Below, piece after piece: positions 1-37,047 of a DNA stretch of 37,047 nucleotides. Where the stretch lies: NCBI GenBank assembly GCA_001915065.1, contig MNDT01000069.1:1-37047 (forward strand), read 5' to 3'. Origin of the DNA: an archaeon 13_2_20CM_2_53_6. Its GTDB lineage: Archaea > Thermoproteota > Bathyarchaeia > 40CM-2-53-6. Below the pieces are notes generated by a model. That model did not search any database. It had not been told where the DNA came from and was given only the letters and a program-made list of their open reading frames with translations. The position numbers were made by a program, and so were the translations under genes. Position 1 is the first letter of the stretch. The number at the start of each line of letters is the position of its first letter.

Positions 1-302
1 TGATCCTGCCCGCGGAGGATTACGCTCTCGTCCGGACGAGAATGGAGCATCTTAAGGAGGCAGCGACACAGACGAACGTGTCCAAGCTGATTCTCAACCT
101 ATCGCCTCGCGCCGAGATGACGCCAGGAATAGCATCCTACATCACTGAACTACTGTTCAGAAACGGCGTAAACATACTGGATGCGTTCCTAGGTTACGGC
201 GACATCATAATGGTCGTTGACTACAAGGACGGACCCCTCGGCTATGATGTTCTACAACGAGAAATCCACGGCTCTAATCAACTGGAAGAATGGAAGTCCT
301 GA
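1..302 (+). CDS. ACT-domain-like protein, 3' end only
   Basis: The reading frame is open from the first bases of the window (frame beginning at base 3) and ends at TGA 300-302, so the gene starts outside. The internal ATG at 42 is probably not the start, because coding sequence precedes it without a stop. The visible C-terminal ~80 residues alternate beta-alpha-beta: a strand (SKLILNLSP), a helix (GIASYITELLFRNGVNI), then strands around LGYGDIIMVVDYKD. This matches the ACT fold found in small archaeal regulatory proteins, which usually bind an amino acid. The ligand and any N-terminal catalytic or DNA-binding part cannot be seen. The assignment rests on pattern only. Confidence 0.6.
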   Translation, partial: ILPAEDYALVRTRMEHLKEAATQTNVSKLILNLSPRAEMTPGIASYITELLFRNGVNILDAFLGYGDIIMVVDYKDGPLGYDVLQREIHGSNQLEEWKS

Positions 303-603
303 CCCTTGAAGTGCATCCTCACGTCAGATTACTCGCTTTTCTCGTTGATTTCTCCAATGACGCGTGCGGATCAAACGATTGCCAGGTCAAACTGGTATTC
401 AGGGGACCCCTGACCCGATGTATCCTCACATAAGCCTGATCGACGGGGAAGACTGACACCTACAACATTGCCGGCAAGAGGGAATTACGGCGAAGAAACT
501 CTTGTAAACACTCGGCACTCCATCTTACTCGTCGATCGTGTCGATAGTGAAGGGCATGAAATCATATAAGAACCTCCAGCACCCGGAATCTTGAAGTTAT
601 AGC
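303..603. other. Intergenic spacer
   Basis: No ORF with convincing protein character and no tRNA-like pattern on either strand. The only signal is the Hsp20 promoter at the right end. Confidence 0.6.
563..570 (+). promoter_or_regulatory. TATA box of the Hsp20 gene
   Basis: CATATAAG lies about 37 bp before the ATG at 604. With the usual archaeal spacing of ~25 bp, transcription would start near 590-595, leaving a leader of only ~10 nt. Confidence 0.55.
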
Positions 604-1140
604 ATGTCAAAAAAGAAAGCTCAGACACTATCCATCAAGAAGACAAGGAAGAAACCAGCTCATGCCGCTAGAAAGAAGAAGCCTGCTCTTGCCGTTAGAG
701 AGCCTCAACCTAGTTGGATCGAAGAGTTCAACAAACTGTCAGAACCATTTCGCCTAATTCCATGGGATCCCTTCAGAGGATTCGAGTGGCCTGTTGAATA
801 TGAGCTGCCGACGCGAGTACCCTACGTCGACGTTATCGACTCAGGCAACGAGTATGTGGTAAAGGCGGAGGTTCCGGGGTTAAAGAAGCAAACTTTGAAA
901 ATTGATGTAGGGCCGAACGAGTTGTCACTGAGTGCTGAATCTGACGTGGAGAAGGAGGAGAAGGGTAAAACCTACTTGCATCGGGAAAGAGCCTTCTCCA
1001 CATTCCGTAGAAACATAGGGTTCGCCGAAAGCATAGACGCTGAAAAAGCGTCAGCACGCATGTCTGAAGGCATACTTGCAATAACACTCCCCAAGCTAGA
1101 GCCCAGGGCTGAAAAGAAAACCAAAACATTAACGTTGTAA
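604..1140 (+). CDS. hsp20: Small heat shock protein, Hsp20/alpha-crystallin family
   Basis: ATP-independent holdase that binds unfolding proteins in the cytoplasm; the family forms large oligomers. The protein has 178 aa. Residues 1-30 are a Lys/Arg-rich basic tail, unusually charged for the family. Residues ~75-178 form the alpha-crystallin domain: PYVDVIDSGNEYVVKAEVPG at the start, the ELSLSAE strand, HRERAFSTFRRNIGF, and the diagnostic GILAITLPK motif near the end. The C-terminal I/L-x-I/V oligomerisation motif is not obvious; the end is KKTKTLTL. It is transcribed alone from its own TATA box. The family is certain; the role of the basic N-terminal tail is unknown. Confidence 0.96.
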   Translation: MSKKKAQTLSIKKTRKKPAHAARKKKPALAVREPQPSWIEEFNKLSEPFRLIPWDPFRGFEWPVEYELPTRVPYVDVIDSGNEYVVKAEVPGLKKQTLKIDVGPNELSLSAESDVEKEEKGKTYLHRERAFSTFRRNIGFAESIDAEKASARMSEGILAITLPKLEPRAEKKTKTLTL

Positions 1141-1145
1141 AGACT

Positions 1146-1364
1146 TCACTCTGCCCCGTCGAATGGGCAATTCCTGGACTGTTGTGAAAATCCTTGCGGA
1201 CAACAGCCGGTGAGCCCGGTGTACTCGGCCGTATTATGGGTCGGGACCCAGCATGTCCAGTGGCCCTGATCGGTTTTCCATCCACCTTCAATGAGTTCCA
1301 AGTAGCCAAGATTTGATACCTTCTTCGACAGCTGGAGAAGTTCATGAGTTTCATCTTCAAGCAC
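1146..1364 (-). CDS. Possible small hypothetical protein
   Basis: A 72-aa frame with a GTG start (LEDETHELLQLSKKV at the N-terminus) ends 6 bp from the convergent Hsp20 stop. It has an amphipathic N-terminal helix, then a Trp/Cys-rich segment (HWTCWVPTHN, GCCPQGF). No TATA box is evident upstream. I do not recognise the family. It could be a decayed fragment or chance ORF. Confidence 0.25.
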   Translation of the reverse strand: MLEDETHELLQLSKKVSNLGYLELIEGGWKTDQGHWTCWVPTHNTAEYTGLTGCCPQGFSQQSRNCPFDGAE

Positions 1365-1565
1365 TGGTAGGCGGCCCCCCCTTTTTTGAGCCCGAAGAGA
1401 GATCTGGAATAGAATTGCCTTCTCAGCAATAGTTTGACGATTACTCAGAAAGTGGACCGCGTCATACTCCGGGAATCCTTGCCCAGGAGACTATTGAGAG
1501 TTCATAAAGTCACGTAGTGTTTTGCGTGCACGGTCTACTTGCAACGCCGACCAATATGCTGATGC

Positions 1566-1721
1566 CTACTGCCGCCACAACGCTTCACCAAGCTCAATAG
1601 TTCGTGCCCGCACCTGAATCCACTGGCTACATTTCCAGCACCTGACAAGTGTACCTGGCGGAGCCGAGCCTAGGTCGATGCCGCATGGCACGCAAGACAC
1701 GGGGGAAATCTCGTCTGCCAT
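1566..1721 (-). CDS. 51-aa zinc-ribbon protein
   Basis: A short frame from ATG 1721 to TAG 1566 encodes 51 aa with two Cys pairs, CVPC at residues 10-13 and CWKC at 28-31, about 15 residues apart. That is the geometry of a four-Cys zinc ribbon. After the second pair comes a helix (RARTIELGEALWRQ). A TATA-like TTAAAT (plus 1751-1756) lies about 30 bp upstream of the ATG, predicting a nearly leaderless mRNA. No partner gene is adjacent. The fold is supported by the Cys spacing; a role in nucleic-acid or protein binding is inference. Confidence 0.55.
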   Translation of the reverse strand: MADEISPVSCVPCGIDLGSAPPGTLVRCWKCSQWIQVRARTIELGEALWRQ

Positions 1722-2702
1722 TTTCGAATAAAGATGGCGTGGATCTGAGATTTAAGCGATGCTAATAGTAGTAGAGAAAAAAGGAGAGTGGGTTCTTGGA
1801 GGCTGTGAAGAAACCTTTCGTCGAAATTGGTGGACAGCTCAAGACCTAAAGGAAAAGGACGCAAAATCGGCAGTAGCCTCATCTTCAATGGAATGGTTCC
1901 TGATCAGAATCTGTCTTTACTGGTTCGGGGACGCTGGCCCACTCCTTATGAACTGACGATCCTAGTCTGACTTCCTATTCTCCTGATGTGACGTATGGGC
2001 TATTTTTAAAGAAGGCTTATAAGCGAGTAACACCTATTACATGTTAGTAACAAAGAGGCAAAACAAACGATGCGAACCAATATGAGTTTCCCGACCGTTA
2101 GCCCTGGGCTGTTCCAGGGTCCTCGCTTTTCTGAGAGAATGCCCGCCTTCGTGCGAGAAGCCCATCAGCTCAAGCTCACTCTGAAACCGATTCCCCGGAC
2201 CACCGACCACGGGTCGGGGTTCGGCAATTAGCGTGGCTTCCCAAGAGCTTTCTTCCGTATACTTGGGGAGACCCCCGCTGGCCAGAGCGGAAAACGGTGG
2301 CTTCTTCAAGAATACTTCTGTTTCCAACTTCGACCCTTTCCTGGCATCTGAAGAACTCTAACAACTGAGCTACACCTTGCTGTGGCCTATTCTCTAAGGC
2401 TGTCTAGAAAAACTGGGCATTTTATTTTTCCACTGAGGCACTCTCGTGAGCAAGGTTCCAAGACGATGTCAAGTGATGTTCAGGTTCTCGAACAAGGCTG
2501 GAGGTTACAGGACGGAGACCAAAGCCTTGTGGCCGGCTGTGGAAGGTACCAGCAGAGCTATCCGAATAACAGTCAGCTTGCCTGTGCCTACTACCGACCA
2601 GTGGTACCCCCTTTGCCTACGAAGTTGAACCGCCTATTCCGATTGTACTCCATGCAGAGAAATACTCCCAACGCTAATCGGAGTCCTAGGCGGTTTCTCG
2701 AC
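1722..2702. other. Long non-coding interval with hairpin-rich core
   Basis: Almost 1 kb without a convincing gene. Short frames occur on both strands but overlap each other and lack recognisable domains. The part from about 2040 to 2395 is dense in inverted repeats and is listed separately. The remainder shows nothing I can name. Confidence 0.5.
2040..2395. ncRNA. Candidate structured RNA or folded DNA region
   Basis: Successive local inverted repeats cover most of this stretch: CCCTGG/CCAGGG near 2102-2119, CTTC/GAAG near 2147-2160, CCCCG/CGGGG near 2193-2219, CCAAG/CTTGG near 2250-2266, CCGCT/AGCGG near 2275-2289, and TTCTTCA/TGAAGAA near 2302-2356 on the minus strand. TATA-like elements flank both ends (CTTATAAG at 2017-2024 on plus; AAAATAAAAT at 2418-2428 on minus), so the strand is open. 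Length (~330 nt) would suit SRP or RNase P RNA, but I could not find their conserved motifs. The minus strand also carries a tRNA D-arm-like string (TAGCTCAGTTGTTAGAG) at 2355-2371. Confidence 0.3.
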
Positions 2703-3176
2703 ATGGCAATGAGCAGGCCCAACTTGGAACTAGTCGAAACAGCGAGAGACAGAATCACGATTGTGGCAGACTTTCCCCAGCTGAGCCCGGCCCTACTCTT
2801 CGACTTCTGGACAAGTATTGATCTGCTCAAGAAATGGTGGCCTCCAGCCGCGGAGTTGCAACCCGAGTTAGGTGGGACATATCATTTTTCCTGGCCCAAA
2901 CAAGACTGGCATCTTCGGGGCAAGTTCAGCATGTTCGACAGAGGGAAGACGCTCGGCTTCACGTGGAAGTGGGACCATGAATCCATCGACGTAACCAGGG
3001 TCACATTACTCTTCCACCCAATGCCAAACGGGGGTACAAAACTCACACTTCTGCACGAAGGATACTCGAAGAACTCGGAAGCGAAGAAGACAAGGGACGA
3101 ACACATCGAAGGCTGGACTTTCTTTCTCAGGAAGCTCCAAGAGCAAGGCCAGGAACCGAAAAGCCTCCCTTCATGA
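2703..3176 (+). CDS. SRPBCC / AHSA1-type ligand-binding protein
   Basis: About 157 aa from ATG 2703 (a second in-frame ATG is at 2709). The frame is open further upstream to 2382, but that part has no family-like character. The sequence follows the START-like Bet v 1 helix-grip fold of the Activator of Hsp90 ATPase homologue 1 family: ADFPQLSPALLFDFWTSIDL followed by KKWWPP, then a GGTYHF strand, GKTLGFTWKWD, and the closing HEGY.....EHIEGWTFFLRKL helix. Such proteins bind hydrophobic ligands in a cavity; the ligand is unknown. It stands alone, convergent with the acetyltransferase gene downstream. Confidence 0.85.
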   Translation: MAMSRPNLELVETARDRITIVADFPQLSPALLFDFWTSIDLLKKWWPPAAELQPELGGTYHFSWPKQDWHLRGKFSMFDRGKTLGFTWKWDHESIDVTRVTLLFHPMPNGGTKLTLLHEGYSKNSEAKKTRDEHIEGWTFFLRKLQEQGQEPKSLPS

Positions 3177-3277
3177 AAAGTGTACTTCTCGGCTGCCTCC
3201 TGCAGTTGCTCCAGTTCGAAGCTCATTCTGCTGCAGTTGTGGACGGCAATGGTATATGCACGTCTGCCGGGATGACA

Positions 3278-3799
3278 TCATCGGCCACGAACGACTTTTC
3301 GCATCACCATCACCCGTTTGCTTGTGCCGAGAGAACCGAGTGGACGGAATCCTAGGTCTAGGTACATTGACTCGGTTCCGCCCCAGATGAATGAGCTCGA
3401 GTATTTTTTCCCTCGCGGAATGGCGATTGGATATCCGTCAACCGTCCCGCCTCCTTTCGCACCGATGAAGCGAAGTGCGCCTTCCAGCGCGGCCCTCGCA
3501 ACTCCCTCGCGTCTATGGTCGCGGTCGACGAAGAAGCATGTAGTCCTCCAGTCCGGCGGAGCGACGTCCATCTTGCCATAACCACTCATCCGACCCGGAA
3601 GCTCGACAGGAGGTCCGAACTGACACCACCCAACGACGTCGGGCCCATCATAGACGAGGGCTGCGTGGGACCGGTTCGCTCGGACAAGCTTCTCCTTGTA
3701 CTCCCGATGCTTTCCAGACCACTGCTTCGCCTCACTAGGGGCGAGGTGGAAGAAGGTGCACCAGCAGCCACCCCAGACTCCGTTGTGTTTTTCGACCAT
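3278..3799 (-). CDS. GNAT-family N-acetyltransferase (copy 1, start uncertain)
   Basis: Acetyl-CoA-dependent N-acetyltransferase fold. The acetyl-CoA loop is CFFVDRDHRREGVARAALEG (about residues 89-108); the substrate is unknown. The 173-aa frame from ATG 3799 starts inside the domain. The same frame continues upstream for about 30 codons with clear homology to copy 2 at 17306-17950 (KELGKETWLDFERM versus RELGGETWPDFARV), but no ATG, GTG or TTG occurs before the TGA at 3893-3895. The N-terminus is therefore either begun from a rare start codon or has lost its start. Overall similarity to copy 2 is very high, so this is a recent paralogue pair. Confidence 0.85.
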   Translation of the reverse strand: MVEKHNGVWGGCWCTFFHLAPSEAKQWSGKHREYKEKLVRANRSHAALVYDGPDVVGWCQFGPPVELPGRMSGYGKMDVAPPDWRTTCFFVDRDHRREGVARAALEGALRFIGAKGGGTVDGYPIAIPRGKKYSSSFIWGGTESMYLDLGFRPLGSLGTSKRVMVMRKVVRGR

Positions 3800-3892
3800 C
3801 CGCTCAAAGTCGAGCCATGTCTCCTTTCCGAGTTCCTTGATCTGAAATCGCGTTGTGGACTGCCTTCGGCGTTTCGTGTCAGACCCTTCGTC

Positions 3893-4159
3893 TCATCCGG
3901 ATTTTTCTTCTGCCTTCAGAGCGAGTTCTTGTTTGTGTTCGATCTGTTTCTGTTTTATCTCCTCGTAGAGGTTGCACCAGTCGCGGCCAGAGACGACGAG
4001 CTGGTAGATCTTGAGCTTCGGATGAATGCACTTTGCCCGGTCAAACAGATCAGCGTTGAGCGGATCCTTTATGGCAAACCAGATGCAGGATAGACAGTTT
4101 CCATTCTGCCACTGCATGCCCTTCAAGCGCTTCTGTAGTTCAGACTCAGGTCCAGACAT
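3893..4159 (-). CDS. Small four-Cys protein of unknown function
   Basis: An 88-aa protein from ATG 4159. It has an NCLSC pair near residues 22-25, a third Cys in RAKCIHPKL and a fourth in DWCNLYEEI, then a charged helical tail (IKQKQIEHKQELALKAEEK). The Cys arrangement may bind metal. Its TGA is in the same frame as the downstream acetyltransferase, about 90 nt before that gene's first ATG, so the two are probably cotranscribed. A possible TATA element (CTTGATAA, plus ~4186-4193) precedes it, just downstream of a palindrome. I do not recognise the family. Confidence 0.6.
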   Translation of the reverse strand: MSGPESELQKRLKGMQWQNGNCLSCIWFAIKDPLNADLFDRAKCIHPKLKIYQLVVSGRDWCNLYEEIKQKQIEHKQELALKAEEKSG

Positions 4160-4195
4160 GATGTTTCAGCCCTTCGACCCCGGTGCGTTATCAAG

Positions 4196-4209
4196 GTTCA
4201 CACGTGAAC
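4196..4209. repeat. Palindrome, possible operator
   Basis: GTTCAC-AC-GTGAAC, a perfect 6-bp inverted repeat with a 2-bp centre, sits just upstream of the putative TATA element of the four-Cys gene. The position suits a dimeric regulator; no regulator is known. Confidence 0.35.
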
Positions 4210-4342
4210 ATAACAACAAGTAGCTGAGATAGAATTCGCTCAGCCATCAGGGGCCGAGGACGGGTCAGGGCCCAGCCTTCGCCGCCCTTGGGACAAGCTC
4301 GTCGATTCAGACCTTCACGGGTTCCTGCAACAAATCCGTTGG

Positions 4343-5446
4343 CTAGTCAGGACTGGTTTTTGAAAATCTGTAGCTTGCAACCAAGAATAAGCTCATGATT
4401 CCTAACGCTATGATTGGAATCCTGATATCGATCTGGTAGGCTGGAAAACTAAAATCGTCCAAGATCGACTGGGTGAGAGCGTTCTCGTACTGCGCGATTA
4501 GAGTGGCATTGTAGACTACGATGGATGAGATCTCGGAGTGCACGAAGCCCGCCCCGAATGCTCTTGCATAGCGACCCTGGATGTTCATTTGGGCCCCCAG
4601 TTTTTCATGGGTGAAACCGTCAAAGATTCCCACAGAGAGGCTGGCAGCTTCGAGGTTGGATGCGATCGCTTGAAGAGCTCCGTTGATACCCCCGTCTCCA
4701 TCGCTGAGAACCACCAAGGGTTCTGTGGGATGGTGGGACGCGTCAAAGCCGTGGATCTGTATAACCACTGAACCAAATTTGGTGAAGGCTTCATGGGCGG
4801 TCTCGAAGATGCTCTGTGTTCTGTGAGCCATGTCGGTCTGACCGTTTGGATCGAACGTTCTCTCTACACCTGATACGAAGAGAGCGGCAACGTGTGGATA
4901 GGTGCTGGTGAAGATTGCGTAAGCTATCTGTTGGCTATTGAAGTCTGTGACTGGATGTGGGGCTTCTATGATGACCTGGGTTGTCGAGGGACTCTTTTCT
5001 GCTGTGAATAGGTATGAACCCCATCCTCGGTTTACCGTTGGGTTTTCCATTAAGACGTAGTATTTGTTGCCGGTTCCCGAATCGTTCACCGGGATCAGCT
5101 GGTACTCCAGTTGGACTGCTACGTTCGATGCGCTAAGGATTGAGCCCGCGTCGTTCTGGGACACCCCCGTCCCAATCAGTCCGAAAACTGTGTTCATCGT
5201 CGAATAGTCCGAAGAGGAGGGCTCAGTGTAATTCCCAGGTATGAGCCCGATGAACCTGCTCTGTATCAGATCGTAGACCTGCTGCAGTGGCTCCGTAACC
5301 CACGCGATACCAGTCGGCGGGAGCTGAGTGGTATTGACTGACCGATGGTGAACCGGCAAGGAAAAAGTCGAGAGGATCACGAGCAGAAGTATCGCGGGAA
5401 TCACTGGTACGAATCTTCTAGGTCTCCTTTTCCCTAGAGTGGACAA
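4343..5446 (-). CDS. Membrane-anchored poly-gamma-glutamate hydrolase-like protein
   Basis: Last gene of the polyglutamate operon, 367 aa, starting at TTG 5446, 9 nt after the pgsC stop. Residues ~14-32 form an N-terminal TM anchor after a basic n-region (GKRRPRR). Residues ~340-360 form a C-terminal TM segment with short basic tail. The extracellular middle contains IIEAPHPVTDFNSQQIAYAI, then VVIQIHGF, then GRYARAFGAGFVHSEIS. The order H-(D/E) ... H ... E/S resembles the zinc amidohydrolase pattern of phage and bacterial poly-gamma-glutamate hydrolases (PF05908 type). This is pattern similarity, not a confirmed match. If right, it would trim, release or recycle the polymer at the cell surface. 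Context with pgsBC supports this. Confidence 0.55.
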   Translation of the reverse strand: MSTLGKRRPRRFVPVIPAILLLVILSTFSLPVHHRSVNTTQLPPTGIAWVTEPLQQVYDLIQSRFIGLIPGNYTEPSSSDYSTMNTVFGLIGTGVSQNDAGSILSASNVAVQLEYQLIPVNDSGTGNKYYVLMENPTVNRGWGSYLFTAEKSPSTTQVIIEAPHPVTDFNSQQIAYAIFTSTYPHVAALFVSGVERTFDPNGQTDMAHRTQSIFETAHEAFTKFGSVVIQIHGFDASHHPTEPLVVLSDGDGGINGALQAIASNLEAASLSVGIFDGFTHEKLGAQMNIQGRYARAFGAGFVHSEISSIVVYNATLIAQYENALTQSILDDFSFPAYQIDIRIPIIALGIMSLFLVASYRFSKTSPD

Positions 5447-5455
5447 GGCGCATGA

Positions 5456-5941
5456 TCACTTTCCGGTGATGGCGAAGAGTATTACGTACGTGATGACGGA
5501 GACGATTGTCAGAGCATAGATTGTTTTGGTGATTCCCTGTCTCTCCATGCTGTTCGCGACTAGCCCGGGTATGATGAATCCGATGACCTGGAAGACTCCG
5601 GTTGGTCCGACGGTTGCTACTTGGCCGTAGGTGAGTGCGAGTGCTACGAGGGACTGGATTCCCCAGGCTATTACGAAACTCATCAGCATCATGAACGAGA
5701 ATTTTCTTCTTCCGAAGAGGACAACGTATTCTGCGACTTTTTTTAGAGCGAACATTGTGACGATTGCGACCGCAAATGTCGAGAGTAGTAGGTAGGGTCT
5801 GTCGAGGGTTAGGGCCACGTAGCCAGGTACGATGACTCCGCCCGGAACGAGGTTCTGTTTTTCATAGAACAGCATGCTGACCGCGATTCCTAACGCGATA
5901 GCGACCTCGGCGGTGTCGAGGGTAACTCCGTAGACTACCAT
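5456..5941 (-). CDS. pgsC: Poly-gamma-glutamate synthase membrane subunit PgsC/CapC
   Basis: 161 aa, close to the bacterial size (~150). It is almost entirely hydrophobic with about five TM segments. The family signature EKQNLVPGGVIVPGYVAL lies at residues ~27-44, followed by VGPTGVFQVIGFIIPGLVA. PgsC forms the membrane-embedded polymerisation/export complex with PgsB. Its ATG immediately follows the pgsB stop (TAG-ATG, no gap), so translation is probably coupled. The assignment is secure from the signature and synteny. Confidence 0.93.
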   Translation of the reverse strand: MVVYGVTLDTAEVAIALGIAVSMLFYEKQNLVPGGVIVPGYVALTLDRPYLLLSTFAVAIVTMFALKKVAEYVVLFGRRKFSFMMLMSFVIAWGIQSLVALALTYGQVATVGPTGVFQVIGFIIPGLVANSMERQGITKTIYALTIVSVITYVILFAITGK

Positions 5942-7336
5942 CTAATTCGGAGACTCCATGGGGTGTGAGTCTTGCTTCTCAGACAGTTTCTCGAACGCGT
6001 CGATGAAATCCTCGACTCCGACCATATTCCCACAGCCGAACAAGGTTAGGCCTTGACCTGATTCGAGAGGCATCTTCGAGAGGAAATCCATGATTGCTGG
6101 AGGGTCGACAGTCCCTAAATTCACAATCTTCTCCTTCGCGTAGCCCTCTCGGGTTGCCTGGCCTACGAACAGGTTCGTCATTTCTCCCACGACGAGTATT
6201 TTCTCAAACGGCATTCGCGCCATGAGTTGGGCAAATTCTAAAGTTCTCGTAACCCTGTCCTCTCGAGCGTGGAACATCCCGACAAGCATTCTCTGTTCTC
6301 CTATGGCTCCTCGCAGGCTGAGTTCTTGGAATACGAGTCTCGTCGAGTCGACGTCGTTGACGCCGAAGGCTGCAATCAGCCTCACGTTGTGATTGGCGAT
6401 CACACCGTTGAGGATCCGCGTTACGCCCGGGTCGGGTCTGGCGTCGAACATTCCCTTCAGTGCTTCATCTGGTGGGACTTTGAGTAGTTCGCAGACTCTG
6501 AGTGCTAGGGCGATGTTTTCCTTGAAGATCATGTAAGAGAATTTGGCGAGATATTCGTCCGGGACTGTGTCAGGGTCGACCTCTACGACTTTCGCACTCA
6601 TCTCTTCTGCTCTCCTTCTGATGACCGGCATGTACTTCTTCTCCGCAGTCACAACGACCCCGTTGTTTGGGACTATTCCGGAAAGGTTCCAGGCAACATC
6701 TTCCAATGACGGTCCCATGACGTCTAGGTGATCGGCTCGGACGTTTGTGATCACTGAGATTGTTGATCTGACGAACTTGCTTTCTGCGATTATGTTCTTT
6801 GGCCGGATGGACATGCATTCGAACACGATCGCGTCTGCGCCGCCGGCGTCGGCTACGCTCTTAATTATTCTTGGCTGTTCTCTGATGTTAGGCTGTTCAC
6901 GGTTATCCCGGATTCCACGCTCTGTTCCTTCAGGGTCGATTAGCATCGCGGCCTTTCCCGTGGTCTTCGTCACTACCCGCCAGCCGTGGTGTCTAAGGGC
7001 GGCTCCGATGAGTCTCGTAGTAGTTGTCTTTCCTCTTGTTCCGGCCACGTGAATTCTCGTCGGGATCTTGGCGATGGCCCTGGAGTCTGCCACATACTCC
7101 CTTACGAAAACTGCAACGAAGCAGGCTAGGACGGAGCCAATGAGTATGCCGGGCGCCTTGACTAGTGGAATGTAGTAGTCCACTCCATACCAGTGGTAGA
7201 TGGGCCAGAAGAATGCGATTATTGATTGGGCTGGGATCGCTCGGGGTAGCCAGATCAAGAAGAACGTGATGAGAAACGCGGTCTCGCCGAGTCTCTGGAG
7301 GGAGAGTTTCCACAATTCACTTTTCCACCAGTCCAC
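5942..7336 (-). CDS. pgsB: Poly-gamma-glutamate synthase ligase subunit PgsB/CapB
   Basis: ATP-dependent amide ligase of the Mur ligase superfamily that adds glutamate through gamma-linkages. 464 aa, somewhat longer than the ~390 aa bacterial enzymes. Two N-terminal TM helices (residues ~20-45 and ~62-80) precede the P-loop HVAGTRGKTTTTR at ~96-108. Further Mur-type motifs are FECMSIRP and SVITNVRADHLDVMGP. It starts at GTG 7336 and overlaps the 3' end of the upstream gene by 20 bp. It forms an operon with pgsC and two surface proteins. The substrate (L- or D-glutamate) cannot be read from sequence. Confidence 0.95.
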   Translation of the reverse strand: MDWWKSELWKLSLQRLGETAFLITFFLIWLPRAIPAQSIIAFFWPIYHWYGVDYYIPLVKAPGILIGSVLACFVAVFVREYVADSRAIAKIPTRIHVAGTRGKTTTTRLIGAALRHHGWRVVTKTTGKAAMLIDPEGTERGIRDNREQPNIREQPRIIKSVADAGGADAIVFECMSIRPKNIIAESKFVRSTISVITNVRADHLDVMGPSLEDVAWNLSGIVPNNGVVVTAEKKYMPVIRRRAEEMSAKVVEVDPDTVPDEYLAKFSYMIFKENIALALRVCELLKVPPDEALKGMFDARPDPGVTRILNGVIANHNVRLIAAFGVNDVDSTRLVFQELSLRGAIGEQRMLVGMFHAREDRVTRTLEFAQLMARMPFEKILVVGEMTNLFVGQATREGYAKEKIVNLGTVDPPAIMDFLSKMPLESGQGLTLFGCGNMVGVEDFIDAFEKLSEKQDSHPMESPN

Positions 7337-8774
7337 GGTACTTGGCCCGGTGTTTTCTCTCGTATGCGATGGCGACTGCGATGACTATGGCGAGGGGGAT
7401 GACGATGTAGAGCCAGGATGGGTTCTGGAGTAGGGAGGGAGACGATATGGTTTGGCAGTTGGCAAGGTTGACTGGGGTCTCGGGGGAGAGTACGTTCGTG
7501 TTGTGAATTGTTAGGTACGAGTCGACGATGCCGCTTACGGTGTTGACTGTCGTTATCGCGTTGTCGGGGTTAGTTATGTTGAGGAAGAATCTGAAAGTCC
7601 CATCGGGATGCTGTGTTGTCAGCGTGTAGTTGAGTAGTTTTGATGAGGATGTGAGAATGTTGTACCAAGCGTTGCTCGAGCATGATCTGAGATCGTTTGC
7701 GATCGAGAGCATGTGATAGGCGCCCGTCGGGTACAGTCCATCTCCATTGTCCGGGAGCGAAAAGTTCCCGTCAGACTGGAGATACAGGCTAGTGAGGTCA
7801 GACTCGGCCCGGTACGCGGAGTATGCGTAGGTCAGATTGTTGTGGAGGTAGACGCTCGCGTCTAGATCTCTCGCGAAATCCTCTACAAGATATGATTTGT
7901 AGGGGTTGCCCGTGACGATGTTACCGTCTGACCCTTGTCGTTTGACAAGCTGGTTCGCAAGGCCTGTCTCTAGTGTCTGATAGGATTGGCTGAGAGAATC
8001 GCCTTGGAGCCTGAAGTAGCTGTCAGTGTAAGTGATTGGCTTGAGAAAGCGGAGAAGCCTAGCAAAGTCGATGACCGGGTCTCCGGCTGCTGAAATGGCC
8101 CCCGTCTGGTTGTAGTTGGTGCTCAGGTCTTGGACTGCTGTGGTGTAGTCCGCGGCCGGGGGTAGCGTAGATCCGCTATAGTATGCGAACCAGACGGCGT
8201 TCGAGAGGGTCCAGGCGACCGTGTCAAAATAGTCGCTTCTGGCAGGCAGGTTGAGATGCATGTTCTGGGTGACGTTGATCATGTCTGACCTTGCGGTCGG
8301 GTCGAGGGTTAGCCCGTAGGCTCTTGACAGGAATTTCTGCGCGTCGAGGTGTACTTGGAATTGTGTATTGAGGTTTGCAGGCGACCATATTCCGTAGCTG
8401 ATAAAGGAAGGATTCTGAAGCAGAATGTGTTCTGCCTTGGTCATGTTCGGGATAATTGTCCTGGTCGTTGTGTTGCCGATTTCTAGTTGTAGGTAGGTCA
8501 TGGTTCTTCCAACTAGGGATGTTGCCCAGAGATTGTTCGATGTGCCTTGAAGTGTCGCGGTGCCATTAGGAAGAACTCTTGACTCGGCCCAGGTGAGGAC
8601 TTGTCTCATTGACGCGTTGAAGGCGGCAGTGTTGAAGGTTGGAGGATTTATCGGGCTGGCGGCGGCCGAGGATTGGAACGAAGGAAACGTGTTAGAGGCA
8701 AGTGGGGTGCTCGACAAGATGATCCCGATCAGGAGGAAGACTGGCATTCGAGCCAAGGAAGCTCTAGACCCCAT
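7317..8774 (-). CDS. Anchored extracellular protein of the polyglutamate operon, possible alpha/alpha-toroid
   Basis: First gene of the operon, 485 aa. An N-terminal signal peptide (residues ~10-30, MPVFLLIGIILSSTPLAS) and a C-terminal TM helix (~455-473) followed by basic YERKHRAKYRG imply a large extracellular domain on a short cytosolic tail. The middle is Asn/Ser/Thr-rich with many N-glycosylation sequons. It shows repeating helical units ending in DG.F loops (LQSDGNFSLPD, QHPDGTFRFF). That pattern resembles the alpha/alpha-toroid of terpenoid-cyclase-like and polysaccharide-lyase proteins, but I cannot name a family. It occupies the slot where bacteria carry capA/pgsA, yet lacks any metallophosphatase-like motif. 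It might hold, process or export polymer. Confidence 0.8.
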   Translation of the reverse strand: MGSRASLARMPVFLLIGIILSSTPLASNTFPSFQSSAAASPINPPTFNTAAFNASMRQVLTWAESRVLPNGTATLQGTSNNLWATSLVGRTMTYLQLEIGNTTTRTIIPNMTKAEHILLQNPSFISYGIWSPANLNTQFQVHLDAQKFLSRAYGLTLDPTARSDMINVTQNMHLNLPARSDYFDTVAWTLSNAVWFAYYSGSTLPPAADYTTAVQDLSTNYNQTGAISAAGDPVIDFARLLRFLKPITYTDSYFRLQGDSLSQSYQTLETGLANQLVKRQGSDGNIVTGNPYKSYLVEDFARDLDASVYLHNNLTYAYSAYRAESDLTSLYLQSDGNFSLPDNGDGLYPTGAYHMLSIANDLRSCSSNAWYNILTSSSKLLNYTLTTQHPDGTFRFFLNITNPDNAITTVNTVSGIVDSYLTIHNTNVLSPETPVNLANCQTISSPSLLQNPSWLYIVIPLAIVIAVAIAYERKHRAKYRGLVEK

Positions 8775-8949
8775 TCTACACGCATCCTCTCGAGCGTCTA
8801 ATCGCTGGATATGTGATGAACGTTACTGTTCAGTCAGGTCGTGAAGACTTTGGTCGCTCTTCAGGTAGATCTCACTCTTGCGGTTGCGAGCAGTCCCTGC
8901 AACAAGGACTCAACGAAGCTGATTGAAACGCAAGGGCTGAACTCGTGAA

Positions 8950-8960
8950 AAGTAATTAAG
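8950..8960 (+). promoter_or_regulatory. TATA box of the DUF1801 gene
   Basis: AAGTAATTAAG is centred about 28 bp before the ATG at 8983, predicting an almost leaderless transcript. The polyglutamate operon starts divergently about 200 bp away. Confidence 0.5.
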
Positions 8961-8982
8961 CCCTGAAGACGAACGGATTTCC

Positions 8983-9438
8983 ATGAATTCTGCACAGAAG
9001 GGCATGCAGAAGTCCGCCAAGAGCACCACCGCGACCCGCAAGGCGTTCACGGAGGAGGAACGAGGCGCGATAAGGGACCGGGTCCAAGAGATGAACGCTG
9101 GCAAGGGGGAGGGGGAGACCGCCGTGCTGGCGAAGATCGCCGAGATGCGGGAACCTGATCGCACCATGGCCAATCGGCTCCATGCTATAATCAGAGAAAG
9201 CGCACCGGGCCTCTCGCCGAGACTCTGGTACGGGATGCCCGCGTATGCCAAGGACGACAAGGTCGTCTGCTTCTTCCAGACAGCAGCGAAGTTCAAGACG
9301 AGGTACGCGACGCTCGGCTTCAGCGACAAGGCGAACCTCGACGAGGGCAACATGTGGCCAGCCGCCTATGCGCTGAAGGGATTGACTCCCGCCGTAGAGG
9401 CAAGGATCGTCGCGCTCGTGAAGAAAGCGGTGAGCTAG
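8983..9438 (+). CDS. DUF1801 / YdhG-like protein
   Basis: 151 aa. The N-terminus is charged and probably disordered. Residues ~30-75 hold helices typical of proteins with this domain ([20 protein letters not shown]). The DUF1801 domain proper has the conserved [19 protein letters not shown] core, [17 protein letters not shown], and a C-terminal helical pair ending [13 protein letters not shown]. This fold is related to CyaY/frataxin-like and YjbR proteins; function is unknown although some members are called iron chaperones. GC and third-position GC are clearly higher than in flanking genes, and the family is common in soil bacteria, so acquisition by transfer is likely. Confidence 0.88.
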
Positions 9439-9654
9439 GGACCGAGCCCGCCACTAGGCTCCGACCTAAGCAGGACCGTCGGTCGGGACGAGGCGTTCCC
9501 GCGTGACGAGACAGATTATCTGATAGCTAAGAAGCGAGCACCGATCATTTCCGTTGTCAGCCCAAGACAAAAAGGACTTGCTGGAACTCGCACGCTCAGA
9601 CTTCCCGGAGATGTCGGGGAGAAGGGTTTACCCTTGAACCTATTGGCCTCAAGA

Positions 9655-9906
9655 CTAAATGTTCTCAGCTCTTCTCAATGCTACGTAGGAAAAACTAACC
9701 AGAAAGATCAACGCTGTACCTGTCATGACCCACACGACGATTCCAGAAATCAAGTCATAAGCAATCATGAGAAGAATCAGTCCGAGAAAAATTATTGGAC
9801 CTCCCACACCGAGCGCGACCTCGGCTTTCTGCTTGCGAAGGACGTAGACGATAGCTATGCCGCCCACTATTCCGACCAGCGATCCTATGATGGTCACAAA
9901 GTCCAT
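9655..9906 (-). CDS. Small membrane protein (three TM)
   Basis: 83 aa from ATG 9906. Three hydrophobic helices at ~3-22, ~33-50 and ~55-75 are separated by a short basic loop (RKQKAE) and end in a basic tail (ALRRAENI). No catalytic motif. It follows the other tiny membrane gene by 47 nt on the same strand, so they may be an operon and a two-component complex. Family not recognised. Confidence 0.6.
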   Translation of the reverse strand: MDFVTIIGSLVGIVGGIAIVYVLRKQKAEVALGVGGPIIFLGLILLMIAYDLISGIVVWVMTGTALIFLVSFSYVALRRAENI

Positions 9907-9953
9907 TTGACCACTTGCTGTCCAGCTTCTTCGGTCGATTCATCTCAGAATCG

Positions 9954-10169
9954 TCACGGTTGTGTGGAACTCCTTTTCTCGGGCATATGGTAGAGGTTCA
10001 GATAGGCTAATTGAAATACCGAGAAGAAGAGCTGCCAAAGAGCAGCAATCGACAGAAAATTCCAAGAACCGAGACCCAACCAGATAAGGATGGCTACCCC
10101 TATCCACACCGCCAGATTAATCGTAGCGAGGATTTGTAAGACACGCCAACTCCCAGTTCGAGGCTTCAA
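9954..10169 (-). CDS. Small membrane protein (two TM)
   Basis: 71 aa starting at TTG 10169. Two TM helices (~12-31 and ~37-58) lie between a basic N-terminus (KPRTGSWR) and a polar C-terminus (MPEKRSSTQP). An AT-rich TATA-like element (AATTTTCAATT on minus, plus ~10181-10192) precedes it at the right distance for a short leader. Family not recognised; probably paired with the gene downstream. Confidence 0.55.
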   Translation of the reverse strand: MKPRTGSWRVLQILATINLAVWIGVAILIWLGLGSWNFLSIAALWQLFFSVFQLAYLNLYHMPEKRSSTQP

Positions 10170-10309
10170 GTCTTTGTTTCACAATTGAAAATTGGAAGAC
10201 TTGGAAAAAAGGATTGCTGAAGAACACTGGAGATTCAAAAGATGAGAGAGGATGAGACCAACCAGCATAATCTCTCGCTTCCCGCTCTTTACCGCCTCCT
10301 TGGTTTAAC

Positions 10310-10325
10310 GCGCACCATCGTGCGC
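10310..10325. repeat. Inverted repeat near the terminator
   Basis: GCGCAC-CATC-GTGCGC forms a 6-bp GC-rich hairpin about 20 bp beyond the terminator of the 905-aa gene. It might assist termination or mRNA 3' stability. Confidence 0.35.
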
Positions 10326-10333
10326 CGATGATG

Positions 10334-10358
10334 AAAAAGGATCGCCGCGGGGCGCGGC
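10334..10358 (-). terminator. Hairpin plus T-run after the 905-aa gene
   Basis: On the minus strand GCCGCG-CCC-CGCGGC (plus 10344-10358) is followed after 5 nt by TTTTT (10334-10338). It lies about 42 bp past the stop codon of the surface protein. Confidence 0.45.
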
Positions 10359-10399
10359 TACTCCCACTTTTGACAGTCTATTGTCGCTCGAGTAGAGCG

Positions 10400-13117
10400 T
10401 CAGGCCACGGATCCTACGTTGGTCCCGGCGGTTTCCTGAGATTCTCGACGCTTCGTAATGAGGTATACTGCAAGAGTGACGATTCCTCCGGCTAGCAGAC
10501 CGATGGCTATTGCCGGGAGCATTGAGAATCCTGCCGTATCGGTTGGTTGACCTCCATAGGACGACGTTGCCGTTACGACGATGCTGGCTTGGCGAGTCGT
10601 GGTGCCGTTTGTTGCGGTAATGGTGATAGTGTAAGTCGAGCCCGGAGTTGCGTCCGCAGGCAGAGCAATGGTCAGTGTCGTGGTGGCCGCGGAGGTGACG
10701 TAGCTTAGAATCTCTACCTGTGTGTAGAGGCTGAAAACCGGTCCGTTGCCTGCGGTCTGGGCGTTGAGGCTGATAGTTCCGTTGAAGTTGTGGAGTCCGT
10801 TCAGGGTTATTATGGCGCTGGCTGAATGGCCGGTTTGTATGTTCAACTGGGTTGGGACGACGGTTACTGTAAAGTCGGGAAGACCTACGATTGGTGGGCC
10901 GACGACTAGGATTGTGATGATCGCCGTGTGTACTATTCCATTTCCAGTACCTGTCACATTCACAGTGTAGGTTCCGGGCTTTGTCGAACTTGGAACGGTT
11001 ATGCTGATTGTCGAGGGTATGGTTGCGTTCGGCGTGAGATGTACTCTCTGAGTCGTCCAGCTTAGGAGGAGACCTGAGTTGCCTGCTGAAGCAGACATAC
11101 TGATGTTGGCGTAGAAATTATCGATGCTGGTCAAGGCTACCTGGGAGGCATTCGAGGACCCCGGCTGGATGACTAAAGGACTCGGGCTGGAGTTGATGGT
11201 GTACCCAGCTGCTGGAGAGAGAACCGTTAAGGCTAGCGTTGCACTGTGGGAGTGACCAATAGAATGTACGTTTATTGTGAAGTTGAACTTTCCAAGGGTC
11301 GGAGGGAGGATGAGGATCCTGAAGATGACAGTGCCGGACGAGCCTGGGGCGAGAGTTACGATACTCGGGCTAAAGGACCCGCCGCCGTAGAACGCGCCAT
11401 AGATGCTCCATAACAGCTCGACGGAGCCGGCGAAAGTATCCGTGTTTGTAACCGTGACGTTGGCAGCGTTCACAGAGACGCCCTGCGGAAGATCAATGGA
11501 GGTAGGGAATACGGCGACCGTGAAGTCGGGGCCTGGAGGCACGGCGATGGTGAAGTTGGCTGAATGGGAGAGGGAGCCGCTTGTGGCCACGACCTGGAGG
11601 ATTCCACAGCAGCCAATGTTGATGGGGGGACCGAAGACCTTGAGCTGAATACTGGTGCTCCCATAGGCTGTCAGATCCGGGTTGCTCAGGCCGAGGAATG
11701 TGGTCTGGGTTCCGTTGATCCAGTAGAGATTGAGATTGACGGTCCCTACAAACTCGTTAACGCTCGTCAGTATGACGTGAGTTGCAACTGTTCCCACGGC
11801 GAGGTCGTAGGAGGCGAGTGACGGGTTGAGGTTGATGGTAAAGTCTGGCGGGCCGGGCAAAACTTGGAGGTAAATGTAGATGGGCTGTAACAAGAACCCT
11901 GTCCCGCTGACTCGTAGTGTATAGTAGCCTGCTGGGACGAGCTGTGTTGTGACAGTTATTGTGGTCGTATTTGTTCCGGCCTTGACAGTGATGGTGGAAG
12001 GACTGAGGCTCAACACTGGCCCGGGCATCAGAGAGACCACCTTGAGGGTGATAGTCCCGTTGAAACGACCGACGCTTGTTAGTGTGACAACGTCTGTCCC
12101 TGAGGAGTTTGTGGGAATGGCGATGTAGGATTGAGCCGGGTTAAGGCTGTAGCCTGGTCCCGTGACTGTGATATTGAGAACGGTAGAGCGCACCTGCATG
12201 CCCGCGCTCGCCGTTATGTTTACTCTATAGTTGGTGGCAGAGATGGACGTGGTGGTTGAGAAGTTCAACAGGACGTTGACGGTGCCACCAGCCGGTATCG
12301 CCCGGGTGGTCTGGTTTAGGGTTACGGTAGGCCCTGCAGGGACGACTGTTTTAGAAAGGTTGACGGTGCCCTGGAAACCGTTGATGCTCTGGAGGCTGAT
12401 CGTCGAGTTGATGCTAGACCCTTTCAGTATCCTCGCGTTGAAGGGGTTGGCGTAGATAGCGAAGTCAGGTTGGACGGGTGGGGACCAGAGACTCGTCTGC
12501 GTTATCAAGATGTTGAGCTGGGCGGTGACGTAGTAGATGTTCGAGTAGACCTCGGTGATGGTTAGATACAGGAGAATTCCCGTCTGCTGGTCGAAGTCTT
12601 CTTCGGACGATACGTATCCTCCTGAGAGGACTTGGAAGGAACTGATGACGTTGACCGTTCGGACAGCCCCGACAAAGACTTTCTCGACAGTTTTGGTGAT
12701 GGTGGGTGCTTGATTTGTCTCGTAGGCGGCCTCGGGAGCTACCAGTCCCTCAGCGATGACCCAGGGGATAAAGGGCGTATAGTTCCCGTACCCGCTCTGA
12801 GTGTTGTAGAGCAAATGGAAGGTGTTCATGGTCCCATTGTTGTAGATCATGGTTTGCCGTAGCGTGACGTTGTTCTGGTTGGCGTTGCTGACAGTGTTCT
12901 GGATGGAGGAGACGTTTAGGAAATTGGCAAAAGGGGATTGAGGGTTGAGATTTCCGACCCAGCTAGCACTAACTTGGCCATAACGGATTGTATCTCCCGC
13001 ATTGACACCAGGCTGGTAGTTGGCCTGAGCCCTCCCAGACGGAATATTAGTTGCGATAAGGCAGAGCAGAACTAGGACTAAGAGGAGGCGCGGCAACCCG
13101 CTTTCTAAGTCGATCAA
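10400..13117 (-). CDS. Large cell-surface protein with Ig-like repeats
   Basis: 905 aa, anchored outside the cell. It has a signal peptide near the N-terminus (LPRLLLVLVLLCLIATNIP), a distinct N-terminal domain to about residue 215, then about seven beta-sandwich repeats of 80-95 aa, and a C-terminal TM helix (~865-888) with short cytosolic tail (KRRESQE). Each repeat starts like DFTVxxxP and carries the pattern F-x-GT-(V/I)-x-L ... G-x-Y-x-(V/L)-x-(V/I), as in NEW3/APHP-type Ig-like domains. No enzyme motif is visible; an S-layer-associated, adhesive or stalk role is inference. The annotated start is TTG 13117; a TATA-like element at plus 13130-13138 would instead favour the in-frame TTG at 13096, giving a cleaner signal peptide. 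Confidence 0.85.
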   Translation of the reverse strand: MIDLESGLPRLLLVLVLLCLIATNIPSGRAQANYQPGVNAGDTIRYGQVSASWVGNLNPQSPFANFLNVSSIQNTVSNANQNNVTLRQTMIYNNGTMNTFHLLYNTQSGYGNYTPFIPWVIAEGLVAPEAAYETNQAPTITKTVEKVFVGAVRTVNVISSFQVLSGGYVSSEEDFDQQTGILLYLTITEVYSNIYYVTAQLNILITQTSLWSPPVQPDFAIYANPFNARILKGSSINSTISLQSINGFQGTVNLSKTVVPAGPTVTLNQTTRAIPAGGTVNVLLNFSTTTSISATNYRVNITASAGMQVRSTVLNITVTGPGYSLNPAQSYIAIPTNSSGTDVVTLTSVGRFNGTITLKVVSLMPGPVLSLSPSTITVKAGTNTTTITVTTQLVPAGYYTLRVSGTGFLLQPIYIYLQVLPGPPDFTINLNPSLASYDLAVGTVATHVILTSVNEFVGTVNLNLYWINGTQTTFLGLSNPDLTAYGSTSIQLKVFGPPINIGCCGILQVVATSGSLSHSANFTIAVPPGPDFTVAVFPTSIDLPQGVSVNAANVTVTNTDTFAGSVELLWSIYGAFYGGGSFSPSIVTLAPGSSGTVIFRILILPPTLGKFNFTINVHSIGHSHSATLALTVLSPAAGYTINSSPSPLVIQPGSSNASQVALTSIDNFYANISMSASAGNSGLLLSWTTQRVHLTPNATIPSTISITVPSSTKPGTYTVNVTGTGNGIVHTAIITILVVGPPIVGLPDFTVTVVPTQLNIQTGHSASAIITLNGLHNFNGTISLNAQTAGNGPVFSLYTQVEILSYVTSAATTTLTIALPADATPGSTYTITITATNGTTTRQASIVVTATSSYGGQPTDTAGFSMLPAIAIGLLAGGIVTLAVYLITKRRESQETAGTNVGSVA

Positions 13118-13321
13118 TTAGCGAGTCGTCGTTATATCTATTGTATCTAGAACGATGGACGAGAATTACGGGCGCACTTGTGAACGTCAATAGTATATGC
13201 AAGGGTCCGCAGTCAAAGCATGCCAGAACAAGTCTCTCGTCTCGATTCCAAGGCAACCGGTCTTGGCGGCCGCTTCCTTGCTTTTCCTGAAAACTCGTGA
13301 CCTAGCTGGACTTTTCCGCGG

Positions 13322-14212
13322 TCAGTTTATCCTGGCTCCGCACCTTGTGCAGAAGGTGGCCGAGGAGATATTCTGTGTGCCGCACGTGGGGCAGAGCTTC
13401 GTTCCAGGCTGGGCTGTTGTGGTGGGTCCTGTCCACATCGGGCCTGGAGGGGGCTGGGAGATTCTAGCGAGGTTCGAGTAGTAGTAGACGGCCATTAGTA
13501 TCGGGAATAAGGGTTGGTAGAATGCTGAAAGGATGCCGTTGACCACCGGGCTTGCGATACCGAAGAGCCCGCTGATCGCGCCTATGATGACCGATGCTAT
13601 GATGACGATTATTCCTAGGACGAGGAACGTCGCGAAAGTCTTGAGCCACCTCTGGCCCACGAGGACACGGCTCCTCCCCATACTCTCGGTTACTCCTTTG
13701 TTCTCGATCAGGAGAACGGGAAGTGCGAGGGAGAACATTATCGCCAGGAGGATTCCGGGAACGATAAGAGCGATGAAGCCTAGGAAGACGATGATCCCGA
13801 CGATTATGCTGAGCGCCCAGATCGAGAGAAGTCTTGAGACAGCGAATCTGATGGATGCTCCGAAGTCAGCCTGTCCCTTCGTGATCTGTTCAGAAGCCAG
13901 CTTGATTGCGCTGCCCTCGGCAATTGTAGAGAATACGATATTCACAACGAAGATCACGCCGATGAGCAGAAAAAACGCTACAATCAATGCGGAGAGCCAG
14001 CTGGAGACCTGCTGAGGCGTGGGATTGAGAGGAAGAGTCGGGAGGACGAACGCTCGCTGCGCCAGCGTAGTGACGACCTGGACGATCACTCCCACTGCCG
14101 CAAACAGAACGAAATACTTGGCGAAGTCTCGTCGGTACACCTCGAAGGTTTTCGAGATAACCTCGCCGAGGCCTAGCTCGCGGCTGATACCCTGCTCCGG
14201 TTGCATCGTCAT
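13322..14212 (-). CDS. Polytopic membrane protein with C-terminal zinc ribbon
   Basis: 296 aa. The N-terminal cytosolic helix (LGLGEVISKTFEVYRRDFAK) and about six TM helices follow the layout of YciC-like and glycerophosphodiesterase-type membrane domains, with the typical VIVPGILLAIMFSLALPVLL segment and SMGRSRVLVGQRW loop. A Pro-rich linker leads to a zinc ribbon at ~268-293 (CPTCG ... FCTRCGARI). Transport, membrane organisation or sensing are all possible; none is proven. Transcription starts from its own strong TATA box. Confidence 0.8.
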   Translation of the reverse strand: MTMQPEQGISRELGLGEVISKTFEVYRRDFAKYFVLFAAVGVIVQVVTTLAQRAFVLPTLPLNPTPQQVSSWLSALIVAFFLLIGVIFVVNIVFSTIAEGSAIKLASEQITKGQADFGASIRFAVSRLLSIWALSIIVGIIVFLGFIALIVPGILLAIMFSLALPVLLIENKGVTESMGRSRVLVGQRWLKTFATFLVLGIIVIIASVIIGAISGLFGIASPVVNGILSAFYQPLFPILMAVYYYSNLARISQPPPGPMWTGPTTTAQPGTKLCPTCGTQNISSATFCTRCGARIN

Positions 14213-14249
14213 ATCAGCTCATCTTGTTATGGGACGCAATCGGACCCGG

Positions 14250-14257
14250 TATAAAAG
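14250..14257 (-). promoter_or_regulatory. TATA box of the 296-aa membrane protein gene
   Basis: CTTTTATA on the minus strand is centred about 41 bp before the ATG at 14212, leaving a leader of ~15 nt. It is one of the best TATA matches in the window. Confidence 0.6.
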
Positions 14258-14466
14258 CGGAATAACTTCTCAAAGTCGAGAACCAAGTCTATCTGATGTC
14301 TTCACCGATCTCTAGGACGGACACTCGCGAACCACGAAACATTTGTGCTTGATAAGGCGTTGGTTATGAGAGGCATCGAGTTTGTGCGGGGATGCATGGT
14401 TTATTGGCGTCTTGGGTTAGTCTCAACTAAGCCCTCGTAGCTACACGCGCCCTTGACAGAGGACTT

Positions 14467-15906
14467 TCAGTAAAGAGGAATACTCGTCCCATTGGGCGCA
14501 GGTTGGGAGAATCTGTTTCTAGCACTCTTTCGCAGGGTGAAGGATATGGACGATGCCGTGGCGTTGCCCGATGCGCCTCGGTTCGTAGGCACGCTGATCG
14601 AGAGATGTGCCGATGAGGATGTGACTGACCCGTTGGCTGTTGTCGCGCTGGTGGAAAGGACATCGCTGCAACTGTTCACGTTGCCCGCCGAATCAGTCTT
14701 CACAATGTATAATTGGTTGTTCGGGCTGAACTGGACTGTCCATCCCACTGCGACGAAGCCACCGTCCGAAGTCAGAGATATCTTCTGGAATTCCCTGGAT
14801 TGCGTTGTCGCCCCATAGGTCTTCTGCCACTGCACACTTCCACCAGAGTCTGTCCTCACGATCCAGGAATTGTACCCCCCATAGGATGCTCCGGTTAAGT
14901 AATACCCGGCAAAGACGTACCCTCCATCAGTTGTTTGACGAACTGAACTGAACTGGCTTGATGCTCCGTTCACGGTGTACGTGTTCGACCATTGCACGCT
15001 ACCGCCAGAGCTGAGCTTCAGCGCTAGAGCACTCTGGGTGTTGACCCCTCCTACCAGGTAACCTCCGTCCGAGGTCTGTATCACCGAGTAGCCAATCTGT
15101 CCGCCGATGCTTCCGGTTGGTACGGGCGCCGTGTACAGAGTCTGCCACTTTACGTTGCCGCCGGAGTCGAACTTTGCGACGAGGATGGTCGGCGGTGAAC
15201 CAGAGTATCCGGCGAGCACGTAGCCTCCGTCAGAGGTTTGCTGCACCGAATTTCCATAGACGGTGTTCGAAGACCCAAGCGCCTCCTGCCACTGCAGGTT
15301 CCCTGAGGAGTCTAGCTTCTCGATCCAAGCCTGAACCGCAGGAGGAGGATACGTGGACTGTGAGGGAGAAGTGTAGCCTGCTACCACGTATCCTCCATCT
15401 GCCGTTTGCACGATGCTGTTTGCTTGTGCCTCGTTGAGTCCACTGTAGGAATGCTGCCACTGGACGTTTCCATTTGAGTCAAGCTTGACGACGAGGGCGC
15501 ATTCGGAGCAGCCGTTGAAGTCTTGGACATCGCCGGCCCAGACGAATCCTCCCTCGGATGTCTGGCGCAGAGCGTAGAGTTGAGTGCTTAATCCTGGGAA
15601 CTGATACTGTCTCTGCCACTGGAGATTACTGTTCGAGTCAAGCTTTACAACGAGGGCGACATAGCAAAATGTGCTGGAGCAGGAATCCGCTCCGACCACA
15701 TAACCCCCATCGGATGTCTGCTGAACGTCCTCCGCATACGAGTACTGGAGGGTAGCGATGGCCTTCTCGAAAGTTGTGCCCGATGAGCTTGGTGGAGGCG
15801 GAGGCTTAGTTGCCTTATCAGGAGAAACTTGGGCATAGGCAGGAATTATCGTAAGCATCAAAATCACCAAGGCAACTGCGAAGCTGGCTGTCCTGCCGTG
15901 GTACAT
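14467..15906 (-). CDS. Secreted beta-propeller-like protein with TSDGGYV repeats
   Basis: 479 aa. Signal peptide at residues ~5-26 (ASFAVALVILMLTIIPAYAQ), a Pro linker (KPPPPPSSS), then seven to eight repeats of ~50 aa carrying (Q/L)TSDGGYVVAG followed by (V)KLDSxGNxQWQ. This repeat is characteristic of delta-60/YVTN-like beta-propeller surface proteins. A final Ser/Thr-rich segment follows; no C-terminal TM is present, the end being basic (LRKSARNRFSQ). No catalytic motif is seen, so binding or adhesion is likelier. Confidence 0.85.
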   Translation of the reverse strand: MYHGRTASFAVALVILMLTIIPAYAQVSPDKATKPPPPPSSSGTTFEKAIATLQYSYAEDVQQTSDGGYVVGADSCSSTFCYVALVVKLDSNSNLQWQRQYQFPGLSTQLYALRQTSEGGFVWAGDVQDFNGCSECALVVKLDSNGNVQWQHSYSGLNEAQANSIVQTADGGYVVAGYTSPSQSTYPPPAVQAWIEKLDSSGNLQWQEALGSSNTVYGNSVQQTSDGGYVLAGYSGSPPTILVAKFDSGGNVKWQTLYTAPVPTGSIGGQIGYSVIQTSDGGYLVGGVNTQSALALKLSSGGSVQWSNTYTVNGASSQFSSVRQTTDGGYVFAGYYLTGASYGGYNSWIVRTDSGGSVQWQKTYGATTQSREFQKISLTSDGGFVAVGWTVQFSPNNQLYIVKTDSAGNVNSCSDVLSTSATTANGSVTSSSAHLSISVPTNRGASGNATASSISFTLRKSARNRFSQPAPNGTSIPLY

Positions 15907-15931
15907 TAGAAAGCAACTACTTTCATAGGAC

Positions 15932-15940
15932 GTATATGAA
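15932..15940 (-). promoter_or_regulatory. TATA box of the TSDGGYV-repeat gene
   Basis: TTCATATAC on the minus strand is ~30 bp before the ATG at 15906, predicting a nearly leaderless mRNA. Confidence 0.55.
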
Positions 15941-15974
15941 AGCTGCTATCGCCATAGCTAGTAAAATCCACATA

Positions 15975-16350
15975 CTAAACCGGTTCGATTTTGAACGGAT
16001 ATTCGCGCCAGTCACCGTCCAGAAAAACAACGTCAGCAGTCTGTGAGCCTTGGAGGGATGTCTTGTCCTCGCCCACGTAGGACGTTGATGCGATTGGAGA
16101 GATCTCGCAGTTGAAACGCTTCCTCCGCAAGAGCTGCATGCTGAGGGTTCTCTTCAATCGTGTCTACCCGACAGTCAGGTCCTGCCGCAGAAGCCATTAT
16201 GGCAGCTGTGTACCCATGACCACAGCCCACTTCTAATATTCGTCGGGCATGTGTCAATGATGCGACGACTGCCCATAGAGGGGCCTGCAATGGGTCGCTA
16301 GGGTACAGTTCGCAATCCCGCCCGTGCTTACGCCGATGCTGGTTCGACAA
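15975..16350 (-). pseudogene. Class I SAM-dependent methyltransferase remnant
   Basis: The 5' part reads LYPSDPLQAPLWAVVAS, then motif I ILEVGCGHGYTAAIMAS, and the acidic VDTIEENPQHAALAEEAF of an O-methyltransferase-like Rossmann fold. The frame then ends at TGA near 16033. The sequence resumes in another frame at about 16050 with ADVVFLDGDWREYPFKIEPV, the next conserved strand, and stops at 15975. Motifs beyond DGD are missing. Upstream coding (DVHLDLYRLSNQHRRKHGRD) continues in frame back to the stop of the preceding gene with no good start codon. A frameshift plus truncation makes this a decaying gene, or less likely an assembly error. Confidence 0.7.
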
Positions 16351-16431
16351 TCGGTACAGGTCAAGATGAACATCAGCCGACCACCGTAAATTTTCATGAG
16401 TGGTTGCCTGGTGCTCTTTTTCAAGAGCTCA

Positions 16432-17139
16432 TCAGCCCTCCTTTAGCCTTAGAGTATTAACCGAATTAGTCCCGAGTGCTCGTTGTATCTTTTGGGCTCG
16501 GTCTTTGAGGCCACGCCGTTCACAAACTGCTAGCTGCATCTCCAAGGGTGGGACACGAATAGTGTATCCTCCCCAACGAACTGTTTGAAGCCTAGTTCTT
16601 GCCATAGGGCCGAAGTCGCTCGGTCCCCGCTCGTCCACCCACTTTTCCACGTCTCCGACCCACTCTATCCTTGCGTGGGCGAAGGCTCTGCCGAACCATC
16701 GGGCTATCCAGTCATGACTCTCCTGAACTGGCTCAACAAGCCAGTCAGATATCGCTCGTCCAAGCTGCTGGGCCCCGCTACTGTCAGTGATTACGTCGAG
16801 ATCCCTTGGGACCAAGTCGATCCCCTGCACAGCTAACGCCCCGCTGCCCGCGAGCCACCAATCAACACTATTTCCAGAGGCTCGTTCGAGAAAACTCAGC
16901 AGAGCTTTGTCCCAGGGCACAGGCTTTGCGCCTGCGGCTTGTAGAATCATCTCTTCTGCACAGAAGACAAAACGTGCAAAGATCTGACTCAGATGAGGCG
17001 TGTCGGCTTCGAAGACTCGAACGAAGCCTTCGTCCCTCTCAACAAGACCTAGGTCCTTAGCCGCTTTGTGGTATGCCGGGTCTAGGTCCGATACAAGAAA
17101 GTACGTCTTACGACCCAAAGTCTTCCGGCTGATTCTCAA
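16432..17139 (-). CDS. Nucleotidyltransferase-fold protein
   Basis: 235 aa from TTG 17139. Residues ~1-85 form an unassigned helical domain. From ~93 it shows the DNA polymerase beta-type nucleotidyltransferase core: WWLAGSGALAVQG, then PRDLDVITD with the paired acidic residues of the metal site, and a later acidic-strand region around HARIEWVGDVEKW. This arrangement resembles lincosamide-resistance and AbiEii-like enzymes that transfer a nucleotide to a small molecule, tRNA or protein. No adjacent HEPN or antitoxin-like gene is present. The substrate is unknown. Confidence 0.7.
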   Translation of the reverse strand: MRISRKTLGRKTYFLVSDLDPAYHKAAKDLGLVERDEGFVRVFEADTPHLSQIFARFVFCAEEMILQAAGAKPVPWDKALLSFLERASGNSVDWWLAGSGALAVQGIDLVPRDLDVITDSSGAQQLGRAISDWLVEPVQESHDWIARWFGRAFAHARIEWVGDVEKWVDERGPSDFGPMARTRLQTVRWGGYTIRVPPLEMQLAVCERRGLKDRAQKIQRALGTNSVNTLRLKEG

Positions 17140-17305
17140 ATACTTCCTCCAACCTCTTGAAACTCAACGTGGTCGCTCAAAGACCCGATACGTTCTATAC
17201 TGACCTTTGCGGCGATTCTACCCAGACACCCCAAAATCTACAGCGCTTAGACAGAGAACTTGGCCGACTCTCCGCCTGTTTAGAACGAAGAGCGCTGAGA
17301 CGGCT

Positions 17306-17950
17306 TCATTGACTTCGAACCACTTTTCGCATGATCCACTTGCTTGCTCCGAGAGCACCGAGCGGATGGAATCCGAACTCGGTGAACATTGAGTGAGTTC
17401 CACCCCACAAGAATGAGCTTGAATATGGTTTCCCTCGTGTGTCGATTGGATATCCGTCGACGGTCCCGCCTCCCTCGCTCGCGATCATCCGCAGCGCGCC
17501 TTGCAACGCTACCCTCGAAACTCCCTCTCGCCTATGGTCGCGGTCGACGAAGAAGCATGTAATCCTCCAGTCAGGCGGGGCCACATCCAGTTTGCTGTAG
17601 CCTTTCATTCGGCCCGGGAGCTCGAGAGGGGGTCCAAACTGACACCACCCAACAACATCCGACCCATCATAAACAAGGGCAGCATGGGACCTATCCGCTC
17701 GAACAAGCTTCTCTTTGAGAGCCCTGTGCTTTCCAGCCCACTCTTTCTCCTCGCTACGCTTTAGATGGAAGGCGGTGCACCAGCAACCACCCCACACACC
17801 GTTATGCTTCTCAGCAACTCGGGCAAAGTCGGGCCATGTCTCTCCTCCGAGCTCTCTGACTAGAAACCGCGCCTTAGGCTGTCTGCCTTGCGTCGTGCGA
17901 GACGCTATACGGTCCTCTGAGGTCACACCTCGGCCCGTCAACTTTTTCAT
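17306..17950 (-). CDS. GNAT-family N-acetyltransferase (copy 2, full length)
   Basis: 214 aa from ATG 17950. Same domain as copy 1 with the acetyl-CoA loop CFFVDRDHRREGVSRVALQG, plus an intact ~40-residue N-terminal extension (basic, QPKARFLVRELGGETW). Long identical stretches (EKHNGVWGGCWCT, DVVGWCQFGPP, GGGTVDGYPI) mark the two as recent paralogues. The Trp/Cys-rich GGCWCT motif is conserved in both and may form part of the active site. A TATA-like element (TTACATAG, plus ~17966-17975) lies ~25 bp upstream, giving a leaderless mRNA. Substrate unknown. Confidence 0.9.
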   Translation of the reverse strand: MKKLTGRGVTSEDRIASRTTQGRQPKARFLVRELGGETWPDFARVAEKHNGVWGGCWCTAFHLKRSEEKEWAGKHRALKEKLVRADRSHAALVYDGSDVVGWCQFGPPLELPGRMKGYSKLDVAPPDWRITCFFVDRDHRREGVSRVALQGALRMIASEGGGTVDGYPIDTRGKPYSSSFLWGGTHSMFTEFGFHPLGALGASKWIMRKVVRSQ

Positions 17951-18060
17951 AACTAACTGCCCCCCAAGCTATGTAAGAAAGGGCCGACCCCAAATCGCTA
18001 GGATGCTCCGCAGTTCTTAATTGGAACAGAGTGACACGTTAGTTTGGCTCGGACGCGTGA

Positions 18061-18337
18061 ATGCGAAGAAATGTCACGATCACACTTGTAGTCGTGATAT
18101 TCCTATTGTTCTTCATAATTGCTCCCGTTGTGCCTCTGGGATGGCCATCCGGAACATATCAAGGGTCTTCAGTATGACTGTCCTCCCGGCGATAATAGGA
18201 TTCAGGGTCTGCCGATACCATACACCATATCGATTTCTTATGCCATCTTCAAAGTCGGATTCATCTATGATCAGCAGTTGAATCCGCCGCTGGCTTTCGA
18301 AACCGGTTCGACGATCCATCTTCCATGCAATATCTGA
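18061..18337 (+). pseudogene. Small secreted or membrane protein with frameshift
   Basis: ATG 18061 opens MRRNVTITLVVVIFLLFFI and APVVPLGWPSGTYQG, an obvious signal or TM segment with mature N-terminus, but stops at TGA 18175. From about 18165 another frame reads on to TGA 18335 as YDCPPGDNRIQGLPIPYT, SYAIFKVGFIYDQQLNPP and a closing Cys. The two parts look like one ~91-aa exported protein split by a single frameshift near 18165-18175. It could be an inactivated gene, a sequencing error, or two unrelated frames. Confidence 0.4.
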
Positions 18338-18409
18338 ATTTGCGGGTATGGCTCAACCTCTAGTGGCTCTTATTAGGAGAGCAAACGAAAATTGCATTCT
18401 GTCTACCCC

Positions 18410-19021
18410 ATGAGCGAAACTGATTTGCACGAGATTTCGAAACCGATGACTGAAGAACAGATCAGGAGAATAACGGTCGGCCCAACCCCGAAGCAGATGA
18501 GCGGGAAGGTTGACCTTGTCGACTATGATCCAGCATGGCCGGTACTATTTACCCGGGAGAACGAGCGAATCAAGTCGGCTCTAGGCTCGAAGGCTCTTTC
18601 CATAGAGCACGTGGGCTCGACCTCAGTACCAGGGTTTCCCGCGAAGCCGATCATCGACATACTGCTCGTGGTAGAGAGTTCGGCAGACGAGAAATCGTAT
18701 CTCCCCGCGCTCGAAGCGGCTGGTTATGTGCTCAGGATACGAGAGCCTGACTGGCACGAGCATCGAATGTTCAAGGGTCCGGACACGAACATCAACCTTC
18801 ACGTGTTCAGCAAAGGCGATGACGAGATAGAAAGGATGCTGATTTTCAGAGACTGGCTCCGAGAGAATCCGACTGACAGAGACTTCTACCTGAGGACGAA
18901 GCGAGAGTTGGCTCAGAAGGATTGGAATTTCGTCCAGAACTACGCTGACGCAAAGTCCAAGGTGGTCGAATCTATAATAGCGCGAGCACGTTCGTCAAGA
19001 CAGAACCGTACCGTCACATGA
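18410..19021 (+). CDS. GrpB family (UPF0157) protein
   Basis: 203 aa. The family signature is complete: VDLVDYDPAWPVLFTREN, SIEHVGSTSVPG, KPIIDILLVV with the acidic pair, NLHVFSKGDDEIERMLIFRD and FYLRTKRELA. The fold is nucleotidyltransferase-like; biochemical function is not established. An in-frame TTG at 18392 is possible, but the TATA-like TCTTATTAGG (18367-18376) would place transcription start near 18396, past that codon, so ATG 18410 is preferred. Confidence 0.92.
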   Translation: MSETDLHEISKPMTEEQIRRITVGPTPKQMSGKVDLVDYDPAWPVLFTRENERIKSALGSKALSIEHVGSTSVPGFPAKPIIDILLVVESSADEKSYLPALEAAGYVLRIREPDWHEHRMFKGPDTNINLHVFSKGDDEIERMLIFRDWLRENPTDRDFYLRTKRELAQKDWNFVQNYADAKSKVVESIIARARSSRQNRTVT

Positions 19022-19063
19022 CGGTGAGCGCCTTAAGTCTCAGTTCCATCCCTTGTATAGTAT

Positions 19064-19765
19064 ATGACGTACTACGAGTTGAGTTTCAAGCTTCAACACG
19101 ATTGTCCTTACAGCCATTTCTCTAAGAATCACCCGTCAGCAGTAATCTCCCACTGGTGCAACTGGAGCCGTGACGTCCTGGAAATCTTCCACAGAGACTT
19201 GCGGAGTAGGCGTGTCCAGCAAGAGATTCGAGAGATGTTCAAGTCAATCGACTCGAAAATTATTCGTACCTCCCGGACCATTTCCAATCTTCAGGTTGTA
19301 ATCCAACACTGCGCCTGCGACAAACTGCCACCGCCCACCCTTCCAACAATAGAGAAACGCAACTGTCTGAACCTGCAGCCAATGGTTTACACGGATGGGT
19401 GGGAGTGGTATCACGTCGTCGCTTTTTCCCAACGAGACATAAAGAGCCTATTCCGGGACTTGAAACATTGCAAAGTCGAAGTAACCTCGCGCAGGTCAAT
19501 TTCCGAGGAATTCGTACATGACAACCTTCTCATCTCCACCAGTTCCCTTTTGGGCGATCTGACTCGGAAGCAGACCAATGCCTTGCTGATAGCACTCGAC
19601 AATGGCTACTACAACCTTCCTAGACGTGCAACTGCATTGGAAATATCGAAGAGACTCGGAATTCCCAGAACCAGCTTTGTGGACCATCTTCGCAAAGCTC
19701 AGAACAAAGTGATTCAAGCCGTTGGCCCCTATGCACGATTGCACTCCGCCGAATCTGGGCGCTGA
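19064..19765 (+). CDS. HTH_10 (bacterio-opsin activator type) transcription regulator
   Basis: 233 aa. The C-terminal ~55 residues (about 170-222) form the archaeal HTH_10 DNA-binding domain: LTRKQTNALLIALDNGYYNL, ATALEISKRLGIPRTSFVDH, LRKAQNKVI. The N-terminal 165 residues are a Cys/His-rich sensory part (HDCPYSHFSKNHPSA, HWCNWSRDV, QHCACDKLPPP) that could bind metal or haem; this is inference. A TATA-like CCTTAAGT (~19030-19037) predicts a near-leaderless mRNA. Likely local targets (DUF1579 gene downstream) are unproven. Confidence 0.88.
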   Translation: MTYYELSFKLQHDCPYSHFSKNHPSAVISHWCNWSRDVLEIFHRDLRSRRVQQEIREMFKSIDSKIIRTSRTISNLQVVIQHCACDKLPPPTLPTIEKRNCLNLQPMVYTDGWEWYHVVAFSQRDIKSLFRDLKHCKVEVTSRRSISEEFVHDNLLISTSSLLGDLTRKQTNALLIALDNGYYNLPRRATALEISKRLGIPRTSFVDHLRKAQNKVIQAVGPYARLHSAESGR

Positions 19766-19829
19766 GTGGTAAGGAAACCGGCAAGTGACGGCAGCATACT
19801 TATGAGAATCGCACGACGTTATCACATAC

Positions 19830-20375
19830 ATGCTAGAGCAACTTGTAAAATCGGACGAAGGTAAAGTCCCATGGAAGATTACTGGGCTCGGTGCTGAAGG
19901 ACCCTTTCCTGAACTGAAGGAGAAGCTTGCGCTCTTCGGCCAGTTTGTGGGCGACTGGCAGATAGTTGAAGATAGGTACCTGAACAACGACGGCACCTGG
20001 ATCAAATCGAGAGGTGAACTACACGTAAACTGGATTCTGGAAGGCCGAGCCCTCCAAGACACATTCATGACCTTCGACGAGAAGACTCATAGACTGATTC
20101 CCGATGGGACTACGCTAAGATATTACGACCCTAAAATCAACGCGTGGCACGTAGTCTGGTTCTCACCGATGCAAGACGCCATAAAGACGCTAGTTGGCCG
20201 AAAGGTCCGAGACGAAATCGTACTTGAACGAACGACCGACGAAGGCTACCTGGTTAAGTGGATCTTTTCAGACATTGCCTCAAGTTCATTCAGATGGCAC
20301 TCTGAAGAAAGCCGTGACAACGGAAAGACATGGACGCTCAGAGAAGAGATGCAGATTCAAAGAGTAGGCGAATAA
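19830..20375 (+). CDS. DUF1579-like lipocalin-fold protein
   Basis: 181 aa. After a 30-residue N-terminal extension come alternating beta strands with the DUF1579 pattern: LALFGQFVGDWQIVE, GELHVNWILEGRALQDTF, TTLRYYDPKINAWHVVWFSP, and the final RDNGKTWTLREEMQ. Such proteins form a small beta-barrel thought to bind hydrophobic ligands. It has its own TATA box (CATACTTATG, 19795-19804), ~29 bp before ATG, and sits just after the HTH_10 regulator. Confidence 0.85.
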   Translation: MLEQLVKSDEGKVPWKITGLGAEGPFPELKEKLALFGQFVGDWQIVEDRYLNNDGTWIKSRGELHVNWILEGRALQDTFMTFDEKTHRLIPDGTTLRYYDPKINAWHVVWFSPMQDAIKTLVGRKVRDEIVLERTTDEGYLVKWIFSDIASSSFRWHSEESRDNGKTWTLREEMQIQRVGE

Positions 20376-20510
20376 TACAAGTCTACGCACAGTTCACTCG
20401 AAGGAGGGCTTGAGGATACAGTGGCGAAGTATACGCTGGGATGTTGCCTGATTTGGTTGCAGTTCCTGCAAAAGTAGGTTTGGTCAGATGCTCTTATTGC
20501 TGACTAGGAG

Positions 20511-22040
20511 TCAGGCCATTACGCTGGGCGTCGAAGCCATTTCTGGTTTATTGCTTGCCAGTGGTACAAACCTCTTCAGTTTGGCAACGCCAGGTGTTCG
20601 TTCAAGCCTGTTCACAATCCTCGCTGACACTTCGGGATTGTGAAGGCCCGATTTCTCCAGGTACTCAGCCACATCTCTTTCGAGCTGTTCCAAGGCGACC
20701 GGACCATTGGTCAATAGAGAGATTGCAACTCCATGTTTGGTCTGCCTGACCTGGTACTCGACCACACTGGGATAATGCTCGAAAACGGACTCGAATACGA
20801 CGGGGTGAACAATGACCCCGCCCTGGTAACTGAACATGTCCTCTAGTCTTCCTTGGATGTCGTCGATTCGGTGTAGATTTGAGCCGCATGCACACTTTTC
20901 GTCGGCAAGAAGCGTGACTTGATCAGTAATCTCGTAGCGAATGAGAGGTAGTGTTTGGTTGAATAGGTTGGTGAGGTATATCTTGGCTGATCGCGTACCA
21001 GGAGGAACAGGGTTTCCATTTTCATCTACGACCTCGACGATCTGCAGATCCTCGTTGAGATGCATGCCTTCGCCCTTGCCGCAGGACCAGGACAGACATC
21101 CGCCCTCCGAAGTAACCCAAAAGTTGGTTACAGATAGCCCCCATGTGTCGCGCACGGCGTCCCGGATGTGAGGCAGGAGGGGCTCAGCTCCGGAGGCGAT
21201 CCTCTTGGGCGCAATGTGTAGCCTGCCAGCCCTAGCCTCCAGGGCAAGCTGGTATAGTATCGACGGGTAGGCGGACAGGCTCTCGGGTTGAACCGAGTTC
21301 AAACCCTCAACTATTTCTCGGATCGATAGAGTGGCTGGATACTCTCGGTCTACGAACGGGTAAGCAAGAGAATTCACTACGGCGTGCGACATGTGGGATG
21401 CAATGTCAGCATATACACTCACAGCTCCGCCTTTAGATTGCGGTTTTCCTGCCTTCTTCTTTTTCGTTTTCGAGTTTACAAACCCCTTACCTATCGGACG
21501 GAAAGACAGGAGACGCCATAGCAACGGGTTGATCGGAAGGAACGCGTGTCTGAATGAGAGAGTAGACGTGGCCCATTCGTCCCAATCGTATACGTAGACC
21601 CCTCTGAAGCCACTGGTTCCCCCAGACGCGATGACGTGATATTCGTCAAGAAGATACCGGTCTTCTCGTAGATTTGAGACATGTGCATTGACCATTTCTA
21701 GAGTGAGACGTTTGTCGGTGATTATCTGGTCAAAGTTGGCCATCAGGTCAGCTTTCGTCATCACGGGTAGTTTCTCAAGGTCCGCCTCTGTAAAGGAGTC
21801 AGCATCGACATCCCTCAGACGGTCACGGTGCCATGGCGACTTCTCTTTTGCAACATTGATCAAAGAACGAAGACGCTGTTGTCGCTCCTCTCTGATACGT
21901 TCCCCGGGCCATTTGACACGTTTGACGTTCTCCGGCATGCGTGCGAGAAGGTCGGAGATGTGCTGGCGCCGGAGGGCTTCGTAGTGAGAGGCGTCCGCGA
22001 CAAGAGTTGAATTGATCGTCTCAGATCTTTGAGTTTCCAT
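20511..22040 (-). CDS. PaaK/CapK-like adenylate-forming ligase
   Basis: 509 aa, ANL-like acyl-activating enzyme of the phenylacetate-CoA ligase type. The phosphate loop is ASGGTSGFRGVYVYDWDEW (~residues 138-156). The adenine-site region is VTSEGGCLSWSCGKG, followed by PLIRYEITDQV, CACGSNLHRIDDIQGRLEDM and a C-terminal mini-domain ending GVAKLKRF with the conserved lysines. It activates a carboxylate with ATP, likely to a CoA thioester; the acid is unknown. ACTAAATGAA (plus 22061-22070) is a TATA box ~26 bp upstream. The LLM oxidoreductase gene upstream may share a pathway. Confidence 0.9.
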   Translation of the reverse strand: METQRSETINSTLVADASHYEALRRQHISDLLARMPENVKRVKWPGERIREERQQRLRSLINVAKEKSPWHRDRLRDVDADSFTEADLEKLPVMTKADLMANFDQIITDKRLTLEMVNAHVSNLREDRYLLDEYHVIASGGTSGFRGVYVYDWDEWATSTLSFRHAFLPINPLLWRLLSFRPIGKGFVNSKTKKKKAGKPQSKGGAVSVYADIASHMSHAVVNSLAYPFVDREYPATLSIREIVEGLNSVQPESLSAYPSILYQLALEARAGRLHIAPKRIASGAEPLLPHIRDAVRDTWGLSVTNFWVTSEGGCLSWSCGKGEGMHLNEDLQIVEVVDENGNPVPPGTRSAKIYLTNLFNQTLPLIRYEITDQVTLLADEKCACGSNLHRIDDIQGRLEDMFSYQGGVIVHPVVFESVFEHYPSVVEYQVRQTKHGVAISLLTNGPVALEQLERDVAEYLEKSGLHNPEVSARIVNRLERTPGVAKLKRFVPLASNKPEMASTPSVMA

Positions 22041-22084
22041 TACCGCAAGACCCTAATCTATTCATTTAGTGTTATCGGATGGCT

Positions 22085-23014
22085 TTATGTTTGGGGCGTA
22101 CCCGTTTTCCGCTCCATGCCGCGATAGAGTTGGAGCGCCTGGGTCAGCCGGTGACGCGCTTCGGGAGTGTAGGGCTCGCATTGAAACATGATGTGCTGCA
22201 CGCCGAGTTCCTCATAGCCACGCATTGCCGCCGCGAGCTCCTGCACCGTACCCGTCAAGGGATTCTCGAAGAAACTCGGTTTCTTCGCTTGGAGATCGGA
22301 GAACCAGAGGCCGATGAGCGCCGTGATGCCAAGCGTCGCCGGGTCGCGCCCGATCTCACGGCACGCGGCCTGGATCTTCGCGAGCCGTCCGGCTATTGTT
22401 TCAGGTTTACCCATGTAGCCAGTGTTCCAGAGGTCCGCATACCGTGCCGTCAGCTTAAGCATGCGTGGACCTTCTTCGCTTCCCACCATCAACGGCGGCC
22501 CTTCTGGCCGCGGACCGCGCGGCACGATCTCGCAGTTTCTCGCCTGGTAAAACTGTCCCGCGAAATCGACATGCGCCTGATGCAGCAGTGGCTTGAGGAT
22601 CTGCAAGGCTTCTTCGAAGCGGTCCACGCGATGATCGAAGGGCAATCCGAACGCCTGATACTCTGGCTCGTTCCATCCCGCGCCTACACCCAGGATCAAG
22701 CGCCCGTGGCTCACCTCGTCGACGGTCGTCGCCATTTTCGCTAGGATCGCCGGATTGCGGAAGGAATTGCACGTCACCAGCGTGCCGATCTCGACGCGCT
22801 TTGTCGCTTCGGCCAGCGCAGCCAGCATGGTCCAGCATTCCCAGATTCCCCGGGTCGGCTCACCAGGATTGCGGTAGAAGAGATGGTCAGGGACCCAGAT
22901 GCTATCGAAGCCATCTGTTTCCGCCTGTTGCGCGACTGCGCGGATCATATCGTGGGGACGCTTGTTGTTGTTTTCGCGGTCGTTCGCTGTGAAGACCAAT
23001 AGCCCAATCTTCAC
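22085..23014 (-). CDS. LLM-class F420-dependent oxidoreductase
   Basis: 309 aa from GTG 23014. Luciferase-like TIM barrel: MKIGLLVFTAND at strand 1, ETDGFDSIWVPDHLFY, VEIGTLVTCNSFRNPAILAK, TTVDEVSHGRLILGVGAGWN and PLMVGSEEGPRMLKL are classic LLM/F420 motifs. It transfers hydride between coenzyme F420 (or FMN) and an organic substrate not identifiable here. GC and third-position GC are far above neighbours and the sequence looks actinobacterial, so recent lateral transfer is likely. It lies 44 bp upstream of the PaaK-like gene. Confidence 0.93.
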   Translation of the reverse strand: MKIGLLVFTANDRENNNKRPHDMIRAVAQQAETDGFDSIWVPDHLFYRNPGEPTRGIWECWTMLAALAEATKRVEIGTLVTCNSFRNPAILAKMATTVDEVSHGRLILGVGAGWNEPEYQAFGLPFDHRVDRFEEALQILKPLLHQAHVDFAGQFYQARNCEIVPRGPRPEGPPLMVGSEEGPRMLKLTARYADLWNTGYMGKPETIAGRLAKIQAACREIGRDPATLGITALIGLWFSDLQAKKPSFFENPLTGTVQELAAAMRGYEELGVQHIMFQCEPYTPEARHRLTQALQLYRGMERKTGTPQT

Positions 23015-23310
23015 GGGTTACTCACTCGAGCCGGACAGCCCACGCCCTAAAAATCTAGAAGGGGGGGAGCGAACGTAAGTGATGGTAAAGGGACGGAGAG
23101 AATCTACGAATCTGCTATCAGACATGGGACGAACGGGTATCAAGGGTGACCCGGGATGTTCCTCGTCGAGACATTGCCCTCGGATCCTTTGGATTATGTT
23201 TGGAGGGGCTTGTTGCTGAACAGGAGGCTTCTCAGCAACGACCCACGTACTGTTCTAGTGCAAAGTCTCAGAAATGGGTGGCTCATCGATAAAAAATTGG
23301 CGGACGATGA

Positions 23311-23799
23311 TTACTTGAGTTTTGCCCCGCATGAATCGCAGAACTTCGATCCCTGGCGGGCCGCGTGACCGCATTTTCGACATATGGTGCCCATAGGTGA
23401 TCCTGCAGCGGGTCCGAAGGGAGCGTTTGCAACAGGTCCTGTCGAGAATGGTGTTTGATATCGCGCTATGTTCGACTGGATAACTCCGTAAGCCTTCTCC
23501 GCATCTGAATTGGGCAAGTTCTCCAGAACAAACGGCTTGCCCGTTGATTTGAGCTGGCTTTTGATGGACGACCTGAGCGGACCCTTGTCGAGAGTTGGAG
23601 TCACCAGATCAGTGTAGAGGTAAGCTGGACTGTGTCTCCTCCCAAGCAGACGATTGGTCTCTCGAAGGATTATCCGCTCGTTGGTAAGGACCACCGAGTC
23701 CACATTGATCCTAGGATGATAGATCTTTGTCTTAATGAAAAGCTGGACCTCTTCGCCAGGTCCAAGTCCCTTAATGACGTCGCGGGGCAGGTTACCCAT
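23311..23799 (-). CDS. PH-like domain protein with C-terminal zinc ribbon
   Basis: 162 aa. Residues ~10-110 have the strand pattern of small prokaryotic PH-like domains (EEVQLFIKTKIYHP, VDSVVLTNERIILRETN, AYLYTDLVTPTLDKG, GKPFVLENLPNSDAEKAY). A Pro/Gly/Ala linker leads to a zinc ribbon at ~139-158 (CRKCGHAARQGSKFCDSCGA). The ribbon resembles that of the 296-aa membrane protein. A membrane-lipid or protein-binding adaptor role is inference. Confidence 0.7.
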   Translation of the reverse strand: MGNLPRDVIKGLGPGEEVQLFIKTKIYHPRINVDSVVLTNERIILRETNRLLGRRHSPAYLYTDLVTPTLDKGPLRSSIKSQLKSTGKPFVLENLPNSDAEKAYGVIQSNIARYQTPFSTGPVANAPFGPAAGSPMGTICRKCGHAARQGSKFCDSCGAKLK

Positions 23800-23953
23800 T
23801 TAGCCACTTCACGCGCTGGATACCCTGTGAAAATATAAGCCTTTATCATTCAAATTTTATCCGAGACAGATATCAATGTCTACTATTTTCACTCCAAAGC
23901 CGAGCGGGCTGTCGACTTTTTCTCAAGCCGGATATCCGGACCCTTCGTAGCTC

Positions 23954-24199
23954 TCAGCAAGGGAGCCCAGCGTTCGAATTCAGGAATTGGACCATCGCCT
24001 GCCTGGTTGGAGCTTGTCCTAGGAAAATTCGGCCCTTCGGATGTACGTGCCTGGCTCTGTCATGGACCTTCTTCTCGTCTCTGCCATGAGCCACGACCCT
24101 GCCATCGACCATGGCGATGTACTGGCCCCCAAACCAGCTGACCATGAAGACCGATCTCGCTGTGAAACTCGGGTAAGACCTTCCGTCTCCCGCCGTCAT
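23954..24199 (-). CDS. DUF5678-like small protein
   Basis: 81 aa. The segment WFGGQYIAMVDGRVVAHGRD followed by a helix (EKKVHDRARHV) and GRIFLGQAPT has the pattern of DUF5678 domains, common in archaea and often near toxin-antitoxin or stress genes, with unknown activity. No partner gene is adjacent. The match is pattern-based and the start (ATG 24199) is the only reasonable one. Confidence 0.6.
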   Translation of the reverse strand: MTAGDGRSYPSFTARSVFMVSWFGGQYIAMVDGRVVAHGRDEKKVHDRARHVHPKGRIFLGQAPTRQAMVQFLNSNAGLPC

Positions 24200-24348
24200 G
24201 GCAAGACCCCGAGACTAGTTTGCTCACTAGTCCCGATATTAGCTATATCCTATCGTACCGGGTAGAACTCGGCACATGGGGGCTCTTGTTACAAAGAGAA
24301 TCTAAGCGGCCGAGAGTGTGACCGAGCACCTCGGTGGGACGTGGACTC

Positions 24349-25383
24349 ATGAGTAAGATAGTGGCCAGTAAGATATTGGGCATTCTTCTCATACCGATTG
24401 CGGCATCCGGAGCTTTTGCTGGAGGTTTTGCTGCAATGTACGCTGTCCCTGACCACTACAGAGGTTCGACTGGACCCGTTGGTCCGACAGGCCCCACCGG
24501 GGCTACTGGTTCTACTGGAGCCACGGGTGCAACGGGTCCAACCGGACCCACTGGCACGACTGGTGCGACCGGCCCCACTGGTCCTGCTGGCACAAACGGC
24601 ACAAACGGCGTGAATGGAACAGACGGAAAGAACGGCTACAATCTCACTGTCTATTTTAGGGACTATCCACTGATCGGAAATATCACTGCTCGAAATTCTG
24701 CCACGGCATCCTATCTCACGCTTCTAGCAGTCAACGCGACAAGTCCCAACTCGCTCTCCCTCCTAATCGTGCCAACCGGTACTGGTGGTCCAACCTGGAC
24801 CGCGTTCAACGCCGCAATTGCAACATTCACCAACGTCACAACTCAATACAAGTTCCAGGCAGAACAGCAATGCGCCAACTATTGCTATCTTGACGGCGAC
24901 AGACAGCTTATCCAGATAACCTTCGCGTTCAGCCTGGTCGCCTTCAACCCTGGGCAGAACTACACTATCGAGCTTCAGGGCACCACCTCGACCAGTCTCA
25001 CGCTCGACTCCATCTACTCTTTCACCCTGCTCCCGAATCCTCCCCCTCCTAGCCCAACATGCACCGAAACCCTCAGCATGGAATTGTACACCTTTTCGTC
25101 AACCAATAACGTAACGCTGTATCTCCGAAACACTGGGATCTGCAATGTTTCCCTAGTAACTTACTATGTAGTAGACGGCAGCGGGGACCAGTACGCTCTA
25201 GTAACCTGGTCAGGACCCACAATCACGCCAAACAACGTCAAAGCGACAACCATCTTGATTGGTTCCGCTTGCCCTAGCTGCACTCTATCCGGCACAGCTT
25301 TCAGCTTCCAAACAGGATCTTCATACACAATCGTCATAGTCACTTCGAGGAGTAACCAGTTCACTTTCACTGTAACGAAGTGA
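24349..25383 (+). CDS. Collagen-like surface protein with pilin-type C-terminal beta domain
   Basis: 344 aa from ATG 24349 (a GTG at 24334 is in frame). A hydrophobic N-terminal segment ([18 protein letters not shown]) is followed at ~40-95 by about 19 Gly-X-Y triplets dominated by GPT, GAT and GTN, a collagen-like triple-helix stretch. A beta-rich middle domain with a Cys pair (QCANYCYLD) precedes a PPPPSPTC linker. The last ~105 residues ([52 protein letters not shown]) closely match the extracellular domain of the type IV pilin at 27432-27968, including the paired Cys. It is probably exposed as a fibre or filament-associated protein. Confidence 0.85.
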
Positions 25384-25494
25384 GTGTGTGGACACGCCGC
25401 GCACGGCTTAAGCAGGTGAAGGGCTCTCACGCAAGCGGAACTGTCGACCCACACAGGCAACAACAGTTCGGCGATGAAGAGATAGGTCGCTTGG

Positions 25495-25806
25495 TTATCT
25501 AGTGATCCTTAGTGTTCGCATGCCCCAGACTCTTTCGACGGTGTAGAGTTTGACCTCGCTGATTATGAGGGGAGTCTTCATGGACCGCATGTTTTGAGGC
25601 GTGAACTCCATGTAGAAGGGTAGGCCGGGCGTGTTCGTGTAGAGTGCGCGGTCGACCATGTAGAGCCTGTTGAAGTCGCTGAGGCTGTTGCAGACGAGTG
25701 CTTTGATGCGAAGAACCTCCTCGCTCACAGTGTCCAACTGAACCTGATCTGTGTATCCGCAATCTAAGACGCGCAATTCGCCTGTAGGACCTTGGTTAAG
25801 CCTCAT
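25495..25806 (-). CDS. Hypothetical protein
   Basis: 103 aa from ATG 25806. It reads as a soluble beta-alpha protein (GELRVLDCGYTDQVQLDTVS, EEVLRIKALVCNSLSDFN, IISEVKLYTVERVWGM). No motif, signal or TM segment is recognised. Codon usage resembles the neighbouring genes. It is not clearly in an operon. Confidence 0.45.
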   Translation of the reverse strand: MRLNQGPTGELRVLDCGYTDQVQLDTVSEEVLRIKALVCNSLSDFNRLYMVDRALYTNTPGLPFYMEFTPQNMRSMKTPLIISEVKLYTVERVWGMRTLRITR

Positions 25807-25981
25807 GTCTCAACCAGCCGAGCCTTTGACTTCGCGCTGATCCTCGGTACTAGAATGTGCTTTCCAGCTTATAATCTGTATCGCTACACGCGTCCGACAA
25901 GTGGAGTATCCATCAGACACTAGCCGCCGTTGAAGGAACTTCACACCAAGCGCATCAGATCTGGTCAGTCTGTTTGTGTGC

Positions 25982-26506
25982 TCATTTGCTGAGCGAGGTC
26001 TTTCCAGGCTGATCGAACATGACGACATCAGTCGCCGACGGTGGAGGCGAGGCTCTGTGCATCTTGCGATAGCCGATGAATAGAAGGACTAGCCCAGTCG
26101 CCAGAATTGCTAGGCCTGTTCCGAGGAGGGCAGGGTTAGAACCGTCTAGGACCCAGGACACTTGAACATTCTGGACTTGATCTGTGAAGCTTGCTCCGTG
26201 CTCTAAGACCAGGTAGTAGTTGCCGGGTGAGAGAACCGAGGCGGAGAAGCTGCCGGTGCTTCCTGACGTGCTGAACATGCTGTCGGTAGTCTGGCCAGAC
26301 TGGTAGGCAGTCTGCTGCTGTTGGTTGAATATGTAAAGGGTGATAGAGTTTCCACTTGTTTCCGAAAAAGTTCCCGAGATCTTGCCTGCCTTGAGGATGT
26401 TAAAGGTAATTCGATAGTAGTGGTTCGCTCCTATATTGATGCTGGCGGCTTGGTCTCCCGAGACCGTGGTGGCTGGGAGGACGATGTAGAATCCGATTAT
26501 GAACAT
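25982..26506 (-). CDS. Membrane-anchored GOLD/PPC-like protein
   Basis: 174 aa from ATG 26506. The ectodomain is a beta sandwich (ANHYYRITFNILKAGKISGT, SITLYIFNQQQQTAY, SVLSPGNYYLVLEHGASF) followed by a TM helix (ALLGTGLAILATGLVLLFI) and a cytosolic tail. The true N-terminus is probably longer: in frame upstream are codons for KVFRALIALGGI, which complete a signal peptide, beginning at CTG 26543-26545. That CTG overlaps the TGA of the preceding gene (CTGA). No ATG, GTG or TTG exists there, so either a CTG start by translational coupling or the internal ATG is used. Confidence 0.7.
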   Translation of the reverse strand: MFIIGFYIVLPATTVSGDQAASINIGANHYYRITFNILKAGKISGTFSETSGNSITLYIFNQQQQTAYQSGQTTDSMFSTSGSTGSFSASVLSPGNYYLVLEHGASFTDQVQNVQVSWVLDGSNPALLGTGLAILATGLVLLFIGYRKMHRASPPPSATDVVMFDQPGKTSLSK

Positions 26507-26541
26507 GATTCCGCCCAGCGCGATGAGAGCTCTGAATACTT

Positions 26542-27081
26542 TCAGAGGCTAGCTCCAGCCATGACTGATTGAAAACGTGGCGGCGAGAGGGCGTTCTGGT
26601 AGACGTCCTGGACCTTCTTGGCGTAATCATAGTGAATCTGCTTCCTGCCTGCGCCCTCCTGCTTCCGCTGTTTCAGATGAACTCCCGGAGGGATAAGCTG
26701 GCCTTTCAGCTTCTTGCCCTTGCCTTGATCGGTCTGGTAGAGAAACTCCAGCCAGTAGACGGGGCCGATGAACCTCTTCTTCATTCGAATCCCCTGCAAG
26801 GATTCGTGAGAAATCGTCAGGTTCTTGCTGTCGATTGCAAGGGACTGGGGATCTGCTTGCGCATAATCGAAAGACCTGCTCTTCGCCGCGGCTCCGGCAA
26901 TAAGTGCGCCCGCGGCACCACCTAAAGCGCCGCCTATGCCGGCTTTGGACTCCTTCTCGAGCACCAGAATGGAACGTTTGTCAGTAACTAGAAGCGCGTA
27001 CTCCTTGGGGCCCCACTTTCCCTGGACGAACAGTCGAGGAATCAGTCCCACTTTACGCTCATTCGAAATCATGTTTAGCAC
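26542..27081 (-). CDS. PH-like/GRAM-like domain protein of unknown function
   Basis: 179 aa. Strands near the N-terminus (KVGLIPRLFVQGKWGPKEYA, LLVTDKRSILVLEKE) are followed by a Gly/Ala-rich insertion (GIGGALGGAAGALIAGAAAK) and further strands (LTISHESLQGIRMKKRF, YWLEFLYQTDQG). TDKRSILV is typical of PH/GRAM-like domains. The Gly/Ala insertion might associate with membrane. It overlaps the start region of the GOLD-like gene, suggesting a two-gene unit. Confidence 0.6.
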   Translation of the reverse strand: MLNMISNERKVGLIPRLFVQGKWGPKEYALLVTDKRSILVLEKESKAGIGGALGGAAGALIAGAAAKSRSFDYAQADPQSLAIDSKNLTISHESLQGIRMKKRFIGPVYWLEFLYQTDQGKGKKLKGQLIPPGVHLKQRKQEGAGRKQIHYDYAKKVQDVYQNALSPPRFQSVMAGASL

Positions 27082-27204
27082 AAGACCGTGGTTTCAAGCT
27101 ACTCCGAGCATCTATTTTTGTTTAGCTGAACCGGCTCGCTTCTCGGAACAAGGTTAGCACGAAATGTAGCCGGGAGCGACATTCTCCCTTCGAACAGAAG
27201 GTGG

Positions 27205-27365
27205 CGCCGCCGAGAGGGTTCGAACCTCTAGCCGCGCCTTTCTAGATGGCGCTCTGACCAACGGGTTGCTGCAGTGGATTTCTTTAACAGCTTCAGCCTC
27301 AGCTTTCGGCTGAGCCCGCTGCTCTACCACTGAGCTCGCGCCCTCCATTTCTGGAGAACGGCGGC
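27205..27365 (-). tRNA. tRNA-Phe (GAA) interrupted by four putative introns
   Basis: Removing four segments gives a complete 72-nt cloverleaf. Acceptor GCCGCCG (27365-27359) pairs with CGGCGGC (27212-27206); U8 is 27358, A9 27336. D-arm GCTC-AGTGGTA-GAGC is 27335-27321. Anticodon stem GCGGG/CCCGT encloses loop CTGAAGA with anticodon GAA at 27294-27292. T-arm is AGAGG-TTCGAAC-CCTCT. G73 is followed by an encoded CCA (27204-27202). Introns: 27357-27337 (21 nt), 27314-27297 (18 nt, one-base ambiguity), 27290-27267 (24 nt, canonical 37/38) and 27251-27226 (26 nt, inside the T-stem, ambiguous within AGAG). Three contain hairpins. GCUG containing G34 can pair with CAGC at the end of the canonical intron. 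Acceptor, GTAGCTCAG start and loop match archaeal tRNA-Phe; G73 instead of A is odd. A second GCCGCCG at 27384-27378 is an alternative 5' end. Confidence 0.75.
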
Positions 27366-27406
27366 CCGACGGACGGCCGGCGGCATTCGCAACCGAGCCA
27401 AGTTCG

Positions 27407-27417
27407 TTTATTAAAAG
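27407..27417 (-). promoter_or_regulatory. TATA box of tRNA-Phe
   Basis: CTTTTAATAAA on the minus strand lies ~28 bp before 27384 and ~47 bp before 27365. It sits between the pilin gene stop and the tRNA. Confidence 0.5.
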
Positions 27418-27431
27418 ATTGAAAAAGCGTC

Positions 27432-27968
27432 CTAGCGGGTGACGCTGAGAGAGAACTGAGTGTTCCTCGCGGAAACCAGAACTACGGTGTATACTTGTCC
27501 CTGGGAGAACGTGAAGGCTGTGCCGGTACTCGTGCAACTTGAACCGCATGCCGAAGAAATCAGAATGGTCGCATTCGCCCATCCGGTAGGCGAGAACGGC
27601 CCTGGTGCCGACGACCAGCTCGTCCTTGCGTACTGATTTCCTGAGTCATCTTTGACATAGTAGGAGGTCAGCGTGATCGGAGTGCTTCCCGTGTTTCTAA
27701 CGTACAGGTTAACGGCGCTGTTGCTCGAGGGAAAGGAGGCATACTCGAGGCTGATATTCTCCGTCGCCGTCTTAGGCGCGATCAGCAGGGCTCCGAACAG
27801 ACCGGTCGCGTAGGTGAAGACCATCACTGATGCTATTACGACAATGACGACCATCATAAGTGAGGCAATTATCGTGTCTATGCCCCGTGTGTTCTTGAGG
27901 AATCTCCGTTCTCGCAAGTTGCTTGCCCCTACCGTTCTCACTAGAGGGTGGGGAGACCCTTCGTTCAA
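27432..27968 (-). CDS. Archaeal type IV pilin / flagellin-like protein
   Basis: Up to 178 aa. A class III signal peptide precedes the filament helix: RFLKNTRG | IDTIIASLMMVVIVVIASVM, cleaved by prepilin peptidase after the Gly. The exported domain is beta-rich (NISLEYASFPSSNSAVNLYV, TPITLTSYYVKDDSGNQYA) with a Cys pair (SSACGSSCTSTGTAF). The frame starts at TTG 27968, but in-frame GTG 27941 or TTG 27917 would give the short leader usual for pilins; TTG 27917 yields MRERRFLKNTRG. No assembly ATPase or platform gene is in the window. The C-terminal domain is shared with the collagen-like protein. Confidence 0.88.
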   Translation of the reverse strand: MNEGSPHPLVRTVGASNLRERRFLKNTRGIDTIIASLMMVVIVVIASVMVFTYATGLFGALLIAPKTATENISLEYASFPSSNSAVNLYVRNTGSTPITLTSYYVKDDSGNQYARTSWSSAPGPFSPTGWANATILISSACGSSCTSTGTAFTFSQGQVYTVVLVSARNTQFSLSVTR

Positions 27969-28096
27969 GCTTGTATCGTTACCATGAGAGATTCTTCACG
28001 GTTACACTCAGCGACAACCCGTCTGACTCGACACTCATTTGTTCACCGATCATTCCGCCAAAGCATTAAAACTCGAATTGTTACGAATCTTGCTCG

Positions 28097-28201
28097 GGGC
28101 CCGTAGCTCAGCCAGGTTTCCTGATCAGGACTGAGAGAGCGGCAGGCTCATAAAAGGTCTAAGACACCTGACGGTCCCCGGTTCGAATCCGGGCGGGCCC
28201 A
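28097..28201 (+). tRNA. tRNA-Met (CAU, elongator type) with two introns
   Basis: Acceptor GGGCCCG/CGGGCCC, TA, D-stem GCTC/GAGC, anticodon stem GCAGG/CCTGA with loop CTCATAA (anticodon CAT), variable CGGTC, T-arm CCCGG-TTCGAAT-CCGGG and A73, followed by an encoded CCA to 28204. The canonical intron is ~13 nt (AAAGGTCTAAGAC). The D-loop is ~17 nt too long and contains the palindrome TCCTGATCAGGA, consistent with a second intron. Without both, the RNA is 75 nt and close to archaeal elongator tRNA-Met (CUCAUAACC loop). ATTAAAAC (~28064-28071) can serve as TATA box. Confidence 0.9.
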
Positions 28202-28222
28202 CCAACTTAGGGGAGTGAATCT

Positions 28223-28375
28223 CTAGCCTTCGGATGGGTGAGGGCTGCTTTCTTTGAGCGGTTCCTTGATGTGTTGTGCGAAGGCCTTGATCACGCCTCT
28301 AGTTTCCAGCTCGTCGCGTTCCTCTGGACTGCTGTAGATCGTGGCCTCTGAGCTTCCCGCTAGCGAGAGCTTCAC
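28223..28375 (-). CDS. 50-aa hypothetical protein
   Basis: GTG 28375 to TAG 28223. The protein begins KLSLAGSSEATIYSSPEERD and ends with an amphipathic helix (IKAFAQHIKEPLKESSPH). Composition and codon pattern look like a real soluble protein. A TATA-like GTGTATGT around plus 28400 would give a leaderless transcript. It ends 22 bp from the tRNA-Met 3' end, converging on it. I do not recognise the family; it may be the truncated end of a larger gene. Confidence 0.4.
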   Translation of the reverse strand: MKLSLAGSSEATIYSSPEERDELETRGVIKAFAQHIKEPLKESSPHPSEG

Positions 28376-28453
28376 CCTAGACGCGTGCTATGGTTCAGCG
28401 ACTCCGACATACACGATAGTCCTATTGGCAGAACCACAAGCCTAGACGGTCAA

Positions 28454-28462
28454 CCTTTATGG
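28454..28462 (+). promoter_or_regulatory. TATA box of the phosphoesterase gene
   Basis: CCTTTATGG centred ~33 bp before ATG 28491, giving a leader of under 10 nt. Confidence 0.45.
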
Positions 28463-28490
28463 CATAGCCCCAACCACCTCCAAAATACAA

Positions 28491-30506
28491 ATGCGCGCTC
28501 TTGCCATCTTCCTTGTCACACTTTCCGCCATGATATTCTCGGCAGGACTCATCCAGCCCACCCGCGCTGTCAGCAATCTCTTCAGCCACGTTGTGATCAT
28601 CGCAATGGAAAACCAATACTACAGTGATGTGATAGGCAATCCCAGAGCACCATTTATCAATTCGCTCGCGTCGCTCGGTAGTACCACTTCCAACTATCAT
28701 AGTTACGGTCAGGGAATCAATAGCACTAAGTGCTCGGCGGGATGTTACCAGGCGTTTACTGCCGGTCAGGTAATAGGCGCAAATGGATGGTGTCGAGGAG
28801 CCAACAGTCCATGCACAACTGCCGCGAATATCGCCGGGCAAATGCAATCAGCAGGGCTTCAAACCGCTATGTTCTGCGAAGACGCATGTATACGTGGCGC
28901 AGACCACTTCCCGTGGATAGGTTACACAAACACCTGGAATAGGTGTGTCTATGATACGGCGAACTATGGGAAATTTGACTGTAACGGTCAGACCGGAACT
29001 TCAGGCAACCTTCTCTTCAACAGCCAAAGTTCCAATAGCGGCGTATTCAACAACGTTACTTCGAATGCTGGCAACACCGCATTGACAGATTACCTCAACG
29101 GATCCAATCCTGCGCAGTTTATCTGGTTCACGCCATCCGACGCCCACAATATGCACTGGCCCGATAGCAATGTTACGCAGGGTGACAAGTATCTCAAAAG
29201 TCTGCTTGTCGGCACCGGATCGGTATCCAACCCGTCGCCCGGCACGGTCCTCTCAACAAATCTGTTCAGACAGTCCAGTACGTTCCTCTATCTCTGGTGG
29301 GATGAATACGATCCGTCGCCCAATGTCGAGTACGGTTCTATGATCAAGGCCGGCTACGTCTCAACCGGCGGCTATACGGAATATCATTCGCTTCACACTA
29401 TAGAAGAGAACTGGGCACTGCCTTACCTGACGAGTGTAGTCGCAGGCGATACTTCTATGACCGATCTTTTCAACCCTAGCGTCCCGCTGACGGTCATCTT
29501 CACAGACACTCCATCAAGTCCAATCGTAAACCAGAGCGTAGCATTCGCCAGTAGTGTAAGTGGCGGTATGGCACCGTATAGTTATTCATGGAGTTTCGGC
29601 GATGGTGAAACATCGGCGGCCGCCAATCCGACCCACACATACACATCGAACGGCACAAAGAATGTCCGGCTAATGATTACAGATGGCACAAGCCATCAGG
29701 CGAACCAGACTCAAATCATCAATGTGGCTCCTCCGGCGGACTTCACCCTTAGCGCAACGCCTATGCAGTCTGTTGACGCTGGGGCAGCCGCAAATTACAC
29801 CGTTACCTTGACTCCGGTGAACGGTTACACTGGAATCGTCAACTTGACAGTATCATCATCTCCAGTGGGACCTATGTGCTTCTTCACACCATCTTCACTA
29901 TCGCTGGCTCTTTCAAGAAATTCCATCATGTTATGTAGAGGCTCAGGAGGCCAATACAACATCACCATCGCAGCGACAAGCGGCTCCTTGACCCATTCCA
30001 TGTCTGTCACCTTGACTGTACGTGATTTCCGCATAACTGCAAGCCTCCTGTCGCTGACACTCTTACCAGGCGAGACTCGGAATACGAACATAACGCTGAC
30101 CAGCATTCAAGGACTGTCTGGAAACCTAACCGTTTCTTCAAGCTCATTTCCCGAAGGACTCGGGCTAGACCCTGCCTCTAAGATTATCAACCTAATGACA
30201 GGCGGTATCGCCTTCCTCAGCCTTGCCATCTTCTCGACGGGTTCAACAGCTCCGGGAAATTACAACGTGAACGTCACCGCTACATCGGGCACAGTTTCGC
30301 ACTTCGTCTTCGTTTCAATAACCGTAACTGACCCCAGCGTCGGTGGCACGACTATAGCAGTAGACAAGCTACGTCTATTGCTGCCCTACTTAACTCTACT
30401 AACACCAATAACAGCCTTCATCGGCCTTCTCGTAGGATTTGCCAGGAAGAAGGAGGCAACCAGGCAACAGCAAGAGAATACATGGTCGGAGCAAGCCTGT
30501 CAGTGA
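28491..30506 (+). CDS. Secreted phosphoesterase-family protein with PKD and Ig-like domains
   Basis: 671 aa. Signal peptide ~1-26; then a phosphoesterase (acid phosphatase/phospholipase C type, PF04185-like) domain to ~325 with the hallmark HVVIIAMENQYYSDV, APFINSLAS, FIWFTPSDAHNMHWPD, YLWWDEYDPSP and YHSLHTIEENWALPYL; a PKD domain at ~330-415 (YSWSFGDGETSAAANPTHTY); two Ig-like repeats of the kind found in the 905-aa protein; and a C-terminal TM helix (~640-658) with cytosolic tail. It would hydrolyse phosphate esters outside the cell, perhaps for phosphate acquisition. It lies directly after tRNA-Met in the putatively inserted region. Confidence 0.9.
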   Translation: MRALAIFLVTLSAMIFSAGLIQPTRAVSNLFSHVVIIAMENQYYSDVIGNPRAPFINSLASLGSTTSNYHSYGQGINSTKCSAGCYQAFTAGQVIGANGWCRGANSPCTTAANIAGQMQSAGLQTAMFCEDACIRGADHFPWIGYTNTWNRCVYDTANYGKFDCNGQTGTSGNLLFNSQSSNSGVFNNVTSNAGNTALTDYLNGSNPAQFIWFTPSDAHNMHWPDSNVTQGDKYLKSLLVGTGSVSNPSPGTVLSTNLFRQSSTFLYLWWDEYDPSPNVEYGSMIKAGYVSTGGYTEYHSLHTIEENWALPYLTSVVAGDTSMTDLFNPSVPLTVIFTDTPSSPIVNQSVAFASSVSGGMAPYSYSWSFGDGETSAAANPTHTYTSNGTKNVRLMITDGTSHQANQTQIINVAPPADFTLSATPMQSVDAGAAANYTVTLTPVNGYTGIVNLTVSSSPVGPMCFFTPSSLSLALSRNSIMLCRGSGGQYNITIAATSGSLTHSMSVTLTVRDFRITASLLSLTLLPGETRNTNITLTSIQGLSGNLTVSSSSFPEGLGLDPASKIINLMTGGIAFLSLAIFSTGSTAPGNYNVNVTATSGTVSHFVFVSITVTDPSVGGTTIAVDKLRLLLPYLTLLTPITAFIGLLVGFARKKEATRQQQENTWSEQACQ

Positions 30507-30774
30507 GAAGATCCCGCAAGGGCAGCATTGAGCGTGCGATCGTTCACAGGCCTCTGTCTCTTTCTGAAGTAGTGTCCTAGACGATTCATGATCGACTAGT
30601 TCTTGGGTGGGATCTAGTAATTTTCGAATCACAGGCACGACTTACAGACTCGAAGTTGTGATAATGTGCGTAGCCCTCTGGGATTGCGGTCGTACAGAAG
30701 TGCCCCACTGGCGATTCTAGCTGTCGCATTACTTTTTCCGAGTCATTTACAGACTGCTAATTAGCGTGTTTCCG
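30507..30774. other. Spacer
   Basis: No gene or repeat recognised between the phosphoesterase gene and the frameshifted Ig-like gene. The right part may contain the lost 5' end of that gene (open frame reading YRLLISVFP into the ATG). Confidence 0.4.
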
Positions 30775-31323
30775 ATGGACGAGAATGTCACGTTGACAAT
30801 GAGCACTCAACCCGATAACGGCGGAATTACTATGGCACTCGATCCCGCAATCCTGATCAAAAAACGATCTCAATATTCCCTTCGCCAAATTGACCATCGA
30901 CTGCAACAAGCCCGGCATGTATGCCATCAATGTCTTCGAATCTAACAACTACACAGTCGTGTTTCCCGTGAAGGTCAGCCCGAGAGCCGGCTTCACAGTG
31001 ACCGCAAGTCCTTCGTCGCTGAGTGATTGCGTTGGTACCTATCCCCTCAACTCAACCATAACGGTCCAGAGTGCGGGCAAGTTTGCAGGCACAGTTGACC
31101 TGATACTTACTATGTTTCCTAACGAGTCTTCCGAGCTTCAGTGTTGGCTTTCTTCCACACAAGTCACGATCTCGACCCCTGGGGGGCTGCGACATCGACG
31201 TTAACTTGCATACGCGGGAACACTCTTGGTGGCGGCTTCTTTGGGGTCGTCTCAGCCACCTCCGCACAGAATGTGGAGAAAACAGACACGACTTACCTCT
31301 TCATTAGACTTGAAGGTCCTTGA
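30775..31323 (+). pseudogene. Ig-like repeat protein gene with two compensating frameshifts
   Basis: Three collinear pieces read as one protein: DENVTLTMSTQPDNGGITMA from ATG 30775; after the AAAAAA run near 30860 a second frame, NDLNIPFAKLTIDCNKPGMY to TQVTISTPGG; after the GGGGGG run near 31182 the first frame again, ATSTLTCIRGN to LFIRLEGP, stop ~31323. Both shifts sit at homopolymers and cancel each other. The middle segment (AGFTVTASPSSLSDCVGTYP, SAGKFAGTVDLIL) is the Ig-like repeat seen in neighbouring surface proteins. There is no signal peptide or anchor, so the 5' end is probably lost too. It is a decaying gene, or has sequencing errors at homopolymers. Confidence 0.65.
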
Positions 31324-31338
31324 CTGACCCAGCCGCGG

Positions 31339-31357
31339 TACCGTACCGAGTACGGTA
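31339..31357. repeat. GTAC-rich palindrome 1
   Basis: TACCGTAC-CGA-GTACGGTA, perfect 8-bp arms around 3 bp. Confidence 0.6.
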
Positions 31358-31370
31358 ACGCCGATTTCCA

Positions 31371-31431
31371 CGCTCAAAATAGACGTCGGGGAAAGTACGG
31401 TACGTACTGTACCATTCGTCCAAAATGAGCG
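31371..31431. repeat. Broken inverted repeat enclosing palindrome 2
   Basis: Outer arms CGCTCA (31371-31376) and TGAGCG (31426-31431) plus inner arms GACG/CGTC bracket GTACGGTAC-GTACTGTAC (31395-31412), itself a palindrome with one mismatch and the same GTAC-(C/G)GTAC core as palindrome 1. It could be an operator pair, replication iteron, resolution site or tiny inverted-repeat element. Confidence 0.5.
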
Positions 31432-31727
31432 AATCGAGCCCGAAAGGTTGAGACTCTGGTGCGTCCGGGCGGCCCGCCTCTCCGATGGCCTAGCGGGTGA
31501 AGAAGATGAGCGCCAGGTGGATCTAAGCGCCACCAATGCGAACTGCACTTCCGGATTCACAATCTGACAATTGTAGGGATATACCGCCAGATCTGCGCAT
31601 TATGGTAGCCGGAGCAGTTCTTCGGCCCGAGGCTCGTGGAATCCGAGTGCGAGATTCTTCTTCGTTCGATAGTTGAAAAAGAGGGGGAGCAGCCCTTAAC
31701 TCCTGAGGCCCACTCCCCCCAGGGGTT

Positions 31728-31744
31728 GAATCCGGGCGGGCCCA
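31728..31744 (+). repeat. tRNA-Met 3'-end fragment, copy 2 (possible att scar)
   Basis: GAATCCGGGCGGGCCCA, 17 nt identical to positions 28185-28201 of tRNA-Met (T-arm plus acceptor). Upstream, CGGCCCGAGGCTC near 31626 vaguely recalls the tRNA 5' end, but no cloverleaf can be drawn. Confidence 0.55.
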
Positions 31745-32275
31745 TCAAAAAAAATTCAGCGAATCCTTCCTATCTAGATACCAAAGATTACTATCACTGG
31801 ATTGACAGAACGCGAGCTGCATCTCAATTAGCGGCCTATATTCTACCATCTTCTGGACGATCATTACGTGAAGTGTGGCACGACAATGTCGCTAGGGGTG
31901 GCATTGTTACCGCTTCAATCTGACTCAGAGAATATTCCGAGAATTATCCCTGGACACCGAGACTCCAGTCTGAGCAAAGGCGATGCTCTCCACCACGCAT
32001 TCCGCCAGTCGTAGGCGGTTCGACGCCAACCTGACAATATCCGCAGACACAGCCAGTGACACAACTTTGCGGCAAACTACACGCAGTTGTGAGTACCAAG
32101 AGACTGGGCAGCGGAACATGGTAAAAGACTAAACGACTAATTGAACTTGAAGTATGTCTAGACTATTTCCTTCTGTATGAGTTTTCCGTAACTTAGTTCA
32201 GGAACATATTTTCTCCCTCGCTTAAGAGAATGCTGTCCCCTGTGTGCGGTCGAGCGCCGAGGAGGGGCGCAGTGA

Positions 32276-32284
32276 GATAAATAC
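32276..32284 (+). promoter_or_regulatory. TATA box of the Hint-protein gene
   Basis: GATAAATAC is ~38 bp before GTG 32318. A purine-rich AGGAGGAAG (32294-32303) lies within the predicted start region. Confidence 0.5.
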
Positions 32285-32317
32285 CCAGCGAGTAGGAGGA
32301 AGAAAAAAATTCGATCA

Positions 32318-34525
32318 GTGAGGGTCATATACCTAATCGGCTTGATGATTCTTGGTCTCTCTCCATTTGCGCCTTCTGTTGTCAGGGCGACTGATTTCTC
32401 AGTGTCGTCGGTGCACGCAGCAGGATTCTATACCGGGGCAGATGCTGACCTTCGAAACTGGGGTCGGATGGCCTCCGAAACCAAGCTGAGCCAGGAAGCG
32501 GCTTACCAGAGCGGACCGACGATCTATGGTCCAAACAGACCCAACATTTACGGCGATGTGATGGCTCGAGACAATAATGATGCTTCGGGGTTCGCCTGGT
32601 TGAAGACCGTCAGGCAAACCGTGACGATCACGGATAGTCAAGGTCAGGCCCTAGATTCGCAACGCTTCGGAAATCTCGGGTACATGGAAAGCCCCCAGGC
32701 CACCAATGAGATTGACTGGCTGTCGGTTGGCACAGAAGTGTACAATTTCCTCGGCCAATTTGCGGACCTACCCTCGGTACCAGACCTGACAAAATTCAAG
32801 ACGACAACTCCTAGTGGAATTTTTCCTGGGTCAAACTCTATCTCGGCACAATACAACGACCCAAGCGACAATAGCGGTCCCACTGCCAAGGCAGTAAACT
32901 TCCGGTACCAACCAGACTTTACTCATCCTGACATTTGGACGGTTAGCATATCAAACCATGCCGAGCAATGGTATTGCAACCAATCATTCTGCGCCTCAAC
33001 CGCCCAATGGTCTTATGGCGGAGACACGAGCTACTCGTTTCCCTACGTTTACGAGAGCGATGCCAACAGTGGAAATGATGCAAGCAACGTCATTGCTGGT
33101 GCCTTCGGGGTAGGATTTGCAAGTTACAATGGAATACTTCAAGGGGCAGACGATCAGGACTGGTATCAATTTCAGGCAAACTCGGGACAAGCCGTCACAA
33201 TAAGCATGACCCCACCAACGGGCGCAAACTTCGACATGAAACTATACGATCCCAGCGGCAACTATTTCTCGGGATCCTTCAACGCGCAGGGTCAACCGGA
33301 GTCCATAAGCTTCAACGCTCCCGTTTCAGGTCTATGGAGGCTGCAAGTGTATCTTGTTAGCGGCTTCGGAACCTACACCTTTTCCGTCAACAACCCGGAC
33401 TTCACAATTCAGGCGAATCCGACCACTCTGAGCCTTCCAGCCGGTGTAATGGGCACCTCAACGATCACCGTCACCAGTATGAGTGGCTTTAGCGGCAGCG
33501 TATCCTTGTCGGTGTCCCCGCCACCCCCCACAGTCGGCTACGGCGGTCCCGCCTTCAGCGTGACGTTGCTCCCTGGCACCCAGGCCAGCACCACACTTTA
33601 CGTCTATACCGACTATACAACACCACAACAGACTTTTACCGCAACGGTGACAGCAACGTCAGGCTCACTGTCTCACCAGGCAAACGTGGTCGTGACGGTG
33701 GGACCTCATCCACCCCCACCGAGTTACGTTCCCCCGGCTGTTTTCAACGGGGTGGGTAGCCAGATAACGGTCTGTGTTGGGTCTTCGGTTTCAGTGGGAA
33801 TCACGCTATCAGCGAGCACTGGCCTCCAAGGTTCTGTTTCAGTGGAAGTCCGTAAAGACATAGTGGTCTACTCCGACCAGACACTGACGACTCTCTCAAA
33901 GACCGTCATTCTTAGCTCGGGCAACAACGCCATTAACATGGGGTCTTTCCAGGCCAACGACCTGACTGGAGGCAACTGGGGTGACGTGAGACAGTACTTC
34001 ATCAAAGTGTCCTGGGCGGGGCAGCTCATCTACGACCCTACAGATCCTAATTCAAGAGAGTGGGTCCAAACAACATACTGCTCCAGCGGTGGTGGCGGAG
34101 GCAGTGTCCCGCAAGGGACGCTGATTACCATGGCCAACGGGAACAACGTGCCTGTCCAGAATCTCAGGGTCGGGGACGAGATGCTTGGCTATGATACAAC
34201 GCTCAGCCGCTTCACCGTTTCCAAGGTAACTTCAATAGCGATAGTAAGCACAAGCAACATGTTGATTATCAATACAGAGTCGGGAACCCCCTTCAGGGCG
34301 GACGCGAATCCTCACCAGACATTGTGGGTTAGGAGAACAGACGGAAGTGTCCTCTGGTTGCCCGTCACGAAACTCCTTCCTGGGGACTCTCTCTTTACCC
34401 CAAATGGATGGTCTAAAGTCACAAGAGTAGAGTTTGCTCCGGCAGGAACACACGTGATGTTCGACATCGTTGCCACAGAACCATACTTCGCCAGCGGCTA
34501 CCTAGACCCAATATACAAGATGTGA
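32318..34525 (+). CDS. Secreted protein with PPC, Ig-like and C-terminal Hint domain
   Basis: 735 aa from GTG 32318. Signal peptide ~1-25 (RVIYLIGLMILGLSPFAPSV); a novel N-terminal domain to ~265; a PPC-like domain ~275-365 (GADDQDWYQFQANSGQAVTI, MKLYDPSGN); one or two Ig-like repeats (~370-590); a Gly-rich linker; and a Hint domain from Ser596 to the end. The Hint part shows SVPQGTLITMANG, VQNLRVGDEMLGYD, the block B histidine in ADANPHQTLWV (His666), KLLPGDSLFTPNGWSKV and the terminal YFASGYL. The usual nucleophilic Cys is Ser, and no C-terminal His-Asn is present, so it is hedgehog/BIL-like rather than an intein. It may cleave or attach the protein at the cell surface. Confidence 0.88.
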   Translation: MRVIYLIGLMILGLSPFAPSVVRATDFSVSSVHAAGFYTGADADLRNWGRMASETKLSQEAAYQSGPTIYGPNRPNIYGDVMARDNNDASGFAWLKTVRQTVTITDSQGQALDSQRFGNLGYMESPQATNEIDWLSVGTEVYNFLGQFADLPSVPDLTKFKTTTPSGIFPGSNSISAQYNDPSDNSGPTAKAVNFRYQPDFTHPDIWTVSISNHAEQWYCNQSFCASTAQWSYGGDTSYSFPYVYESDANSGNDASNVIAGAFGVGFASYNGILQGADDQDWYQFQANSGQAVTISMTPPTGANFDMKLYDPSGNYFSGSFNAQGQPESISFNAPVSGLWRLQVYLVSGFGTYTFSVNNPDFTIQANPTTLSLPAGVMGTSTITVTSMSGFSGSVSLSVSPPPPTVGYGGPAFSVTLLPGTQASTTLYVYTDYTTPQQTFTATVTATSGSLSHQANVVVTVGPHPPPPSYVPPAVFNGVGSQITVCVGSSVSVGITLSASTGLQGSVSVEVRKDIVVYSDQTLTTLSKTVILSSGNNAINMGSFQANDLTGGNWGDVRQYFIKVSWAGQLIYDPTDPNSREWVQTTYCSSGGGGGSVPQGTLITMANGNNVPVQNLRVGDEMLGYDTTLSRFTVSKVTSIAIVSTSNMLIINTESGTPFRADANPHQTLWVRRTDGSVLWLPVTKLLPGDSLFTPNGWSKVTRVEFAPAGTHVMFDIVATEPYFASGYLDPIYKM

Positions 34526-34547
34526 AGAGAATTCCAGAACTCATAGG

Positions 34548-34564
34548 AAAAACCCCTTTTTTTT
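34548..34564 (+). terminator. T-run terminator after the Hint gene
   Basis: AAAAACCCC followed by eight T (34557-34564), ~25 bp past the stop codon. Confidence 0.5.
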
Positions 34565-34734
34565 GCGCGAAATCCTAGCAACTGAGCTTCCTTCCGAAGC
34601 GATAGTCCATCGTGAGTTCGAGAGTCCGAATCTGCTACCAATGTTTGTGAACTTGTCAAGCCTTGGCTCCAACTCGCCAATCGTTCTTTTTCCCACTTTT
34701 GCGAGCTTTGTAGCATTTTCGGGAAGCTTCGGGG

Positions 34735-34998
34735 TTAAGGCGAGAACCCGACAAGTTCCGCCTCTACTTGGGATAACAACCGAAGAAAGCGCACACCTCT
34801 TTCAGTCAGGTGGTAGGAAGGGACGCGGCCTGCTGCTTTGGACTCCAATCGGACCAGATCTCTTTCCAAGAGGAAGTCAATATACGGCCCCGCGAAGCGG
34901 AAGTTTAGGTTGCCACGATAGACGATCTGCGTCTTAGACGCTCCGCGCTCTGCAAGCACCAAGATATCGTATATGACTCTGGTTGAGTCTCTTCGCAT
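34735..34998 (-). CDS. Winged-helix transcription regulator (ArnR1-like)
   Basis: 87 aa from ATG 34998. The compact winged helix reads RDSTRVIYDILVLAERGASK, TQIVYRGNLNFRFAGPYIDF, LLERDLVRLESK and YHLTERGVRFLRLLSQ. It matches the small archaeal wHTH type (ArnR1-like) that is often linked to surface appendage or mobile-element control. An upstream ATG (35025) exists, but the TATA box places transcription start downstream of it, so 34998 is chosen. It is convergent with the Hint gene. Confidence 0.88.
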   Translation of the reverse strand: MRRDSTRVIYDILVLAERGASKTQIVYRGNLNFRFAGPYIDFLLERDLVRLESKAAGRVPSYHLTERGVRFLRLLSQVEAELVGFSP

Positions 34999-35032
34999 TT
35001 TCCCCAAGATACAACAATGTTTCAAACCATTA

Positions 35033-35042
35033 CATTTTATTT
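35033..35042 (-). promoter_or_regulatory. TATA box of the wHTH gene
   Basis: AAATAAAATG on the minus strand is ~40 bp upstream of ATG 34998 and only ~12 bp from ATG 35025. It therefore decides the start in favour of 34998. Confidence 0.55.
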
Positions 35043-35608
35043 AACTACACCCTACTCCTTTGCGCAAAAAAACTCTACTCTATTTATATCGATAGCGAGA
35101 TACAGACCTATCTATCTGTAGGTGTCCACGCCGTCACTACATCGAGAGTAGTGAGAATTACTCATAACCCTGTCTTGGCACGGCGAACACCTACCGGAAA
35201 CTCGAATCATTCGAGGAGCCATATCGGAAGGGTCTGATTTGGGTGGGCGTTTTGGAGGTGATGCAATTCTATCTAAAGATACCGGCAGTATCAAACTTGG
35301 AAGATTCAGACGGTTTCCTGCAACCTATTCGGCACTTGGTCCCTATTTTTCGGTCGAAGGAGAGATCGGGACTCAATCACCTCCTTAACGAGGTCACAAG
35401 GGCAGTGGCGAGTCAGGGCCTGGGCATAGAGGTTCAATGGTAAGTTGACGCACTCCCATCATTGTGCAGTTCTCCTTGAAGCCAAGCAGCATCTCCGACA
35501 ACCAACATATCTTCTTTCTCCGTAGACCATCATCGAACAGGCTTCCGGATCTAGGCGAATGCGCCAGAGTTTCGAAACCGAGAAATGGACTCGCTTTGAT
35601 CTTTCACG

Positions 35609-35629
35609 TGGGCCCGGGCGGGCCCACCA
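35609..35629 (+). repeat. tRNA-Met 3'-end fragment, copy 3, forming a perfect hairpin
   Basis: CCGGGCGGGCCCACCA (35614-35629) equals 28189-28204 of tRNA-Met including the CCA. With flanking bases it forms GTGGGCCC-GGGC-GGGCCCAC, an 8-bp inverted repeat. Confidence 0.55.
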
Positions 35630-35696
35630 TTATGGACGAACTCTCGTAAGTTTTCGTAAGAGGAAGAGAGGGGGTTGGGTGTCGAGTTGGACGTGG

Positions 35697-37047
35697 CTAG
35701 CCGCTGGTGATGAGGACCGAGTCCTTTTCGTGGTCAGGAAGCGCGTCACGGTACCATAACAGTAGTCCGTTTTGTGACGGGGAAGCTGCTGCTCCACCTG
35801 CGACACTGTTGATTGTCAGTGTGCTGCTGCCGCCCGCAGGGACCCCGGTGGTGGGGATGCCTGAGCCGACGTAGCGCGGCGTGTTCAGCGTGTAGGTCAT
35901 TCCGACTATTGCGTCGGTGACCGCGCCTGTGAAGTAGTTGTCGACCGCTAGGACCGAGAATCTGAACTGGGTGCTTGGCGTAAGGCCGATATCTGATAGC
36001 AGTGCGGTCAGGATGACGTTGCCGGAGTCGAGGTCTGCGTCGGTGAAGAAGCGGACTGTGAATGGTCCGTTAGGGAGCGGGCCAGCTGCGACTACGTTTT
36101 GGCCAGTTGCGGCGAAGCCTCCGTTTTCGAGGTTGAATATGGCGAAGTCATCTGTCCCGTCGCGATTGGTGTCTATGAGGATGTCGAATTCGGCTGGGTA
36201 GTTGGGGTGGGACCGTATGCCGAATGTGGTGATGGCGAACTGGACTGCGGGTAGCCCGCTTACTGTGACTGATCGAAGGCCGACCGATCTTAGGTCGATG
36301 ACTGCACGGTTGTCGCCAGGCTGGGGTAGCATGCTCTGCGGCATTTTGCCGCTGGACCCTGTCAGGGAGAAGAGTTCCACGCGGCCGTTCAGTGAGCTAG
36401 GGTTGGTTAGCTGTACGGTGCCTGTGCCTCCGGAGAGGGTGAGTGCGTCTGTAGATGTTGTTACTGCTGCTGCTCGATGGGGCAGTATCTGCCATGCTAA
36501 GTGGACGTTGTCGGTGTTGTCTGATATGTTGATGTAGCCGTCGAATTCGAAGCCGTCCAAGCGGAAGCCGTCTCCGCCTCTGCTGCCTCCGTTAAGGTCC
36601 CATACGGGCAGTCTTGTCACGTCTACAGCGAGTTTCACTTTGAATGTGGCAGTTGCACCCGGCGCGACTTTGACAGTTGATGGGGCGCTGATCGTGACGG
36701 CGCCGCTGGCGGCATCAGCCGGGTACCGGAAGGTGGGTGCGATCGAATAGGTTCTTGTGGTGGAGCCGTAGTTGTGGACGGCCACGGTCTTTACGAACTG
36801 GGCAGAACTCGTCAGTGCCTGGTAGCCGAAAGACAGGCTAACGGCTATGGGTGCTGCGTTGTCCCATGCAGTGGTCTTGGTGTTGACGGCCCGGTCGACC
36901 CGGACTTCACCGCTTCCTATGCGTGATATCGGGGCTCCTACGCCCGGGCACTTTGCTGGGTTTAGACCGATGTTCGTGTCAGCCGTGTTCATCAGCATCT
37001 GTTTGATCTCGCTGGGTGTTCGTGCAGGAAAGGCGTCGACGAGTAGT
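35697..37047 (-). CDS. Subtilisin-family (S8) protease, C-terminal part
   Basis: The frame is open to the window edge, so the N-terminus and catalytic Asp/His/Ser lie outside. The first visible residues (DAFPARTPSEIKQMLMNTAD, then SRIGSGEVRVDRAV) are the helix and strand that follow the catalytic Ser in S8 peptidases. After them come Fn3-like beta domains (SLSFGYQALTSSAQFVKTVA, APGATATFKVKLAVDVTRLP) as in large secreted bacterial and archaeal subtilases, and further beta-sandwich domains. No C-terminal TM is present. High GC with few AT-ending codons differs from neighbours, suggesting transfer. It would be an extracellular protease. Confidence 0.85.
   Translation of the reverse strand, partial: LLVDAFPARTPSEIKQMLMNTADTNIGLNPAKCPGVGAPISRIGSGEVRVDRAVNTKTTAWDNAAPIAVSLSFGYQALTSSAQFVKTVAVHNYGSTTRTYSIAPTFRYPADAASGAVTISAPSTVKVAPGATATFKVKLAVDVTRLPVWDLNGGSRGGDGFRLDGFEFDGYINISDNTDNVHLAWQILPHRAAAVTTSTDALTLSGGTGTVQLTNPSSLNGRVELFSLTGSSGKMPQSMLPQPGDNRAVIDLRSVGLRSVTVSGLPAVQFAITTFGIRSHPNYPAEFDILIDTNRDGTDDFAIFNLENGGFAATGQNVVAAGPLPNGPFTVRFFTDADLDSGNVILTALLSDIGLTPSTQFRFSVLAVDNYFTGAVTDAIVGMTYTLNTPRYVGSGIPTTGVPAGGSSTLTINSVAGGAAASPSQNGLLLWYRDALPDHEKDSVLITSG

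Follow-up and report, generated by a model that had tools for sequence, protein, structure and literature searches.

A tRNA-Asn(GUU) gene with four bulge-helix-bulge introns in a Bathyarchaeota-type archaeon, and a candidate provisional acceptor strand encoded in its leader

The locus that we have analysed raises two questions: which tRNA is encoded by a gene that is whole only after four segments have been taken out of it, and why a second copy of its acceptor 5' strand is located in the leader. The gene lies in a stretch of 37,047 nucleotides (hereafter, the window), which is contig C36 of a 1.79-Mb draft genome that is 80% complete; a neighbouring protein in the window leads to the named relative Candidatus Bathyarchaeota archaeon BA_19. 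Judging from the sequences, we consider it likely that a working tRNA-Asn(GUU) gene of a Bathyarchaeota-type archaeon is located here, with four introns of the bulge-helix-bulge (BHB) type and with the leader copy as a provisional acceptor strand.

The gene is located on the minus strand, at positions 27202-27365 of the window, with G1 at 27365, C72 at 27206 and G73CCA at 27205-27202; 89 nt in total have to be removed from it, and the resulting exons and introns are listed in Table 1. All exons occur in order within 160 nt, i.e. the gene is neither split nor permuted. The initial annotation had described a tRNA gene with four introns at 27205-27384: the tRNA is there, on the minus strand, and the four introns are borne out, as are the sites 8/9 and 37/38 and the one in the T stem, whereas the end at 27384 lies 19 nt too far and coincides with the start of the leader element. 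The lengths that it gave for the first and the last segment (21 and 26 nt) also stand, while the two between them, given as 18 and 24 nt, are really 24 nt (30/31) and 18 nt (37/38). Its expectation that standard tools might miss the gene agrees with our scans: neither ARAGORN nor Rfam at the gathering score reports a tRNA for the window, the Rfam negative being a weak one, as a whole-genome search with the same family scores the neighbouring tRNA-Met at 45.5 bits; in that search, part of the tRNA-Asn gene reaches 22.9 bits, below the cut-off of 29. The neighbouring gene, located at 28097-28201 on the plus strand, is an elongator-type tRNA-Met(CAU) with two introns, at 20b/21 (17 nt) and 37/38 (13 nt); it is missed by ARAGORN and the Rfam scan of the window, and found by the whole-genome Rfam search. 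Around the tRNA genes, large, apparently secreted, repeat-rich proteins are encoded at 28491-30506, 32318-34525 and 10400-13117, as judged by eye from the translations.

Table 1. Elements of the tRNA-Asn(GUU) locus, in the direction of transcription (positions of the window).
Feature	Position	Strand	Basis
TATA-like box TTTTAATAAA of the putative tRNA promoter	27407-27416	-	sequence
Leader element GCCGCCG, an extra copy of acceptor 5' strand 1-7, predicted to pair with 66-72	27378-27384	-	sequence, folding
Exon 1, positions 1-8, GCCGCCGU	27358-27365	-	intron parse
Intron 1, 21 nt, 8/9, BHB	27337-27357	-	parse; relatives without the intron
Exon 2, positions 9-30	27316-27336	-	intron parse
Intron 2, 24 nt, 30/31, BHB, last six bases GCUGAA	27292-27315	-	parse
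Exon 3, positions 31-37, GCUGUUA, anticodon GUU	27285-27291	-	parse, intronless genes
Intron 3, 18 nt, 37/38 (canonical site), BHB	27267-27284	-	parse
Exon 4, positions 38-50	27254-27266	-	intron parse
Intron 4, 26 nt, 50/51 in the T stem, BHB	27228-27253	-	parse; family comparison
Exon 5, positions 51-72	27206-27227	-	intron parse
G73 and encoded CCA	27202-27205	-	sequence; GCCA next in 18/18 family loci

The exact 3' end of the gene has been found at 18 loci, which are spread over 17 of the 21 family genomes. Four introns are present at seven of the 18 loci (genomes G000, G004, G005, G009, G013, G016 and G019), and intron 4 is exactly missing at 11; G005 has one locus with and one without intron 4, perhaps as a result of mixed bins. 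The G004 locus (L034), which has an assembly gap (N) inside intron 1, is counted among the seven and is omitted from the analysis of BHB pairs in 66 distinct Asn genes. These 66 genes form a ladder of intron content: 16 have none, four have the 30/31 intron, one has 30/31 and 37/38, 15 have 8/9 and 30/31, 21 have 8/9, 30/31 and 37/38, three have 8/9 and 30/31 with a further 3' site, and six have four introns. Outside the family, the number of introns in tRNA-Asn genes ranges from 0 to 3, with most of the sites being shared; intron 1 is absent from the relatives L126-L128, L130 and L131 and from the intronless genes. Excision of the four segments restores a canonical tRNA, and relatives lack the introns exactly.

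The search for BHB motifs that was suggested with the initial annotation has, by means of our parser, located the motif (a central helix of 4 bp and two bulges of 3 nt) at each of the four introns. For intron 1, central-helix pairs 1-4 are formed in 45, 45, 34 and 45 of 45 Asn genes, with the third pair failing in 11 genes, all of them outside the family, and being intact in the window gene; for intron 2, all four pairs are formed in 50/50 genes; for intron 3, the counts are 28, 24, 28 and 28 of 28; for intron 4, all four pairs are formed in 6/6, these being six genes only, with less variation. At most inner-helix pairs of introns 1-3, several pair types occur across the 66 genes: in intron 2, inner pairs 1-5 are formed in 50/50, 50/50, 49/50, 44/50 and 44/48 genes, with two to five pair types each. 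The gene structure is not due to chance, because the same exons occur with variable introns at 18 loci and the BHB pairs are kept despite base changes. The motifs also suggest an order of removal: since intron 2 splits the outer helix of intron 3, which is complete only once intron 2 has been removed (its second outer pair is formed before splicing in only 5 of 28 genes), intron 2 would have to leave before intron 3.

The anticodon loop CUGUUAA, the discriminator base G73, which is usual for tRNA-Asn, and the orthology to Asn genes identify the product as tRNA-Asn(GUU). A class-wide search with the anticodon masked as N has given matches in 94 of 151 genomes, from which 30 loci were fetched; the intronless genes printed from these loci have CTGTTAA and G73 in 20/20 cases, with CCA next in 19/20. 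The Phe genes of the class and of the family have A73 and other acceptor stems: in the class, L129 is a true tRNA-Phe, with GAA, A73 and the acceptor strand GCCGCGG, and the family genes have A73 and GCCGAGG. Whether a separate tRNA-Phe gene exists had been put forward as a check; one is present in 12 of the 21 family genomes, with four introns in four of them and three in eight, and no such gene was found in the 80%-complete genome of the window.

Three other accounts of the gene have to be weighed at this point. The initial annotation had read it as tRNA-Phe(GAA) with four introns, those of 18 and 24 nt flanking GCUGAAG; a coherent cloverleaf can be drawn in this way, and GAA occurs in 23 of the 28 distinct Asn genes that have both the 30/31 and the 37/38 intron. 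GAA is, however, the 3' end of intron 2, where GCUGAA forms the 3' half of the BHB motif and GCUG pairs with exon positions 25-28; the Phe reading breaks the fourth central-helix pair of intron 3 in 28/28 genes, while the Asn reading keeps it in 28/28, GAA is missing in five of the 28, base 73 is G and not A, the masked search brings back Asn orthologs and the real Phe genes sit elsewhere, all of which makes a Phe identity next to impossible. It is scarcely less improbable that one precursor is spliced alternatively into two tRNAs, mostly Asn and sometimes Phe: the two readings do have equal total intron length and the genome is without a detected Phe gene, but this genome is just 80% complete, other family members have their separate Phe gene and the GAA anticodon is impossible in the same five genes. 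Both the Phe identity and the dual use have been rejected on the BHB pairing and on the GAA counts across Asn genes. As for a decayed pseudogene, which the silence of ARAGORN and of Rfam at its gathering score might suggest, we find it hardly credible, given that the mature sequences of the 18 family loci differ by one T-stem base pair only (with L048 and L034 parsed using both inner- and outer-helix scoring) and that the genome has no other credible tRNA-Asn. The latter holds for the decoded part of 29 Rfam candidates and 32 matches to a T-arm pattern, several of which stayed undecoded; one of the tRNAs of this genome (L005) gives a weak GTT parse without U33. The exon/intron borders, the Asn identity, the conservation of the gene and the absence of each intron in some relatives are established at the level of sequence comparison.

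Four introns per gene are not confined to tRNA-Asn: four BHB-supported introns occur in 11 of 177 distinct decoded genes with a score above 62 (seven Asn, three Phe and one Asp), this set being a sample of chosen orthologs and no census, with a fourth four-intron Phe gene added afterwards. The four-intron tRNA-Phe genes (L326, L320, L321 and L323, from G003, G006, G014 and G015) have their introns at 8/9, 18/19, 37/38 and 46/47 and carry TAAAGTCTTAT upstream; in eight further species, the Phe gene has three introns and a different promoter, AAAGCTTAATTC, and keeps the leader copy without the 8/9 intron. The tRNA-Asp gene (L315, G040:C3:62300-62800) has one intron in each acceptor strand, at 4/5 and 69/70, among its four. 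The genome of the window is itself rich in introns: apart from the Asn gene, 26 distinct tRNA genes have been decoded, and the parser finds one or more BHB-supported introns in 23 of these, a count in which the 45/46 "introns" of Ser and Leu genes, probably variable arms, are included; several genes (Asp, Cys, Lys, Trp, Pro) have three introns, and the unusual sites include 14/15, 15/16, 17/18 and 59/60. Parser scores are on our own scale and the genomes are drafts; L009-L030 are unparsed, 24 of the other 259 loci gave no decoding above a score of 55, L144 has a run of N and several Leu genes are undecoded.

Two genes for subunits of a tRNA splicing endonuclease are present in the same genome. 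The first subunit matches the structures 3p1z (1.6e-43) and 3ajv (4e-42) and also resembles 2cv8 and 2zyz, these four presumably coming from Aeropyrum, Sulfolobus and Pyrobaculum; in the alignment, it has the stretches DFAVY, GIDHAPF and VRK, which we take to hold the catalytic Tyr, His and Lys. The second subunit matches 5x89 (1.3e-19) and 1a79 (4.3e-12), and the three stretches were not seen in its alignment. The two genes fit an enzyme of the (alpha-beta)2 type, which would cut the four BHB motifs, with the exons being ligated thereafter; in the available part of PMC4090602, endonucleases of this type are linked with unusual introns.

We now turn to the leader, where the second GCCGCCG starts 19 nt before G1, probably close to where the leader begins. 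The copy is present at 18/18 family Asn loci and in 16/16 other printed Asn genes with an 8/9 intron (once as GCCGTCG), while 12 printed Asn genes without this intron have no copy, four of them with a leader of only 20-24 nt; among the longer leaders of Asn genes without the 8/9 intron, two matches occur (L222 and L224). In other isotypes, the leader repeats the strand of the gene at hand: GCCGGGG in tRNA-Cys with an 8/9 intron (no exact copy in eight printed Cys genes without it), GCCGAGG in tRNA-Phe, GCCCAGG in tRNA-Asp with a 4/5 intron, where the gene itself reads GCCC-intron-AGG and the leader thus equals the spliced strand (GCTCAGG in G018), and GCGGTCG in the one tRNA-Gly gene with a 3/4 intron, which equals the spliced strand with one wobble change. 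A promoter or initiation motif has been rejected, as the element varies by gene and matches the acceptor strand of its own gene.

For a strict comparison, we have required that a segment of the leader can pair with the whole of 66-72 (or of 67-75) with at most two G.U pairs, in loci with a score of at least 59, a leader of at least 30 nt and no N (88 loci with an intron at 3/4, 4/5 or 8/9 and 125 without); an earlier leader comparison had started from 260 decoded genes, reduced to 217 distinct ones, of which nine were dropped for a short leader or a low score. The element is found at 85 of the 88 loci with an early intron, against 3.5 expected from shuffled leaders, and at 16 of the 125 without, against 1.7 expected; both counts refer to related sequences and not to independent events. 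By isotype, it is present in 46/47 Asn, 17/17 Cys, 17/18 Asp, 4/4 Phe, 1/1 Gly and 0/1 Ser loci with an early intron. The three exceptions are L070, L304 and L315; the main one is L070 (G000:C10), a tRNA-Ser(UGA) of the genome of the window that has a fully paired 8/9 BHB intron and no element, while the leader of the Asp gene L315 has no full copy. Of the 16 matches without an early intron, eight are Phe loci with a perfect element whose relatives have the 8/9 intron, and one is the Asn gene L222 (G128:C41), whose paralog L298 (G128:C25) has both intron and element, perhaps a case of recent intron loss within one genome; the remaining seven (L066, L204, L207, L219, L224, L248 and L258, three of them Asp genes) may be chance matches or relics. 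Since the element occurs in genes without an early intron, intron and element are separable.

Among the strict matches, the changes at element positions 1-6 are from C to U, which keeps a G.U pair (GCCGTCG, GCCGCTG and GCCGTTG in Asn, GCTCAGG in Asp, GCGGTCG in Gly); the match definition favours such changes, yet only three early-intron loci fail it. From the centre of the TATA-like box to the element, the median distance is 29 nt in 58 scorable genes (29 nt in 46 Asn and 38 nt in 10 Cys genes, with one Asp and one Gly gene only), a regularity that has been shown for Asn genes only and with the leader starts deduced from TATA-like boxes.

After the rule had been seen, 398 genomes of the phylum were searched for GCCGCCGT, followed by a gap of 14-44 and AGCTCAG. 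Of the 81 matches that were listed, nine are in the order already known. From the others, 13 were picked by eye by their would-be intron end (GGCG or GACG six bases before the next exon), seven more were parsed and are no tRNA genes (scores 27-41), and the remainder were judged by eye from the printed matches. Each of the 13 picked genes can be parsed as tRNA-Asn with an 8/9 intron; they come from six families that had not previously been seen with this intron, two of these being outside the class. The leader element is present in all 13; 12 pass the strict test, and L304 has a shifted duplex of 8 bp. In several of the new lineages, the complementarity extends to positions 73, 74 and 75 (GGCGCCGCCG with CGGCGGCGCC).

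The geometry of the early introns suggests what such a copy could do. In the BHB motif of an 8/9 intron, tRNA nucleotides 3-6 are located in the central helix and nucleotides 1-2 in the outer helix, and therefore the true 5' strand is not available for the acceptor stem as long as this motif exists; the motif of a 4/5 intron uses the end of the leader and nucleotides 1-2. The genes in question thus combine a leader segment that is complementary to their own 66-72 with an acceptor strand that is engaged by a 5'-proximal BHB. With mixed support from the folding models described below, we lean towards a new class of cis-acting tRNA-gene element, a leader-encoded provisional acceptor strand that would stand in during BHB splicing at 3/4, 4/5 and 8/9. 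By pairing with 66-72 and, in other lineages, with 73-75 as well, the leader copy would create a provisional acceptor stem, which would free the true strand for splicing, keep the precursor tRNA-like and may permit 3'-end processing ahead of splicing; after splicing, the true strand would replace the copy, and RNase P would remove the leader. According to the available part of PMC3695527, RNA-seq of Methanopyrus places 3' and 5' end processing before intron removal; it is our speculation that an intron that blocks the acceptor stem would upset such an order, and that a provisional stem could restore at least the 3' processing.

We have folded 79 precursors in which only the early intron is left, all of them with a found element, so that high pairing is partly due to selection: the element pairs with 66-72 with a mean probability of 0.97 and the true strand with 0.00, while with shuffled leaders the true strand takes 0.45. 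In these free folds, the BHB helix has a mean probability of 0.11 with native leaders, 0.03 with shuffled leaders and 0.00 in the window gene. The cost of forcing the motif has been computed for 53 of the 79 genes, the other 26 (16 from Cys, 10 from Asn) being left out for their imperfect central helix: in Asn genes, it is 3.53 kcal/mol with native against 6.72 kcal/mol with shuffled leaders (lower in 30/31), and in Phe genes 0.93 against 3.07 kcal/mol (lower in 4/4), whereas in Asp genes the element gives no gain (cheaper in 4/17); overall, forcing is cheaper in 39/53. In spliced RNA that still has its leader, the element remains preferred (0.88, against 0.10 for the true strand), and therefore RNase P or some other factor would have to drive the final exchange.

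The leader copy might instead be a neutral, functionless relic of the duplication that gave rise to the 5'-proximal intron; the copies are short and near each other, and they persist without the 8/9 intron in the eight Phe loci and in L222. We consider this unlikely, seeing that the linkers and introns of different families are strongly diverged while the 7-mer is kept or shows C-to-U changes compatible with pairing (a pattern that the match rule favours), that the distance to the TATA-like box is regular in Asn genes, and that several lineages outside the family extend the pairing to G73, C74 and C75, which a plain duplication of 1-7 would not do. Much more remote is the idea that the leader copy is the mature 5' strand, with the linker and the second copy being removed: it would give an identical mature sequence, but U8 is located between the second copy and the 8/9 intron in Asn, Cys and Phe genes and would become an exon of one base, and inspection by hand of the Asn and Asp sequences of this genome shows no BHB motif at 7/8. 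The upstream GCCGCCG has been rejected as the true 5' end on these two grounds. The reading of the copy as a provisional acceptor strand is the one that we carry into the comparison with known systems.

The maximum for an archaeal tRNA gene is given as three introns in the available parts of PMC8450103 (2021), PMC4033280, PMC3293823 and PMC3218864, and the same limit that was quoted in the initial annotation agrees with the first of these. Our literature search, which covered few subscription papers, found no tRNA gene with four or more introns, nothing on point for tRNA introns in Bathyarchaeota and no leader pairing with the acceptor strand of this kind, nor does anything in the available parts of PMC12397907 and PMC7714728 match; within the literature searched, four introns per tRNA gene appear to be new. 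The nearest parallel in the number of introns is found in the Thermoproteales (Pyrobaculum, Thermofilum), whose genes can likewise be interrupted by several BHB introns, in canonical as well as non-canonical positions; the available text of PMC4090602 lists 30/31 as one of the archaeal intron sites and reports an endonuclease of the alpha2-beta2 type for Crenarchaeota. Their maximum is three per gene (PMC8450103 and PMC4033280, as far as available), in contrast to four in Asn, Phe and Asp here, and a leader copy, present in the genes described here, is unmentioned in the available parts of PMC8450103, PMC4033280 and PMC4090602.

In split tRNAs (Nanoarchaeum, Aeropyrum, Staphylothermus), leader pairing joins the parts for BHB splicing (PMC3218864 and PMC4033280, available parts), but there the leaders of two transcripts pair, whereas here one leader would pair with the acceptor 3' strand of its own transcript and, unlike split-tRNA leaders, contains a second copy of the acceptor 5' strand. 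Permuted tRNA genes (Thermofilum, red and green algae) likewise give rise to an unusual precursor, with end maturation following splicing (PMC3978253 and PMC3218864, available parts). In these, the 3' half is located upstream of the 5' half, whereas the gene order here is linear. The alga with three-intron genes for tRNA-eMet and tRNA-Cys is a nucleomorph case. The introns of these two genes are located in several arms (PMC4090602, available part), as are the three introns of tRNA-Ile(UAU) of Cyanidioschyzon merolae (PMC9602550, available part); the algal cases are eukaryotic with three introns, whereas the gene here is archaeal with four.

The published limit of three introns is exceeded in at least three isotypes, and the natural ladder from zero to four introns in one gene offers useful material for studying how introns are gained and lost. 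A gene finder that allows few introns can overlook genes of this kind, and tRNA counts in these genomes may then look falsely poor. The leader element makes end processing and the formation of the splice motif testable in pre-tRNAs with an intron in the acceptor stem; if our reading of it is true, it would represent a new step of tRNA maturation, a temporary acceptor stem, which would explain the tolerance of introns in or next to the acceptor stem and would have helped the lineage to reach up to four introns per gene.
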